Positions 1 through 64,000 of a DNA stretch of 64,000 nt are shown piece after piece; position 1 is the stretch's first letter, and each line of letters opens with the position of its first letter. The translations under genes and the position numbers were made by a program. Origin of the DNA: Aureobasidium sp. EXF-3400 (Eukaryota > Ascomycota > Dothideomycetes > Dothideales > Saccotheciaceae); contig SWBL01000180.1 of the NCBI GenBank assembly GCA_024195585.1, positions 1 to 64,000 of the forward strand, written 5' to 3'. The notes below the pieces were generated by a model that was not told the DNA's origin, did no database searches, and was given only the letters and a program-made list of their open reading frames with translations.

Positions 1-503
1 GCAGGGATCAACCTGCACGTCTGCCCGCCTAAAACCACTGACCAGCACGCACGAGATTTGCGTTGCCTCTGTGCTTCCGCCCGGATCTTGCCTTGCCCTC
101 GTCGCTGTTGCCCACTCCCCAGAAAGACCATGCTCTATTCACCTTCTGTGCGCTAACCTTGCTGCTCCTTAGCCCCATACGCAGCGGGCAGCATCATTTC
201 GTACCCTGTCAGTGCATTGTCTTGGATCACATCCGTGTCTTGACATCTCCAATCAACCTGCCGTCCTTCTTCCTCTCCCATACATACCCTGTATCCATCT
301 GCTATCTTCTTCGTGTATACAAACCACTTTCTCTCCTGGTCGGGACTTTTCTTCATATCACGAAAGCTTGATAGCCCAATCCAGCCTGTCGTCATTGCCG
401 AGCATCAAGGACTCGTCCTAGCAACCATCTTCAAGATCTCCACTGGCGCAGATCACTCTTGTTTAAACACACCAAAGGAACACACCCTGTCCAAGCAAGA
501 ACT
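1..503. other. Upstream region of the first C2H2 gene
   Basis: No gene is supported here. The stretch is pyrimidine-rich, as fungal promoters and 5' leaders often are, and runs into the ATG at 504. The small ORFs in it have no recognisable family. It probably holds the promoter and 5' UTR of the zinc-finger gene, and perhaps the edge of a gene outside the window. Confidence 0.5.
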
Positions 504-1594
504 ATGGAAGTCGCAGCCTACATGCCTTACCGCCAACACACATTCCAACCGGACTTCAACCCGCACTACAGCCAATATCAGGAGTCTCGGAGTCAAACTT
601 CTCATCCGGTGTCAGTTCACTCTGTCATGGCAAACCAATACCAAGACGTCAGACGTGCAGGTCAGCGTGAGGCGCCACAGCAGAGCTCTGCTAGCAGCAC
701 AGTCCCAACATCGCAGGACGATGTGAACAAGCCTTCACTTCCATCAATTTCCAACCTCCTAGGCATAGCAGATGGAGACAGAGCTTCACAATCTAGCCAA
801 GAGACTGGTAGGCTGAAATGAAAAAGTCATGAGTGCTAGTCACTAACATCTGTGTAGGCAGCCCTTTACAGCAAGCGCAAGCGCAAGCTTATTACTCGTC
901 AGCTCCTACAGAACCTGCGTTTGGACAAGGCTACGTAACGCTGGCAGAACCGATGACTACGACTAGAGGTCCTTTACCTCCATCGCCACCACCTATGCGC
1001 TCAGACTCGGTGGTCGAAACTGCTCACAGTCCTACTTCAGTGGCCGGGCAATCCTACTTCCTTGGATCATCTCTGAACAACATGGAACCTCATCAACAGA
1101 GGTCGATGCCAGTGAAGCGTCATTCTGTACCCATGCCAAATGGTGGCATGTACACAACATCGCCTTACACGATTGCTGCCTACAACTCATCACCCAGCGC
1201 GATGTCGACCAGCTCTTACTACTCGGCCGATGGTGTGTACGGAATGAACGGTGTCTATCAACAGCGACCGCTGCCTTCAAACTTTCCTCCGGTCATACCA
1301 GGCGCTGTGATTGCAGCGTCCAGTATTCCTGCGCCGAACATGTGGGAACATCACCATTATATTGCTCCCTCTAGCCAGGCAACGTATCCTCAGTCACAAG
1401 ATCGCTATGTCTGTCAGACTTGCAACAAAGCATTCTCGCGGCCGAGCAGTCTAAAGATCCACAATTACAGCCATACTGGAGAGAAGCCGTTCAAGTGTAC
1501 GCAGCCGGGCTGTGGAAAGGCATTCAGTGTTCGAAGCAACATGAAACGGCATGAGAGAGGTTGCCACGCAGGATCATCCAATATGATGGCTTGA
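504..1594 (+). CDS. C2H2 zinc-finger transcription factor, two C-terminal fingers
   Basis: Model join(504..807,858..1594), 346 aa. The 50-nt intron starts GTAGGC and ends GTGTAG, and joins the two ORFs in frame. Two adjacent C2H2 fingers lie at the extreme C-terminus, at about residues 285-307 (YVCQTCNKAFSRPSSLKIH) and 314-338 (KCTQPGCGKAFSVRSNMKRH), joined by the usual TGEKPF linker. The rest is a low-complexity Ser/Pro/Gln/Tyr-rich region with a short LPSISNLL motif near residue 90. The architecture (disordered N-terminus, terminal DNA-binding pair) is that of a fungal sequence-specific regulator acting in the nucleus. The start at 504 was chosen over the upstream in-frame codon at 459 because the residues before it look like leader. 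I do not recognise the specific ortholog. Family call is firm, targets unknown. Confidence 0.85.
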
Positions 1595-2044
1595 GGCCGC
1601 ATTGTTGAACGTGGGTTCCTTTTGTTCTTCTTTTATTATAAACCGTTTGGCATTCTCTTCTTCATTTCCCTGTTCGATACCACGGCCGATTTTTTGTCTT
1701 TTTTTCCTTGGGAAGGGATAGTGGCGCTTACTTGGTGATATACTTTGGGGAGGAGGACGAACAAGGCGACGCAAGACGTCGATGGTTCGGAGCAGCAAGC
1801 ATGTACATGGAATGAGGCAAGTACCCAAAGAGTGAAGCACTGGATGTTAGATAGCTAGGTAGTTGAGCCTACCAGCATGAAGCATTGTATCAAACAATTT
1901 AGAGGCTTGTGGGTGAAAGTGGATGAAGTTTGAACGCGACGTGGTGAGTTTCGCAATTTTGACTCGAGACGCGACGTGAGAAAGTCGCAAGCTCGACGCC
2001 CGGTGCATCGAACAAGACGTCTGCCCTCACAACGACGACGTAGG
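1595..2044. other. Intergenic, C2H2 gene to POP1
   Basis: 3' flank of the zinc-finger gene followed by the POP1 promoter. The motif GCGACGTG occurs twice (about 1937 and 1970) shortly before the POP1 start. Nothing else is visible. Confidence 0.4.
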
Positions 2045-4595
2045 ATGGCGCCGAAAGCGGAACAGGGAGGACAACAAACAGGGCAGAAGCGCAAAGGAAA
2101 CTCGACAGATGGCGGAGGCTGGCGCAACAAACGACAGAAGACGCAGCGCGACGCTCGCACACTGGCGGTGCAAACAAGCTCCAAGGCCTTCAAAAATGGA
2201 GAGCTCGACGTAGGAGCCTTTGTCAAGGCGCGCGAGTATGAGATCCGAGCACTCGAGGAAGGCATGGCTCGAGCCAGAAAGGGCCTTACGCAACGAGCTT
2301 TCCAACAAGTGCCCAAAGACTTGAGACGCAGGACGGCCAGTCACAATGCTAAGAGAGTACCCAAGAGACTGCGCCGTCAGGCCGTGCGAGAGGTTGGTCG
2401 ACTCGACATCCTGACGTGGCAAGGCTAACACGAAACAGATGGCCGAGGACAATACACCAACCGTAACATCGCGCCGACGTAAGCCGAGCGGCCATATGCG
2501 TCTTCGCATCGACACCGTCAACCGTCTACGAACCCTCGGCCGCAAGAACAAGCTGTCGCCTGACCAGGGAATCGTCGCCAGGTCGCTCCAGCCCAAGAAG
2601 AACAAGCTCGCCTCTCCCCCTGTGCCCAAGGCAAAGTATCGCAAACGTCAGATCCACAAGACCTGGCTGCCCACACACATGTTTCATGCGAAACGAGCCC
2701 ACATGACTCCGCCATCTCAACCTCTCTGGCGCTTTGCATTGCCCTTGACATCAACTGTCAAAAGCTATCGTCCCACTCATCGTGCGAGTATAGACCGTGG
2801 TGCTATTGCTTGGGACACAAGCTACATGTCCACAGTCTCTATACACGGTAATGAGCAGAGCATAGAATCCTTGTGTCGTGCCTTGGGCGCTGGCTTGTCA
2901 GATGCCGCCTGGACCCCACGAGGCCAGAGGTGGAGACAAGGCTCTCGTACATGGCAAGGTTGGCTGTATGAGCGTGACATGTATCCTACTCACCCGATAG
3001 CTCCTGCCACAATTGTCTGGCGAGCAGAACCGACATCTCCTGCAAAGCAGTCTCGCCAGATTCTCATTCGTATTCATCCATCAGCTTTCTCTCAGCTCTG
3101 GGACGAGCTCACCCGACTCGTCAAGATCCAGAAACCTCAACTAACTGTTGAAGATCTGCGTTTCGAGATTGGAAGTATCGAGGTTGCGGGTCCTGCCTCA
3201 ACCGAAGCTTTAACGAGTGCTCTTTGTCCTGTGAATACTAGCAAAGGGGACAAGACATCCGCTGAGAAGCATTGGCCATTGTTAGCAGGCGTACAAACTC
3301 CATCGGCTTTGCCTGCAAATGCTCTCCTCGCTTTCGATATATCTGATCCGCGACTACATCACCCACCCCGAACTGCATCTTCAGCTACTGAGACACAGCA
3401 ATCCCAAAATCAATTGCTTGAATTGCTAACAGAATGGCCTTTTGACATTGCACAAACAACGCCAGGCATTTTCGACTGTGCAAGAAGACAAGCATGTTGC
3501 CGCGCATTGCAAAGCCAGAAAAATATTAACCGCCGCAAATCCGCTGCCACGCCAGGTACCTATCCTGAAGCTCTGCCTCAAGACCCTCGCATCCCCATCA
3601 TGGCATTCCCGTCCCCGGCCATCCCAAGATCGAAGCCAGGAAATAAAGAACGTACTTCTTGTTCGTGGATTGTTCTTTTGCCATGGAAAACAGTCCCTGC
3701 CGTTTGGCAGAGTTTGATGTACTATCCCATATCGACCGGCGGGCAGGTGAGAATGGGAGGTCTGGAAGAGCAACGCCAAATCGCCTTCGAGACTGGCGTG
3801 CCTTGGTTCCCCGGTGATTTTCCGGGCACCAAGGCGGGCGATCTCTGGGAGGCTTCAGAGAGTGCCAAAAGAAAGGCGCAATGGGAAGCAAAACCCAAAG
3901 GAAAGAGGGTCGAATGGGACAGTGTCACATTGGGTCCTGGCAGGAAAGGTGAAGATGGTAACGGATGGGCTTGCGACTGGATCTACTGCTCTGAAAGCAC
4001 AACAGATGAGACGGATGATGCTACGTCGAAGATTCATCACATCGCTCCAAGTCTCGCTCGGAGCGTGATTGCTGGTCAGGCCACTTCCATCGAACGTCTA
4101 CCCTACGCTCTCTCTACTGTCCGCATCACTCTGCTCGGACGCGGGACACCTGAATTTTGCGCACGAATCTACCGCTTGCCGGCTGTACATGGAACAGACA
4201 AACTGTCATTGCGCGATCAGTGGCTCGCCCTCGACCCAGCTCGAACAAGTTCTTGCACCCAGAAGAAGAAGCGCCAACGAAGTTTGCCATCATCTGCATT
4301 GAAGTCGACTTCCCCAGCCGATGTGCAACGACAATTGGCTGCCGACTTGTTGCAACCTCCCCAGTCCGATAACCAGCATGATTGCTGCCCCCCAATTCCT
4401 GGTAAAGAAGACCTCATCGGCTTTGTCACAAAAGGTGAGTTTAGTCTGACTGAAGGCCGAGGTGTCGCTATCGGCAGTGTCTTCGTCCAGGCTCTCACCG
4501 AGGCCGTCAATGCCACTGATAAAGAGCCATACATTTGCATTGTCAGGAACGCTGGAGAAACAGTGGGCAGACTCGGGAGGTTGGAATTCGTGTAG
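2045..4595 (+). CDS. POP1: Ribonuclease P/MRP protein subunit POP1
   Basis: Model join(2045..2392,2439..4595), 834 aa. POP1 is the largest protein of nuclear RNase P (tRNA 5' maturation) and RNase MRP (pre-rRNA cleavage), where it scaffolds the RNA. The N-terminal POP1 region is clear: AREYEIRALEEGMARARKG and RAFQQVPKDLRRRTASHN at about residues 60-105, then WLPTHMFHAKRAHM near 190. A POPLD domain follows at about 520-620, from WIVLLPWKTVPAVWQSL to WFPGDFPG. The C-terminus carries the conserved IGFVTKGEFSLTEGRGVAIG block and RLGRLEFV end. The 46-nt intron lies after AVRE (codon 116) with donor GTTGGT, a GGCTAACA branch-like site and acceptor CAG. Length and domain order match fungal POP1. Confidence 0.95.
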
Positions 4596-4699
4596 TGTCA
4601 ATTCTTGCTTGTGCATGAGACAGTACTCGGTTCTGCTCATTGGCTATCTATCTATCTAAGTCTAGTGCTATGCAGGTATCAATAGCTCTCCAGCAGCGG

Positions 4700-5917
4700 T
4701 CACTTCTGGGAAAAGTCGGTCCCTTCCACGTTCAAGATATGGGGCAGCCGTGCTTTTTCTGGGATGGCTGCTGATGCTTCAGTGTTGTCGCGCTGGATGC
4801 TTCCTTTTCTGACTTGGCCGAACAATCTCTGTTGAACAGCGTCGGTAGTGCCTCTCATGGCAGAGCTTTTGCGGTTGCGTGTAGGAGTTTGGGGAACACT
4901 TAGAACACTGCCAGTCTCCTTGGGTGGCTCCTCATGATCAGGGACATCAGTCTCAGCCTCACTTTCATCCGCCACCAACACTTCTCTGAGCACTGTCGTC
5001 TGATGTCTGATTGAAGCGAGCCGCTCAGAACATGAGGGCTGGAATTGGGGACCGCGCAATGGCGGCGCGGTCTGCGGTACCTGCAAATAGCGTGTGGATT
5101 GGAGGGTTTGAGGAGTCTCATAAGGCATCGGAGTTATTGAAGCAGCTCGTCTTCTGCGCGTAGGGGTTTGTGGGGTTGTTGGACTCCTTCCACTGATGAG
5201 ATCAGAGGCATGCAGAAGGGCTGCAAAAGGTGGCTGGTCCTGCTCGCGAGTGGTCCATGGAGAAGACTGAGCAGACTGCGTCTTGCGTGGTGACTCGGGG
5301 AATCCAGCAGTGCGACGGTAACGGTTGAGGTGAGCGCGGTTCTCGCGAAGGCGTTCGCGATAGAGTATGATGCGGTCATTCAAGGTCGCAATCTCGCTCT
5401 CCTGTTGAATTATCATGCGTTTGTGTTGTGAGACGAGGTGCTCAAGCTGGACATTCTGAGACTTGAGACTTTGGGATTCCTTGACCATCGAGTCCCATAT
5501 ATCGGCGTGTACACGACGAATGCTTGGGTCGACGTGGTGGTCAGCACGAGAAATGCGAGGCTCGACAGGATCGTTAGCCTTGAGAAGGTCTGTCTCGCGT
5601 TGGGCCATATCCATCTCGACCTGGATGCGCTCCATGGCTTCGTTGGTCTCAATTGCAAGCATGTGATACTGCAGCTTGTGATGTGCCGCATCAGAGCGAG
5701 CTTCCTGTACGAGAGGCATGAGGCGAGCTATGATGGCGCGAAGCTCATCGGGCTGCGCCTGTTGGACATAGTGTTCAGATAAGACGAACGTATCGGAAGC
5801 AGGTGAGGGGGATGATGAAGATGAAGTTGCGACAGCAGCCGTTGTCTGAGGGTTCAGAAACGGAGGAGTGGTGTCGCCCTGTCCTAAGCTAGGTGTAGGA
5901 GGTTCTGTCGCATTCAT
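4700..5917 (-). CDS. Coiled-coil protein of unknown function
   Basis: Single-exon ORF of 405 aa. I do not recognise the family. The N-terminal 40 residues are Pro/Ser/Thr-rich. Two heptad-like charged segments follow at about residues 55-125 and 150-215 (for example SQHKRMIIQQESEIATLNDR), so a dimeric coiled coil is likely. The C-terminal half is Pro/Ser/Arg-rich and looks disordered, with many SP/TP dipeptides (FPESPRKT, TPQTPTRRRR, PQTPTRNRKSS) that could be proline-directed phosphosites. No signal peptide, membrane segment or enzyme motif is visible. It is divergently transcribed from the LRR gene across a 423-bp spacer. A cytoskeletal or cell-cycle adaptor would fit, but that is a guess. 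Confidence 0.7.
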   Translation of the reverse strand: MNATEPPTPSLGQGDTTPPFLNPQTTAAVATSSSSSPSPASDTFVLSEHYVQQAQPDELRAIIARLMPLVQEARSDAAHHKLQYHMLAIETNEAMERIQVEMDMAQRETDLLKANDPVEPRISRADHHVDPSIRRVHADIWDSMVKESQSLKSQNVQLEHLVSQHKRMIIQQESEIATLNDRIILYRERLRENRAHLNRYRRTAGFPESPRKTQSAQSSPWTTREQDQPPFAALLHASDLISGRSPTTPQTPTRRRRAASITPMPYETPQTLQSTRYLQVPQTAPPLRGPQFQPSCSERLASIRHQTTVLREVLVADESEAETDVPDHEEPPKETGSVLSVPQTPTRNRKSSAMRGTTDAVQQRLFGQVRKGSIQRDNTEASAAIPEKARLPHILNVEGTDFSQK

Positions 5918-6340
5918 GATCCAAGTGGCTTGCGATAGAGATGGTGGAGGTATGTAGTATAGTCGGTGACGCAGACGAGACGGCTGTGTTTATGGATACC
6001 AGTTGCTATGCTGTGCAATGCAAAAAAGAACAAGAGATGTGAAAGTGGCCCGCAGTCTTTGTGTACTTGAGGGGACGCGCAACGTGACGAACGACGCACG
6101 GGCGTGTCAAAACCAATGATGCTTCCCCTTTTGGACCAGGGTCTAGTTGGCGGGACATCCGCAACGGACGTTAGGCGGGCACTCCACCTGCCATAATCCA
6201 GGGGTTTTGAGGCCAAACAAAGTGCCGGCATGGAATGAACCCAAGTACGTAGACATAACTTTCTCCTCGTCCGACATCTCATCATTGGTTGTTCCCTTCT
6301 TTTCGGCTGTCCATACACGCCTTGGGCATAGCTGACTGCA
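5918..6340. promoter_or_regulatory. Divergent spacer between coiled-coil and LRR genes
   Basis: The two flanking genes point away from each other, so this 423-bp stretch must hold both promoters. No specific operator was recognised. Confidence 0.4.
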
Positions 6341-9300
6341 ATGGATCCCTCCACTTCCGCGACTCCATTGAAGTCCTCAGGGATCCCAAAGTTCTCTTCT
6401 ATCGCGAGGCCTCCGGCTTCAAGATTGCCTGCTCCTAACAATGACCACAAATCTGCATTGCCATCTCCATCTAAACCTTCTGCTTTGGTGAAACCATCTC
6501 CTGCCAAAAAGGCTCTTCCTAGACCACCTTCATCTGGATCCAGCTTTAGATCCAGTATATCTGGACCCTCGTCTGGCATTATTCCGCCGAGAACTTCATC
6601 GCATCGTCCTACTTATTCGGTTTCGGAAAAGCCTACCACTGCCACTAGAAAGCCTGCTTCGCGACCAGTATCGTATATTGCGCAATCTCGGAGGCCTGTT
6701 TCTGGCATTGTTACCACTGCTCAGCAAGAGGATTTGAATGATCAACTAGGCTCGCTTGATGGTTTCCGCAGTGCTTCACGTGCCACTTCAAGGCAGAGTG
6801 ATTATGATAATAATGATTACGTCGATGAGCCATCCACTCCCGGCACGAAAAGAGCGTCCCGACTTTCGTTGTCAGATCGAACTGTGGAAAGTCTGTCCCG
6901 ACTTCCCGAGACTCCAGGGACAGGCAGGCGAAGGTCCAGCTTTTTTGCGCCACAGAGTCCTATGGGGCCTTCATCACGTCCGACTTCTGCTATGAGCGTT
7001 GATGAGACGAGGGAGGCCTCACGTCCAAAGGTGCCTGGAATGATGCCTTCGCCATCCAAACGGTCCTCTGCTATGGCTCCTCCGACCAGCAAGATGCCCA
7101 CAAAGTATTCCATCCCAAGAGCTCCTTCATCTGTTGGCCTAGCACCGTCAAGACTGGGCCGTCCTGCCTCTGTGGCAGGCAAATCTGCAACCACCAGTAC
7201 GCCAAAGGCAACCACAACAAAGCCGCTACAGCGAACGAGTAGTCTCCGCCAGCCTGGAACGGGCATATCCACTACCCCCAGGCCAAAACCAACCACCAGC
7301 ATTTCTACTTCAGCTATCAAGACTAGACCAACACCGGCGACAGCTGTGAAAAGCGCGCCCCAGAAGGAACCGCAAACATCTCCTGAAAAATCAGCCAATT
7401 CTTCCGCAGCACTTAGGGACCAGATTGCAAAGGCTAAAGCTGCCAGGAAACCCCCGGGAATCTTCAAAGGGCAGCAATCGAGTAGTCAGGGCGAAGACTT
7501 CTCATTTGATCCTTTCGCGGATCCTTTCAATACAAAACCCAAAAATTCTCATGGTCTTCTGCGCAAGAAGATCGAAGCAGCCCGCGGCGACGGTCGCCTA
7601 AATATTGCTGGAATGGGCCTCAAGAATATTCCAGATGAAGTTTTGAACATGTACGACCAACAAGAAGATAGCAATATGAACTGGAGTCAGATGACGGATC
7701 TAGTTCGCTTTGTAGCAGCGGACAACGATCTTGACATGATCTCTGACGCCGTGTTTCCGGATGTTGCTACTGAAGTGGCTATGGACAACGAACAAGAAGT
7801 CAAGGGGCTACAATTTCGCAGTGTGGAAATGATTGACCTGCATGGAAACAATCTTGAAGCAGTTCCTGCTGGTTTGCGTTGGCTGGAGAGACTAACGGTG
7901 CTGAACTTGGTAAGACTCATGAGAATTGATTGGTCAATGCAGTTACTCACGCCCTTGTAGTCACACAACAAGCTGGGCAACACAGTCTTCGATACAATCG
8001 GCCAGCTTGAAACATTACGAGAACTCAAACTGAGCAACAACAACTTGTCCGGCTATCTTCCCCAGTCAATTGGTCGTTTGCATAACTTGAGAACCTTGGA
8101 ACTGCAGAACAACAAGCTTCTGAGTCTTCCAGATGGTCTGCGCGAACTTGTCAATCTGCAGGTTTTGAACGTTGCTGGAAATCAGCTCACTGGTCTTCCC
8201 ATGGATGTTTTTGAGACTCTACCCATTGCTGACCTCAACGCCTCTAACAACGCCATGGTCGGTGCGCTGTTCCCCTTTAGCGTATCTGGGTTATCCAAGC
8301 TTGAGCATTTAGATGTCGCCAACAACTCACTAGCTTCGCTTGCCTTTTCTGAGAACTTGTCGTTACCGGCCATCAAATCTATCAACTTGGCGAGTAACAG
8401 GATAGTTGCACTGCCAGATATGTCTGGTTGGAGGCAATTAATTTCTTTGGCTGCTGCCGACAATAAGATATCTGTCCTTCCACAAGGATTCACGAGCCTT
8501 AAGTATCTCAAACAGGCCGATTTGACAGGAAACGAGCTCACTAAACTGCATGACAACATTGGTCTTATGGATTCGCTGGATGTTCTGAAGGTGGCCGCCA
8601 ATCCTCTTCGTGAACGTAAACTTCTGAATATGTCGACTGAGGAGCTCAAGCGTAGCCTGGCTCAACGCCTCAGAACATCCGACCAGGGTGACAAAGGCGA
8701 TGAATTTGAAGACGAGGGGATTGACATCCAGTCACCACGTGACTCTGGTTCGCAATGGGGAGTTGTCTCTGGCACTCTTGACTTGAGGGACAAAAACCTT
8801 GTGGACGATGATGCCGATGTGCTTCGATCCATCTTTAGCACTGAAGATGTCCGTGAACTCAAATTGGCACGGAACAATTTTGTCACCATACCTTTCGAGA
8901 TCTCTCTGGCTCAGAACCTCAAAGTCTTGGACTTGTCAAGCTGTTCCCTGGGAGACACATACCTGAACGAAGTAGTAACCTTGGCAGCCCTCCAAGAGCT
9001 ATTTTTGGGTAGCAACAAGATCTCAAACTGGGAGCCACTGTTGAGTCTGCTTCATGCGCCACGCCTTTCGTATCTGGACGTGTCCAACAACAGGCTTATC
9101 GGCTCGGTCCCAAGGGTCAGAGACTCATTTCCGGAGCTGAAGGTTTTGCACGCTGCAAACAACAGGATAGATGCTGTCTCGCATGAAGCTCTAGCAGGAC
9201 TACAGTCAGTCGATCTTGCAGATAACAACATTGGCTACCTACCTCCTGAGATAGGGTCATTGTGGGATCAAGGTCTAAAGGGATTGAGCATTGGTGGCAA

Positions 9301-9400
9301 CACATTCCGCGTGCCGTCACATCGAATTCTTGAGAAGGGTACTGAAGCTACAATGCTGTGGCTCAAGGACAAAATTCCGCAGGACGACGAAACTTTCTAG
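6341..9400 (+). CDS. Leucine-rich-repeat protein with disordered N-terminus
   Basis: Model join(6341..7909,7961..9400), 1002 aa. The 51-nt intron begins GTAAGA and ends TTGTAG, inside an LRR. The first 380 residues are Ser/Pro/Thr/Lys-rich and basic, probably disordered and phosphorylated. From about residue 410 an LRR solenoid runs almost to the C-terminus, with many LxxLxLxxN units such as LRTLELQNNKLLSLPDGLR and LQVLNVAGNQLTGLP. The repeats resemble those of LRRC40/Ras-suppressor-like intracellular LRR proteins. There is no kinase, adenylate cyclase or membrane segment. Role: presumably a cytosolic scaffold; partners are unknown. The LRR call is firm, the subfamily tentative. Confidence 0.85.
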
Positions 9401-9921
9401 ACAAATACAAGACTTGGGGGATCATTTCTGGGCAATATGACATTGTCTGCTGGCAGAAGGTCATGTGTGTTGGGCACGAAAGTACATGACGCGAGGCGAA
9501 AATATTCTCATCACTGGCCTGTCGGGCAGTCCTTTCGTATCCAATATTTATCATTCCTATGAAGCCGTCCGTGTATGTTGACCACAAATCAAAGATGTCT
9601 GGAGCGTGATCGGCTCGAAACGAGCTTCTGGTGTCCGATTGCTTATCCTGGACCATCAAATAGCATTCTTTTGGCATCATACCACATAACGCGACTCAAT
9701 CTCGCAAGCATTGTGCTCATTCTGATGAGTATCAAGTCCAGGTACGAGTAGAGGCTGTCAGTGTCGAGAGTCGAGACGTTGAAAGTGGTCAGTGCGCAGT
9801 CTTGGCACACCACGGGCCTAAGCGACAAATCCAAGTTTTACACGGCGGGAATTCGATCTTTTTCTCCTTTGACGACGACGACGACCTTCGACAACAGGAT
9901 CATTTATCGCCCACCGACACA
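9401..9921. promoter_or_regulatory. RPL13 promoter region
   Basis: This 521-bp gap separates the LRR gene end from the RPL13 start. The last 80 bp are pyrimidine-rich, with a short (GAC)5 run at 9871-9885. No gene is supported. Confidence 0.45.
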
Positions 9922-11000
9922 ATGGTTAGTTGCGACACTCGCTGCTGTTTGTGATGGAATTGGATCACGCTTGTCACGATGTCTTTGGTCGACCCGATGC
10001 GCTACGCCCATTCTCCCTATTTCGACAGCCCGCGTGACGATTTTGAGTCCAAAGAGGAAGAAGAAGGCGGTCTTACAGCGACCAGCGACACCGCATACCG
10101 CGACGATCATGCTCGAAGTACCATCTTCTCGCTCTAGCCTCGATCAAGACACTAGCGACAAGCCTGGATCCTATCCATCACTGCAGCAAAGAAAGAGATG
10201 TGCGAGACAAATATACTAACACCTACACCAGGCCATCAAGCACAACCAGCAGATCCCCCACAACCACTTCCGCAAGGATTGGCAGCGCCGCGTCCGCGTG
10301 CACTTCGACCAGGTAATTCCCCTCTCGTCATGAGAGCAGAGGCGCCTGTGGTCAGCGACAGAGTTCCTGACAAAATTCAATCCTAGGCCGGCAAGAAGAA
10401 GGCTCGCCGCAACGCTCGCGCTGCTAAGGCTGCCACCGTCGCTCCCCGCCCCGTCGACAAGCTCCGCCCCATTGTCCGCTGCCCTACCCTCAAGTACAAC
10501 CGCCGCGTCCGCGCCGGCCGTGGTTTCAGCTTGGCTGAGCTCAAGGTACCTATCCCGCCGCTTTGTGCCATCATAACGTTCAATGCCTGACACATCTCAA
10601 GGCTGCTGGCATTCCCCGCAAGCTTGCACCCACCATCGGTATCTCCGTCGACCCCCGCCGCCAGAACCTCTCCGAGGAGTCTCTTGCCGCCAACGTCGAG
10701 CGCCTGAAGGCTTACCGCAGCCGCGTTATCCTCTTCCCCCGCAACAGCAAGGCCCCCAAGAAGGGTGACGCCTCTGCCGAGGAGGTCAAGGCTGCCAAGG
10801 AGAACTTCGTCAAGCAGGCCAACGTTACCTTCCCCATCGAGAACAAGGCCCAGGTTGTCGAGGGCAAGCTCTCCGACTACCCCGGTGAGGAGAACGCCTA
10901 CCGCAAGCTCCGTGACGTTCGCAGCGAGGCTCGCCTTGCTGGTATCCGCGAGAAGCGTGCCAAGGCCAAGGCTGAGGAGGCTGCCAACGCTAAGAAATAA
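9922..11000 (+). CDS. RPL13: 60S ribosomal protein L13 (eL13)
   Basis: Model join(9922..9924,10232..10312,10387..10545,10602..11000), 213 aa, the family's usual length. The protein begins [20 protein letters not shown], the standard eL13 N-terminus, and continues with [16 protein letters not shown] and the [10 protein letters not shown] block. The first exon is only the ATG. The 307-nt first intron is by far the longest in the gene and has an ATACTAAC branch site just before the acceptor. Introns directly after the start codon are common in fungal ribosomal protein genes. Codon use in exons 3-4 is strongly biased to C-ending codons, as expected for very high expression. The first intron contains a 52-codon ORF (see findings). 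Confidence 0.96.
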
Positions 11001-11335
11001 GCGATTTCACCATGAAGTGAAGGTCGGCGTTGATGGATTTGCTATGACGGCTGCTTTGTGTCAGGAATCCAGGGCGAAAAATGGGCTCTACCTTTTGATA
11101 GAACTTCTGTCAGCAGGAAGCGAACCAAAAAAGTCTTTAGTTGCCCCTCATGATACCACTTTTTATGCATTTTGGCGTTTCTTTGTTCGTGTATGTGCCC
11201 GTGTTTGTTGTCTTGTCGAACGTTCCCAATCATAATTGCCCGTATGTCATCAAAAAGGTTCAGACTTGTCCCCTTGCCAAGAGCTACTTTGCCCCTACTA
11301 TCTGACAACTCTCGATCCCTCTACCAACCACAATC
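11001..11335. other. Intergenic, RPL13 to dehydratase gene
   Basis: 3' flank of RPL13 and promoter of the next gene. No feature recognised. Confidence 0.4.
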
Positions 11336-11929
11336 ATGTTTCCTGTACGGCGAGTCAATCCTAGACCAGTGTCACAATCGTTTATCAGAGCCATGTCATC
11401 TTCACAGCAGCAGTCTTCTGTTCGCTTCCTATGCTCTGCAGGAGAAGATGAAGAACAACTGGGTCGCAAGGCCATTGCTCTCACCACAACAGGCGGAGGC
11501 AGGTGGAAGGTTACAGATGACAAGAGGGGACTCGAGAGGACTTTTCGTTTCAAGACCTTCAAAGCTACCTGGGTAAGTGGAGATCGCACTTCCCTTGATG
11601 AAGACATGGTATACAGCGTCTCGAGCATGCGGGCATTGCCTTTACTCACCCTCACCCTGTCCCTTCAGCACTAGATCGATCACTGATTTGGTCACCAGGA
11701 CTTTATGAACACGGTAGCGGCAGAGTGTAAAGTGCAAAAGCATCATCCGGAATGGACGAATGTCTTCAACAAGACCCATGTCCGCTGGACGACGCACAAA
11801 CCTATGGGTCTGTCGTCAAAAGACGTCCTCATGGCAAAATTCTGTGACGAGGCCGGAAGCCGTCATGGCGAGCTGCCCGAGATGGATGATGATGATGATG
11901 GATGTGGATGTGGAACGTTCAAGCCTTAG
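11336..11929 (+). CDS. Pterin-4a-carbinolamine dehydratase (PCD/DCoH family)
   Basis: Model join(11336..11572,11699..11929), 155 aa. The enzyme dehydrates 4a-hydroxytetrahydrobiopterin in pterin cofactor recycling. The family core is present: ERTFRFKTFKATW, then DFMNTVAAECKVQKHHPEW with the HHPEW active-site motif, and VRWTTHKPMGLSSKDVLMA. The 126-nt intron runs from GTAAGT to CACCAG; a nearer AG at 11668 would break the frame. The first 20 residues (MFPVRRVNPRPVSQSFIRAM) are basic and lack acids, like a mitochondrial presequence. A second in-frame Met at residue 20 (11393) could give a cytosolic form. The C-terminal tail is odd: an Asp run followed by GCGCGTF. Confidence 0.9.
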
Positions 11930-12238
11930 CTGATCTAGACCTTGGAGTGGGGAGTTATATTACAAGTACAGCAGTTCCGGTCATTCTCGAACGAAATGCA
12001 TCATGATTATGTCTGACATATTGGAGAGCTGGAATGGACAGGGTTGACTTGCAGAAACAAGACGCCAATGCTCGCACCGGGAATACAGTATTAACCTCAA
12101 GAGAATATGGCATCTAAAGGCCCCATTCGAAATGCTGCTTGATGAAAGAAAAAAAAAGGAACAAATGAGTTGATATCAAAAACACACCAGCCAGTCTCCT
12201 AGTCAGAACCCTTTAAACTCCAGTGTGGCTTTTCTTCC
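11930..12238. other. Convergent 3' spacer
   Basis: This stretch lies between the convergent dehydratase and PDB1 genes. It contains an A-rich run near 12146-12158 but no gene. Confidence 0.4.
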
Positions 12239-13590
12239 TTAAACGCGCATAAGCTTGGCAGCGTAGTCGACGATCAGCTGCTCAGTAGGGAAGGACATCT
12301 CCTCGAGCTTCTGGGCGTAAGGGGTGGGGACCTCAGCACCAGTGACTCTGACAGGGGGAGCCTGCAGGTAGTCCCAGGCGTACTCGGCGGTGAGAGCCAA
12401 AAGCTCAGCACCAACACCAAAGCTGGGGAAACCAGACTCGACGGCCATCATGTGTCCAGTCTTCTTGACCGACTTGACGATAGCCTCAACATCAAGGGGC
12501 TTGATGGAACGGAGGTTGATGACCTCGGCCTCAATGCCGTACTTTTGCTTGAGCTGCTCGGCGGCGACCAGCGACTGACCGACGCAGCGGGAGAGGGTGA
12601 CGATGGTAAGGTCCTTTCCGGGACGCTCGATCTTGGCCTTGCCGAACTGTAGAAAACGAATGAGTAAAGTGCAATGTCGCGATGGGTGGACAAACAGGAA
12701 CTTACAGGAATGACAAAGTCGTCCTTCTGGGCCTCCTCGCTCATGGGGAAGGAAAGACCGTAAAGAAGCCTAGGAAAAGAAGAATCAGGATTTGTGAGTC
12801 TCAGCGAAGCGAGGCGCAGACTCACTCGTTCTCGAGAACAACGACGGGGTTGGGATCTCTGATGGCGGCCTTCATAAGACCCTTGGCGTCCTCGGCGCTG
12901 TAAGGAGAAACAACCTTAAGACCGGGGATGGAGCCGTACCAGGCCGAGTAATCTTGCGAGTGCTGAGCGGCGACACCAGCAGCGAAACCGTTGGGTCCAC
13001 GGAAGGTGATGTTGCAAGGCTGGATACCACCAGACATGTAGTGGGTCTTTGCGGCCGAGTTGATGATCTGATCGATGGCTTGCATGGCGAAGTTGAAGGT
13101 CATGAACTCGCACTTGAGGCGTGTCAGTAATCAGGCGGAGGGCGCTGAGGTAGTTTCAAGATGGGCGCGGTGCTTACAACAGGGTGGAGACCAGCGAGGG
13201 CGGCACCGACAGTAAGACCGGTGAAACCAGACTCGGTGATGGGCGAGTCGATGACTCTCTTCTCACCGAAGCGGTCGAGCAGGCCCTTGGTGACCTTGTA
13301 ACTGCGAGCAGCGGGTCAACTGGTGTGCTTCAAGTCGAAGGGTCATGGAGCACAAGGACTCACGCTCCGTTGTACTGGGCAACCTCCTCACCCAGAACAA
13401 AGACCTTGTCATTTCTCTCCATCTCCTCAGCCATGGCCTCATTCAGGGCCTCTCTGACGGTCATCTCCTTGACGCCGCCCTGGGTAGCATAGTGTCTCGA
13501 GACAGCGACGGGGCGGAAACGGAGAGCAGGACGGGCAATTGAGGCTGACACCAGGCGCGAGGTGGGACGGAACATTCTGGAGGCGGCCAT
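12239..13590 (-). CDS. PDB1: Pyruvate dehydrogenase E1 component subunit beta, mitochondrial
   Basis: Model complement(join(12239..12646,12706..12769,12826..13112,13178..13301,13364..13590)), 369 aa. The beta chain of E1 binds thiamine diphosphate with the alpha chain and decarboxylates pyruvate in the mitochondrial matrix. The N-terminal 35 residues ([20 protein letters not shown] onward) form a typical presequence. The mature part opens with [20 protein letters not shown] and [20 protein letters not shown], then [20 protein letters not shown] and the [12 protein letters not shown] block. The C-terminal transketolase domain contains [18 protein letters not shown]. All four introns are short, GT-AG, and join in frame. 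Length matches yeast and animal PDHB. Confidence 0.96.
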
Positions 13591-14625
13591 GGCGAATGCT
13601 CTTCTTTGCGGGAGGAAGAAGGAGTGAGGGCGAGGGGTATAGAGGTCGGAGTGTGAGAGTGCTTTCAGAGGCAGGTCTGCTCAACAAAGTCCGTCTCGGA
13701 AATCTTGAAAGGTAGCAGCCACTGCCGACTTTCTTAGCCAACGGCCCGCCAAGCTCCTGCCCATTGGCACTTTTCTGCGACTCCCATTTCCCGCCGCATT
13801 GCAGACGCAAACCCCGATTTATAAGATTCCATGGCGCTCCAAGGCTATGTATCATCATCTTCGAGTTCGATCGAGTGCTGAATCTCGTCTGTCTGGCTAG
13901 AGCATCGATTCAGCATGTTTGATTAGAGCTTACTGCAAGCTTCATAGCAAAACCCTGAGCGTTCTGTATCGCAACCACGGCCCGAATCTTGGCCCTGGTC
14001 GCGACATGCTCCGACCCGATTTGCTTAATGTCCGATGTTGGGTACGGATAACCCAACCGGCTTCTTGCTAGCCTTGCTAATATTGGACTTGAGCTGGGAG
14101 CTCCCAGCTAGCTATACTTCGCCATCATAGGTAGTCTTCAGAGATCGTGTTGGCTCCCACTCTGCCTCTCGAGCTTTGTTTTGTTCAGAGCTCCTCGAGG
14201 AACGGACTCGCGTGCCGGCTAGCTAGGCACTCGAGCCGACCCAAACTCGTGCTCCCTTTCATACCTCTAATATATTCCCGCGTGAAATGCAATTATGTTT
14301 TCCTTGATAGTCTAGCTCTCCTTGGAAAACAACCTCTCCAATTGCCATGTACCACCATGTCGTTACAGATGGTTCGCGTGGAGATCAACACGTAACCCTG
14401 AACGCGAGAAAGGGGGCCCAGTCGGCCAAAGCTAAACGCTTCCGTTTCTTCTCCGTGAGACGTTGGTAGCAAGATACATCCATCATCTAGCCAAGTCACT
14501 CAACCTCTCGTTGTCGGAGATTCTCGATACATTTCTGCGGCCCTTCCAGACGTCGGCCGTCGTTCGTAGGCCTTCGCTCGTCTTGCATGCTTCCTGTGCA
14601 TGCATCTCCAACTCCGCGAGCAACA
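13591..14625. promoter_or_regulatory. Divergent 1-kb spacer, PDB1 / mannosyltransferase
   Basis: Both flanking genes are transcribed away from this region, so it holds two promoters. It contains a perfect 18-bp palindrome at 14092-14109 and several CTAGC/GCTAGC words around it. No coding region is supported; the small ORFs lack family resemblance. Confidence 0.45.
14092..14109. repeat. 18-bp perfect palindrome
   Basis: AGCTGGGAGCTCCCAGCT reads identically on both strands and lies in the divergent spacer about 500 bp from either start codon. It could be a dimeric factor site or a chance word. Confidence 0.6.
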
Positions 14626-16366
14626 ATGAACAGACATGGCTACTCCAATTCAGGCGCATATCCGCTGGGCGGGCGCTCACACTTTTCCATCGAACCTCAC
14701 AAGTACGCATGCCCCTTTCAAGTCCAGTCTCTGTTAGTTGCGCTTAACTTACATGTCCGGACCTCTAGATTCGCTCCCCGCTCACAGCCCGCTATGCGAC
14801 GACGTCGCCAACTCATGCTAAGACTGGCCCTGATCGGCTCTTTTCTGTTGGCCGCCATCTTCCTCTTCTTTCCTTCAACGCGCCAGGCCGTACTACCCAC
14901 GCTATCACTCGGCCTCTTTTCCGGGAGCCAGCAGCTCCAACTCGAGACTGTCCGTTACTACGATCTCGCCAATGTCCAGGGCACCGCAAGGGGCTGGGAG
15001 CGGGAAGAGAGGATTCTCCTTTGTGCCCCTCTCAGAGACGCTTCTCCCCATTTGCCAATGTTCTTTTCTCATTTGCGCAACTTGACTTATCCCCACCACC
15101 TCATCGACCTGGCCTTTCTCGTCGGTGACTCCAAAGACAACACTCTTACCCTACTTTCGGATCTTTTGGCTCAATTGCAAGCCAGCGAGAAGGATGGCAT
15201 GCCTTTTGGCGAGGTTTCGGTCATCGAGAAGGACTTTGGACAAAAAGTCAACCAGGATGTCGAGAGTAGACACGGCTTTGCTGCCCAGGCTAGCAGAAGA
15301 AAGAGCATGGCCCAAGCACGTAACTGGCTTCTGAGTGCTGCTTTGCGTCCCACACACAGCTGGGTCTACTGGAGAGATGTTGATGTTGAGACGGCGCCAT
15401 TCACAATTCTGGAGGACTTGATGAGACATAACAAGGACGTCATTGTGCCCAGTAAGAACCCTGCTTTTGAAAACATAGTTTGCCATACTGACACGGTGGA
15501 AAGATGTTTGGCGACCTCTGCCTGATTGGCTCGGTGGTGAGCAACCTTACGATCTCAACTCGTGGCAGGAGTCCGAGACCGCCCTGGCCTTGGCCGACAC
15601 ACTTGACGAAGACGCCGTCATTGTAGAGGGTTATGCAGAATATGCCACCTGGCGACCTCACTTGGCCTATTTGCGCGACCCTTACGGTGACCCGGATATG
15701 GAGATGGAAATTGATGGCGTTGGTGGTGTCAGTATCTTGGCCAAGGCCAAGGTCTTCCGTTCAGGTGTTCATTTCCCAGCCTTCAGTTTCGAGAAGCACG
15801 CAGAAACCGAAGGATTCGGCAAGGTATGACACGACAAGTGGAGAACATGGCAATAGAAACTAACGTGATACTTAGATGGCCAAACGCATGCAGTACTCAG
15901 TCGTGGGTCTTCCCCATTACACTATCTGGCATCTTTACGAGCCCAGCTTGGACGACATCAGGCACATGGAAGAGATGGAGAAGGAGAGGAAAGCGCGCGA
16001 AGCAGAAGAGCTCAAGAACAAGGAGCGTATGGACAAGATCCAGTCCCAATTCGATGACACAGCCAGCGAATGGGAGAAGGACAAGTCTGAAATTGTCGAT
16101 GCACAGAAAGCAGCAGATGCAGCGAAAGACGTGGCCGGTGGTGTTAAGGATGCTGCTGGCAATGTCAAAGAAGCAGCCAAAGAAGTGGCTGGAGAAGCCA
16201 AAGCTGCAGCGAAGGGCGCAGCTGAAGGTGTCAAAGACACTGCCAAGGGGTAGGTGCGCATGAATTGTCTTGCAAGATGTGCTGGCTAACGATTCTGAAC
16301 AGACTAGCTGATAAGGCTGAGGAGGCAGCTGAAGCAGTGGTGAAAGACAAAGGCGCCGCAGAGTAG
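14626..16366 (+). CDS. Golgi mannosyltransferase, ANP1/MNN9/VAN1 family (GT62), with LEA-like tail
   Basis: Model join(14626..14702,14769..15451,15504..15823,15876..16249,16303..16366), 505 aa. GT62 proteins are type II Golgi membrane proteins that extend N-glycan alpha-1,6-mannan in M-Pol complexes. After a short cytosolic tail, a basic RRRR stretch precedes a transmembrane helix at about residues 42-61 (LALIGSFLLAAIFLFF). The catalytic domain contains ERILLCAPLRD, NLTYPHHLIDLAFLVGDSKD, the DxD-type YWRDVDVETAP, and VWRPLPDW. From about residue 385 the protein becomes a long charged helix, then from about 430 to the end an Ala/Lys/Asp/Glu-rich repeat region (AAKDVAGGVKDAAGNVKEAA) resembling LEA or apolipoprotein 11-mers. 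The 66-nt first intron is a multiple of three without a stop, so retention would add 22 residues before the membrane helix. An alternative ATG at 14587 exists. Confidence 0.9.
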
Positions 16367-16641
16367 AATGATGGCAATGTCTCAGGGGGGGTTCAGGAGT
16401 TGTGCATGAGTATCATAAACGAACACGGAGGTCTAAACATGTCGGTATATGTATTTTGCAGAAAGCGAATTAGAGGAAACCCACGACGACTTATGTTCTG
16501 GCCGTCTGCTTGTAGTTTACACTCTAGACTCGTCGAGTGAGGTGCTCCTTGAGTTAGTAGCTAATTGCGGCGAGCAATCGAAGCTCGGGGGTGAGTTGAC
16601 GCGAGAATCCGGGGCGAGTCGGTGCATGAAGCTTTGACCGC

Positions 16642-19600
16642 ATGGATGGAGCACGTCGACATTTAGGTACAGTGATTGTAGAGGAGGTTGATGTACACGG
16701 CAGCAAACCGACGAGCACAATGAGCAATGGCACGGGTGCAGACGAGGACCACAGCAGTACGAGCAGGTCGACTTTGACGACAGCGGCAGACCACGCACCA
16801 GCGACGCGTCCGGTCAGCGTAGCCATTGACCCCGTGGCCCTGATCATTACAGAATGTATCACCGTCACATCGGCCATGCGCAAGCATGCGCGCTGGGCCC
16901 AGTCGTCGGTGTCAGCAATCCTCGGTGGCGGTGCTGCTAGACGCCCTCCCTCGTCCCTCGGCTCTCTCGGTGTGGGCGACGACAGCGATGGTGGACAACT
17001 GGCTACACGATGGGGTCTTCGTGGCAAGAAGGGCAAGAGCATACAGGACAACCCGCTGCTTTCCGCCTTTGCACGTCTGCGCAGCCAACTCAAGGGCTGC
17101 AGAGGTATGTTGTTCGACCTCGCTCACCCTCGCAGCGCAGCAATTGACGTGTTCCTCTCACAGACATTCGCACCGTCGACACACCCTCCATTCTCCAACC
17201 TTTCTTGCAGGTCATCCGTTCCTCATCCACCACCGCTCCTATTACCTCTCTGGCCTTGATCGCAATCACCAAAATGCTCTCCTACAACGTCATCACTCCA
17301 GGAATGCCCAACTTCCCCTACGCCATGATGCTTTTATCTTCAAGCGTGACAAACTGCCGCTTTGAGGGAGACAACACTGCATCAGACGATGTCGTCTTTC
17401 TGCGTATCCTCAAGCTGATGGAGATCATCATCACCGGCCCTTCGGGAGAAGTCCTTGGCGACCAAAGCGTCTGTGCTATGATGGAGTGTGGTATTTCGAT
17501 ATGCTGTGCACTGCGTATGAGTGAGGTGTTACGTCGTTCGGCTGAGATCACCATGGTTACCATGTGTCAGACCATCTTCCAGAGACTGACCCACCTCGAA
17601 TCCTTGCCTGGAGATGACAACCAGAATGACCAAGACAACTTCAAGATTGAGTCCAGCACTACCCAGATCGGCTCGACTCCCGCTCAGGATACCCCTACTT
17701 CAGGAAGTTTAGATGTGCCTCGTGTGACCAGTGGCGAAAGGCCGTCTGCAGAATTCAATGCCAGCCAGGTCGATCTAACCAAAGCAACCGAAACCATTGA
17801 CATTCCCAATATCAACCCATATGGCTTGCCCTCGATCAGAGAGCTTTTCCGCACTCTGGCTGAGCTTCTTGACCCTCACGACAGACAATACACTGATACC
17901 ATGCGAGTCATGGCTTTGCGTATTGTGAATGTGGCTCTAGAAGTTGCCGGTCCCTCAATAGCTTACCACCCATCTCTAGCCTCGCTGGCAAAGGATACTC
18001 TGTGCCGCAACCTCTTCCAGCTTGTGCGTTCTGAAAACATTGCCCTCCTCCACGAATCATTGCGCGTCGCCGGCACCCTGCTCGCAACTTGCCGCAGTGT
18101 ACTGCGACTTCAGCAAGAGCTTTATCTCTCGTACATTGTTGCGTGCTTGCATCCTCGCGTGCCAATTCCTGATGAACCAAACATCGACCCTACTCTCTAT
18201 GAGGGTGTACCGCAGGCTCCAAGACTTGTCAAACCAGCCGCGTCTGCCACGCAAAGTGGCCGATCCACTCCGGTGCCGGTCAAGGATAGACAAAAGCTCG
18301 GCTTGGAGGGCGGTTCTCGGAAGCCCGACGCAAGAGAAGCCATGGTGGAAAGTGTCGGGGCTTTGGTTAGGATTCCCAGCTTTATGGCTGAGCTTTTTGT
18401 GAACTACGACTGTGAAATCGACCGGAGCGATCTATGCTTGGACATGGTTGGCCTCCTCTCACGCAACGCGTTTCCGGATTCCGCTACCTGGAGTACCACC
18501 AATGTGCCACCACTCTGTTTGGATTCATTGCTTGGATATGTACAATTCATTGCCGACAGGCTCGATGATGAACCTGTGACTGAAGGCTTGCCTCGTTTGG
18601 AAGCACTCCGTGAACAGCGGGTTCGAAAACAGATTATCATCTGCGGTGCCACCAAGTTTAATGAGAACCCTAAGGCGGGTCTTGCTTATCTGGCTTCTCA
18701 AGGGATCATTGAGAACATAGACGATTCCATGTCCATCACACGCTTCCTCAAGGGAACATCACGGATCGACAAGAAAGTTCTGGGAGAGTTCATATCGAAA
18801 AGGTCTAACGAGGCTATTCTCGATGCCTTCCTGGATCTTTTCGACTTTACAGGGCAGCGTGTTGACGAGGCCTTACGCCAAATACTGAATTCCTTCCGTC
18901 TCCCAGGCGAGTCACAGCTAATTGAGAGAATTGTCACAGTCTTTGCGGAGAAGTATTGCGACAAGACTGAACCTGAGGGTATTGCAGACAAGGACGCTGT
19001 CTACGTTCTGACATATGCAATCATCATGCTCAATACCGATCAGCACAACCCAAACATGAAACAAGCGCGAATGGGAGTCACTGACTTTGCTCGCAATTTG
19101 CGTGGTGTGAACGGAGGAAAAGATTTCGAACCAGACTATCTCCAAGGGATCTATGATTCGATCAGAACCCGGGAAATCATCTTGCCAGAGGAGCATGACA
19201 ACAAGCACGCCTTCGAACATGCCTGGAAAGAACTCCTGATCAAGACTCAGACTGCGCAGGATCTTGTTCTATGCGATACCAATATCTACGATGCAGATAT
19301 GTTTGCAGCCACATGGAAGCCTGTTGTCGCGACTCTCAACTATGTCTTCATGTCTGCCACTGATGATACCGTGTTCCAGAGAGTCATTTCTGGCTTCGAC
19401 CAGTGTGCCCAAATCGCGGCCAAGCATGGGCTTCATGATTGTCTTGATCATATCATAGCTTCCCTTGCACAAATCAGCACCTTGGCCACAGAGACACCAC
19501 CCAGCACTGCTCTCAACACTGAAGTACAAGCAAATGGCAAGAGTATCATGGTGAGCAAGTTCGCTGTTGATTTCGGTCGAGAGAACAAAGCTCAGCTTGC

Positions 19601-21686
19601 TACTCTCGTACTATTCCGCATCGTTAACGGCCACGAAGCCACAGTCCGGAATGGCTGGAGCCATGTAAGTTTGATACTAAGGAACTAGACATCGTTGTTG
19701 TACTAAGCCCAGATGACAGATCACTCGGATCATCCTCAACCTCTTCATCAACTCTCTCATTCCCAACACTCTATCTATATTGACCTCCAAACTTGATCTT
19801 CCACTTATCCCACTCCAGAGCCCTGCTCAAGTCATAGAACGAAACGATAAGTCGACTGACATCGGCTTGTTCTCTGCTTTCACATCCTATGTGTCAAGCG
19901 TGATGAATGACGAGCCACCAGAGCCGAACGATCAGGAGATTGAGGCAACACTTTGTGCTGTGGACTGCATCAGTACATGTCGGTTGGATGAAGTTATTGC
20001 CAACATTGGGTAAGCAAAACACCATTCAATAATCCATGGTCATGAGTTGACATCTTGCCTCTCCAGCAACATGCCTCGTGAATCTCTCGAAGCTTTCACA
20101 CAATCGCTCTTGTCGTACTTGCCACCAGACGATGTCGAGAATTCACCCAAAGTCATCGTCGTGAAACCACCAGTTGCTGCTCCGACCCCTATACGACCTA
20201 ACGGCCAGAAGCCGCAGCCTAATACTCCAGATTATGACCCGGCCCTTGTCTGCGTCCTTGAGCTTGCCACCGTTCTGGCAACGCGTGACCAAGATTCTAT
20301 GTCAACAATCGGCAAGGATGTTGCTCAAACGTTGAAATCTGTAATTCATGATGCGGATGGCCTCCACCCGGTAACGGTTGGTCGGGCGGCTTACTACCTC
20401 TTGAATCTGCTCAAAGCCAGTGATGTTAGTACTCTTCATCACTACCATGCATGTTTTTCTGACCAGAAGCAGGACCACGATTATGTTCGCGCCCCAGTTG
20501 TGTTGCATACAATCTCATCCTTCAACCAAGATCTTCTTCAGCGATGCGGTCCAACTATATTGAAGGGGATGTCCGGATGCATCAAAGGGCCTGCAAGTCT
20601 GCGGAAAGAGATGGCAACATCTCCCGACTTCTGGTCAGTACTTCACGCGCTTCAACCAAATCCAGAAGCTGCCCCGCTGGCCTTCCACATCACCGAAGAC
20701 ATTGCGACAGGATCACCTCAAGCGATTACTGCAGACAACTACGAATCAGCTATTGGTCTATTGAATACGTTTGCCACGGTTTCTGCAGTCCGTGAACAAC
20801 GGAGAGAGCCAGCTGCAAGACGAGCCAAACCAGCAGCACCTGAGAAGCGACCAGCACCTGATGAGGCCACGCTCCGCGGTGTCAGAGCGATGGCCATTGT
20901 ATCACAAATGACTGGCCGCGTACCTGCCTTTATTGAAAAGTCCCATCTTGAACCTGACGAGGCTTGGCAGGCATACTGGCTTCCCATTTTCAGATGCTTT
21001 ATTGTGCAATGCGTCAGTCCTTCGCGGGAAATTCGTCAGCAATCTTTCGCATCTTTGCAACGGTGCTTGCTGTCCAACGATCTTGCATCTCCAGAACATA
21101 AAGAGTGGACAAACATCTTCAGTCAGGTCGTATTTCCCTTGGTTCAGCAGCTACTCAAACCAGAAGTGTACCAGATTGATCCTTCAGGTATGGGTGAGAT
21201 GCGTGTACAGACTGCACAACTTTTGTGCAAAATCTTCTTACATTATCTCGTGGTGCTCAGCGAGTGGGATGGAATGCACGACTTATGGATGGAAATTCTG
21301 GACCTCATGGACCGCCTGATGAACAGTGGTCAAGGTGACACGCTGGTAAGTTTTTCGAGATATATTGTGCACGCACCAATGACTGATGTTTTCAATGCCA
21401 GGCGGAAGCTGTGTCCGAATCTCTCAAAAACATACTTCTCGTCATGTCCAGTGGCGGCTACTTGAAGCGCCCGAGCGAGGGCGGTGATCAATCAGAGCAG
21501 CAAAACCGACTATGGAACGACACATCGAACAGGCTACGTACATTCCTACCGAATTTGATGCCAGAACTGTTCCCAGAGCCGGAGGCAAAGGCAGCGAAAG
21601 AGAAGGGTACAGAAGTAGCATATGAACAGGTTGAGGCAAGTGCGCCTATGCCTACTGCAGAGGAGAAGGGCCAGGAGGTTGCATAG
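16642..21686 (+). CDS. GBF1/Gea-type guanine nucleotide exchange factor for ARF (Sec7 domain)
   Basis: Model join(16642..17104,17164..19664,19720..20009,20067..21345,21402..21686), about 1605 aa. It activates ARF GTPases at the early Golgi for COPI recruitment. Near the N-terminus are CITVTSAMRKHARWAQSSVS and the DCB/HUS region. The Sec7 domain spans about residues 640-830, with the catalytic glutamate in FRLPGESQLIER and the conserved YAIIMLNTDQHNPN helix. The HDS regions follow. The residues at the brefeldin-A-sensing positions (Y, A, then D and M) are those of the GBF1 class. The start is uncertain: ATG 16642 keeps the longest frame, but ATG 16720 has a better context (A at -3) and precedes the same conserved block. 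Confidence 0.92.
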
Positions 21687-22411
21687 AGTAGCACGCAGCA
21701 GTCAACGCTATTTATGAAATGATAATAGAGATGTCTGTATCTCGTTTTGTAGCTTGCGCTGTCTATCGGAACACTGCATCAATTCTTCAAGTATTTGTTA
21801 GGTGTTGAGTCGTTTTGATTACGGCAAGAAGAAGTCGTAACCACTGATGAACAAAACAGGGTCACCATCTACCTACATAGTAGTCCATGTCACCAAAACC
21901 GTAGTTAGCCAGAGTTTGCTTGCACAGATTGATATGCTAGGCTGTTTGGAATTCACTGTCATAGTCTATTGTACAAGGACATCCCGATACAGAACTCATG
22001 TTCATCATCAGTTGAAGGTGCTGATAGATTGGTTCGAGTGTCCGAGGTCGTCCTCCAACAAGCGTTTCGAATCACGAGCCTTCCATACTAAGGCACCATA
22101 CCTGCCCAGAGCCACGAGATGCCATGATTACTTCAAGAAAACTGACAGAATTTTGTTCGGCCTAGGAAACTCCAGAACAATGCACTACTAGCGCAGGACT
22201 ATGGCCGTGCCGGGAGCAAAGTTTGGGTGAGGGTCCGACCCTGACCAAAATCAGGCCCAGATGCCTGATCGAACGCACGGAGATCGAGCATGGAGTTTGT
22301 GAGCTCACAGATAAGCAAGGTTTATATTCCCTGGTCTCTACCATGCTACATAGTACAGAGAGACGACCAAGCAGGAAGAGTAGTCCTCTACTGAGAGTTC
22401 TTCACGACGGC
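21687..22411. other. Convergent 3' spacer, 725 bp
   Basis: Lies between the ARF-GEF and the minus-strand DUF4385-like gene. Small ORFs only; nothing recognised. Confidence 0.4.
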
Positions 22412-22918
22412 TCATGAACTTTGCTTCTTGTATTCCTTGAGCTCTTTCTGAAACTGGTCCTTGAGCCGCAAGTACGTCTCATCTTGTTTGATCTCTTCCA
22501 ATATATCCTTGAATATTCGGCTTGACTCTTCCTTGTCCGCCTTATCCGCATGAGCCTCGCTGTTGGGAAGAACCTCGTGATCTTTGTCGTACTTCCTCCC
22601 ACCTTTATGATTGGCGTATCGTTTCGCGCGTGTAAATCCCATCTGGATGAACTTGCGCGTCATGTCCATGCCAACAAAGTCTCCCTCTTCTCCAAAATGC
22701 TCAAACTCTTTACGTAGGAGGGCCGAGGATTGCCGTGCGATCTCTGGTGTTCTGAAGCGCCATAGGGGAAGCAGGTAGGACTTGTAAGGCTCGAACGTCA
22801 ATACGCCCATCTCTCCTCTTCCGATGCGGTACTCCATTCGTTGGGCATGGGTCGTCTGAGGCCGTGGAACAGTCGGGACTTCTAGTTTGGTTGTGGCTAC
22901 AGGTGCTCGACGCGGCAT
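22412..22918 (-). CDS. DUF4385-like small basic protein
   Basis: Single exon, 168 aa from the ATG at 22918; the ORF extends upstream, but the residues before MPRRAPVATT look like leader. The middle carries blocks I recall from the DUF4385 family: GVLTFEPYKSYLLPLWRFRT, GDFVGMDMTRKFIQMGFTRA and KRYANHKGGRKY. The C-terminus is a charged helix (RIFKDILEEIKQDETYLRLK). No signal peptide or membrane segment is present. The function of the family is unknown to me; relatives are, as I recall, scattered among bacteria, phages and fungi. The KRYANHKGGRKY patch suggests nucleic-acid contact, which is inference only. Confidence 0.75.
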   Translation of the reverse strand: MPRRAPVATTKLEVPTVPRPQTTHAQRMEYRIGRGEMGVLTFEPYKSYLLPLWRFRTPEIARQSSALLRKEFEHFGEEGDFVGMDMTRKFIQMGFTRAKRYANHKGGRKYDKDHEVLPNSEAHADKADKEESSRIFKDILEEIKQDETYLRLKDQFQKELKEYKKQSS

Positions 22919-23155
22919 TGTGGATCGGTAGGTCGAAAGGTACGGTAGTGAGCAATGGGTTGTGGTATGAATGTTTGTGATTGAGTCGATGACGAGCTCG
23001 GCAAAACAAGCACACGTCACGGAACAGGGCATACCTTAACCATTCACAACGGGCGAATAAGCCATTGGTTGTTTCAATAGCTGCGCAAAAACATTGTTCT
23101 CAATGACTTGTTGACCTGTTGACCGTCAAACAATCACAACGAGTACAAGAAGAGC

Positions 23156-23160
23156 AAAAA
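23156..23160 (-). terminator. RNA polymerase III terminator of the tRNA-Gln gene
   Basis: A run of five T on the minus strand lies 16 nt past the 3' end of the tRNA. This is the usual position and form of a pol III stop. Confidence 0.7.
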
Positions 23161-23200
23161 TTATGTGACACTGATGAGGTCGTACTGGGGCTCGAACCCA

Positions 23201-23251
23201 CTAGGGTATGTTAGACATTGCTCAGGTGGACCAATTATGCCTGTAACTTAC
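23201..23251 (-). other. 51-nt GT-AG insert in the tRNA T-stem, spliceosomal-intron-like
   Basis: On the minus strand it starts GTAAGTTAC, has GTCTAACATACCCTAG at its end, and is 51 nt long. Donor, branch-like site (TCTAAC, about 10 nt before the end) and acceptor equal those of the protein-gene introns in this window. The boundaries needed to restore the T-stem are exactly the GT and AG boundaries. Confidence 0.8.
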
Positions 23252-23262
23252 GGACTCAAGAA

Positions 23263-23276
23263 GATTTGATTACTCA
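23263..23276 (-). other. Canonical tRNA intron (14 nt) in the anticodon loop
   Basis: It lies between tRNA positions 37 and 38, the standard site cut by tRNA-splicing endonuclease. It starts TGAG and ends AATC. Confidence 0.8.
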
Positions 23277-23313
23277 TCAAAATCTTGCGTGCTAACCACT
23301 ACACTATACAACC

Positions 23314-24083
23314 AAGTTGTTGCCGAAATGACCAACACATCCATACTATCGCTAAAACATACAGGGAAGCACTTGACCAAGATTCGTTCGCGTGGTCATT
23401 ATGAGGACACGATGAGGACACAAAATCGACTGAATTAGCTCATTACTCATTAACCCAAACTTCTATCACCAAGGGACGCTTCTTTCCTTTCCACACTTTT
23501 ATATTGCGCGCAACAACCCCTGGTCCACTATGGATGTCTCATACAACCTTGCTCAACCGAATGGCGTTCTGTCCTCGTTTTCGAACCGCCGCGGATCAGG
23601 AACCGTGCTCCGAGCTCGATCGAAGCAATCTCAGCAACACGCTTGAAGCTTTCCCATTTTGGTGGGGCTCTAAAGCTTCCAGATTCGCGGATCACGATGT
23701 GACTTCAACATGGGAAATCTCCATCTCGTCTACGTTACGAAAAGAAGTCAGAGAGAGTTGAGCTGTTGTCACTCACAGTCATATTCATCTCTGGTGCACC
23801 AAATCCACCAAGTCTCCCTGACACCTGGGCTGTTCTGGCTACGATCCAGAGACGTTCCATCTCGTACGCTAAGAGCGTTCAGTCACGTCATTGACATGCT
23901 CTAAAAGGTAAAGTCATAACATGTTCAAGCCAAGTCAACATTGCGACCGGTAGCAAGCGGTCTTTGAATCACTCCGGTGTCCGACTCAAATAATGAGCGT
24001 AGGTAGCTGCGCTGTTCTTTCCTCAAAACGCTCAAATCAAGATCATTCTACATTGTTACTTGCTAGTGCCTGAGTTGCAAATC
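23314..24083. other. Intergenic, tRNA to CFA-synthase-like gene
   Basis: 770 bp without a supportable gene; short ORFs have no family resemblance. It must hold the upstream region of the tRNA gene and the promoter of the methyltransferase gene. Confidence 0.4.
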
Positions 24084-25642
24084 ATGGTCAATTCAACACA
24101 GACTTCCGGCCCTTTGCAGGCATTGAGCGGTTATGTGGCATCCTATGGCTGGGGCCCTCTACTGTCCGTTTCGCGCAGTACTGTTCTTTCGCTATTGTCG
24201 CGCATTCAGATTGGACATTTGAGAGTAACGGATGTGGATGGAAGAGCGTCCACCTATGGACATAAACAAATCGTCAATGAATCATCAGAGAAGAGTGTAT
24301 ACTCTCTGCCAAACGTGGAGTTGACTGTGCACAAAGATGTATTCTGGGTGCGCATGTTGCTCTTCGCGGACATGGTAATAATGACGATACTGCCATTCGA
24401 CTGGTTTCCTTGGGCTAACCAAAGGCTAGGGTTTTGCAGAGAGCTACATGCTTGGAGAGGTCTCTTGCTCCGACTTGACAGAGTTCTTTAGGGTTGGAAT
24501 CAACGTTATCGACCTTCAAAGCACATACTAATGCGACCAGTTATTCATTCTCAACCGCGCACATCTCTCGAATGGATCTACGCTCACGTCGAATCTTTCC
24601 GGCAAACTCTCGTACCTGCTCCGCAAGACAAACACGCTTACAACCGCTCGCCTCAATATCGCTGCGCATTACGACATCTCCAACGACATGTTTGCTGCAT
24701 TTCTGTCCCCAGACATGACCTACTCTTGCCCAATTTGGCTACCGAAATCGGATCCTCAATCCTCAGAAGAGACGCTCGAGCAAGCTCAGATGCGCAAATT
24801 AAGACGCTTTATCACCAATGCAAAGATCAAGCAGGATGACCATGTATTGGAGATTGGCACTGGTTGGGGTAGTTTTGCCATCTTGGCTGTACGGGAGACT
24901 GGATGTCGCGTCACCAGTCTGACCTTGTCAATCGAGCAGAAGGCTTTAGCTGAAGAAAGAATCGCGGAAGCCGGATTCACAGACCGTATCGAGGTTCTTC
25001 TATGCGACTATCGCGCTTTGCCGACACCAAGAGATGGAAAGCTATACGACAAGGTTGTCAGCATTGAGATGCTGGAAGCAGTAGGCAAGGAATACCTTGA
25101 CACATATTTCCAATGCGTCGATAAGCTTCTGAAGCCAGAAGGGGGTGTCGCAGTGTTTCAGTGCATTACGATGCCAGAAAGCGTAAGCACAAGCTTCTAC
25201 CGCATACAATAGATGAGACGCTAACCATTGCAAGCGTTATGATGCATACAGCAACTCGGACGATTTCATCCGGCGATACATCTTCCCTGGTGGCCACCTC
25301 CCCACTGTTACTCAACTACTAGACTCCGTCAGAGCTGGATCCTCTTGCAGGCTGATCCCAGAATCTGTGGAAAATATTGGCCCGCACTACGCAAAGACAT
25401 TACGACTGTGGCGCGAAGAATTCATGCAGAATTTCGACCAACAAATCAAACCTTCGCTGCTACAGGACCATGAAGGCATGACCGACAAAGATGTTGACCT
25501 GTTCCGCAGGAAGTGGGAGTATTACTTCGCTTACTGCGAGGCGGGCTTCGTCACCAAGACTCTAGGTGATGTTATCTTCACTGTTGGAAGGGAGGGTTCA
25601 GTGGAAATGATGGAAGACGTGCCCATTTGGTTGCATCGTTGA
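24084..25642 (+). CDS. Cyclopropane-fatty-acyl-phospholipid synthase-like methyltransferase
   Basis: Model join(24084..24374,24430..24492,24541..25182,25235..25642), 467 aa. These SAM-dependent enzymes add a methylene or methyl group to acyl chains of membrane lipids. Visible motifs are ADMGFAESYMLGEV (exon 1-2 junction), HYDISNDMFAAFLSPDMTYS (about residue 165), the SAM-binding VLEIGTGWGSFAI, SIEMLEAVG, FIRRYIFPGGHLPT, and YFAYCEAGF near the end. The order and spacing match bacterial CFA synthases and their fungal relatives. All three introns are short and in phase, so the gene is well adapted to its host. The N-terminal 95 residues are less conserved. Lipid product and cellular site cannot be read from sequence; sphingolipid C9-methyltransferase is a related alternative, but the two N-terminal membrane helices expected there are not evident. 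Confidence 0.88.
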
Positions 25643-26019
25643 AACAAAGCAGAAAAAGGTTTCTCGATATATGATTAATGTAACAGGCCAGAGGGTTGAA
25701 CGTAAATGCCGAGGAGGTATAGAATAGCAGGAGATACCCCAATTGCGCCACATAGACTTGCGCCAATTAATGTTTTGAGACACATCTCATACGATAATTT
25801 TTGGCAAGGCAACTATTCAAACTGTGGTCATGAGTGATGAATCAGATTTATGATATTTTATTGGTTGTGCTGTAACAAATGGAAAGATCGATCTAGACTC
25901 TAGGTAGTCTAGTGGCGTCAGGGTGCGACAGAAACTTGAGCGCGTCTCAAGTCTGTCCAGACTTCAACTTTTTGTCCGAACAACATCGGTCAGGGACATA
26001 TTGTCTAACATCATTGGAG
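25643..26019. other. Intergenic, 377 bp
   Basis: AT-rich 3' flank of the methyltransferase gene and upstream region of the channel gene. Nothing else seen. Confidence 0.4.
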
Positions 26020-28371
26020 ATGGACTCATATGCTCTGAAGACACATCTGCCTGTGCAGCTGCCACGAATTGGTAAAAATGATCCTTTCAACGTGCTGATC
26101 CAAAAGCTTGCAAGGTAGATAGGTCCAAGGTATTTTCATCCAAGCCGGGATCGTTTACTAATGCACTTGCCAGATACTTCACAGATCTCGTGGAGAAACC
26201 CATCACGTTCGAGGAATTCCGAACCACCCAGGATCATCTGCTTACTCCCTTGTGTCGGCATCTGCTCCATGACGTACACCACCCAGCATTGGTCGCAGCA
26301 CTGCTGTAAGACAGACCCTTCTGAGAATTATACCGAGCTGATATTGTATCCCAATAGCGTTCTCAAAGGCCACTTTGTCACCCTTGAGGCCGACGAGGAG
26401 CAGGGTATGCACGCCGCTAGAGGGTTCGCTTGTGAAGCGGTCGCTACAAGATTCATCATTGGTTTGGCCGACAGGGAGATAATTGATTCACTTCTCTACG
26501 AGTTACAGATCTCTGATGATTCCGAGACTGACAACCAAATCGTGGATGAGAACCAGCCAGAGCTCTTATCGCCAGTCTCTGAACAGTCTCCTCTGCTGCC
26601 ACGATCAAGTCTACGTTCTCGCGGAAGCTACAGAAGCAGGCTCACTATCCCGGAGGCCTATGATGGAGCGGCCGAAGAATCGACTGCTGCTACTGATGCT
26701 GAACTGGCCGAACAATTTGATGGTCTCAATGCCTTGGAGATTGCAGCTGTGTCGGGAGCCAAGAAGTTCCTTTGTCAGAAACAGGTCCAAAGAATCATCA
26801 ACGCAATCTGGACTGGAGATATCATGTTCTGGAGTAAACTCAGCGCGGATGCACAGAAAAAGGCACAGATCTACCAGCGCAAGTCCATGGATCCTTACTG
26901 TCGCCTGCGTGTCCCCATCTATCTCAAGGCCTTTGAAGTCCTCTTCTTTGTTGCATTTCTGGCATTCTATTTTGCCGTTCTGATGCAGCGTTCATTCTAT
27001 TCGGTTACCACAGCTGAGGTCTTCCTCTACATCTGGATCGCGTCATTTGCTCACAATGAAATTGGAGAGTTCTGGGATGCAGGCCATACCTTCTATCTTG
27101 CAGACTTCTGGTCTCTCTGGGATTTGTTCGTAATTGGCATTGGGGTCGCATTCTTCATCACTCGTAAGTTATGTGCTCATTATGTTCTTGCTGCTCTGCA
27201 TGGTGGTCGGTTGGCTCGCACGAAGACATAATTGGTACATGGTCAAGTTAAGCATATACTGACGAGTCTAGGCATGATTGGCCTGCATCAAGGAAGCGAC
27301 AAAATTATCGACACATCCTTTGATATTCTGGCCCTTGAGGCGCTATTCCTTATTCCTAGAATCTGCTCCCCACTGCTCTCCTTGAACCCTTATTTCGGCA
27401 CCCTGCTTCCATGTCTCACTGCCATGACAAAGGTTTGTTCAAACACCAGCGCCGATCATCTTCTCGTGACTGACGGTGCTACAGGACTTTCTCAAGTTCC
27501 TTTCGCTCGTGGCAATATTGTACTGCGGTTTCTTATCAACCTTCTGCCTTCTAGGAAGAGGCCAGTTTACTTCTCGCCAGATGGCCCTTATCCTAACGAA
27601 GGTTTTCTTTGGAAGCTCATATTTGGGCTTCGACATAAGCGACAAGATCTCACCCTACCTTGGACTTCCATTGATGCTAATCTTTATAACGTTCGTATTT
27701 CATACTCCTTCGTCAACATTCTGATCCTTGAACAAAGACCTCTTCGCTGACTCCAACTTGACTTCAGGTTGACACAGATCCTTCTGATCACTTCGCTCAT
27801 CTCGATTCTGTCTAACAGTCTTTCTAACGTTCTCTCACATGCCAGGGAAGAGTACCTATATGTCTACTCTGTCTTTGTGCTCGAAGCTTCAACATCGAAC
27901 AGACTCACCTATTTCGTTCCTCCTTTGAACCTGTTCTCACTTGCTCTTAGACCTCTGAGACTGTTCTTGTCTGCGGAGCAATTGCGCTACAGTCGCATTG
28001 TAGTTCTCAAGATGACACATTTGCCTCATGTACTCCTCATCAACCTGTACGAAAAGATGCAGTCTGTTCGTAGAAAGAACACTACTGGGTTTGGTCTAGG
28101 GTCACCTCGAGGTATCGAAAAGCCACCCGGTTGGAGACGATCTGTCTTGAACAAGAGACTTTCATCACGATTCCCGTTATTGGCGCCAAACTCAAGACCG
28201 GACACGGGCGTGGACCAATCGCAGGGCTCGCCAGCCTCACAGCCTTCGGCTCCTGCAGCTCCCGTCAACGACATGAAGGCCGTGCTCGATCAGCTCACTT
28301 TGCAGATAGCACAACTCAGAGATGTTATCGAAGAGCAAGAGCGTCAGCTCCAAGCGAACAACACAGATTAG
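26020..28371 (+). CDS. YVC1: YVC1/TRPY1-like vacuolar cation channel
   Basis: Model join(26020..26114,26174..26305,26358..27163,27272..27432,27485..27690,27768..28371), 667 aa, close to yeast Yvc1 in length. Yvc1 releases vacuolar calcium in response to stretch and calcium. The cytosolic N-terminal region has HPALVAALL and LNALEIAAVSGAKKFL, which resembles the yeast LNALELA segment. Membrane helices begin near residue 290 (AFEVLFFVAFLAFYFAVLM) and continue through FWSLWDLFVIGIGVAFFIT to the pore region FFGSSYLGFDISDKISPYLG and a last helix (TQILLITSLISILSN). The C-terminus ends in a coiled coil (LQIAQLRDVIEEQERQLQAN). An apparent stop at 26307 is explained by a 52-nt intron (26306-26357), not a frameshift. 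Confidence 0.85.
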
Positions 28372-29060
28372 CTTTGCACACGCTACCGCGCGGTACCACA
28401 CCAACACTGCTAATAGAAGCGCTCTTGCAGGAGAGTGGAGAACTGAGCGCCAGCTGAGCTAGTTTGATTGATCTAATGTCGAGGCTAGGAAGCTCGTTCT
28501 GTTGGAGTCGTGGGGCTTAAATCATTGTGCAACGGTTTATCTGGATATGAGGCCGAGACACGGCTGAAATAATGTGTGGTTGATTGCTTTGGCCCAAGCA
28601 GCTGGGTCGATGGAGACGCTATTCGGCAGCCGCCATCCGCAGCCGAGGATCGAGAACCGCAAGTCTTAACGGCATACAAAAAGTATCGACAAAATAACAA
28701 CAATCTGAGCAATTAACACTATCAACGTGAAGTTATGGAGTTCCAGGCGTCTGTGAATTCAAGTGTCAGGTGCATGTCTGGAGCTTGGCAGGTACCCTAC
28801 CACCGGGTCTGTTGTTTCCAACTGCTGGTCTCTGTGCGGGACTCGGACCGGAGCCCTTTTTGCATTTAGTTGTAGGATGCGCCTGGGTTGTTGCTCATAA
28901 CCGCTCTTGTTCCTTGAGTTGCCTTTGCACCGCCTCTACTGTCAAAATTAGTATGTCAAAACCTATCAAAGCGCTTTGAATTTAACATCAACGCCAGCAA
29001 CTACAACTAACCGCTGTCATCGTTCTGAACAGATAGATTGTTCCAAATATTCCTTTCATC
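28372..29060. other. Intergenic, 689 bp
   Basis: Between two plus-strand genes. No coding potential recognised. Confidence 0.4.
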
Positions 29061-30046
29061 ATGCAACATCCAAATCACTGGGGCCCCGAGCTCTATTACC
29101 ATCCAGGATACCAACTAGAAAGTCATCGAGATTTTGATTCTGGCCCTTGGCGAAGCTCCGTGGAAACCGAGAAACAGTTTTGGGCAGGATTGACACAGCC
29201 TGGATTCGAAGCTGTCACCTATCCTGAATTCTCTGGTTCCGTTTTGTCAAGTTCTGGATTCACAAGCTTGGATTCGGCGGATGTGAAGCACGAACACAAC
29301 TCGATTCCGGACTGTAAATGGTCACCAACTCTGACAAACTCGAGTCTGGTTTCAAACACTCCATCGCTTCCGACAACACACTCGATGCCCTTGACAGACA
29401 GTGCTGTGCGTATGGATGGCGTGGAGAGTCCGACTCAGTGGCTTGCATCCCACCAACTGCACAACACGACTGATGCTTCTGGACAGCATTCCTCACGCCG
29501 TTGGTATGACACTCACGCTGGAGTCAGAGAGGATGTTTTGACGCAAGACTGGCGTCGGAGACGAGCTTCCATTGAGCAGTGGCCTAGACACATCCAGCAT
29601 TCCGAGGCTGAAGTGCAAGCATTACTAGACAGGCCACGCAGAATCAAGACCACAGCAGAGAATGCCAGGTTCCATTGCAACGAATGCGACAAAGGATTTC
29701 AGCGTGTCTACAATCTTCGTAGTCACATGCTCAAGCACGAAGCCACGAGGGAGAAGATCAAATGCCCTCATGCCGGGTGCAACAAGAGCTTTGACAGAAA
29801 GACTGACCTTAGCCGCCATGAGCGCAGTGTACACTTACACTTGCGAGAACACAAGTGCGTCTTATGTGGGTCTTTGTTTGCAAGAAAGGATACGCTTGTT
29901 AGGTACGTCGAATCTGCCATTTCCCCTCTGCATAGTGTGCTGACCAAAATCGATAATGCAGGCACATCGAAGGCAGCTGCTCAAAACGAACAGGAGTGGA
30001 TCGCAAACGACTCAAAGATTCGCTGGCTCCAGCGTTCGTGGACTAG
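29061..30046 (+). CDS. C2H2 zinc-finger protein with three C-terminal fingers
   Basis: Model join(29061..29902,29962..30046), 308 aa. Fingers: FHCNECDKGFQRVYNLRSH (about residue 210), KCPHAGCNKSFDRKTDLSRH, and KCVLCGSLFARKDTLVRH-IEGSC. The third is completed only across the intron (donor GTACGT, acceptor TGCAG), which supplies HIEGSC and gives a C2HC form. Without splicing the ORF runs to 30077 in another frame and lacks the finger end. The N-terminal 190 residues are Ser/Thr-rich and unstructured. A basic tail (SKRTGVDRKRLKDS) follows the fingers. Probable nuclear regulator; ortholog not recognised. It borders the largest gene-poor stretch in the window. Confidence 0.82.
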
Positions 30047-31479
30047 TATGCCGACATATGCTGATGCCGACTTGTGAGGTTGAGGAAGCATGACCAGTAC
30101 CTCTTTAAGGATTCAGCCGTGTTAGCTCGTTCGGTTCACGCCTAGCCTACGAGCTGCAGCCGCTAAGCGCGGTCGTATGCACAGGTGATGAGAACCCCAA
30201 CAGGTGCCGATCCTGACTCGTGCATACATTGCGTTGATGATTGGATGTGGATGCCTGTTAGATGAGCCGATACTGCTGAGCCAATCATGAATCTGGTCTC
30301 AACACCACAGGCGGGGGCATTGCGTGGAGATGCATGCTCTGGGCGCATTGTTGAGATGAGGGCTGAACAAATATTTGAAAGACACGTGTAACACAGTAGC
30401 ACAAAGAGCTGATCCAATTATCAGATGACTCCAACGGGTCCTTATCATGTGCAAGTTGTGAATAGTTGGCAGATAGCCAGGAAGCAGAGATTTCGGCTTG
30501 GAAAGAGCAAGGGCCCTGGGTAAATCAGAGATGAGGTCTGATGATATGCAAGAGATGATCGCAAACCCCTGGAGCCGGAAGGAGCAGGTCAGGGTCCACA
30601 CGTTGAAAGATGGCATCCGAGGAATTGACTTTTGATCAGGCGGGGAAGATTTCTCACCGGCTCAAAGTCTATTACTTTATTTGAACCACTGTCCTACAGT
30701 CGTGTCATGGATTCATGATAACACTCAGCTGTCGAACGGATGGAGCGCCCAAGTGCTCGGAACAGTTCCGTTTCGACCTTCTTGTTATGGCTGGGCTTGC
30801 GCCGAGGTGGGTCATCCACCGTGCCGGTCCACACTGAAGAAACTGGAATTGGTAATGCAGCCTGATGTCGTACATAGATTAGGTAGAGTAATCAAGGTGT
30901 GCACATTAAATCCACATTGGCGTCCATCACCTCATTGTTGTTTCTCTTTTGCCACTTGTGTGATAACTACAGTCATGGCTCAGCTCCTTCGAAGACGGAC
31001 GAGATCCCGATCGAAGTCGTTTCACGGTTGGCAGTGGCCCTTGGGCCTCAGAAACTTCCAATAAATCATATCGCTACACAGATCTAGAACTAACAATGCA
31101 TATCTGTGGATTGTAGCTCAAACAATATGCACGGTATGGTCACCCAACGTCCTTCCTAATATCGCAGTTGCATGATCTCGGGATCCAATGGCGTCCATGG
31201 ATTGCGCACGTGAGTCAAGCCTCCTGGCCAGGTTGTTACTGAGCCTCGACTCGGTGTACAATGCTACAGAATAGCTGTTCTTGATATGAAAAACATCCAG
31301 TTTGGGTTGGTGAACGAACCAGAGACACTCATTCAAGCGAAACGTAGGACCGGATGCATGGAGGAAATTTGGCATTGTTATAATACAAGCGCACTATTTT
31401 AAGCCTTGGCAAGGGTGGGGTATTTTAAAGCCACAAGAAAATGAAGTGTACAGGAAGAAAAGCTCGCAATTAAGACCTA
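30047..31479. other. Gene-poor stretch of 1.4 kb
   Basis: The longest region without a supportable gene. ORFs of 60-127 codons occur on both strands but show no family motif, splice structure or codon bias. No repeats or transposon ends were seen. It could hold a noncoding RNA, decayed gene or long UTRs. Confidence 0.4.
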
Positions 31480-32493
31480 TCACATAAAGTCTCCGCTACC
31501 GAAGTTGTTGAATGGATTTGGTGGACCACCGAAGCCTGATGGACCGCGAGGACCGACTGGATCAAATCGGCTGCCTGGAGGTGCTTGTGGATTGTAACCT
31601 CGACCTCTTGGATCATGAAAGTCGGGTAGAGTTGGATGCATACCGCCACCACCAAATCCAGGGCCAGAGCTACCAAATGAATCCCTGGGACCGAGGCCTT
31701 GAGGGTAGAGATCTCTTTCACCAATGTTACCAAAACCCGGATGGGGACCGCCGACGGGACGAAGCGGTCTGTTCAAGTCGTAAGGATCTTCGAAACCTGG
31801 TGGAGCAAGTTCTCCGTGTGGAAAGGGATATGGAGTCTGGGCGAGAGGATCGTGGAAGGGGTGAGGGCGAGCGGGAGGCTGACGATCGTCACGCGAAGGA
31901 TCGTGACGAGCAGTGTCGGGGTCTCTGGCAGGCTGTCGGGTAGATTGTGTAGTAGACTCTTGGTAGCCATCTTTCTGAAGTGACGGCACGAGTTTCTGGA
32001 TGATGTTGATGCGCATGAGAGAACCGTAATCAGAGAGGCGTCCGTTGGATATAAAGAGATTGAAGAGGTTTCTGGCATCTGGTTCTGACAAAGTGAATGG
32101 CATGGAACCTTCAGAAGTGTAGTCGGCAGCTTTCACATCCAGGGTAGCCGTCTTGTCGTCGCCGAGACCCATGGCCAAGACGACGGCCTTGTTGCCCATA
32201 CGGTTGACCTTTAGCAAGTATTCCATGGACGACTGGGTGTGAGCGTATCGGAAGGCGTAGTTGGGGGCGTGTGAATTCCAGCTGGCGGGCAGTCGAGGGG
32301 GGTTGTCAACGGTGATGCGGTCGTCATCGCCGAGGCCTATCAGACGGAAACCGACGGCAAGCATCGAAGCATGGCTTGCCAGAGCGATGGCGTCGAAGGG
32401 AGTGTGGATGTGGGGAGTGCTTTCTTCAGGCAGCGTGGAAGCCATGACGCTGGCCAGTGAGTCTGCTGAGAGGATGTTGCCTACAACAGTCAT
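31480..32493 (-). CDS. Proteasome inhibitor PI31-like protein
   Basis: Single exon, 337 aa from ATG 32493; upstream in-frame residues look like leader. PI31 (yeast Fub1) binds the 20S proteasome. The N-terminal FP-like domain is visible at about residues 15-165 (PFDAIALASHASMLAVGFRL, YAFRYAHTQSSMEYLLKVNR, KAVVLAMGLGDDKTATLDV). The C-terminal half is Pro/Gly/Arg-rich with the repeated PPGF/DP and GPRG words and ends in FNNFGSGDFM, the disordered proteasome-binding tail of this family. Domain order and length agree with fungal PI31. Confidence 0.88.
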   Translation of the reverse strand: MTVVGNILSADSLASVMASTLPEESTPHIHTPFDAIALASHASMLAVGFRLIGLGDDDRITVDNPPRLPASWNSHAPNYAFRYAHTQSSMEYLLKVNRMGNKAVVLAMGLGDDKTATLDVKAADYTSEGSMPFTLSEPDARNLFNLFISNGRLSDYGSLMRINIIQKLVPSLQKDGYQESTTQSTRQPARDPDTARHDPSRDDRQPPARPHPFHDPLAQTPYPFPHGELAPPGFEDPYDLNRPLRPVGGPHPGFGNIGERDLYPQGLGPRDSFGSSGPGFGGGGMHPTLPDFHDPRGRGYNPQAPPGSRFDPVGPRGPSGFGGPPNPFNNFGSGDFM

Positions 32494-33080
32494 GTTGGGC
32501 GATGTGATGCAGACACTTGCAGATGGTTGGTAGTTGTTGCTCCGGAGAGATAGCCAAAGGTGACGAGTTGGATGTGTTGTCGATGGACATGTAAGATGCA
32601 AAATAGTGATGGTAGATGCGCCTACCTAGGCAGCCAAGTCGATGACGATGATCTGTAGCGGATACTCCCGCTGCACTAGGCCGTGCTCGGTAGTGTGTTT
32701 TTCGGCAGCCCAGAATGGCTTCGTTCTGTTGGACGAAAGGGTATTTGTCCTTTGTAACTCGCGCTTGAGCGCTGGCAGAGTGTAAAGTGCCTAGCAGTAG
32801 GCCGGAGGCGGGTCTGTTTGTCTGACTGGAGAAGATCTGGGCGGTAGACAGAGGGTAATGTATCGCGATTAAATACCCCGCATACTTGTAGCTTTATCTC
32901 GGAACGGCGGCACCCGAAGGCTAGGGTCGGTGGGCACGTGCTGATGGGTGGGCAGAGACAGAGAGCCGTCAGCGTGACAGAAAGGCGTCTGCAAGTTAGC
33001 AAGTGTTTCGACGGGCAAGCATGCCCATGTCTCTAGAAAATCACACGACACATCGCGGGTTGGCGTCACGTTGATGGGCA
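32494..33080. promoter_or_regulatory. Divergent spacer, PI31 / RING protein
   Basis: 587 bp between divergent starts; must hold both promoters. No specific element recognised. Confidence 0.4.
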
Positions 33081-35916
33081 ATGTCGACCAACTCGTCGCT
33101 GGTGCCGTCGTCGACCGACCTGCTGCTCCTCGTGCCCCGCCTGGCGCGCAACATGGCCGACCTGGCCATGCGCTGGATACCTGTGGGCACCGACAACATG
33201 ACTGACCCTGCCACTCATCATCTGCTCAACGCGACCGCTACTGCCATCCACCAATCCGCTTCTTCACCCGCTGCTTCTACTGCTTCGTCTTCTTCCTCTG
33301 CCTACCTGTCCTTCCTCAGTCTTCCTTTCTCGGCCGATGCAATCAAGGGCTTTGGCGGCATGTTTGCATACATCGGCTCACGCTGGGCCCTGGCCACCTT
33401 TGCCATTGTGCGCTCCTCCTCCTCTTGCTCCACCACCCTAGGGACAGACCGCTGACTATGCACTCCAGTCCATCTTCCTCAATCGCACCCACTTCTACGC
33501 TTCGTCTCGTCAGAACCTGAACCCCCGTTGGCACACCCGTCTACTCCTATACTCAGCTCCCATTTTGCTCCTCTCCTACCACATCTTGTCCATCCTGCAA
33601 GCCCTCAAGTGTCAGACATCTCCCGACTACCCTCTGCTACGATATGGCGATCCAAACAAGCACCTGGCCATCAACTTTGGTGGGGAAGGTGGTTTTGTAT
33701 ACGACTTCAGCTCCAAGTTGCTGTTCTGGAAGTCGGATGCTGAATGCTGCCGCGCAATGAACATGGCCCTTCAGCATGACAAGTTCCTCGATGTCATGGG
33801 CTCCTTCTCACTTCTCTGGCCCCTTTTCCTGGCCCTTTGCTTCAGTCAGTTCATCGAGACACTGAGTTGTGCTCTCCAAGGAAGGCAGCCCTTGCCTGAG
33901 ACTGGCATGACGACCTTCGAACACTCTCTGGCTTTTGCCGAATCAGAAGCCATGCTTACCAACGCTATTGGCTTGAGTGTCTTTGGTCCGGCCGACTCGA
34001 CCTCTCACTCCCGCCCCACCTCCGACCCATCCGACCCTTCAGACCTGTCTAGCATACTGTTGACCAAGTCCATGGTCCTCCAACGCCTCAACGTTCCTTC
34101 CGAAGTGTTGCTCATCGCTTTAATTTCTTGTATGAGCCACATCAGTAGTGCCGTGCTCGCCATCACCGGTCGGAGACACCAACTGCGCCTTGTCAACACG
34201 GCTATCTGGGCTATATGCTACATGGCTGCTTTTTGCTGGAGCTTTGTCAATGCTCTTTCTAGCCCTCTCGGTTCGCACGATGTTAGCATTCTTCGCTTCC
34301 CGACTGTCTGCATCATCGGCTTTATTCCTCACATGCTCATCATTCTGGGCATTCTAGTATGCTCATCAATCTATGGCGTCGCTCTATTGCTCAACGCAGT
34401 ATCGCTTCCGCCAAGCGCACCACCAAATCCGTCCATCAAAGAGCGCTTTTCGATTGCTTTCAATAACATGCAAGCCAACGTTCAATTCTCATCTGTTTCG
34501 TCTATGAGGCTAAGTTGGAGTGAAGATTTCTACACCGTTCTGCTGAAGATTGGTTTCAATGTTCTTACTGCCGCAAGCGAGTCCGTCTTTCTCAACGAAG
34601 GAAGTAAGATCCAAATCCATGCCATGACCTGGCTTGAAGAAGAGCGAATGCAAGAATTCACTTCCATGTTGGAAGACCGCCGCCGAGCAAGTCTGATCCC
34701 CTCTGATTTGCTCGATGAACGTATCGCGAGGGGCCTTAGCTTCACTGACCACAAGACCATGTCCTCCACATCAGGCTTTGCTGTCGAGCGAAGATCGAAG
34801 TCTTCCACTGAGCCCACCAGCAGTAGAGCCTTGAACAATGACAACGGACTCGGAATTGCGGAACGTCGTGGCAGATGGCAACTCAGTTTTGAGTTTCTGA
34901 AAGGTCTGTTCTGGTTGCTTGTCCGCATCAACAGTCGTCTTGCCTTGACTTGTCTTTCAAGGCTGGGTATCGAGAGGACTCCTCACTGGCTGACCAGGGC
35001 CGCCGACTATGGACAGCCAACCGCTGCTCCTGTATCTCTGAAGTTACGAAACGGACAACGCGCCTCGACGCCCGACTTCTGGCTAGTCTCTGAGAAAGGT
35101 GTATTGTCTCTGCCAGAGAATGGTAACATTGACATCGAAGTCGAGATGCGCAGGCGATTGCAAGCTCCTGCAGGTCATGCTGCAGGAGAAGATGCAGTAG
35201 ATGCCGATCTGTACAACTGGTGGAAACGTGGTGGATGGTGGGGAGATTTGGATACCAGTGGTACCTACGAAGCTCGAGAGCAAGATGATGATGCAACCAG
35301 CATGATCTCTATGTCATCAAGCGCCCTTAGCGAAGTCGATTCTGAGGACGACAGCGGCAGAAGGACCCCAACGCAAGAAGATTACATTCGCAGTCGGGAG
35401 TCGACCCCTGCAACAGGCTTCGAAGTGGCAGATCTAGCTCGACTATTGGATCCCAAAACAGCAGCGGATAAAGAAGAAGCACAAATGCTCGCACGCCATC
35501 TCCAGAGCGAAAAGCCCATGACACGCTCACAGTACCGTCAACGGATGAACCGTGAGAAAGCACGAGTGCTGGACGTTCCATATCTCGAATCAGCATTCAG
35601 CGAGAGCATAGATGGAGCCTCAGGTGCGACAGCCGAAGCAGAAAATTTGGAGAGATTCCTCCTCGAACGTCGTCTGGCCAAACGTCCTGAAGCGGAGGGG
35701 GGTGCTGGCTCGTGGGACTCTGGCGCTGAAGGCATGGGATCAAGTGGACCGCAGTGTGTCGTCTGTCAGAGCAGCCCTCGTGTCATCGTTGCATGGCCCT
35801 GTGGTTGTCTCTGTGTCTGCGACGAGTGCAGGGTGGGCGTCGCTACGCGGAACTTCACAAAATGCATGTGTTGCAGGACTAAAGTGGTGGCATACTCCAG
35901 GCTTTACGTTCCCTAG
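33081..35916 (+). CDS. Multi-pass membrane RING-finger E3 ligase, Asi1/Asi3-like
   Basis: Model join(33081..33407,33469..35916), 924 aa. The 61-nt intron has donor GTGCGC and acceptor CTCCAG. Several hydrophobic helices lie in the first half (for example LLLYSAPILLLSYHILSIL, LLWPLFLALCFSQFIETL, ICYMAAFCWSFVNAL, LIILGILVCSSIYGVALLL). The extreme C-terminus is a C3HC4-type RING: CVVCQSSPRVIVAWPCGCLC, CDEC, then CMCCRTKV, ending SRLYVP. This arrangement fits the fungal Asi-type ligases of the inner nuclear membrane, which degrade mislocalised proteins. A long acidic linker between the last membrane helix and the RING is Ser-rich. Asi assignment rests on architecture and remembered fungal annotations; the RING/membrane call is firm. 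Confidence 0.82.
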
Positions 35917-36400
35917 ATATTTTTCCCTTTCGTGTACATATACATGTCAACTGTTCTCTGACCTTATCGTTGCTCGCTCTGGTGACCCGGCTGTATGTTC
36001 TACTCAGGCCCACTACTTCAACGCGCTAACGATCGCGATCGCGCTGTTGAGATCAGCCAATGCTGAGAGGGAGACCCCGCCCTATTGATATATAGACACC
36101 GTCTGAGTACGTGAACCAATCAACCTTCAAGTCACTACCTAATATACCTTCAATACGCGCGATGGCCCAAAGTATTCTCGATGCGCTCAATTGTAATCGG
36201 GCTTCCATGAAGAGTCAGTAGTGGATAGCAACCTCTAAATGGAAGCAGGAATCGAGACAGGTGACTCGCCTGCTGTACCAACCCAATGCGGTTAGCTGAG
36301 CGCGTGACCTCTCGTACAGAAGCGGACATAACGCACATGTATTGGTGAATCGAACAAGGAGACATCTCGAGAACCATCTTCGCGATGGCTTGTTATCTGT
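35917..36400. other. Convergent 3' spacer, 484 bp
   Basis: Between the convergent RING and F-box genes. It contains a GATCGCGATCGC word near 36031; no gene seen. Confidence 0.4.
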
Positions 36401-39400
36401 CTAGTTTCTACTGAATCTACGTTGCTTGCCCTTGCCCTTATCCATACGTATCGATAGAGCAGGAAAGTCTTCCTGTGCTTCTGCTTCCGCTTCGAGCCTG
36501 CTCTGCTCTTCGGCAAGACTGAGCTGCAAAGCAAACTCGAGGTCTGTCAGCTCTCTGCTGTTGCTGCCTTCTGCTGCCTCTTGCTGCTGGAACGCCTCGA
36601 ACTCGGCCTGCTCTTGCTGCTGTAAGCGTTTGGCTTCCTCCTCTGCGAGACTGAGTCGGATTGCCTCTGCTATCTCTGGGTCCATATCGGCGTCCTCCGT
36701 TGGCGTAGCGATTGCTGCTTTGTGATTGTTCAGAGGCTCGGTGGTCTGCTTCTCTTGATCCTTTGCGAGAGCTTCCTCACTGAGCATTTGGGCGTAGGCC
36801 ATGAGCTCTTCCTCACTTGCATCACTTCCTAGGAGTTCCGTGCCAAATCTTCCAGCTAGGTGCTCTGCTTGTCTGGCTTCCTGTGCACTCTCTCTTTCGA
36901 GTTCCAGCTGCTCGTTCGCGATGAAACCTCTCATGTTGCCTCTCCCAACATTGGCGAAGCGATCGTTGGCTACGTTAGTACCTCGATCTGCTCGTCTCAG
37001 TCGACGTTTGTGTGACTTGTATTGGTCTGCTGCAGAAGAACTGAAGCTCCAATAAAGCAAGTGTGTTCCGATCGACACCATACCACGCAAGACTGTCGGA
37101 TCGGGGTCAAGGCAGATGGCTCCTGCTGCGAACAAGTTGATACCCACGCCTTGAACAGATGCTTGAGCTTGCACCAGCCTACGTCTTGCCCGGGATGCGA
37201 AACGTGAGTTCAACCTGCGAACCGGGCCAAGACTGGAAGCCAGGACATCCCAAGCTTGCACAAGCCCATCATTTCCGCCGTGCACCAGATACAAGGACGA
37301 CAATGCGATGCAAGAAATCTCTGGTGATTCAGTGTGGATGATGCGTATTGGGTCCAGCGTGTTAACAGCATCGGCGGAAGTGGGAAGCGACGCCCTTGCA
37401 TCCCAGACCAAAACGCTGCCCATCATGGTACCTACAGCGATAAACCGAGCTCGCTGCCCAGGAACGTCTGCAGGCGAGGATGGTGTGCCAGATTTGTACA
37501 AAGGTGTCATACTAGGGGAAGACACTGTTGACTGACCCGAGAAGTTGAGAAGTGGGTCTTCTGAAGACGTGAGAGTCGCAAAGGTTGAGCCGTCAATAGC
37601 GTGCGCTGAGATCTGTACTGCTTTTAGTCCACCAAAAGACAGACCAGAAAGCCTCCACTCCTCTGTCGAACGTCTGTTCTGTTTGCCTTCCTCGAGATCT
37701 TGCACAGTCGATAGAGACAGACCATAATCCAGGTCGCTCTTGGATGCCGATCGAGGGGACGTTGGGCCGCCAAAGAGAGACTTTGGTTCAGGAGGTGTCG
37801 AAGGCGACGCGAATTGTAGCTCGTTCGTTCTGGCATCCGAGCGGTTCGTATCGGTGACATTGAATCGAACGTACCGTTTGGCTGAAGCGGCCGAGTCTTC
37901 ATCGAGGCCAGTTTCGAACACGAAAATAGCTTCTCCAGCCTGGTTGCCATCATCCCCTGCAAAGTCGACCTCGAGTAACCTTCGCATGTTCCAGCCGAGA
38001 CAAGTTCTTTGGAAGTCCTTGGGCTTACGATTAATGAAGTCTTCAATCTCGTATGTCTCGGCTTTGATTTGCTCTTCGCTCAAGTACATGCCATTCCATG
38101 AAGTACGAGGCGAATAGCTGCCGTCTACATGAGAGTTGCTGTAAGGGTTTGGGCGGGCTATGCGTCTGCTTGGCTCGACGAGATTCCAATATACAGATCT
38201 TCCAGTCGACCAGGCGAGGCGCTCCTTTGCCTCGTCGTCTGATACTGCAGGCTTGTCGTCGCTGCTACGTTTCGGGAGCTTGGTCAAGTAGAAAAGCTCA
38301 CCAAGCGCGTTGAGCACAACCGCCCACACCCTATTCTCTCCTTGACGCTTGACTGAGTATTGTTCATCAACCGCAATGGCGATTATGGGTACTCCAGGAC
38401 TGACCACCCAGCGCGCTGTAACCTCACCTCGATCAAAGCGTTGGTCTCGAATTCCAAGAGGACCAAGACTATATGTTGTAAGGACACCGAGAGAAGAACC
38501 AGATATGAGTCCGATCAGACCGTCGGTCAGAGAAGGGATGGTAGAAGATTTGGCAATCCAGACACTGCAAATGGATTCTTGGATAGGCAACAGCTGTGGG
38601 ATGCCCAATGCCGGAATAGAAATGCCGCTTGAAGGTCTCAAGAAGTGGCCACGCATCTCCTCAATATACCTATAGTAAACAAATCCACCGGGAGAGCCTT
38701 CACCATGAACCATGCCATACGGCTGACTGACATCCATGGAATTTGGTATGCCTACGATGTTGCCAGGGCCAAGGCCGTACATGGCATCGCCAGGGAAGCG
38801 GTCAGAAAACTGAAGGAAGGTATTCGGATCGCCTAACCCCCACGAGTCGGCCTTTTCAAGGGTTGGATCACTGCTTCCAGCAGTACCCACGTCGTCAGCG
38901 CCGTGTACGAAACGGGGAGGTCTCTTGTTCAGAGCCGTACCACCAAAGGTAGCGTGTAAGTGGTTGACAGTTGTGAACATCTGTGAAGGGTACACAACGA
39001 TTGGCGATGCGACTGGAGGCTGGCCTAGACGAGCTTGAGCTGGTGAAGCAGGCGGTTGGACTGGTTTGCCACGAGCAAGCGAACGCAACAAGCGGGTGCG
39101 AAGGATATACTCGCTTCGCCATGAAGCAAGGGCAGTAACGCGAGTGAATGCGCGACGTTCGACGCGAAGACGGTCATCCAAATCGTCTTCGTCATGATAG
39201 GCATTGGGATCGAGGGAGTCTGGTCCAGGGAAGTAGCGCGAAAAGGCAGTCCTCCAGGCGTGGGGAGTAGTGACTAGATCGTGGAAGCGACGCGAGACGA
39301 GCGAAACAGCAGACAGGTCCTGAGGAGAGAGGTGTGCAAGGGCATGAGTCAAGATCTCATTGGGCAAGTCAGCGATGGGTGAGTGCTTGTCGCCAGGCTT

Positions 39401-39703
39401 CCTCGGTTTCTTGATGACAGCGAAAGCCGGACCCTCCAACTTCTTCCTGGAGGGTGATGCGGCTGATGAGGCGTTTTCGTATTCAGCAATGCGGTTGCGC
39501 GAAGCTGAGAAGGTGTTGTGCGCAGGACTCAGTCGCCCAGGCGTACTAGTGTCGGAGGCATGGCTGACAAGGCTAACACCTCCACCGCCATCGACTGGAC
39601 TCGCGCCTCGTTGCTCTCCATGCTGGCTATCGAAGGTGGGCTCGGCGGGGCTCGTAGACTCGATGTGTGGCTGTTGAACAGGCGTGGAGGACTGTGCGTG
39701 CAT
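36401..39703 (-). CDS. F-box protein with beta-propeller region and C-terminal UIMs (Ufo1-like)
   Basis: Single exon, 1100 aa. An F-box lies at about residues 105-155 (IADLPNEILTHALAHLSPQD, then SLVSRRFHDLV). It would bind Skp1 in an SCF ubiquitin ligase. The middle 600 residues contain WD-like segments (FIAVGTMMGSVLVWDARASL, YLVHGGNDGLVQAWDVLAS). The C-terminus carries at least two ubiquitin-interacting motifs: DPEIAEAIRLSLAEEEA and DLEFALQLSLAEEQSR, plus a weaker ELMAYAQMLSEEAL. F-box, propeller and terminal UIMs together are the layout of yeast Ufo1, the SCF adaptor that turns over Ho endonuclease and itself. The N-terminal 100 residues are disordered. Orthology to Ufo1 is inferred from layout only. 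Confidence 0.85.
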   Translation of the reverse strand: MHAQSSTPVQQPHIESTSPAEPTFDSQHGEQRGASPVDGGGGVSLVSHASDTSTPGRLSPAHNTFSASRNRIAEYENASSAASPSRKKLEGPAFAVIKKPRKPGDKHSPIADLPNEILTHALAHLSPQDLSAVSLVSRRFHDLVTTPHAWRTAFSRYFPGPDSLDPNAYHDEDDLDDRLRVERRAFTRVTALASWRSEYILRTRLLRSLARGKPVQPPASPAQARLGQPPVASPIVVYPSQMFTTVNHLHATFGGTALNKRPPRFVHGADDVGTAGSSDPTLEKADSWGLGDPNTFLQFSDRFPGDAMYGLGPGNIVGIPNSMDVSQPYGMVHGEGSPGGFVYYRYIEEMRGHFLRPSSGISIPALGIPQLLPIQESICSVWIAKSSTIPSLTDGLIGLISGSSLGVLTTYSLGPLGIRDQRFDRGEVTARWVVSPGVPIIAIAVDEQYSVKRQGENRVWAVVLNALGELFYLTKLPKRSSDDKPAVSDDEAKERLAWSTGRSVYWNLVEPSRRIARPNPYSNSHVDGSYSPRTSWNGMYLSEEQIKAETYEIEDFINRKPKDFQRTCLGWNMRRLLEVDFAGDDGNQAGEAIFVFETGLDEDSAASAKRYVRFNVTDTNRSDARTNELQFASPSTPPEPKSLFGGPTSPRSASKSDLDYGLSLSTVQDLEEGKQNRRSTEEWRLSGLSFGGLKAVQISAHAIDGSTFATLTSSEDPLLNFSGQSTVSSPSMTPLYKSGTPSSPADVPGQRARFIAVGTMMGSVLVWDARASLPTSADAVNTLDPIRIIHTESPEISCIALSSLYLVHGGNDGLVQAWDVLASSLGPVRRLNSRFASRARRRLVQAQASVQGVGINLFAAGAICLDPDPTVLRGMVSIGTHLLYWSFSSSAADQYKSHKRRLRRADRGTNVANDRFANVGRGNMRGFIANEQLELERESAQEARQAEHLAGRFGTELLGSDASEEELMAYAQMLSEEALAKDQEKQTTEPLNNHKAAIATPTEDADMDPEIAEAIRLSLAEEEAKRLQQQEQAEFEAFQQQEAAEGSNSRELTDLEFALQLSLAEEQSRLEAEAEAQEDFPALSIRMDKGKGKQRRFSRN

Positions 39704-40188
39704 AAAACTGTCGTAAGGGTGAATGTGAGAGAGGGAATGACCGAGCCAGCAACAAGTGGTTCAGTCGGTCGCAGTTTGGGGGCGCTTTTTGATCTTGTCG
39801 TTGTGCTTGGGAGAAGTGGTTTCTGTTCCAAGTCCGTGTTTGGTGAGGGGCAAATCCCACTGAGGTCACTCCGCCGTTCTCTTTTGTCACGCTGTGGAGA
39901 ACACAGTGACCAGACACTCGCTGTTCATTGCCCAGACCATAGACACACAAGTTTCGAGATCAAAGAATAAGTGAGGATATTCACTCCATACATCATCACT
40001 AAATTTGGTTGTCTTGGTTCAAAGAATTCTGCCTTATGAAGTATCTCCATGGAAAGGGAGCTCTCAATATACAAAGGGAAAAAAAGCGACGCCTGTGTTG
40101 GTATATTTGAACAAACGAAAAAGATATAGCAATGAGTAAAAGTATGAATTAAAAGTCGACTGTGTTGTAGCCCAATCCGGGTCGGTTC
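39704..40188. other. Intergenic, F-box gene promoter and SYF1 3' flank
   Basis: 485 bp; an A-rich run near 40077-40086 lies on the SYF1 side. No gene recognised. Confidence 0.4.
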
Positions 40189-42692
40189 TCATATGTCATC
40201 GTCGACGTCGATGGCATCCGGATTGGCTGCTGGTTGCACGACAGGCGGGGCTCTGTTGCCGCCTTCTGGTCCACTGCTTGCAGCAACGAAACCCGTGGGG
40301 GCGCGGGCCTGGCGCTCCAAGGCCGCCATAGCATCTGTTTTTTGCGTAGTGTCGTCAAGGTGTCCATCTTCAGCCGGAGCTTGCTGACTACGTGCAATGG
40401 CCTGAGAGGCGATGAAGCTGACGTCGGTACTAGAAGATGGTCAGTAATTGATGAAGATCTTAGCACATGCGACACGTACTTGTACTGTGCTTGGACGCTG
40501 CGCTTGATGCGGAGCATATCCTTGAAGGTGTCTTCGTTTCCATGCTGCACCTCGAAACTCTCCCACTTCTGCCAGAAGCCCGGCTCTCTTCTTGGATCAC
40601 AAAATTGGCTGGCATGTCCGTAGATCGCTCTGGCACGATCAATCTCTCCCAATCGTCTTTCCATCTCGGCAAACTTGAGACACATGTCTTTCGCTTCGCT
40701 GTCTGGCAATGCAGCGATAGCTCGCTCGTAGATCGAGCGAGTTGAAGTAAGGCCAAAGTTGGAGGCCGATTTGGTGATATAGAAGTTGAACATGTCCAAA
40801 CGATCCTCATCCGAAACAGCACGCGTTGCCCGTTCGTAGATACGCATAGCATGACGAGCCAGCCCACGTTCTTCCTCTAGCTGGCCATACATAAGATATA
40901 GCACCTTGGCGAACTTCGGAGGACATCCTTCAACGGCCTGCTCGAAAAGATCTCGTAACCTCTCGATGCTGATCTTCCGGTCGACTGCCTTTTGGAGGTA
41001 AAGATTCCAGAGTTCGAAAGCCACTGGGTATGAGAAGAGATCAAGCCCACGTTCGTACACCTTGAATGACTCCTCAAAGTATTTGTTCTCTTCGAGTAGA
41101 TTGGCGTAGTTGACAACAGTCTGAGGAGTAGCGATGCGTAATTCGAAGATGCGCTCGTACACCTTGCGAGTCTCGTCCAAGGTGCTGACGGATTCGACAA
41201 GATCAACGTAGAAAGACCATAGCTTCCAGCTCTTATGTACTCGTTGTTGTGGACTTAGAGTTTCATCGAAGTAATCAACTGTGCTTCGTTTGGGTGCCTG
41301 AGTGGCCTTTGCCATAATATCAACGGCGCGATCGAAGTTCTCGTTGCGCAGCTCCATCTCTGCCCATTCGACCCACATCTCAGCGAGTTCGTTTACGGAC
41401 TTGAAAGGTACCTTGACGGCCTTTTCCATAATGACCCTGGCATTGCGTAGATCGCCACGTTCCTCGTAGAATTTCGCATAATTGGTCCAGAGAGTATGGT
41501 ACCTACCAATAGCTTTCTTGGGGTTGATTGCAGCAATGGCGTTAGTATAAGTGTTGACAACTTCGGGCTTGTTATCGCCCCAAAGCGCGACCCGTTTCTC
41601 CCACTCATTGACGCTGTTGGGATTTTGTCGGAGTAAAACGTCGTTCAGGAGGAAGGGGCGACGATCCATGAGTTGCTCGAAGCGCATCATGCGGATGTCG
41701 AGTTCAAGATCAGCATTCTCATCAGGCGTGCCCTTTTCGGAACGGGTCTGGGCCTCATCCATTTTGATACCAATCAGCGCTTCCTCCGCTTCTGCGTAGG
41801 TGTCAAAGACAATGGAGAAGTCACGCACAGTCATGACGGTGGTGATGCCTTCTTCAAAAACGTCTCTTGCACGCTCATAATCACCCTTGTTGATCCAGTA
41901 TCGGGCGAGGCCTACCCACAGGATACCCCTCTGATCTGGAAAGCGTTGTATGCCACTACGAACTATGCGGTCCACATCGATACCGGTATCTTCACCTGTT
42001 TGTACCTGGCGAGCGTGGTCGATGATGAGCTCTAACATGTCAGTCCAGAATTGGAAGGGGCCTTTAGCTTCTTTGCTGCGGAAGCGCGGATTGTTGAGGA
42101 TGTCCATGTATTTAACGACGGCATCTGTGTATTGTTTCTGGTCGATGAGGATGTCGATAAAGTCTTCGGCGTGCTCGGGGTGAATCTGCATGTAGCGGCG
42201 CCAGACCTTGATGGCTGTTTCGCCCGAGGCAGATGTGGCGAAAGGGCGGTAGAGGGCCCATATCCGGTTGTGCTGAGTGATGGGGAGGGCTCGTAGGGCG
42301 CGATCGAAGGTGCGACGGGTCTGGGTAATCCTGGGCTGCTTGCAGAGGAAGGATAGGTACATTTCCCAGATGCGGGGCATTTTATTGAGAAGAACCAGGG
42401 CTCTTTCGAACAAGGCGTTGACCTTTTGGAATTCGTCTGCATGGCGGGCAGGATTGCGGTTGCGCAGATGGCTCACGCGCAGATCCAGATACAACTTCCA
42501 TAGCTTGTAGCTGCGTGGAAGGGCATTGCAGGCGCGTTCTAGGACAAAGGCCTGATCGAGGAGCGAGCCGGTCTGACGTTTGAAAGAAGCATAGTCGAGC
42601 CAGGCGCGGATGTTGGCCGGGTTGCGCAGAATGTCCTGCTCGTAGATAACATCGTTGTCGGTGACAAGATACAGATGCGAAGCTGTCGACAT
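40189..42692 (-). CDS. SYF1: Pre-mRNA-splicing factor SYF1
   Basis: Model complement(join(40189..40429,40480..42692)), 817 aa. SYF1 (human XAB2) is a scaffold of the Prp19/NTC complex in the active spliceosome. The protein starts MSTASHLYLVTDNDVIYEQD and is built of HAT repeats (for example NIRAWLDYASFKRQTGSLLD, RIWEMYLSFLCKQPRITQTR, NEWEKRVALWGDNKPEVVNT). The 50-nt intron near the 3' end (donor GTACGT, acceptor TCTAG) joins QAQY-K-Y-N to TDVSFIASQAIARSQ, the conserved SYF1 C-terminus. Reading straight through gives an unrelated tail, so the intron is needed. The protein ends in an acidic DAIDVDDDI. Confidence 0.94.
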
Positions 42693-43017
42693 GTCGAGGG
42701 AGATACACGCACGTCGTAGCGGGCCTACTGACGACGGCGGCAATGGCGACAGGGGCAGCGAAGAGCGAAATGCGACAACAGCGCAGTCGGAATCAGATTG
42801 GCGAGACAAACAGCTGGTTGCTGCGAGCTGCTCTCTAATTTGATAACTCGACTTTTGGACTTTCCAGAGCGAGCAGCTGCCCAAACTCGCGCGCGCCTTG
42901 GCGCTTTCCCCGAGCAACGACCAACGTCATGCAGCCAGCGGCCATACCATACCAGCCGCTCTCTGATAGACCACTCTCGCTTCCTCGTACATACACATTC
43001 GTCAAGCAGTCGACAAC
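42693..43017. promoter_or_regulatory. Divergent spacer, SYF1 / VMA8
   Basis: 325 bp between the divergent start codons, serving both housekeeping genes. Confidence 0.45.
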
Positions 43018-43904
43018 ATGTCTGCTGCAGGAGTACGTCCTTGGCTGTTCCATCTTCAGTCATACGCTAACACGGGTTGCACAGAGAGAAGCCGTCTTCC
43101 CAACCCGGCAGTCGCTGGGCTTGATGAAGGGAAAACTGAAGGGTGCCCAAACTGGCCACGACTTGCTCAAGCGCAAGAGTGAAGCTCTTACCAAACGCTT
43201 CCGAGAAATCACCCGCCGTATCGACGATGCAAAGCGCAAGATGGGCAGAGTCATGCAGATTGCTGCCTTCTCCCTCGCTGAGGTCAGCTACGCCATTGGA
43301 GGCGCCGGAATTGGCTACCAGATCCAGGAGTCTGTCCGCTCAGCAAAGTTCCGTGTCCGTACCCGCCAGGAGAACGTCAGTGGTGTCTTCCTGCCCCAAT
43401 TCGAGAGTTTCCAAACAGAGGGCAACAACGACTTTGGCCTGACTGGTCTGGGCAAAGGAGGTCAGCAAGTCCAACGCTGTAGGGAGACATACGTGAGAGC
43501 TGTCGAGACTCTTGTCGAGCTCGCCAGTCTGCAGACAGCCTTTGTCATCCTGGACGATGTCATCAAGGTCGTGAACCGCAGAGTCAACGCAATGTATGCA
43601 TGCCTTCTACCCACTTCTACACCCAAACACGCAAGCTAATCCGTTCTGCAGTGAGCACGTTATTATTCCTCGTACAGAAAACACCATCAAATACATCAAC
43701 TCGGAGCTGGATGAGCTGGACAGAGAAGAGTTCTTCAGGCTGAAGAAGGTCTCGGGCAAGAAAGAAAGAGACGCCCAGGCAGAGGAGGCCGAACGTCAAA
43801 AGGCCAAAAAGCTTGCTGAAGAGAAGGGCGTCGACTCGCAGGCCGGCGGCGGGCCCCAAGACATCCTAGGAGGAGGAGAGGATGATGAGGATGTCATTTT
43901 CTGA
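43018..43904 (+). CDS. VMA8: V-type proton ATPase subunit D
   Basis: Model join(43018..43032,43085..43593,43652..43904), 258 aa. Subunit D is the central rotor stalk of the V1 sector, coupling ATP hydrolysis to proton pumping at the vacuole. The first exon encodes only MSAAG; splicing gives MSAAG-REAVFPTRQSLGLMK. The body has GAQTGHDLLKRKSEALTKRF, MGRVMQIAAFSLAEVSYAIG and VKVVNRR-like coiled-coil segments, then NAIEHVIIPRTENTIKYI across intron 2. The C-terminus is Lys/Glu-rich and ends in acidic DDEDVIF. Length and motifs match yeast Vma8. Confidence 0.96.
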
Positions 43905-43985
43905 TTTTGTTTTTGCTACTTTGAGATATCCTTTGCCGTTGCTGTAATCACCAAGCCACTGTACATGCACAACACGCGCATGCTT

Positions 43986-44925
43986 CTATTGACGCTGGAA
44001 CGTGACTCTGATGGTGTTGTCACCTAGCGACATGCCTGCCGTGGCCTCTTTGGCACTGATAGCCCCATCCTCGGCTTCATACTCGACGAAAGCAATGCCC
44101 TTACGACCAGGCACAGTACGGACCTCCTTGAAACCCGCAAAGCGCGAGAAGATGGCTGTGAGGGCATCGACTCCGTAATCCTCGGGTACCTGTCTGATGA
44201 ACAAGATCTTGTTGGGTGGGAGGTATTCGTCGGGCACGACTCCAGCGCCAGCGCCCGATGTTCCCTTGAGACCTGCTCCACGTGCTGTCTTCGGGGCGCG
44301 CTGAGCAGCGGCTTCTGGCTCGGGAGCACCTGGTGCTGGTCGTTTGAGGTTCTTGGCTGCTTCGGCTGCTTCGAGGGCTTGCTTGCGCTCTGTTTATGTT
44401 TGTCAGCATCAAGATCCATGGTGTCCTACAAACCACCAACCCACCCTTCTCGGCCTTGCGGTGACGCTTATGCTGTTCCAACTCTTCAGAAGTTCCTTCT
44501 CTTTGTACTGTCGCGTCACTCCTTGTGCGGGCGAAATCGAGAGACATGGCCTGGCCGAACAACTCGAATCCGTTGACTTCGTCGATGGCGTTCTCAGCTG
44601 ACTGGACGCTGTCGAAGACAATGAAGGCCTGTCCCTTGCGCTTCAAGCTTGACTTGGCGACGATGTCGATGATTGTTCCATACTCTTCGAAGATCTCGCG
44701 CAGAGCTTCTATGAGTTGAGGGATCTTGATGCGCTCAGACAGGTTCCTGGCCTTGAGGTCGCTAGAGTCAGTCTTGTCGATTCGCAACCTTGGTAGCTTT
44801 GAGCTGCAACTTCAGCACATACATAGACACTGTGCACAGGTTAGTAGACGCTCTTACGCTTGTTCGTACGGAGTGCAATGTACGAACGTTGCGTTTGGCG
44901 CGGTTCCTTCATCTACAGTCGCCAT
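43986..44925 (-). CDS. U1A/U2B''-like snRNP protein with two RRMs
   Basis: Model complement(join(43986..44389,44445..44751,44823..44829,44888..44925)), 251 aa. These proteins bind U1 or U2 snRNA stem-loops in the spliceosome. The second exon is only 7 nt (TGTCTAT). With it the N-terminus reads TAPNATVYARNLSERIKIPQ, giving a proper RNP2 motif (VYARNL). RRM1 continues with RKGQAFIVFDSVQSAENAID, and a Lys/Ala-rich linker follows. RRM2 begins NKILFIRQVPEDYG and ends NTIRVTFQRQ. Introns: 58 nt (donor GTTCGT, branch CTACTAAC, acceptor ACAG), 71 nt (GTATGT to CAAG) and 55 nt (GTGGGT to ACAG). Other donors in exon 1 give either an intron of only 28 nt or a broken RRM. The two-RRM call is firm; U1A versus U2B'' is undecided. 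Confidence 0.85.
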
Positions 44926-45214
44926 CTTGTGAGTTTGTAGGCGATAGCAAGATATGCGATCAAAAGGTTTGGATAATGGATTGGATGTCGCAAAGGTCTC
45001 GAACAAGCAACTCTGGGATGCGCTGGTGGAGCACTGACCAGCGCAAGTGGCTTGGCAAGCATTGGTCGATCGACACACGTAACAGGTCAGTAGTTCACTC
45101 AGTTACTATCACCGATACCAACAACATTGTCGAGCACCAATACTATCATCGATTGACATACCTGTACGCGACGATGCAGCTGGCCAGCTCTAACCGTATT
45201 GGGAGTCGAACCAT

Positions 45215-46806
45215 ATGATGACATATTGGAAATTAGAGCCATCTTCTTCAGTGGTGTCTTTGGCCTTGTGCAACGACAGCAGAGATCCTTTCTTACTGTA
45301 CAGGCCTTGAAGTGCGCTCATATCTATGCTGCAATAGCTCCGTCTACCTGGCAAAAAATCAAAACCACCCTCCAGATCAGTCATGATTACAGTGTAACTC
45401 CGGCTGGCATAAAATGGAAAAGCAACACTTTGTTCATCGTTTCGACAGTCGCTGTTGGTCTATTCACTGACCTATTCCTTTACGGCCTCGTCGTGCCAAT
45501 ATTACCATATATGCTACAGGATCGAGTTGGCATGCCAGAAGAACAAATCCAATCCCATGTGGATGGGCTACTCGCCGCTTATGCTGGAGCTTCCGTCGTC
45601 TTCTCGCCCGTTGCTGGAATCCTAGCAGACAAAACCTCCACGAGGCAAGGACCTTTTCTTTTCGGACTGACCGCCCTATTGCTCGCGACAGTATTGCTAT
45701 TTATGGGGAACAATGTCCCAACCTTGGTTGTTGCAAGGCTCCTTCAAGGCTGTTCAGCCGCCTTTGTTTGGACGATTGGATTAGCACTATGTGTCGAGAC
45801 TGTAGGTCCAGAGAACCTCGGCAAGACTATTGGTTCGATCTTCAGTTTCATATCGGTCGGCAATCTGGTCGCTCCTCTCTTAGGAGGAGTTTTGTACAAG
45901 AAAGCCGGCTATGTAGGCGTGTTTGGAATTGGCTTTGCCGTCCTGGCTATCGATTTCATCATGCGTTTGTTGGTCATCGAAAAGAAGGTTGCCCGCCGCT
46001 ATAACTTCACTGCGCGTGAAGACAGTCATGAAGATAATGCATCTCATGCCGATGACGAAGAAGCGGCCAGCAACGAACGAGAGCCTTTGCTAGGAACGAA
46101 AGCAGAGGACGACTATTACACTATCTCGAAAGAGCAGCCAGCCATCGTTCGCAAACTGCCAATTCTGCCTTGTCTCAAGAATCCTCGCCTGGTCGCAGCT
46201 TTGATGGTAGCCTTTGTTCAGGCACTATTACTCGGCGCCTTCGATGCCACTATACCTACTATTGGTCAAGAATACTTCGATTTCGACTCATTGAAAGCGG
46301 GCACATTGTTTCTTCCGCTGGGTGTCTTTGACTTTCTGCTCGGCCCTGTGTTTGGGTGGGTTGTCGATAAGTATGGTACCAAAGTGGCCGCGGTCGGAGG
46401 CTATACGTTCCTGGTTCCCTGTCTCGTCTTACTCCGTCTTCCACATGCTGGAGGCAAGGATCAAATCATACTATACGCAGGGCTCCTGGCATTGTGCGGA
46501 GTCGGGCTTGCTGCCATTGGAGCTCCATCGATCGTCGAGGCGGGTAATATCGTACAGAAGTATTACGATGTCAATCACGACTGGTTTGGGGAACAGGGAC
46601 CTTTCGCGAGTTTATACGCAATGTCTTCAGTCGCGTTTTGCGCTGGGCTTGCTATCGGCCCAGAGATAGCCGGTGAATTGAAGCAGGTCATTGGGTATGG
46701 CAACATGAATATCGTAGTTGCAATCATCTGTGGGCTTACTGCAGCTCTGTCTTTCTTCTATATTGGAGACAAGCCCAAGATGCTCCGGAGCAGAGAATTT
46801 AGTTAG
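45215..46806 (+). CDS. Major facilitator superfamily transporter (DHA1/VMAT-like)
   Basis: The main exon is open to 46806 and encodes about 470 residues with 12 membrane helices. Landmarks: TLFIVSTVAVGLFTDLFLYG (TM1), the loop GILADKTSTRQGP (MFS motif A-like), VVARLLQGCSAAFVW, and a long acidic cytosolic loop between TM6 and TM7 ending EREPLLG. Motif A is echoed in the second half as GWVVDKYGTKVAA. The frame has no ATG before the first helix, so an upstream exon is needed. A tentative one is 45215..45297 joined to 45393 (donor GTACAG, acceptor TTACAG), giving 498 aa. Substrate is unknown; the type is common among fungal drug or polyamine exporters. Confidence 0.8.
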
Positions 46807-47496
46807 CCCGCAAAGAAAGCGGGAGCGATGTCTAGCACGTTGGTATAACAAGACAGATAAGTAGAACAAAGCATCCTCCCCGTGTGCTGTAGACAGTCAC
46901 AGTTTTGCAATTGACCCCTTCTCCATCCCGAGGTACAGGGTTATTATAAGCTATCGAAATGCACAGTTGCAATCAAAATGTGAGGCTAGCCACTGAGATA
47001 GCCTGTAATGGGGTTTCTCTGGGGAAACCACATTCTTCTTGAAAGTATTCTGCATTTCTATAGCTACAACTGTAACTGTCTTTTGCACACGGGCGGGAAG
47101 GATAGAAAGAACAAGCAATCTAGTGGTGTTTGACGTCGAGGAGGAAACGCCAAGGGATTATTTCAGTGGCTGATGAGGGGGCCCGAGCGCAATTCGACAA
47201 CACAGGGCCGGCCTCCTAAAGAGCTGCGTGGGGTGCAAGAGACTCATCATCGACATACCCTCTATCGCATCCTGTCTTGTTGTGTGTGTTTGCACATCGA
47301 TTGATCCACGACTACCTCTCCTGCCTCTCCGCTCTAGACCCCTCCAGCTCCCCACCGTCCCTGACCACACGTCCAGCACACGTCGACGCCCATACTTGCA
47401 TCTGCGCTCACCAGGCCCGCACTCGCTCTCGGCCCTGCATTGACGACACGTCCCACGACTTTGTCGCAACCGCCCCGCCCTTAATCCTCCTGCACA
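46807..47496. promoter_or_regulatory. Intergenic with pyrimidine-rich PP2A leader
   Basis: 690 bp. The last 220 bp are strongly C/T-rich (about 47270-47490), as in leaders of highly expressed fungal genes. No gene seen. Confidence 0.45.
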
Positions 47497-48672
<1,176 letters not shown>

Positions 48673-48885
48673 ATGACGACGGGTGCCTCTTCGGCTGATA
48701 GATTGTACACTTATGCTTTCTGGCAGCTCCTGGTAAAGAAAACAGTCCGTGTGTTGACTGTCGTCTTTTGAATGCATTGGGGGTATCTAAGCATGCCATG
48801 AAAAGAAAAACGATCAAAACATAATCCCGCATCCATCCTTTTCGTAATTCATTTTCCTACTTCCAATAACACACAATGCCGTGTG

Positions 48886-50700
48886 TTACCAGTTCCAAGT
48901 CCTGCTTGCTGCTGTGAATACTGGTGGTTTCCACTGCAGCTTTTCTGCGTCGATTTGGTGTTTGCCTTTGATCTTTTCCTTTTCTTTCTGTCGCTCTCTT
49001 TGTTTGAGAATGGCTTCTGTGAGGACGATGACATGATGGTTTTTCTGTCAAATCAGCAAGATACACTTAAAGGCCATGAAGAAATCCGACTTACAGAATA
49101 ACGTAACATGTTCAAGTTCTGTAACGTGTGCAGCACGTCGTTGGTTGTCATGGCAGTCTGCGCTCCAATATCCTCGACACTCAATTCACCTTTGCTCTCG
49201 ACCAAGAACTCAACGATGATCTCTTGCCAGAACGCACGATAGCCCAGAAGTCCAAGATCACTGAGCGGTTTCTCAGGGCTTCCTAATTTGCCTTCGCGTT
49301 TGCTGAGTTCGTAGCTGAAGGCGATGAGTAGTCGACCATAACCCTTGCGTTGATATTGTGGTAGAGTCAGGATACATGCCACGTTGTAACCCTCGGCGCT
49401 TTCTTTCTCCTTGGAAAAGTATCCAACCAAATGGTGGCCGTGTTGATCGCGAGTGGTCATGCAATAAAATAGAAAGGGATCCACATCGTAGTAGAGTGTC
49501 TTGTGGTCCAAGAAAAGCTTGCTCAGGAGACATAGATTCCTGCACCAAGTCCTTTGTCTTCTGCCGTCAATCTCAAAGAAGCTGACCATGTCGTCGCGGT
49601 AGATTTCGTTGCCAGGAGGATGCAAGAGAGTACACTTGCTTCTGTGTCGCTTAAACTGCCTCTCGTTGCCGAAATAGAGAAGACACATCTCGCATATGTA
49701 GACCAGCTCGCAGTCGGAGAACTCGACAGGGTACGGCGAGAAATACCAAGGTTCAATCTCGTGAGCACCCATCTGTATCTTTTCGAGGTTTCTGACTCTA
49801 CTGATTTCTGTTTGGTTTTGGGTCATGGAACCACTGGTCCGCAGCTTTTCAATCTCCTCTTCGCGCGAGTACAGATGTTCTGGAATAGCCTTTGCGGCCG
49901 CGGCAGCATTCTGCACATCAATAAGATCTACGGTATCGTCGTCAACCTCACCGTCTGGCTGTGGCGTTCCATCGCCAATCTCGGGTGCGAGCACGGCCAC
50001 AGAAGGCGACCTGTGATCTGCACCTGCCAATGACGGTCGACGAGTGCCTGCCTTCGATGATTGTGATGCTTCGGTCGGTGTCGCGGAAAGCTCCCTAACG
50101 CTTGATGCTCGTGATCGTTTTGGTGCTTTGTTCGCTTTGGAGGGTTCGGCTTTCGCTGTCGTCTTGCTTGTGATCTTCTTCTGCTTTGTGTCTGGTTTCT
50201 CGGGAAGTGGCCATTCCACCTCTCTCGATAGATCAATACGCTCAGCTGCTACCCATTCTGATCACGTGGTCAGCGTAGTTCATGGAGATGACTTATAAGA
50301 CATACCATCCAGTCGCTTGTTGAAGTCCTGGTAATGGACACTTCTCAGTTAGCACTTTTCCATCATGTGAAGGGTACAGACTTACTAAAAGGTGGGTTTG
50401 CCTCTGCGCGTTTGGATAGATAGAATCTCGGCCTTGCGTTTCTCATCGTCCTGCACACGAGTCAGTACTCGATCTCACCATCTCGGTTTTCTTTTTCATG
50501 ATAGAGTCGGTAGAAAACGTCTAATATTCGATGATACGGTGACCTTACCTTGTCGACCCATGCTCTGACTCCGACCCTGTCCGGATCAGTAAGGACTATA
50601 GTGAGGCTTGGCGTTTCGCGACACACCTGAGAGTCGCAAGGGTGGCATATCCTTTCTCGACCTTCTGCTCTTCTCCGTTGTTGTTGCTGTGCCCTCCCAT
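48886..50700 (-). CDS. ESA1: Histone acetyltransferase ESA1 (MYST family, NuA4)
   Basis: Model complement(join(48886..49044,49095..50257,50306..50340,50386..50450,50549..50576,50627..50700)), 507 aa. ESA1 acetylates histone H4 and H2A as the catalytic subunit of NuA4. A chromo-barrel domain is assembled from five small exons ([50 protein letters not shown]). A disordered linker follows, then the MYST zinc finger ([17 protein letters not shown]), the catalytic-cysteine block [20 protein letters not shown] and the general base in [10 protein letters not shown]. The last exon supplies KNHHVIVL and the LQWKPPVFT end; reading through the last intron would replace these. Exon 2 is only 28 nt. Confidence 0.95.
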
Positions 50701-51852
50701 GATACTTTGATGGTCGAGTTAGTCGCGTATTTCTCTCAGACGTTGAGATTGCGATACTATCTCTGATGTTGCTCGACTCGTCCGTCGTCAAGTCGCGTTA
50801 TGGCCCCGCAGATTGCGCCCGTGAGAGCAAACTTTGCAAACTGACCGACCACGCACGGACCATTCACTTCGACCTCCTCTTGATCGTACCATCCAAGTTG
50901 CATCACCTTGATCGACATCAACTGCGACGGCAAAGATGCTTGAAACTATACCATTCCTCACTACACCTGTAATAGTACTTGGCATCAGTAAAGACGCAGA
51001 ATCGTCGATCTGCAGTTCATGCTCTGTGCTTGATTTTTAGTCCTTCGAAAGCCATGCTTGACTGCCATTCACTGTTTCGTAGCATGCCCTTCTTACTAAC
51101 ACCTTTTCATCTCACGGCAAGACAGACAACTTGCTACCAATTCAAGCTCTGTCAGAGCTTTCTCAACCATCAAGTTTACGATCCGGTTGAGCGGTTGTTG
51201 TAGCAGTGTTTTCCCTACGACTATCTGCTAAACCTTTCTGGACTCTACAAGTTGCACATATACCTTGAGACCCACCCAGTCCGAGCCATGGTCAGTTGTC
51301 TTGCTGGAGATCCTGCTTGGTCCTGCGCAACTATGTTCGCTAGCTGCAACGAGAGCTCAATAACTCCCTCTACACCCCACTCTACGAAAGTTTAATCTAT
51401 GTTCATATCCGCACACATACGACCTTCCAGATTTCAAGCCAGCCTGCTTCAAGAAGCCAGGAATGACACAAAAGTTGGCTCTCTTAGTCATGGGAGCAAG
51501 AAGTTGGAAACGACTGTTCGACTGCATGCAAAACGCACCGCGAACTGCACGTCCAAACAGGATGTGTATCAATTAGAAGTAAAGTGTCTTCTCAAAGTAT
51601 GATGATCGGTGTGGAGGCATCTAACCCTAGTGTTTACAAGCAATGAGGCCCATCGTCCTTTAGGTTTCATGATTGGTCCATCCTCTGTCTTCTACTTCGG
51701 CTAGCCCCAATGAGCAAAGCAGTTGAGCAACGTAAGATCACTCCTTGTGATGAGCTCCTGCAAGGTACTTAATGGCACCTCCAGTCATCATTCCTGTTCT
51801 CTCCTTACCTTCATCAATCGTTTTACAAGGCTCTTGAGTGCTATCAGTCACC
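50701..51852. other. Divergent spacer of 1.15 kb, ESA1 / mucin
   Basis: Holds the ESA1 promoter and the promoter of the secreted mucin gene. Several ORFs of 60-75 codons are present without family resemblance. No RNA gene recognised. Confidence 0.4.
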
Positions 51853-54234
51853 ATGTGGACTATCCTTTCGTTTATCGTTGTTTCACTGGCCTTGTCTAAC
51901 CATGTCGATGGCCGGGCAATGAAGCCTCGCGAGATATCAGCAGCGACCTCGTCACCACCTTCAACCGCTGTCACCAACGTGACATGCCACGGCAAGGCTG
52001 CGTACAACTACAGCGGGATGACCTCAGTTCCAGCCAACTCATCCTGCACCACACAGACTTACTACGTCAACACCAAATCGCCTAATTGCACAACTAAAAC
52101 GGACTACATCTACACACGTACTTCTTCGAGCTCCACTTCTTGCAATTGCTCGACTTCCACAACGCCTCAGTTCTCTACCTCTTGTACCGTCGTTTCTTTG
52201 AATTCAACTTCGTCAACTACGCCATGCTCGACGTCTTCCTCCACCAGTTGCTCACAATCCTCTTCGACGAGCACTCCATGCTCAACTTCTTCATCTTCAA
52301 GCACTCCATGCTCAACTTCTTCCTCATCGACCGTTCCATGCTCGACTTCCTCCTCCTTGTCGACTACTTCATGTTCAACTTCCTCCTCTTCAAGCCCATG
52401 CCCATCAACATTGCCGAAGCCAAGCTCGAGCCCATGCTCCTCCTCCATGAAGTCGATCGAATCGCCTATCAAACCAATTACAACCATTTACCCGACTCCA
52501 CAGACCAGCCCTTGGACAACCGTGATCTCCGTTGTCAGTTTAATGGTCACAGTTGGCTGTCCAAGTTCCACTCAATCATCTGATACATGTCAGCAAAGCG
52601 ATCAAACCTCGTACACTTATACATTTACTAGTGTGGTAGCTACACGAGTGCTCACAATCACAACGGGCTGCAACTCTTGTGTCGGGGGCAGTACAAGTAC
52701 CTGGATCTACGTCACTTCCACTGGCTCGGGACCGTTGTCCAGTGCCATACAAAGCACATCACCTACCGGCGCAATACAGACAACAGCCAGCGGCGGGTCA
52801 CCCAGCAGTGTCCCTTTTGCACCAACCGCCGTTCCATCTGCAGCAAACAGTATTTCTTCGCCGCAACCCAGTACCTCCACTGTTGGAATCACCATTACAG
52901 TCTCGAAAGCTGGCTCTGAAATTACACAAACAGTGGCGTCTGCGACAAATGTGATCGAGGGTAGCTCGTCTATCATTCCCGTGCCTCCAGCGTCGGCTCA
53001 GACAAGTGTCACTGGTGTTCAGTCGGCAGGAACGGCTTCTCGCAATATGGATGTCCCATCTGTCGGCACAGCAAACGCGGTCGCACCTTCTGCTCCATCA
53101 GACATGGCTTCGCCCTCTGTTCCAATGGAGACACAGTCGACCGTCACAATCCCTGTCATTAAGACCACTACGATATGCCCATCGTGCGATTTGACTGCGG
53201 GGCAGCCATCGATGTCTGTTGCGTCGTCTCCAGAAGCTCCAATCAGCCCAGCATCCCCAATGTCTTCTCCTCAAGCGCCTGCACCTCCAGCTTCGAGTGA
53301 CATGTCACCATCAGCACCTGCTAATGCCCCATCATCGCCCGCTACTATGGCTGCTTCAACAGGCATGTCCTCTCCAGCCTCGTCTGATTCCATGGGTGCA
53401 AGCTCTGCTCCAGCACAGATGTCTTCTCCTTCGGCTGTAGCTGCCTCCGAGCAACCACCTTCACCGACCGTTGTGCCACCTCAAGAGAGCATGCCCGCTC
53501 AAGAAAGCATGCCCGCTCAAGAAAGCATGCCCGCTCAAGAAAGCATGCCCGCTCAAGAAAGCATGCCCGCTCAAGAAAGCATGCCCGCCCAAGAGAGCAT
53601 GCCAGCCCAAGAGAGCATGCCCGCCCAAGAGAGCATGCCCGCCCAAGAGAGCATGCCCGCCCAAGAGAGTATGCCAGCCCAAGAGAGTATGCCAGCCCAA
53701 GAGAGTATGCCAGCCCAAGAGAGTATGCCAGCCCAAGAGAGCATGCCCGCCCAGAACAGTATGTCTGCACAGAACAGTATGTCTGCACAGAACACCATGC
53801 CCTCGGAGGTCAGCATGCCTTCGCAGCCAAGCATGCCCGTTCAGTCCAATTCTGCTCCAGCGAGCGATACGTCCATGCAAGGTAGTGCTCCTGCTCAGAG
53901 CGGTCAATCTATGCAGCCCAGCTCGCCTCCACAATCCCTCGCATCCCCCGAGGCCAGCTCTCCCTCAAACTCCAACTCCAATTCCACGCTTTCATACCAT
54001 TCTCCACAGTCCAGCTCGCCTCCTCAACGCACTGGTACTGGATCTAGTGGCACTGCCACGAGTAAGTCTACGTATCTCTGCACTAAGGACATCCTACTGA
54101 CAAGCACCACAGAGCCGAGCATGCCACCTGCTACTGACACCAACATGTCTTCGGGCTCTAATCAGGAAGTCAAGGCTTCCATGTTGACTGTAGTAGCACC
54201 CATGGTCATGGCTGCTGCTATGATCCTGCTCTAG
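51853..54234 (+). CDS. Secreted GPI-anchored mucin-like protein with tandem repeats
   Basis: Open from ATG 51853 for 793 codons; probably spliced as join(51853..54061,54113..54234), 776 aa. An N-terminal signal peptide (MWTILSFIVVSLALSNHVDG) and a C-terminal hydrophobic stretch (MLTVVAPMVMAAAMILL) after a small polar region mark a GPI-anchored cell-wall or membrane protein. The body is Ser/Thr/Pro-rich and must be heavily O-mannosylated. It has a Cys-spaced CSTSSSS region (about residues 95-200), a threonine-rich middle, and a hexapeptide array PAQESM. The 51-nt candidate intron (GTAAGT, CTACTGAC, CACAG) is a multiple of three with no stop, so retention is also possible. No adhesin domain is recognised; the role may be surface or hyphal coating. 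Confidence 0.8.
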   Translation: MWTILSFIVVSLALSNHVDGRAMKPREISAATSSPPSTAVTNVTCHGKAAYNYSGMTSVPANSSCTTQTYYVNTKSPNCTTKTDYIYTRTSSSSTSCNCSTSTTPQFSTSCTVVSLNSTSSTTPCSTSSSTSCSQSSSTSTPCSTSSSSSTPCSTSSSSTVPCSTSSSLSTTSCSTSSSSSPCPSTLPKPSSSPCSSSMKSIESPIKPITTIYPTPQTSPWTTVISVVSLMVTVGCPSSTQSSDTCQQSDQTSYTYTFTSVVATRVLTITTGCNSCVGGSTSTWIYVTSTGSGPLSSAIQSTSPTGAIQTTASGGSPSSVPFAPTAVPSAANSISSPQPSTSTVGITITVSKAGSEITQTVASATNVIEGSSSIIPVPPASAQTSVTGVQSAGTASRNMDVPSVGTANAVAPSAPSDMASPSVPMETQSTVTIPVIKTTTICPSCDLTAGQPSMSVASSPEAPISPASPMSSPQAPAPPASSDMSPSAPANAPSSPATMAASTGMSSPASSDSMGASSAPAQMSSPSAVAASEQPPSPTVVPPQESMPAQESMPAQESMPAQESMPAQESMPAQESMPAQESMPAQESMPAQESMPAQESMPAQESMPAQESMPAQESMPAQESMPAQESMPAQNSMSAQNSMSAQNTMPSEVSMPSQPSMPVQSNSAPASDTSMQGSAPAQSGQSMQPSSPPQSLASPEASSPSNSNSNSTLSYHSPQSSSPPQRTGTGSSGTATSKSTYLCTKDILLTSTTEPSMPPATDTNMSSGSNQEVKASMLTVVAPMVMAAAMILL
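53485..53800 (+). repeat. 18-bp tandem array encoding PAQESM
   Basis: Fifteen consecutive ESM units followed by three degenerate QNSM/QNTM units. The 18-bp units fall into ordered subtypes: CTCAAGAAAGC copies first, then CCCAAGAGAGC, then CCCAAGAGAGT copies near the end. Confidence 0.9.
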
Positions 54235-54677
54235 ACTGCAGATCTCGGTTGACTACTAATATTGGCACAATGCCTGCACCTTCTTTGGAACACTGTCTAT
54301 CTGTTTTTCTGTCTTGAGTTTTCCAGAATCCGATTGCACTAATGTATAACACTAACCCAGGCAACATTCCTGGACAAAAAAGTAGATAACAATTGTCTTA
54401 ATTTTATATAGCCACGGTAATTAAACTCAATATCCTAGACCATGCTCTTCTTCTGTTGGATGTTATAGCCCAGTCCACGTTCGATGTCGTCGTACCCATC
54501 GCATCTAAAGGACTGGTGGAGGAAACGATGAAATTGTAAGATGCTTTCTATGTTCTTGTTGTTCTCTAAACTGCGGTGAAATTACATGCAAAAGGAAACG
54601 ACGAATGAGAAACGAGAAATATCGCTGAGAATGATTACGAACACAAGATATCTAAAAGTAGTACGAACTGAAGATCT
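54235..54677. other. Convergent 3' spacer, 443 bp
   Basis: Between the convergent mucin and GH72 genes. AT-rich in part; no gene. Confidence 0.4.
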
Positions 54678-56241
54678 TTACAAAGCAGCAAAGGTGGCGG
54701 CACCAAGAGCAAGAGCGGCGGCACCAGATAGACGGTGAGCGCCACCAGTTGGGCTGGCTGAGGCCCCAGAGTCTGTTGCAGAGCCAGATCTGCTAGAGGT
54801 TTTGCTTGCAGTACCGACGGGATGATTTGCTTCGCTAGTCACTGTGATGGCGAGGTTGCTCATAGACGCGCTATTAGTGTCGTAGACTGGAAGGGCGACT
54901 GCTGTTGCAGTAACGGACACGAGTGCACCAGTAGGTGCATTGGAGATACCGGACGAAATCAAAGCATCCACGCCACTGGGGCGAGAAGGAATATCAAACT
55001 CATCGCTGAAGTCATCTGCTCTGATCAGGTTGGAGGAGCAACGAGGGGCGGTGATGCCAGTTGCAGTGTCGTTGCTGGCTTCAAGAAGCGTGACGTTGAT
55101 GCGGCTGTACTGCTCCTGGAGACTGTTGTAGTCTGATCGAAGTCGGAGAGATCCGTCGGTAGAGATGTCGACAAGACCGTAGTTGTTCTCTTCTTGTGAC
55201 CATCTGTATCTATTAGCTCAAGTTCCAAATCATCTTGACATATTCTGAGACTTACTCATAGACCAGCCCTCCGGACATGACAGTCATTTGAGGACTGTAC
55301 AAAGCCTCAACCTCGTCGAATACACGAGGACTAGGATCATTGCAGCCATACTCGGAGAAGAAGACAGGGATAGAGGCGTTGGAGAACATCTCAACTAGCA
55401 CATCGTACTCGGCTGTCTCGAAGCTGGATTCCGAACCACACCTACCATTCCTTGTCAGCATATAATCGAGCGGATTCCTGCCCAAGGGGAACTCACCATG
55501 AGTAAGAGTTCAAACCGAAAAAGTCAGAAGCACTCGAATCTCCATTGTCACAGGCCAGGTAGTTGAATGTATCTTCAGTAAATTCTCTAACGTCGGCAGC
55601 TGAGTAGCCAACTGGGATAGGTCTGTCTGCATGGGCAGCAATATAGTCCTTCATGTCTCGCTGAACTGCTCTCATATATGGAGGGTTCTCATCGGCCGTG
55701 TCCAAGTCGTTGATGATTTCGTTGCCTCCGAAGAAACCCAACAGATTGGGATAGCCCTTGAAGGCTTCAACGACATTGAAAACGTGCTCCATGTAGTCGC
55801 GAGTGTATGTGCCTGCAGGATTACTGCGATCGATGTGTTGTCCATATACGGGTGTGTTGACGTCAAGGATGACATAGATTCCTACACCATTGAAGATTGA
55901 CATGCACTCATCGTGGTTGAGTGTCTGAAGGTGAATCAGCTCGGGTCATATCTAGGCTATGGTTGTTGGAATACCGGATCCACATTGTAACTTCGGATTG
56001 TGTTGACCCCGAGACTCTGCATCAAAGCTGCATCGCGAGTACAAGCTTCGGCATCGCTCAGAACATCTTGATCGTTGTCTGCTGAGATGGCTCCTTGTCC
56101 ACCCGGTTGATAGTCGACACCAATAACAACGAATCTGTCACCACTGACTGAGTTGACAAAGTCTTGACCGCGTACCTCGACAGGATCGACAGCGGCTGTC
56201 AAGCTAGCCAGCAATGCAAGGCCTGGGATTGAGTAGTGCAT
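54678..56241 (-). CDS. GH72 beta-1,3-glucanosyltransferase (GEL/GAS type), GPI-anchored
   Basis: Model complement(join(54678..55203,55256..55441,55497..55924,55975..56241)), 468 aa. GH72 enzymes cut and rejoin beta-1,3-glucan chains, elongating wall glucan at the plasma membrane. A signal peptide ([19 protein letters not shown]) precedes the mature start. The catalytic (beta/alpha)8 region has [23 protein letters not shown], the acid/base glutamate in GFFGGNEII, and the nucleophile in [10 protein letters not shown] short linker and C-terminal hydrophobic tail ([16 protein letters not shown]) indicate a GPI anchor. No CBM43 (X8) cysteine-rich module is present, so it belongs to the GH72-minus subfamily. 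Introns are all GT-AG and in phase. Confidence 0.93.
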
Positions 56242-56939
56242 GAGCGATAAGATTCGACGATACAGAAAGGAACACTGAAACAATGAAAGAAGAAAGTATG
56301 GCTGAACGAGTGACACTACGAAACAATGCAATGTTGACCCATGACACCTGCGAGGGTTGCCGCTGGATTTATGCGACTGCTCTCAGCTTGCATCCTCGAC
56401 CTCCCGCGGTAAACCCCTACTCGGCGCCTTGGGTGTTATTGTTTGCACTTCCTTGGCTGCTGGGCAAGATTCGTATACTTGGCGTTTCGCGTACAAGTTC
56501 GCCCAAAAGAGTGCTGATAGGAATTGGAGTCGGAATTCGGACGGTGATGTCTTACTGTCGAGACCTCTGTTCTGGGCAAAATTTATTTGTTGAATGATTT
56601 ATGGTGGGTGAGTTGTTACTGTCTCAAAGCTCGAAAGAAAAGGCTGTACAGCTGCCAAGGACTTCGAGCAGCGGTCGTCTCGTCAAGCAGGGATGGGCAT
56701 GAGAAAAGGGGATTGTACTTGGATCTCATGCGGATCGGCATTCACATCTGACCCCACAGTCTCCGAAAGACATCTGCTGCGCCTCGTGCACGCAGTCTTG
56801 GACAATCATGTATTCGTAGTCTTTTCTTGGGGCCAAGACCTCTGTATACGGCAAACATGCACGACCACTCTCAAATAAACAAAGTCACTGACGATCTCCG
56901 ATGCATGACACTGACATATTTCAAGATTATGATCTAAGT
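56242..56939. other. Intergenic, 698 bp
   Basis: GH72 upstream region and ZTA1 3' flank. Short ORFs only. Confidence 0.4.
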
Positions 56940-58216
56940 TCAGGGCTTCAGCAGAAGCTTGCCGGTAGTCTTGCGACCTTCAATGTCCTGCATTTCGTCA
57001 GCACTGCCAGCTTGATGATTCTCCAGAGCTCTGTTGCGGCAGTATCCACTTACCTCGTGCGCAGTAGCAACGTCCTTGAGGTCGTACACCTTATGCACTC
57101 GGACATCCATCTTGTCCTTGACAATGAAGTCAAAGAGCTCATTGGTATACTGCTCAAATTCCTCTCTCGTCGCGATGTAATTGAACAGCGTCGGGCGGAG
57201 GACCTTGGCGTTCTTGGCTGAGAGTCGTCTGTAAGAGGCGGCTGTGTAAGTGCAGTTCTACTTCAAGTATCGTTGCTTCAGAAAGACGACTTACGAGATT
57301 GCGAGGGGCGGCACAGCACCACTGGCATTCCCGAAGCTGGCCATGGTGCCCTTGCGAGCTAGACAGTCCAGACTGAGGTCAAAGGTTGCCTTGCCGACAC
57401 CATCGAAGACTGCTGCAACGCCCTGCTTGTTGGTGACGTCGTCAACCTTTGCCTTGACGTCCTCGTGGCTGTAGTTGATGAGGACTTCAGCACCAGCTTT
57501 CTTGGCGAGTTCCAGCTTCTCCTGTGTGCTCGCTGTAGCGATGGTCTTCGCACCAACAGCGGCGAGCAGCTGACACAACCACAAGCCAACACCTCCAGCG
57601 GCAGCATGAACCAGAATCCAATCCCCCTTTTGCACATGATAAGCCTCTCTGATCAGAGTCAAAGCAGTAAGACCTTGAAGAAGCGCGGCAGAAGCTATGG
57701 TGGGCTCAATGCCTGAAGGGATCTTGATGGCCTTGGCTGCAGGAGCGGCGGTATATTCGGCATAGGTTGCTTCGGACAGGTAGACGATGCGGTCGCCAGT
57801 CTTGAGGCCATGTGGTGTGTCGGGACCAGTAGCAACGATGGTGCCTTCTGCCTCTCTTCCGAGCATATAGGGGTAACTGGGAGCAGGATACAGACCGGTG
57901 CGGAAGTAACTATGACTCGCTGTGAGCTCGCGACGAGTATCGACAGCAATGGGAGTTAGGCATACGTATCGATGTAGTTGATACCGACATAGTCGTTCTT
58001 GACCAGAACTTGGCCGTCCTTTGGCTCGGGCACTGCCAGATCTGTCTTGTATTGCAGAACCTCAGTTCCACCTGTTTTCTCGATGATGACACCCTTCATT
58101 GTCTTTGGGAGTGATTGAGAAGCCATGCTGCGAACGATTTGGCCAGACAAGCCTGTCAGTCTACGTGAAGCTAGAGCTGAGACAGAATGAACACTGTGCT
58201 TCAGGAGAATGGACAT
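56940..58216 (-). CDS. ZTA1: NADPH:quinone oxidoreductase, zeta-crystallin/ZTA1 type
   Basis: Model complement(join(56940..56987,57054..57228,57295..57909,57966..58216)), 362 aa. These MDR-family enzymes reduce quinones one electron at a time and protect from oxidative stress. The domain starts MKGVIIEKTGGTEVLQYKTD, with YMLGREAEGTIVATG and the Rossmann AAAGGVGLWLCQLLAAVGAK. No catalytic-zinc cysteine pattern is present, as expected for this clade. The first 30 residues (MSILLKHSVHSVSALASRRL) are basic and amphipathic, a probable mitochondrial presequence. A second in-frame ATG (58126) starts MASQSLPKTMKG, which could yield a cytosolic form. The final exon encodes only 15 residues, ending LLLKP. 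Confidence 0.9.
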
Positions 58217-58476
58217 TTGCAAGTGGTAATAGAGGCATCTGCGTCGCCCTATTTGTAATGCGGCTAATACAATGCCCCGCAATCGGGAGGGGAGCTGTCA
58301 GCGGCAGCGGCACTTTTCCGCTCACGTCATCTCTACTTGAAGCACCACGCACCATATTCTACAGTCCGTAAATCCATTTTCTGCTATAGACTAGCCTGGA
58401 AATCTGTTCGTCTAACCCTTCGCATCAGTCACGTCTCGCTCGCCATCTTGGCTACTTCTCATGGGAGCTAGACTCC

Positions 58477-60442
58477 TCAAGCGCTTTCAATCTGAGAGAC
58501 GTCCTCATCCGCATCCTCGGCCTCTCCCACGTCGGTCTGGTTGATCTGGTTGTTATGCTGCTGTGCTTCGCTCTCGGCCTTCAAAACCTTCTCCTCCTTG
58601 TAGAACTCGTTTGGAAGCCATTCGAAAAATGAAGGGCTGATGGCGCGGACACTGTCCAGCCACTTGATACCAATGTCAAGCTCGCGCACCTCTCCCTCAA
58701 TCTTCATACCAACAGCACAGTACTGCAAGATGTTCTCCTCCACCCACAAAGTCATTGTGTGCTCGGTCTGCTGTCGTTTGAGCGCCTCGATCGAATGATC
58801 GAAGTTGGGTGCGAGTGGATAGGTCCAGCGACGACAATGGAGCTTGCCAAGGGCAACGAGGAATGGCTTCTTCTCCCGAGCTGCATCATAGAGTGCACGC
58901 GTTGCTTCGTCAGCCATTTCAACCTTTGTCACTTCCAGGCTTATTTGTTCTTGGTAGACAGTTTGGAACTTGCCCACGTCGCCCACCTTGTCGTATTGCT
59001 GTTCAGATCCGTAGGCAGACATGGCGAACTTGACAATGTCTTGGCAATCCTGCAGAGTACGGTTGATGGCGCCAGAGTCTTCCCAGTCATGCTCGCCACT
59101 GTACACGCCTGCGACAGTTCCACCGTGCGTGGCCGAGACGGCTGTGTTGAAAGGACCTGGGAGCCTCTCGTTGGCAACCACTACGTTGAAGAGCTCAATG
59201 TCTGCGAGGTCACAGACCTTGCGCGCAGCCTGGATCTGGCTCTCCAACTCCGGGCAGACGTTGTGGTGCAGCAAGTAGTTGTAGAAGTTGCGCATAACGT
59301 TGGTGGCTCTTGCGATGTCGGCTTGGCCTGAAATGCTCTCGAGCTCGGTCATAATGTGGCAGGACCTGCAGTACTATCAGCTGCTGTTGATGGCGAACAG
59401 GTCGCCATGACTTACAAAAAGCCCTTTGCCACCCCAGCAAAGTCTACCTCCCATCTGTCTGTGTAAAGAACGTCCTCTGAGACGAAATGTGTAGCGGTCA
59501 CAGCAGCGATCTCTGCAGCATCCATCTCAGCCAGGTCTCTGTTGTCGCTTCCACCAAACATCTTGGGGCCGCACTCGATACCGCCATATGTCATGAACTT
59601 GTTGAACACCTGAGCAGTTTGTTGGTGGAATTTGCGTCGAGCGCGGTAACGCTGGATGGCCGTCTCGATCCGTCTAAGACAATGTCAGTGTGGAAGCTCT
59701 TTCCTACTGGCTTTGTGACTCACGTTTCGAACGAAATGTCCCTAGGAGAGCAGTTAGCAGTCTGTCAACATATAAGGGTCTGAAGAAAACAGCGTACTTG
59801 TCGTAGAGTGACTGCTCCTCCTCGAATGCAGCAGGAGTAACAGGTGCATCCGCGTAGAACTCTTCGAAGCCCGTGGGTTTCATCTGCACGCATAGTCAGA
59901 CGTCGTCTCTGCAGTATGAAACTTTAGGAAAACTGACCATCGCCTTTGTCATCCATGGTTGGTCGGGAGGGGGTCTGTTGATACCCTGCTTTTTCTGCTC
60001 TTCTTCCAATACCGCCTTGACCTCCTCAGGGGCCATAGGTTCAATGGTGAGTGGGACTCTGCGCTTGATGTACTTGTTGTCGATAACCTCAAGCATGGTG
60101 CTCTTCTTCAACGACTCCACAACAGATCTATGAGGCTTGTATCTGCGCATCTTGGGAAATTGGCAGATCTTCTTGATTTCAACAGGCTTGTTCTCTTTGC
60201 CTCCGATCTTGTCGAGAAGATACGCGTCCTTGGGAAGGTTCTCATCGGAGAAGTAGTACTCAACCTGTTAACAGTAAGCTGGGAGTGGATGTGTGTGGAT
60301 GAGAAGCAATGGAACTTGCCTGCTTCACAATTTCGTCTCCTTGAGGATGCTCTGCATGTTGTGGTGCTTGAAGGTCGTTTGTGGCTTGAGCATTAGAGCT
60401 GACCTCAATTCTCTCTTGAGGAGTGTCGCCAGTGGATTCCAT
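58477..60442 (-). CDS. ARB1: La-motif plus Argonaute-chaperone Arb1-like protein
   Basis: Model complement(join(58477..59365,59416..59673,59724..59741,59798..59883,59938..60264,60320..60442)), 566 aa. Residues about 35-115 form an HTH La motif (IVKQVEYYFSDENLPKDAYL, then KMRRYKPHRSVVESLKKS), an RNA 3'-end-binding fold. After PPPDQPWMTKAM the protein continues with YADAPVTPAAFEEEQSLYD, RYRARRKF, YGGIECGPKMFGG and KFQTVYQEQISLEVTKVEMA, which I recognise as Arb1. Arb1 is the Argonaute siRNA chaperone subunit that supports RNAi heterochromatin in fission yeast. Intron 1 has a GC donor (CAG/GCAAGT). Exon 4 is 18 nt, encoding DISFE. Both parts share one ORF through exon 2, so they form one protein if intron 2 is spliced. 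Confidence 0.8.
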
Positions 60443-61106
60443 GGTGAACTCGGTATCTGTTGGACTATGCAGCAGAAGACTGGTAAAGATAAGGATGTTG
60501 AAAAGAGAAGGGGGTTGGAGCAATGTGTGGGGCAAAGAGTAGAAGTTGGAGGTGAGAAAGTCCAGCTGTTTGATGAAACAAACGATTGATGACAGACTTA
60601 GCTTGCAGTGAAGTGAAGCATTAGTCAGTTGACGCACGGCGGGAAGACGCAGCAGGCTGGGATGAACGTGTCACAAAGATTATTGGCAGGCACTGCAGTG
60701 AAGACGCGCAGTGGAAGACAACCAACTTGCAGACACTCTTGGTATTGCTCGAGTGAATTTCAGTGGGGATTATACTTGTTGTTTTCAGCTAAGAGGTGCT
60801 CAGAAGAAGAGAGTTGGTTGAAAGTAAACTCTTGAACATCTTCAGAGAACCAGAACAAACAGCTCCTTTGTGGGCATTGGTGCAGCACTATACCATGTCC
60901 CTAATCTCGCTGCTGCAGCAAGTCAACTACAGTTGAGATAGTTGAGTGAAGTAGGTGCGCGAATAAGATGTACAACTAGGCATGGAGCGTATGCGAGAGC
61001 TGGAGTGCGCCACGCTCATGTGGCTGGTGTTTGGCACTTCTCCGCAGAGCGCCACCCGAAGTGCATTCAGAGCTCGCGCTTTCCCACTCACAACAACAGA
61101 TAAACA
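60443..61106. promoter_or_regulatory. Divergent spacer, ARB1 / IPMK
   Basis: 664 bp between divergent starts; both promoters. Nothing specific recognised. Confidence 0.4.
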
Positions 61107-62278
61107 ATGGCAGATCATGGCCTGAATTGGGACTCCCTCGTCGCCTTTGACAATGTCGCGGCTGGCCAGTAAGTTTTCGCCTCTAATTGAAGCCTGCAAG
61201 ACTACAAGACTGACCAGACAATAGCGACGGTGTCATGTCAGATAAATCAGGTAGTCTGGTCATCAAACCATGTGTCGCTGCCGAGGTGGAATTTTACGAG
61301 GTTTCCAACGCTGAGCACCCAGAATTCGCCCAGCTGATGCCGACCTTCATGGGTAGTCTTCAACGCGGCCAATCTAAAGAACTTCAAGACCATCTCACCA
61401 CCGCCGCTTCTCGCTCTGCGGGCAACGAAGCTATTGTCCTACCCGCGGCCTTGGAAAACGAAACAGAAGTCACCGACACAAAAGATGTGGCCGAGACGAA
61501 CAAGCCCCTACGAGGAAAGAAATTGGACACGGGACTTGCTATTGTCCTAGAAAATGTGCTGGCTGGCTTCCAAAAGCCCAATTTCGTCGATGTGAAGTTG
61601 GGTAAACGACTGTGGGCAGATGATGCACCACCCGCCAAACGTACCAAGTTGGACGATGTCGCATCCCAGACGACTAGCGGTTCGCTTGGTTTTAGGATAG
61701 CGGGCATGAAGGTATGGCAACCCGAGGGCTCAGGAGAGTACAAAGTATTCGACAAGTTCTACGGTCGAAATTTGACGTCAGATAACGTAAAGGATGCTTT
61801 CTCAACCTTCCTCTGTCTCGACCAGAAGACAGAATCTCCAGAGCTTCTCAGAGACATCATCAGTAATATCGAAGAGGCCGTTGGATCTATAGAACAGATC
61901 ATCGCGAACCAAGAGAGCCGGATGTATTCTGCGAGCTTACTGTTCGTCTATGAAGGAGATCCGCATGTGCGAAAGGAGGCTCTTGATTTTGCCATCGCAC
62001 AGACGGCAGAGGATCGAGACTCGGATGGTCTGTTAGTCAAGAGCCAAGGAGGAAAGAGAGAAGAGAGTGAAGAGCTTGATGAAGAAGAAGATGATGATGA
62101 TGATGATGATGATGAAGAGGACGAGCAAGCTGACCCAAAGCTGTTTGACATCAAAATGATCGACTTTGCTCATGCAGAATGGACACCCGGACAAGGCCCA
62201 GATGAGAATATGCTGGTCGGTATACGTAGTGTCCGCAAGGTCTTGAAGAACTTGATGAAGCAAGTCAGCCGCGCGTGA
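61107..62278 (+). CDS. Inositol polyphosphate multikinase (ARG82/IPK2 family)
   Basis: Model join(61107..61168,61225..62278), 371 aa. IPMK phosphorylates inositol tris/tetrakisphosphate to higher forms and in yeast also acts in arginine gene control. The family signature PxxxDxKxG is present as PNFVDVKLGKRLW (about residue 150), with the N-terminal lobe GSLVIKPCVAAEVEFYE, GFRIAGMKVW, then SLLFVYEG and the metal-binding IKMIDFAHAEW. A run of GAT/GAA codons (about 62083-62125) encodes an acidic Asp/Glu tract in the loop before the catalytic IDFAH, a common feature of fungal IPMKs. Confidence 0.93.
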
Positions 62279-62527
62279 GCTGAACTCTAGCATGAGCGAT
62301 GACTGTTTTTCAACTAGAACTGCTTACCGAAGATAAATTCTGAACAGATGCTTCAATTTGATAGCATGTGACAAGAGAGCAAAATATTCAATTGAGCAAT
62401 GTTATTGTCGTGCTTCAATTGTGCAGCAAATTCCAGCCTCTACCAAAACCCCGCCATCTGAAGCTGCATCGATACATACCAGTTCGACTTGAGCGACAAT
62501 ACCACACCAAATCTCGCGTCGCCCTCA

Positions 62528-63958
62528 ATGTCGCTTTTACCTGGCCTGTCCCTCTCGGCGCCATCGACGGCGACACCACAACCGGACGCTGCGTCGCATG
62601 CGCCTCCACGAACCGAAGAGCTGCCCGCGCGCTCAGAACTACGTTTCGAGGTCGCTTTCGCCAAATCATACCGCATCCGCCTAGTACGAGGAACAGCAGA
62701 AATCTTCGGCAGCGAGCTAGCGCCTAGTACGACCTACACTTTCAGCGGAACAAAAGGCGCCGTCTTCACGTGGCACGGCTGCACCTTGGAGCTGCAGGGC
62801 GAGGTCGACAGCGAATATGTCGGTTCCGAAACAGAGGCCATGGTGGAATGGCTGAACGTCCACGGCATGCTCGAGACAGCGCGCGACGATGCTGGGATCG
62901 GCAGGGACAGCAATGGCGGTCCTCGCGTTCTGATCGTGGGCCCTGATGATAGCGGAAAGACAAGTTTGCTCAAGTGCTTAACGGCATGGAGCTTGAAGAT
63001 GGGAAGGACACCGACTGTCGTCAACATGGATCCGCGCGAAGGCCTACTTAGCATCCCCGGCAGTCTGAGTGCAGTCACAATGGGCAGCATGCTGGATGTT
63101 GAAGATGGCTGGGGAAGCAGTCCGGTTTCTGGTCCTACTGGAGTGCCTGTCAAGACACCACTGGTCTATCATTTCCCTTTTGCGTCTCCCGAAGAGAACA
63201 CGCGCATGTACAAGCCTCTGGTCACACGCGCTGCTCTGGCTGTTACAAGCAGACTCGAGGAAGACGACGAGGCAAAGCAGAGCGGCATCATCATCGACAC
63301 ACCTGGAAGTATCAACCAACCAAAAGGCGGCTACGATCTCCTCATGCATATCATATCAGAGTTCAGCATCAATGTCGTTCTTACACTAGGCTCGGAGAGA
63401 TTGTACAACGACCTGTTACGCAAGTTCGCCAGCCCCAAAAGCTCCGATGATGTGGTTCACGTCTTTCGCATATCAAAATCAGGCGGCGCCGTGGCCAGAG
63501 ATGAGTCACTTATGCGTCAAGCTCGTCAGCAACAAATTAAGAACTACTTTTTCGGCGATAGCAGGACATCACTGAACCCGCACGGTCAGTGGTGGGACTT
63601 TGGCGATTTGACTGTCTACAAGGCAGTGGATCCTTCGGTATCACACGCACAGTCGTCTTTCATGCCTGGTATGGATTATGATGACGAGTCAGCGCCTGGT
63701 CAAGGTCCTACGACATCGCTGGAGAAGGTGACACCGAGTCAAGGAATGGTCAATGCAATCTTGTCAGTCAAGTTTTGCTCGGGAAACTCGTCACTGGACA
63801 ACGTGCGCGACAGTTGTGTCATGGGATTTGTTTACGTAGCTGAGGTGGATGAAACCAGGAAAAAGGTACGATTCCTGGCACCGCATCCCAGCAGGTGGGG
63901 CGATCGAGCATTGGTTTGGGGCAACTGGCCTGAAGGCGTTGGCGATTTGGTTGCATAG
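62528..63958 (+). CDS. CLP1: Polyadenylation factor CLP1
   Basis: Single exon, 476 aa from ATG 62528 (MSLLPGLSL...); the frame is open a little upstream but without an ATG. CLP1 is a P-loop protein of cleavage factor IA in mRNA 3'-end formation; its mammalian homolog has RNA 5'-kinase activity. Visible: ELPARSELRFEVAF N-terminal domain, TAEIFGSELAPSTTYTF, the P-loop VLIVGPDDSGKTSLLKCL, VNMDPREGLLSIPG, IIIDTPGSINQPKGGYDLL and the C-terminal MGFVYVAEVDE domain. The P-loop has Asp-Asp-Ser before GKT, as in fungal CLP1. Length matches yeast Clp1 (about 445 aa) with a short N-terminal extension. Confidence 0.93.
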   Translation: MSLLPGLSLSAPSTATPQPDAASHAPPRTEELPARSELRFEVAFAKSYRIRLVRGTAEIFGSELAPSTTYTFSGTKGAVFTWHGCTLELQGEVDSEYVGSETEAMVEWLNVHGMLETARDDAGIGRDSNGGPRVLIVGPDDSGKTSLLKCLTAWSLKMGRTPTVVNMDPREGLLSIPGSLSAVTMGSMLDVEDGWGSSPVSGPTGVPVKTPLVYHFPFASPEENTRMYKPLVTRAALAVTSRLEEDDEAKQSGIIIDTPGSINQPKGGYDLLMHIISEFSINVVLTLGSERLYNDLLRKFASPKSSDDVVHVFRISKSGGAVARDESLMRQARQQQIKNYFFGDSRTSLNPHGQWWDFGDLTVYKAVDPSVSHAQSSFMPGMDYDDESAPGQGPTTSLEKVTPSQGMVNAILSVKFCSGNSSLDNVRDSCVMGFVYVAEVDETRKKVRFLAPHPSRWGDRALVWGNWPEGVGDLVA

Positions 63959-64000
63959 AAAAGTGGTTGCGGATTTCACAAGAGCGTGGCGTTACTGGAA

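Follow-up and report, generated by a model that had tools for sequence, protein, structure and literature searches.

Can a spliceosomal intron reside in a working nuclear tRNA gene? According to excerpts of PMC3978253, nuclear tRNA introns are found exclusively at position 37/38, with the exceptions of C. merolae and a nucleomorph. In the stretch of DNA analysed here (64,000 nt, hereafter the window; its contig is referred to as C180) the T arm of a tRNA-Gln(UUG) gene is interrupted by a short insert that carries the signals of a messenger-type intron. Comparison of the gene copies gives good support for reading this insert as a spliceosomal intron within a genuine tRNA gene.

The interrupted gene in the window

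On the minus strand, positions 23313-23177 gave the only match of the window at the Rfam gathering thresholds, a tRNA match with 33.9 bits and an E-value of 0.0027. Read on its sense strand, the gene (23177..23313) has the acceptor stem GGTTGTA/TACGACC, the anticodon TTG and the T-loop TTCGAGC, and it contains two introns. The segment 5' of the T-arm insert (23252..23313) comprises the 5' strand of the acceptor stem, the D arm, the anticodon arm with an intron at 37/38, the variable loop and C49, the first base of the T-stem. The insert is 51 nt long (23251-23201), starts with GTAAGTTACAGG and ends with CTAACATACCCTAG. Within it we located the putative 5' splice site GTAAGT (23246..23251), a branch-site-like CTAAC (23210..23214) and the putative 3' splice site TAG (23201..23203). 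The 3' part of the tRNA (23178..23200) provides the T-stem from nt 50 onwards, the T-loop with the B box and the 3' strand of the acceptor stem. It is followed by TTTTT, resembling a Pol III terminator, at 23156..23160; all of these features lie on the minus strand.

A preliminary description of this DNA had claimed the 51-nt insert with its GTAAGT...CTAAC...TAG signals and the restoration of the T-stem CTGGG/CCCAG upon excision, and both claims hold. ARAGORN called no tRNA in the raw window; with the T-arm insert removed it reported a tRNA-Gln(ttg) with a 37/38 intron, given as i(39,14). This second intron is an ordinary 14-nt tRNA intron (23276-23263, minus strand) that pairs with the anticodon in a bulge-helix-bulge-like (BHB-like) fold, and it had been missed. 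The place of the insert also needs correction: it had been put between the variable loop and the T-stem, whereas it lies inside the T-stem, between C49 and T50 in standard numbering. A group I or group II self-splicing intron can be dismissed, as the inserts described here measure 51-56 nt compared to a catalytic core of several hundred nt, and Rfam reports nothing other than the tRNA.

The window also encodes POP1 (RNase P/MRP), SYF1 (a splicing factor) and CLP1, according to Pfam, at 2415-4592 (+), 40152-42926 (-) and 62462-63955 (+), respectively. The presence of these RNA-processing genes near the interrupted tRNA is probably a coincidence.

Copies of the gene and the empty site

The host genome assembly comprises 53.4 Mb in 717 contigs. 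Named Aureobasidium proteins share 93-96% identity with the SYF1 protein of the window, and the YVC1-like channel encoded there matches four A. melanogenum records at 94-97% identity. A search of the genome with SYF1 gave two strong hits, on C180 and C182 (90% identical), and three weak ones. Excerpts of PMC9535773 give the haploid size of A. melanogenum as roughly 25 Mb and report diploid hybrids. As the assembly is about twice that size and contains two strong SYF1 matches, we take the genome to be Aureobasidium-like with two diverged subgenomes, either hybrid in nature or composed of two related genomes that were mixed.

We searched this one assembly, the only fungal DNA compared, for further tRNA-Gln(UUG) genes by a DNA search and with a D-arm pattern allowing up to 3 mismatches (38 places), so that all counts are lower bounds. 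There are at least six copies. Five of the six found carry an insert at the identical site in the T arm, with lengths of 51 nt (C180), 55 nt (C256), 53 nt (C534), 56 nt (C201) and 53 nt (C182). The sixth, C106, is uninterrupted: GAGTCC is joined straight to TGGGTTCGA, and the copy keeps its own 37/38 intron. Such a 37/38 intron is present in all six copies, each of which also has TTTTT less than 50 nt downstream. Based on 1.5 kb of flanking sequence the copies form three homeologous pairs: C180-C182 with 75% identity, C256-C534 with 77% in the best stretch and 67% in another, and C201-C106 with about 81.5%. Copies that belong to different pairs resemble one another only in the tRNA region and up to about 35 nt more. 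Since the flanks of C201 and C106 are homeologous, C106 represents the exact empty site of C201. The same signals at five of the six found copies and an exact empty site in the sixth argue that the T-arm insert is not a chance feature.

ARAGORN called none of the five interrupted copies in their raw form and all five as tRNA-Gln(ttg) with a 37/38 intron after the inserts had been spliced out in silico; tRNA finders can thus overlook such genes. For comparison, 12 loci from the D-arm search were called as tRNA-Gln(ctg), all 12 of them intronless. The mature tRNA is identical in four of the six copies. In C201 positions 28 and 42 changed together from G-C to A-U, a compensatory change, and C180 has the same A28-U42 pair plus a change at nt 16 (U16). 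The pair 28-42 is therefore A-U in two copies, both of them interrupted, and G-C in the other four. The features of a functional tRNA gene are present: an intact cloverleaf, A and B boxes and a terminator, with boxes and terminator judged by eye against the known consensus. A search for relatives of the interrupted gene with one pattern gave no matches in the viral and none in the prokaryotic collections, which is expected for a fungal gene.

These observations bear on whether the interrupted copies work at all. They could be defunct, each disrupted by an inserted sequence, with C106 and other tRNAs doing the work, and both the one intact copy and the failure of ARAGORN on the raw interrupted copies would fit such a scenario. 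However, the mature parts of the five interrupted copies, spread over two subgenomes, differ by only 0-3 changes, two of which form the compensatory stem change, whereas their inserts diverge. The T run has been kept as well, and so has the BHB-like fold of the 37/38 intron in four of the five interrupted copies; over all six copies a scan run without a shuffle control found this fold in five, with a 3-bp central helix in C201 and a weak result for C534. The conservation of the exons contradicts a pseudogene reading, and we regard dead genes as very unlikely. The related possibility that all functional tRNA-Gln(UUG) stems from uninterrupted copies fits poorly with five interrupted copies among the six found, though the lone uninterrupted C106 could still supply some of the tRNA.

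Splice signals and the splicing machine

All five inserts start with GTAAGTT, contain CTAACA at a constant distance from their end and finish with YAG. These are the characteristics of a U2-type intron: GTAAGT conforms to the U1-pairing GTRAGT in 5/5 inserts, a CTRAY-type branch site is located shortly before YAG in 5/5, and precise removal restores the gene, as illustrated by the junction of GAGTCC and TGGG at the empty site. The interiors of the inserts show a mean pairwise identity of 0.56, compared to 0.50 for shuffles. Seven of the ten pairs exceed about 97% of the 2415 pairs among 70 control stretches (genomic GTAAGTT..CTAAC..AG, presumed introns), whereas the remaining three, including the homeologs C180-C182, do not reach this level. 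The likeness is somewhat inflated because the signals and the trailing A after CTAAC are common to all inserts. With near-identical mature parts and diverged interiors, conservation thus extends to the tRNA and to the splice signals, and the remaining sequence is free to drift.

In the genome as a whole GTAAGTT..CTAAC..AG occurs at 331 places compared to 99 for the reversed pattern, an excess that would be expected if this is a working intron type. The preliminary description had stated that the insert has the same signals as the protein-gene introns of the window, and this is only approximately right. In the YVC1-like gene, whose intron borders we placed by eye against a protein alignment, the four introns that we read start with GTAAGA, GTAAGT, GTTTGT and GTTCGT and end with YAG. 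GTAAGT and YAG thus do occur, but the starts vary and the branch sites resemble CTGAT or CTGAC rather than CTAAC.

The signals point to the spliceosome as the excising machine. The competing candidate is the tRNA splicing endonuclease, which would cut an ectopic intron of the archaeal or red-algal type at a bulge-helix-bulge. Ectopic introns of this kind are known from a red alga and a nucleomorph, and many of those in the nucleomorph lack a defined BHB (excerpts of PMC3978253). We scanned the borders of the five T-arm inserts for the structure that the endonuclease uses, two 3-nt bulges and a 4-bp helix, and found nothing consistent across the copies. C180 and C534 have no BHB; C256 and C201 show isolated 4-bp pairings that shuffling reproduced in 215 and 254 of 500 cases, respectively. 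Partial pairing was observed in C182 (3-bp helix, score 7), which 70 of 500 shuffles equalled. What the five inserts have in common instead is GTAAGTT, CTAACA and YAG, none of which the tRNA splicing endonuclease is known to require. An ectopic endonuclease intron is a shade less probable than the dead genes considered above. Least probable of all is that the signals, although of mRNA type, belong to an overlapping Pol II transcript in which the tRNA sequence is incidental or from which it is processed, given how little the copies share outside their homeologous pairs and the TTTTT downstream of each gene.

The original proposal of a spliceosomal intron in a working tRNA gene thus draws support from conserved signals around a diverged interior, from the empty site and from the U6 introns described below, and we infer its excision in the cell. 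Our main reading, to which we give a probability of roughly 0.9, is that the T-arm insert is a U2-type spliceosomal intron in a functional nuclear tRNA-Gln(UUG) gene. The whole gene would be transcribed by Pol III, directed by the A and B boxes and ending at the T run. Excision of the GTAAGT..CTAAC..YAG intron by the spliceosome would restore the T-stem, and the 37/38 intron would be taken out in a separate reaction by the tRNA splicing endonuclease and ligase. The T-arm intron may have arisen by a single gain in an ancestral tRNA-Gln(UUG) gene, or it may have spread among the copies; it would then have come to occupy at least three loci across the two subgenomes, and one copy would have lost it precisely. 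An exchange between this intron and that of the U6 snRNA is possible.

U6 introns, known systems and further tRNA genes

We identified at least two U6 genes with the Rfam U6 model (47 of 3461 candidates were scored), at C230:57241-57342 and C246:43952-44051, with introns that extend past the Rfam match. Both are interrupted after GGATG, by 56 nt in C230 and 54 nt in C246. The introns have the form GTGAGTTCGA..CTAAC..CAG with a GTGAGT start and are followed by ACACATGC and a T run. Near the start of the intron we noted GTTCGANCC, a B-box-like word that overlaps the 5' splice site; in S. pombe U6 a B box is likewise located inside the intron. The precedent of an mRNA-type intron in a Pol III transcript, to which the preliminary description had appealed, is found in the same genome. 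Because both U6 genes found contain such introns, it is very likely that the spliceosome handles Pol III transcripts in this organism and that it does so routinely.

One of the T-arm inserts resembles these U6 introns. The comparison of the C256 insert with the C230 intron resulted in z = 6.4 with the splice signals held fixed and z = 5.3 with the first 14 nt fixed as well (0 of 5000 shuffles in each case), and in a score of 26.5 compared to a maximum of 16.0 among 97 control stretches. For the C246 intron the values were z = 4.4 and z = 1.7, the latter with 308 of 5000 shuffles, and the score of 20.5 was close to the control maximum of 19.5. As the C201 insert scored 24.0 with an unrelated control stretch and control pairs reached up to 22.5, the likeness between C256 and C246 alone is not conclusive. 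Among the ten comparisons of tRNA inserts with U6 introns C256 alone stands out; the other four inserts (eight comparisons) gave z values of at most 2.3 in one analysis and 2.5 in another. Furthermore, the pattern AGTTCGANCC..TAAC..AG occurs at 15 places in the genome, compared to 103 for the reversed pattern, and three of the 15 are the two U6 introns and the C256 insert. It is likely, judging by this resemblance, that the U6 intron and the intron of this one tRNA copy have a shared origin or were recently exchanged, in either direction. U6 spliceosomal introns are thought to arise by reverse splicing (excerpts of PMC10484740), and in view of the similarity, the idea that introns are gained by reverse splicing into RNAs made by Pol III can be put to the test.

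There are several known systems to which the T-arm intron can be compared. Canzler et al. in 2016 are said to have described mRNA-type introns in the U6 snRNA genes of fungi (S. pombe), likewise spliceosomal introns in a structured RNA transcribed by Pol III. The case studied here differs in its host, a tRNA that also needs the tRNA endonuclease, and in that the intron breaks a cloverleaf helix. Rogers et al. in 1993 reportedly found an mRNA-type intron in the nuclear 18S rRNA genes of some fungi. Both are messenger-type introns in a nuclear structured RNA gene, but that host is an rRNA, a Pol I transcript, and here it is a tRNA. Fungal U3 snoRNA genes contain GT..branch..AG introns whose presence may differ between paralogues (excerpts of PMC5832005), and the tRNA-Gln(UUG) copies share both properties. 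According to the same excerpts, frequent interruption by an intron was known in 2017 for only two small structured RNAs, U3 and U6; tRNA is not named there. The ectopic introns of Cyanidioschyzon merolae and the Guillardia nucleomorph lie outside 37/38 as well (excerpts of PMC3978253). Those of C. merolae are BHB-based, whereas the T-arm inserts have full spliceosomal signals and no consistent BHB. From the canonical 37/38 introns, which all six copies also possess, the T-arm intron differs in position, signals and predicted enzyme. Among the open-literature papers listed in searches on spliceosomal introns in tRNA and on ectopic nuclear tRNA introns, none reports in its title or abstract a spliceosomal intron in a nuclear tRNA gene; most subscription papers fall outside this scope. 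As a type of mechanism, spliceosomal action on a Pol III transcript has a precedent in U6; the tRNA as a class of host and the requirement for double splicing appear new. If the main reading is true, one small RNA of a black yeast-like fungus, encoded by interrupted genes in 5/6 of the copies found, matures via two unrelated splicing machines. A tRNA that needs both systems would demonstrate that tRNA transcripts are substrates of the spliceosome and would couple translation to the capacity for splicing.

To look beyond tRNA-Gln(UUG) we ran three B-box-proximal pattern searches, which returned 65, 8 and 13 places (reversed-pattern controls: 15, 1 and 4), and applied ARAGORN to 40 of the 65 loci. 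No further T-arm case was found among the matched strings. Candidate inserts at other positions were encountered in three tRNA genes. The first is a tRNA-Pro(CGG) gene (C92:88514-88696) with an 82-nt GTGAGT..CTAAC..CAG insert at 26/27. Once the insert is taken out, ARAGORN recognises a tRNA-Pro(cgg) whose 37/38 intron measures 28 nt, and a tRNA-Pro(AGG) gene on C153 has the same 26/27 junction with no insert. The insert contains a diverged copy of the 5' half of its own tRNA. About 140 nt downstream, at C92:88838-88907, there is an inverted partial copy of the Pro gene with 97% identity. The second candidate is a tRNA-Arg(UCG) gene (C343:21550-21800, minus strand) with a 51-nt GTAAGT..ACTAAT..CAG insert at 8/9. 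It is uncalled by ARAGORN when raw and called as tRNA-Arg(tcg) with a 34-nt 37/38 intron once the insert is removed, with three G-U pairs in the resulting acceptor stem. C405 contains a similar gene in which we saw no insert of this kind and which ARAGORN likewise does not call. The third, a tRNA-Ala(CGC) gene (C140:15146-15291), is interrupted in the D loop by 55 nt of the form GTAAGC..CTAAC..GAG. Its raw ARAGORN call includes a misplaced 60-nt intron; after excision the call becomes tRNA-Ala(cgc) with a 19-nt 37/38 intron. The weaknesses of this candidate are its poor 3' site and a C6-C67 mismatch in the acceptor stem. For neither the Pro nor the Ala gene did a search reveal a further copy (2 candidates scored). 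We regard these three inserts, each in a single gene, as leads and not as proof.

A wider reading, which we put forward tentatively and rate slightly below an even chance, is that spliceosomal introns are transferred among genes transcribed by Pol III. The introns of tRNA-Gln and U6 would then go back to one source, with reverse splicing from either one into the other, and as many as four families of nuclear tRNA would have acquired such introns: Gln-UUG at 49/50, Pro-CGG at 26/27, Arg-UCG at 8/9 and Ala-CGC in the D loop. Most of the supply of one glutamine tRNA would require the spliceosome as well as the tRNA endonuclease.

The pattern searches also yielded matches of other kinds. The match on C455 was rejected, as it contains no tRNA on inspection and looks like a protein-gene intron, and the one on C61 is a complex tRNA-like gene. 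Three tRNA-like genes, L072 (C12:215992 region), L062 and L066, are interrupted in the anticodon arm by inserts of some 70 nt or more. L072 is possibly a tRNA-Cys (GCA), and its insert looks like a long hairpin before the anticodon. These inserts are perhaps endonuclease-type ectopic introns or tRNA-derived elements. The short hairpin word CTTGCAAACACAAG is repeated in the inserts of different tRNA-like genes, namely L026, L062, L066 (one exact, one with 1 change) and L100 (twice). Another word, GAAGCCTC, recurs in mRNA-type intron-like stretches at C1:384460, C21:97001 and C25:93254 and in the tRNA-Ala insert of C140, and it is possibly an introner-like repeat.
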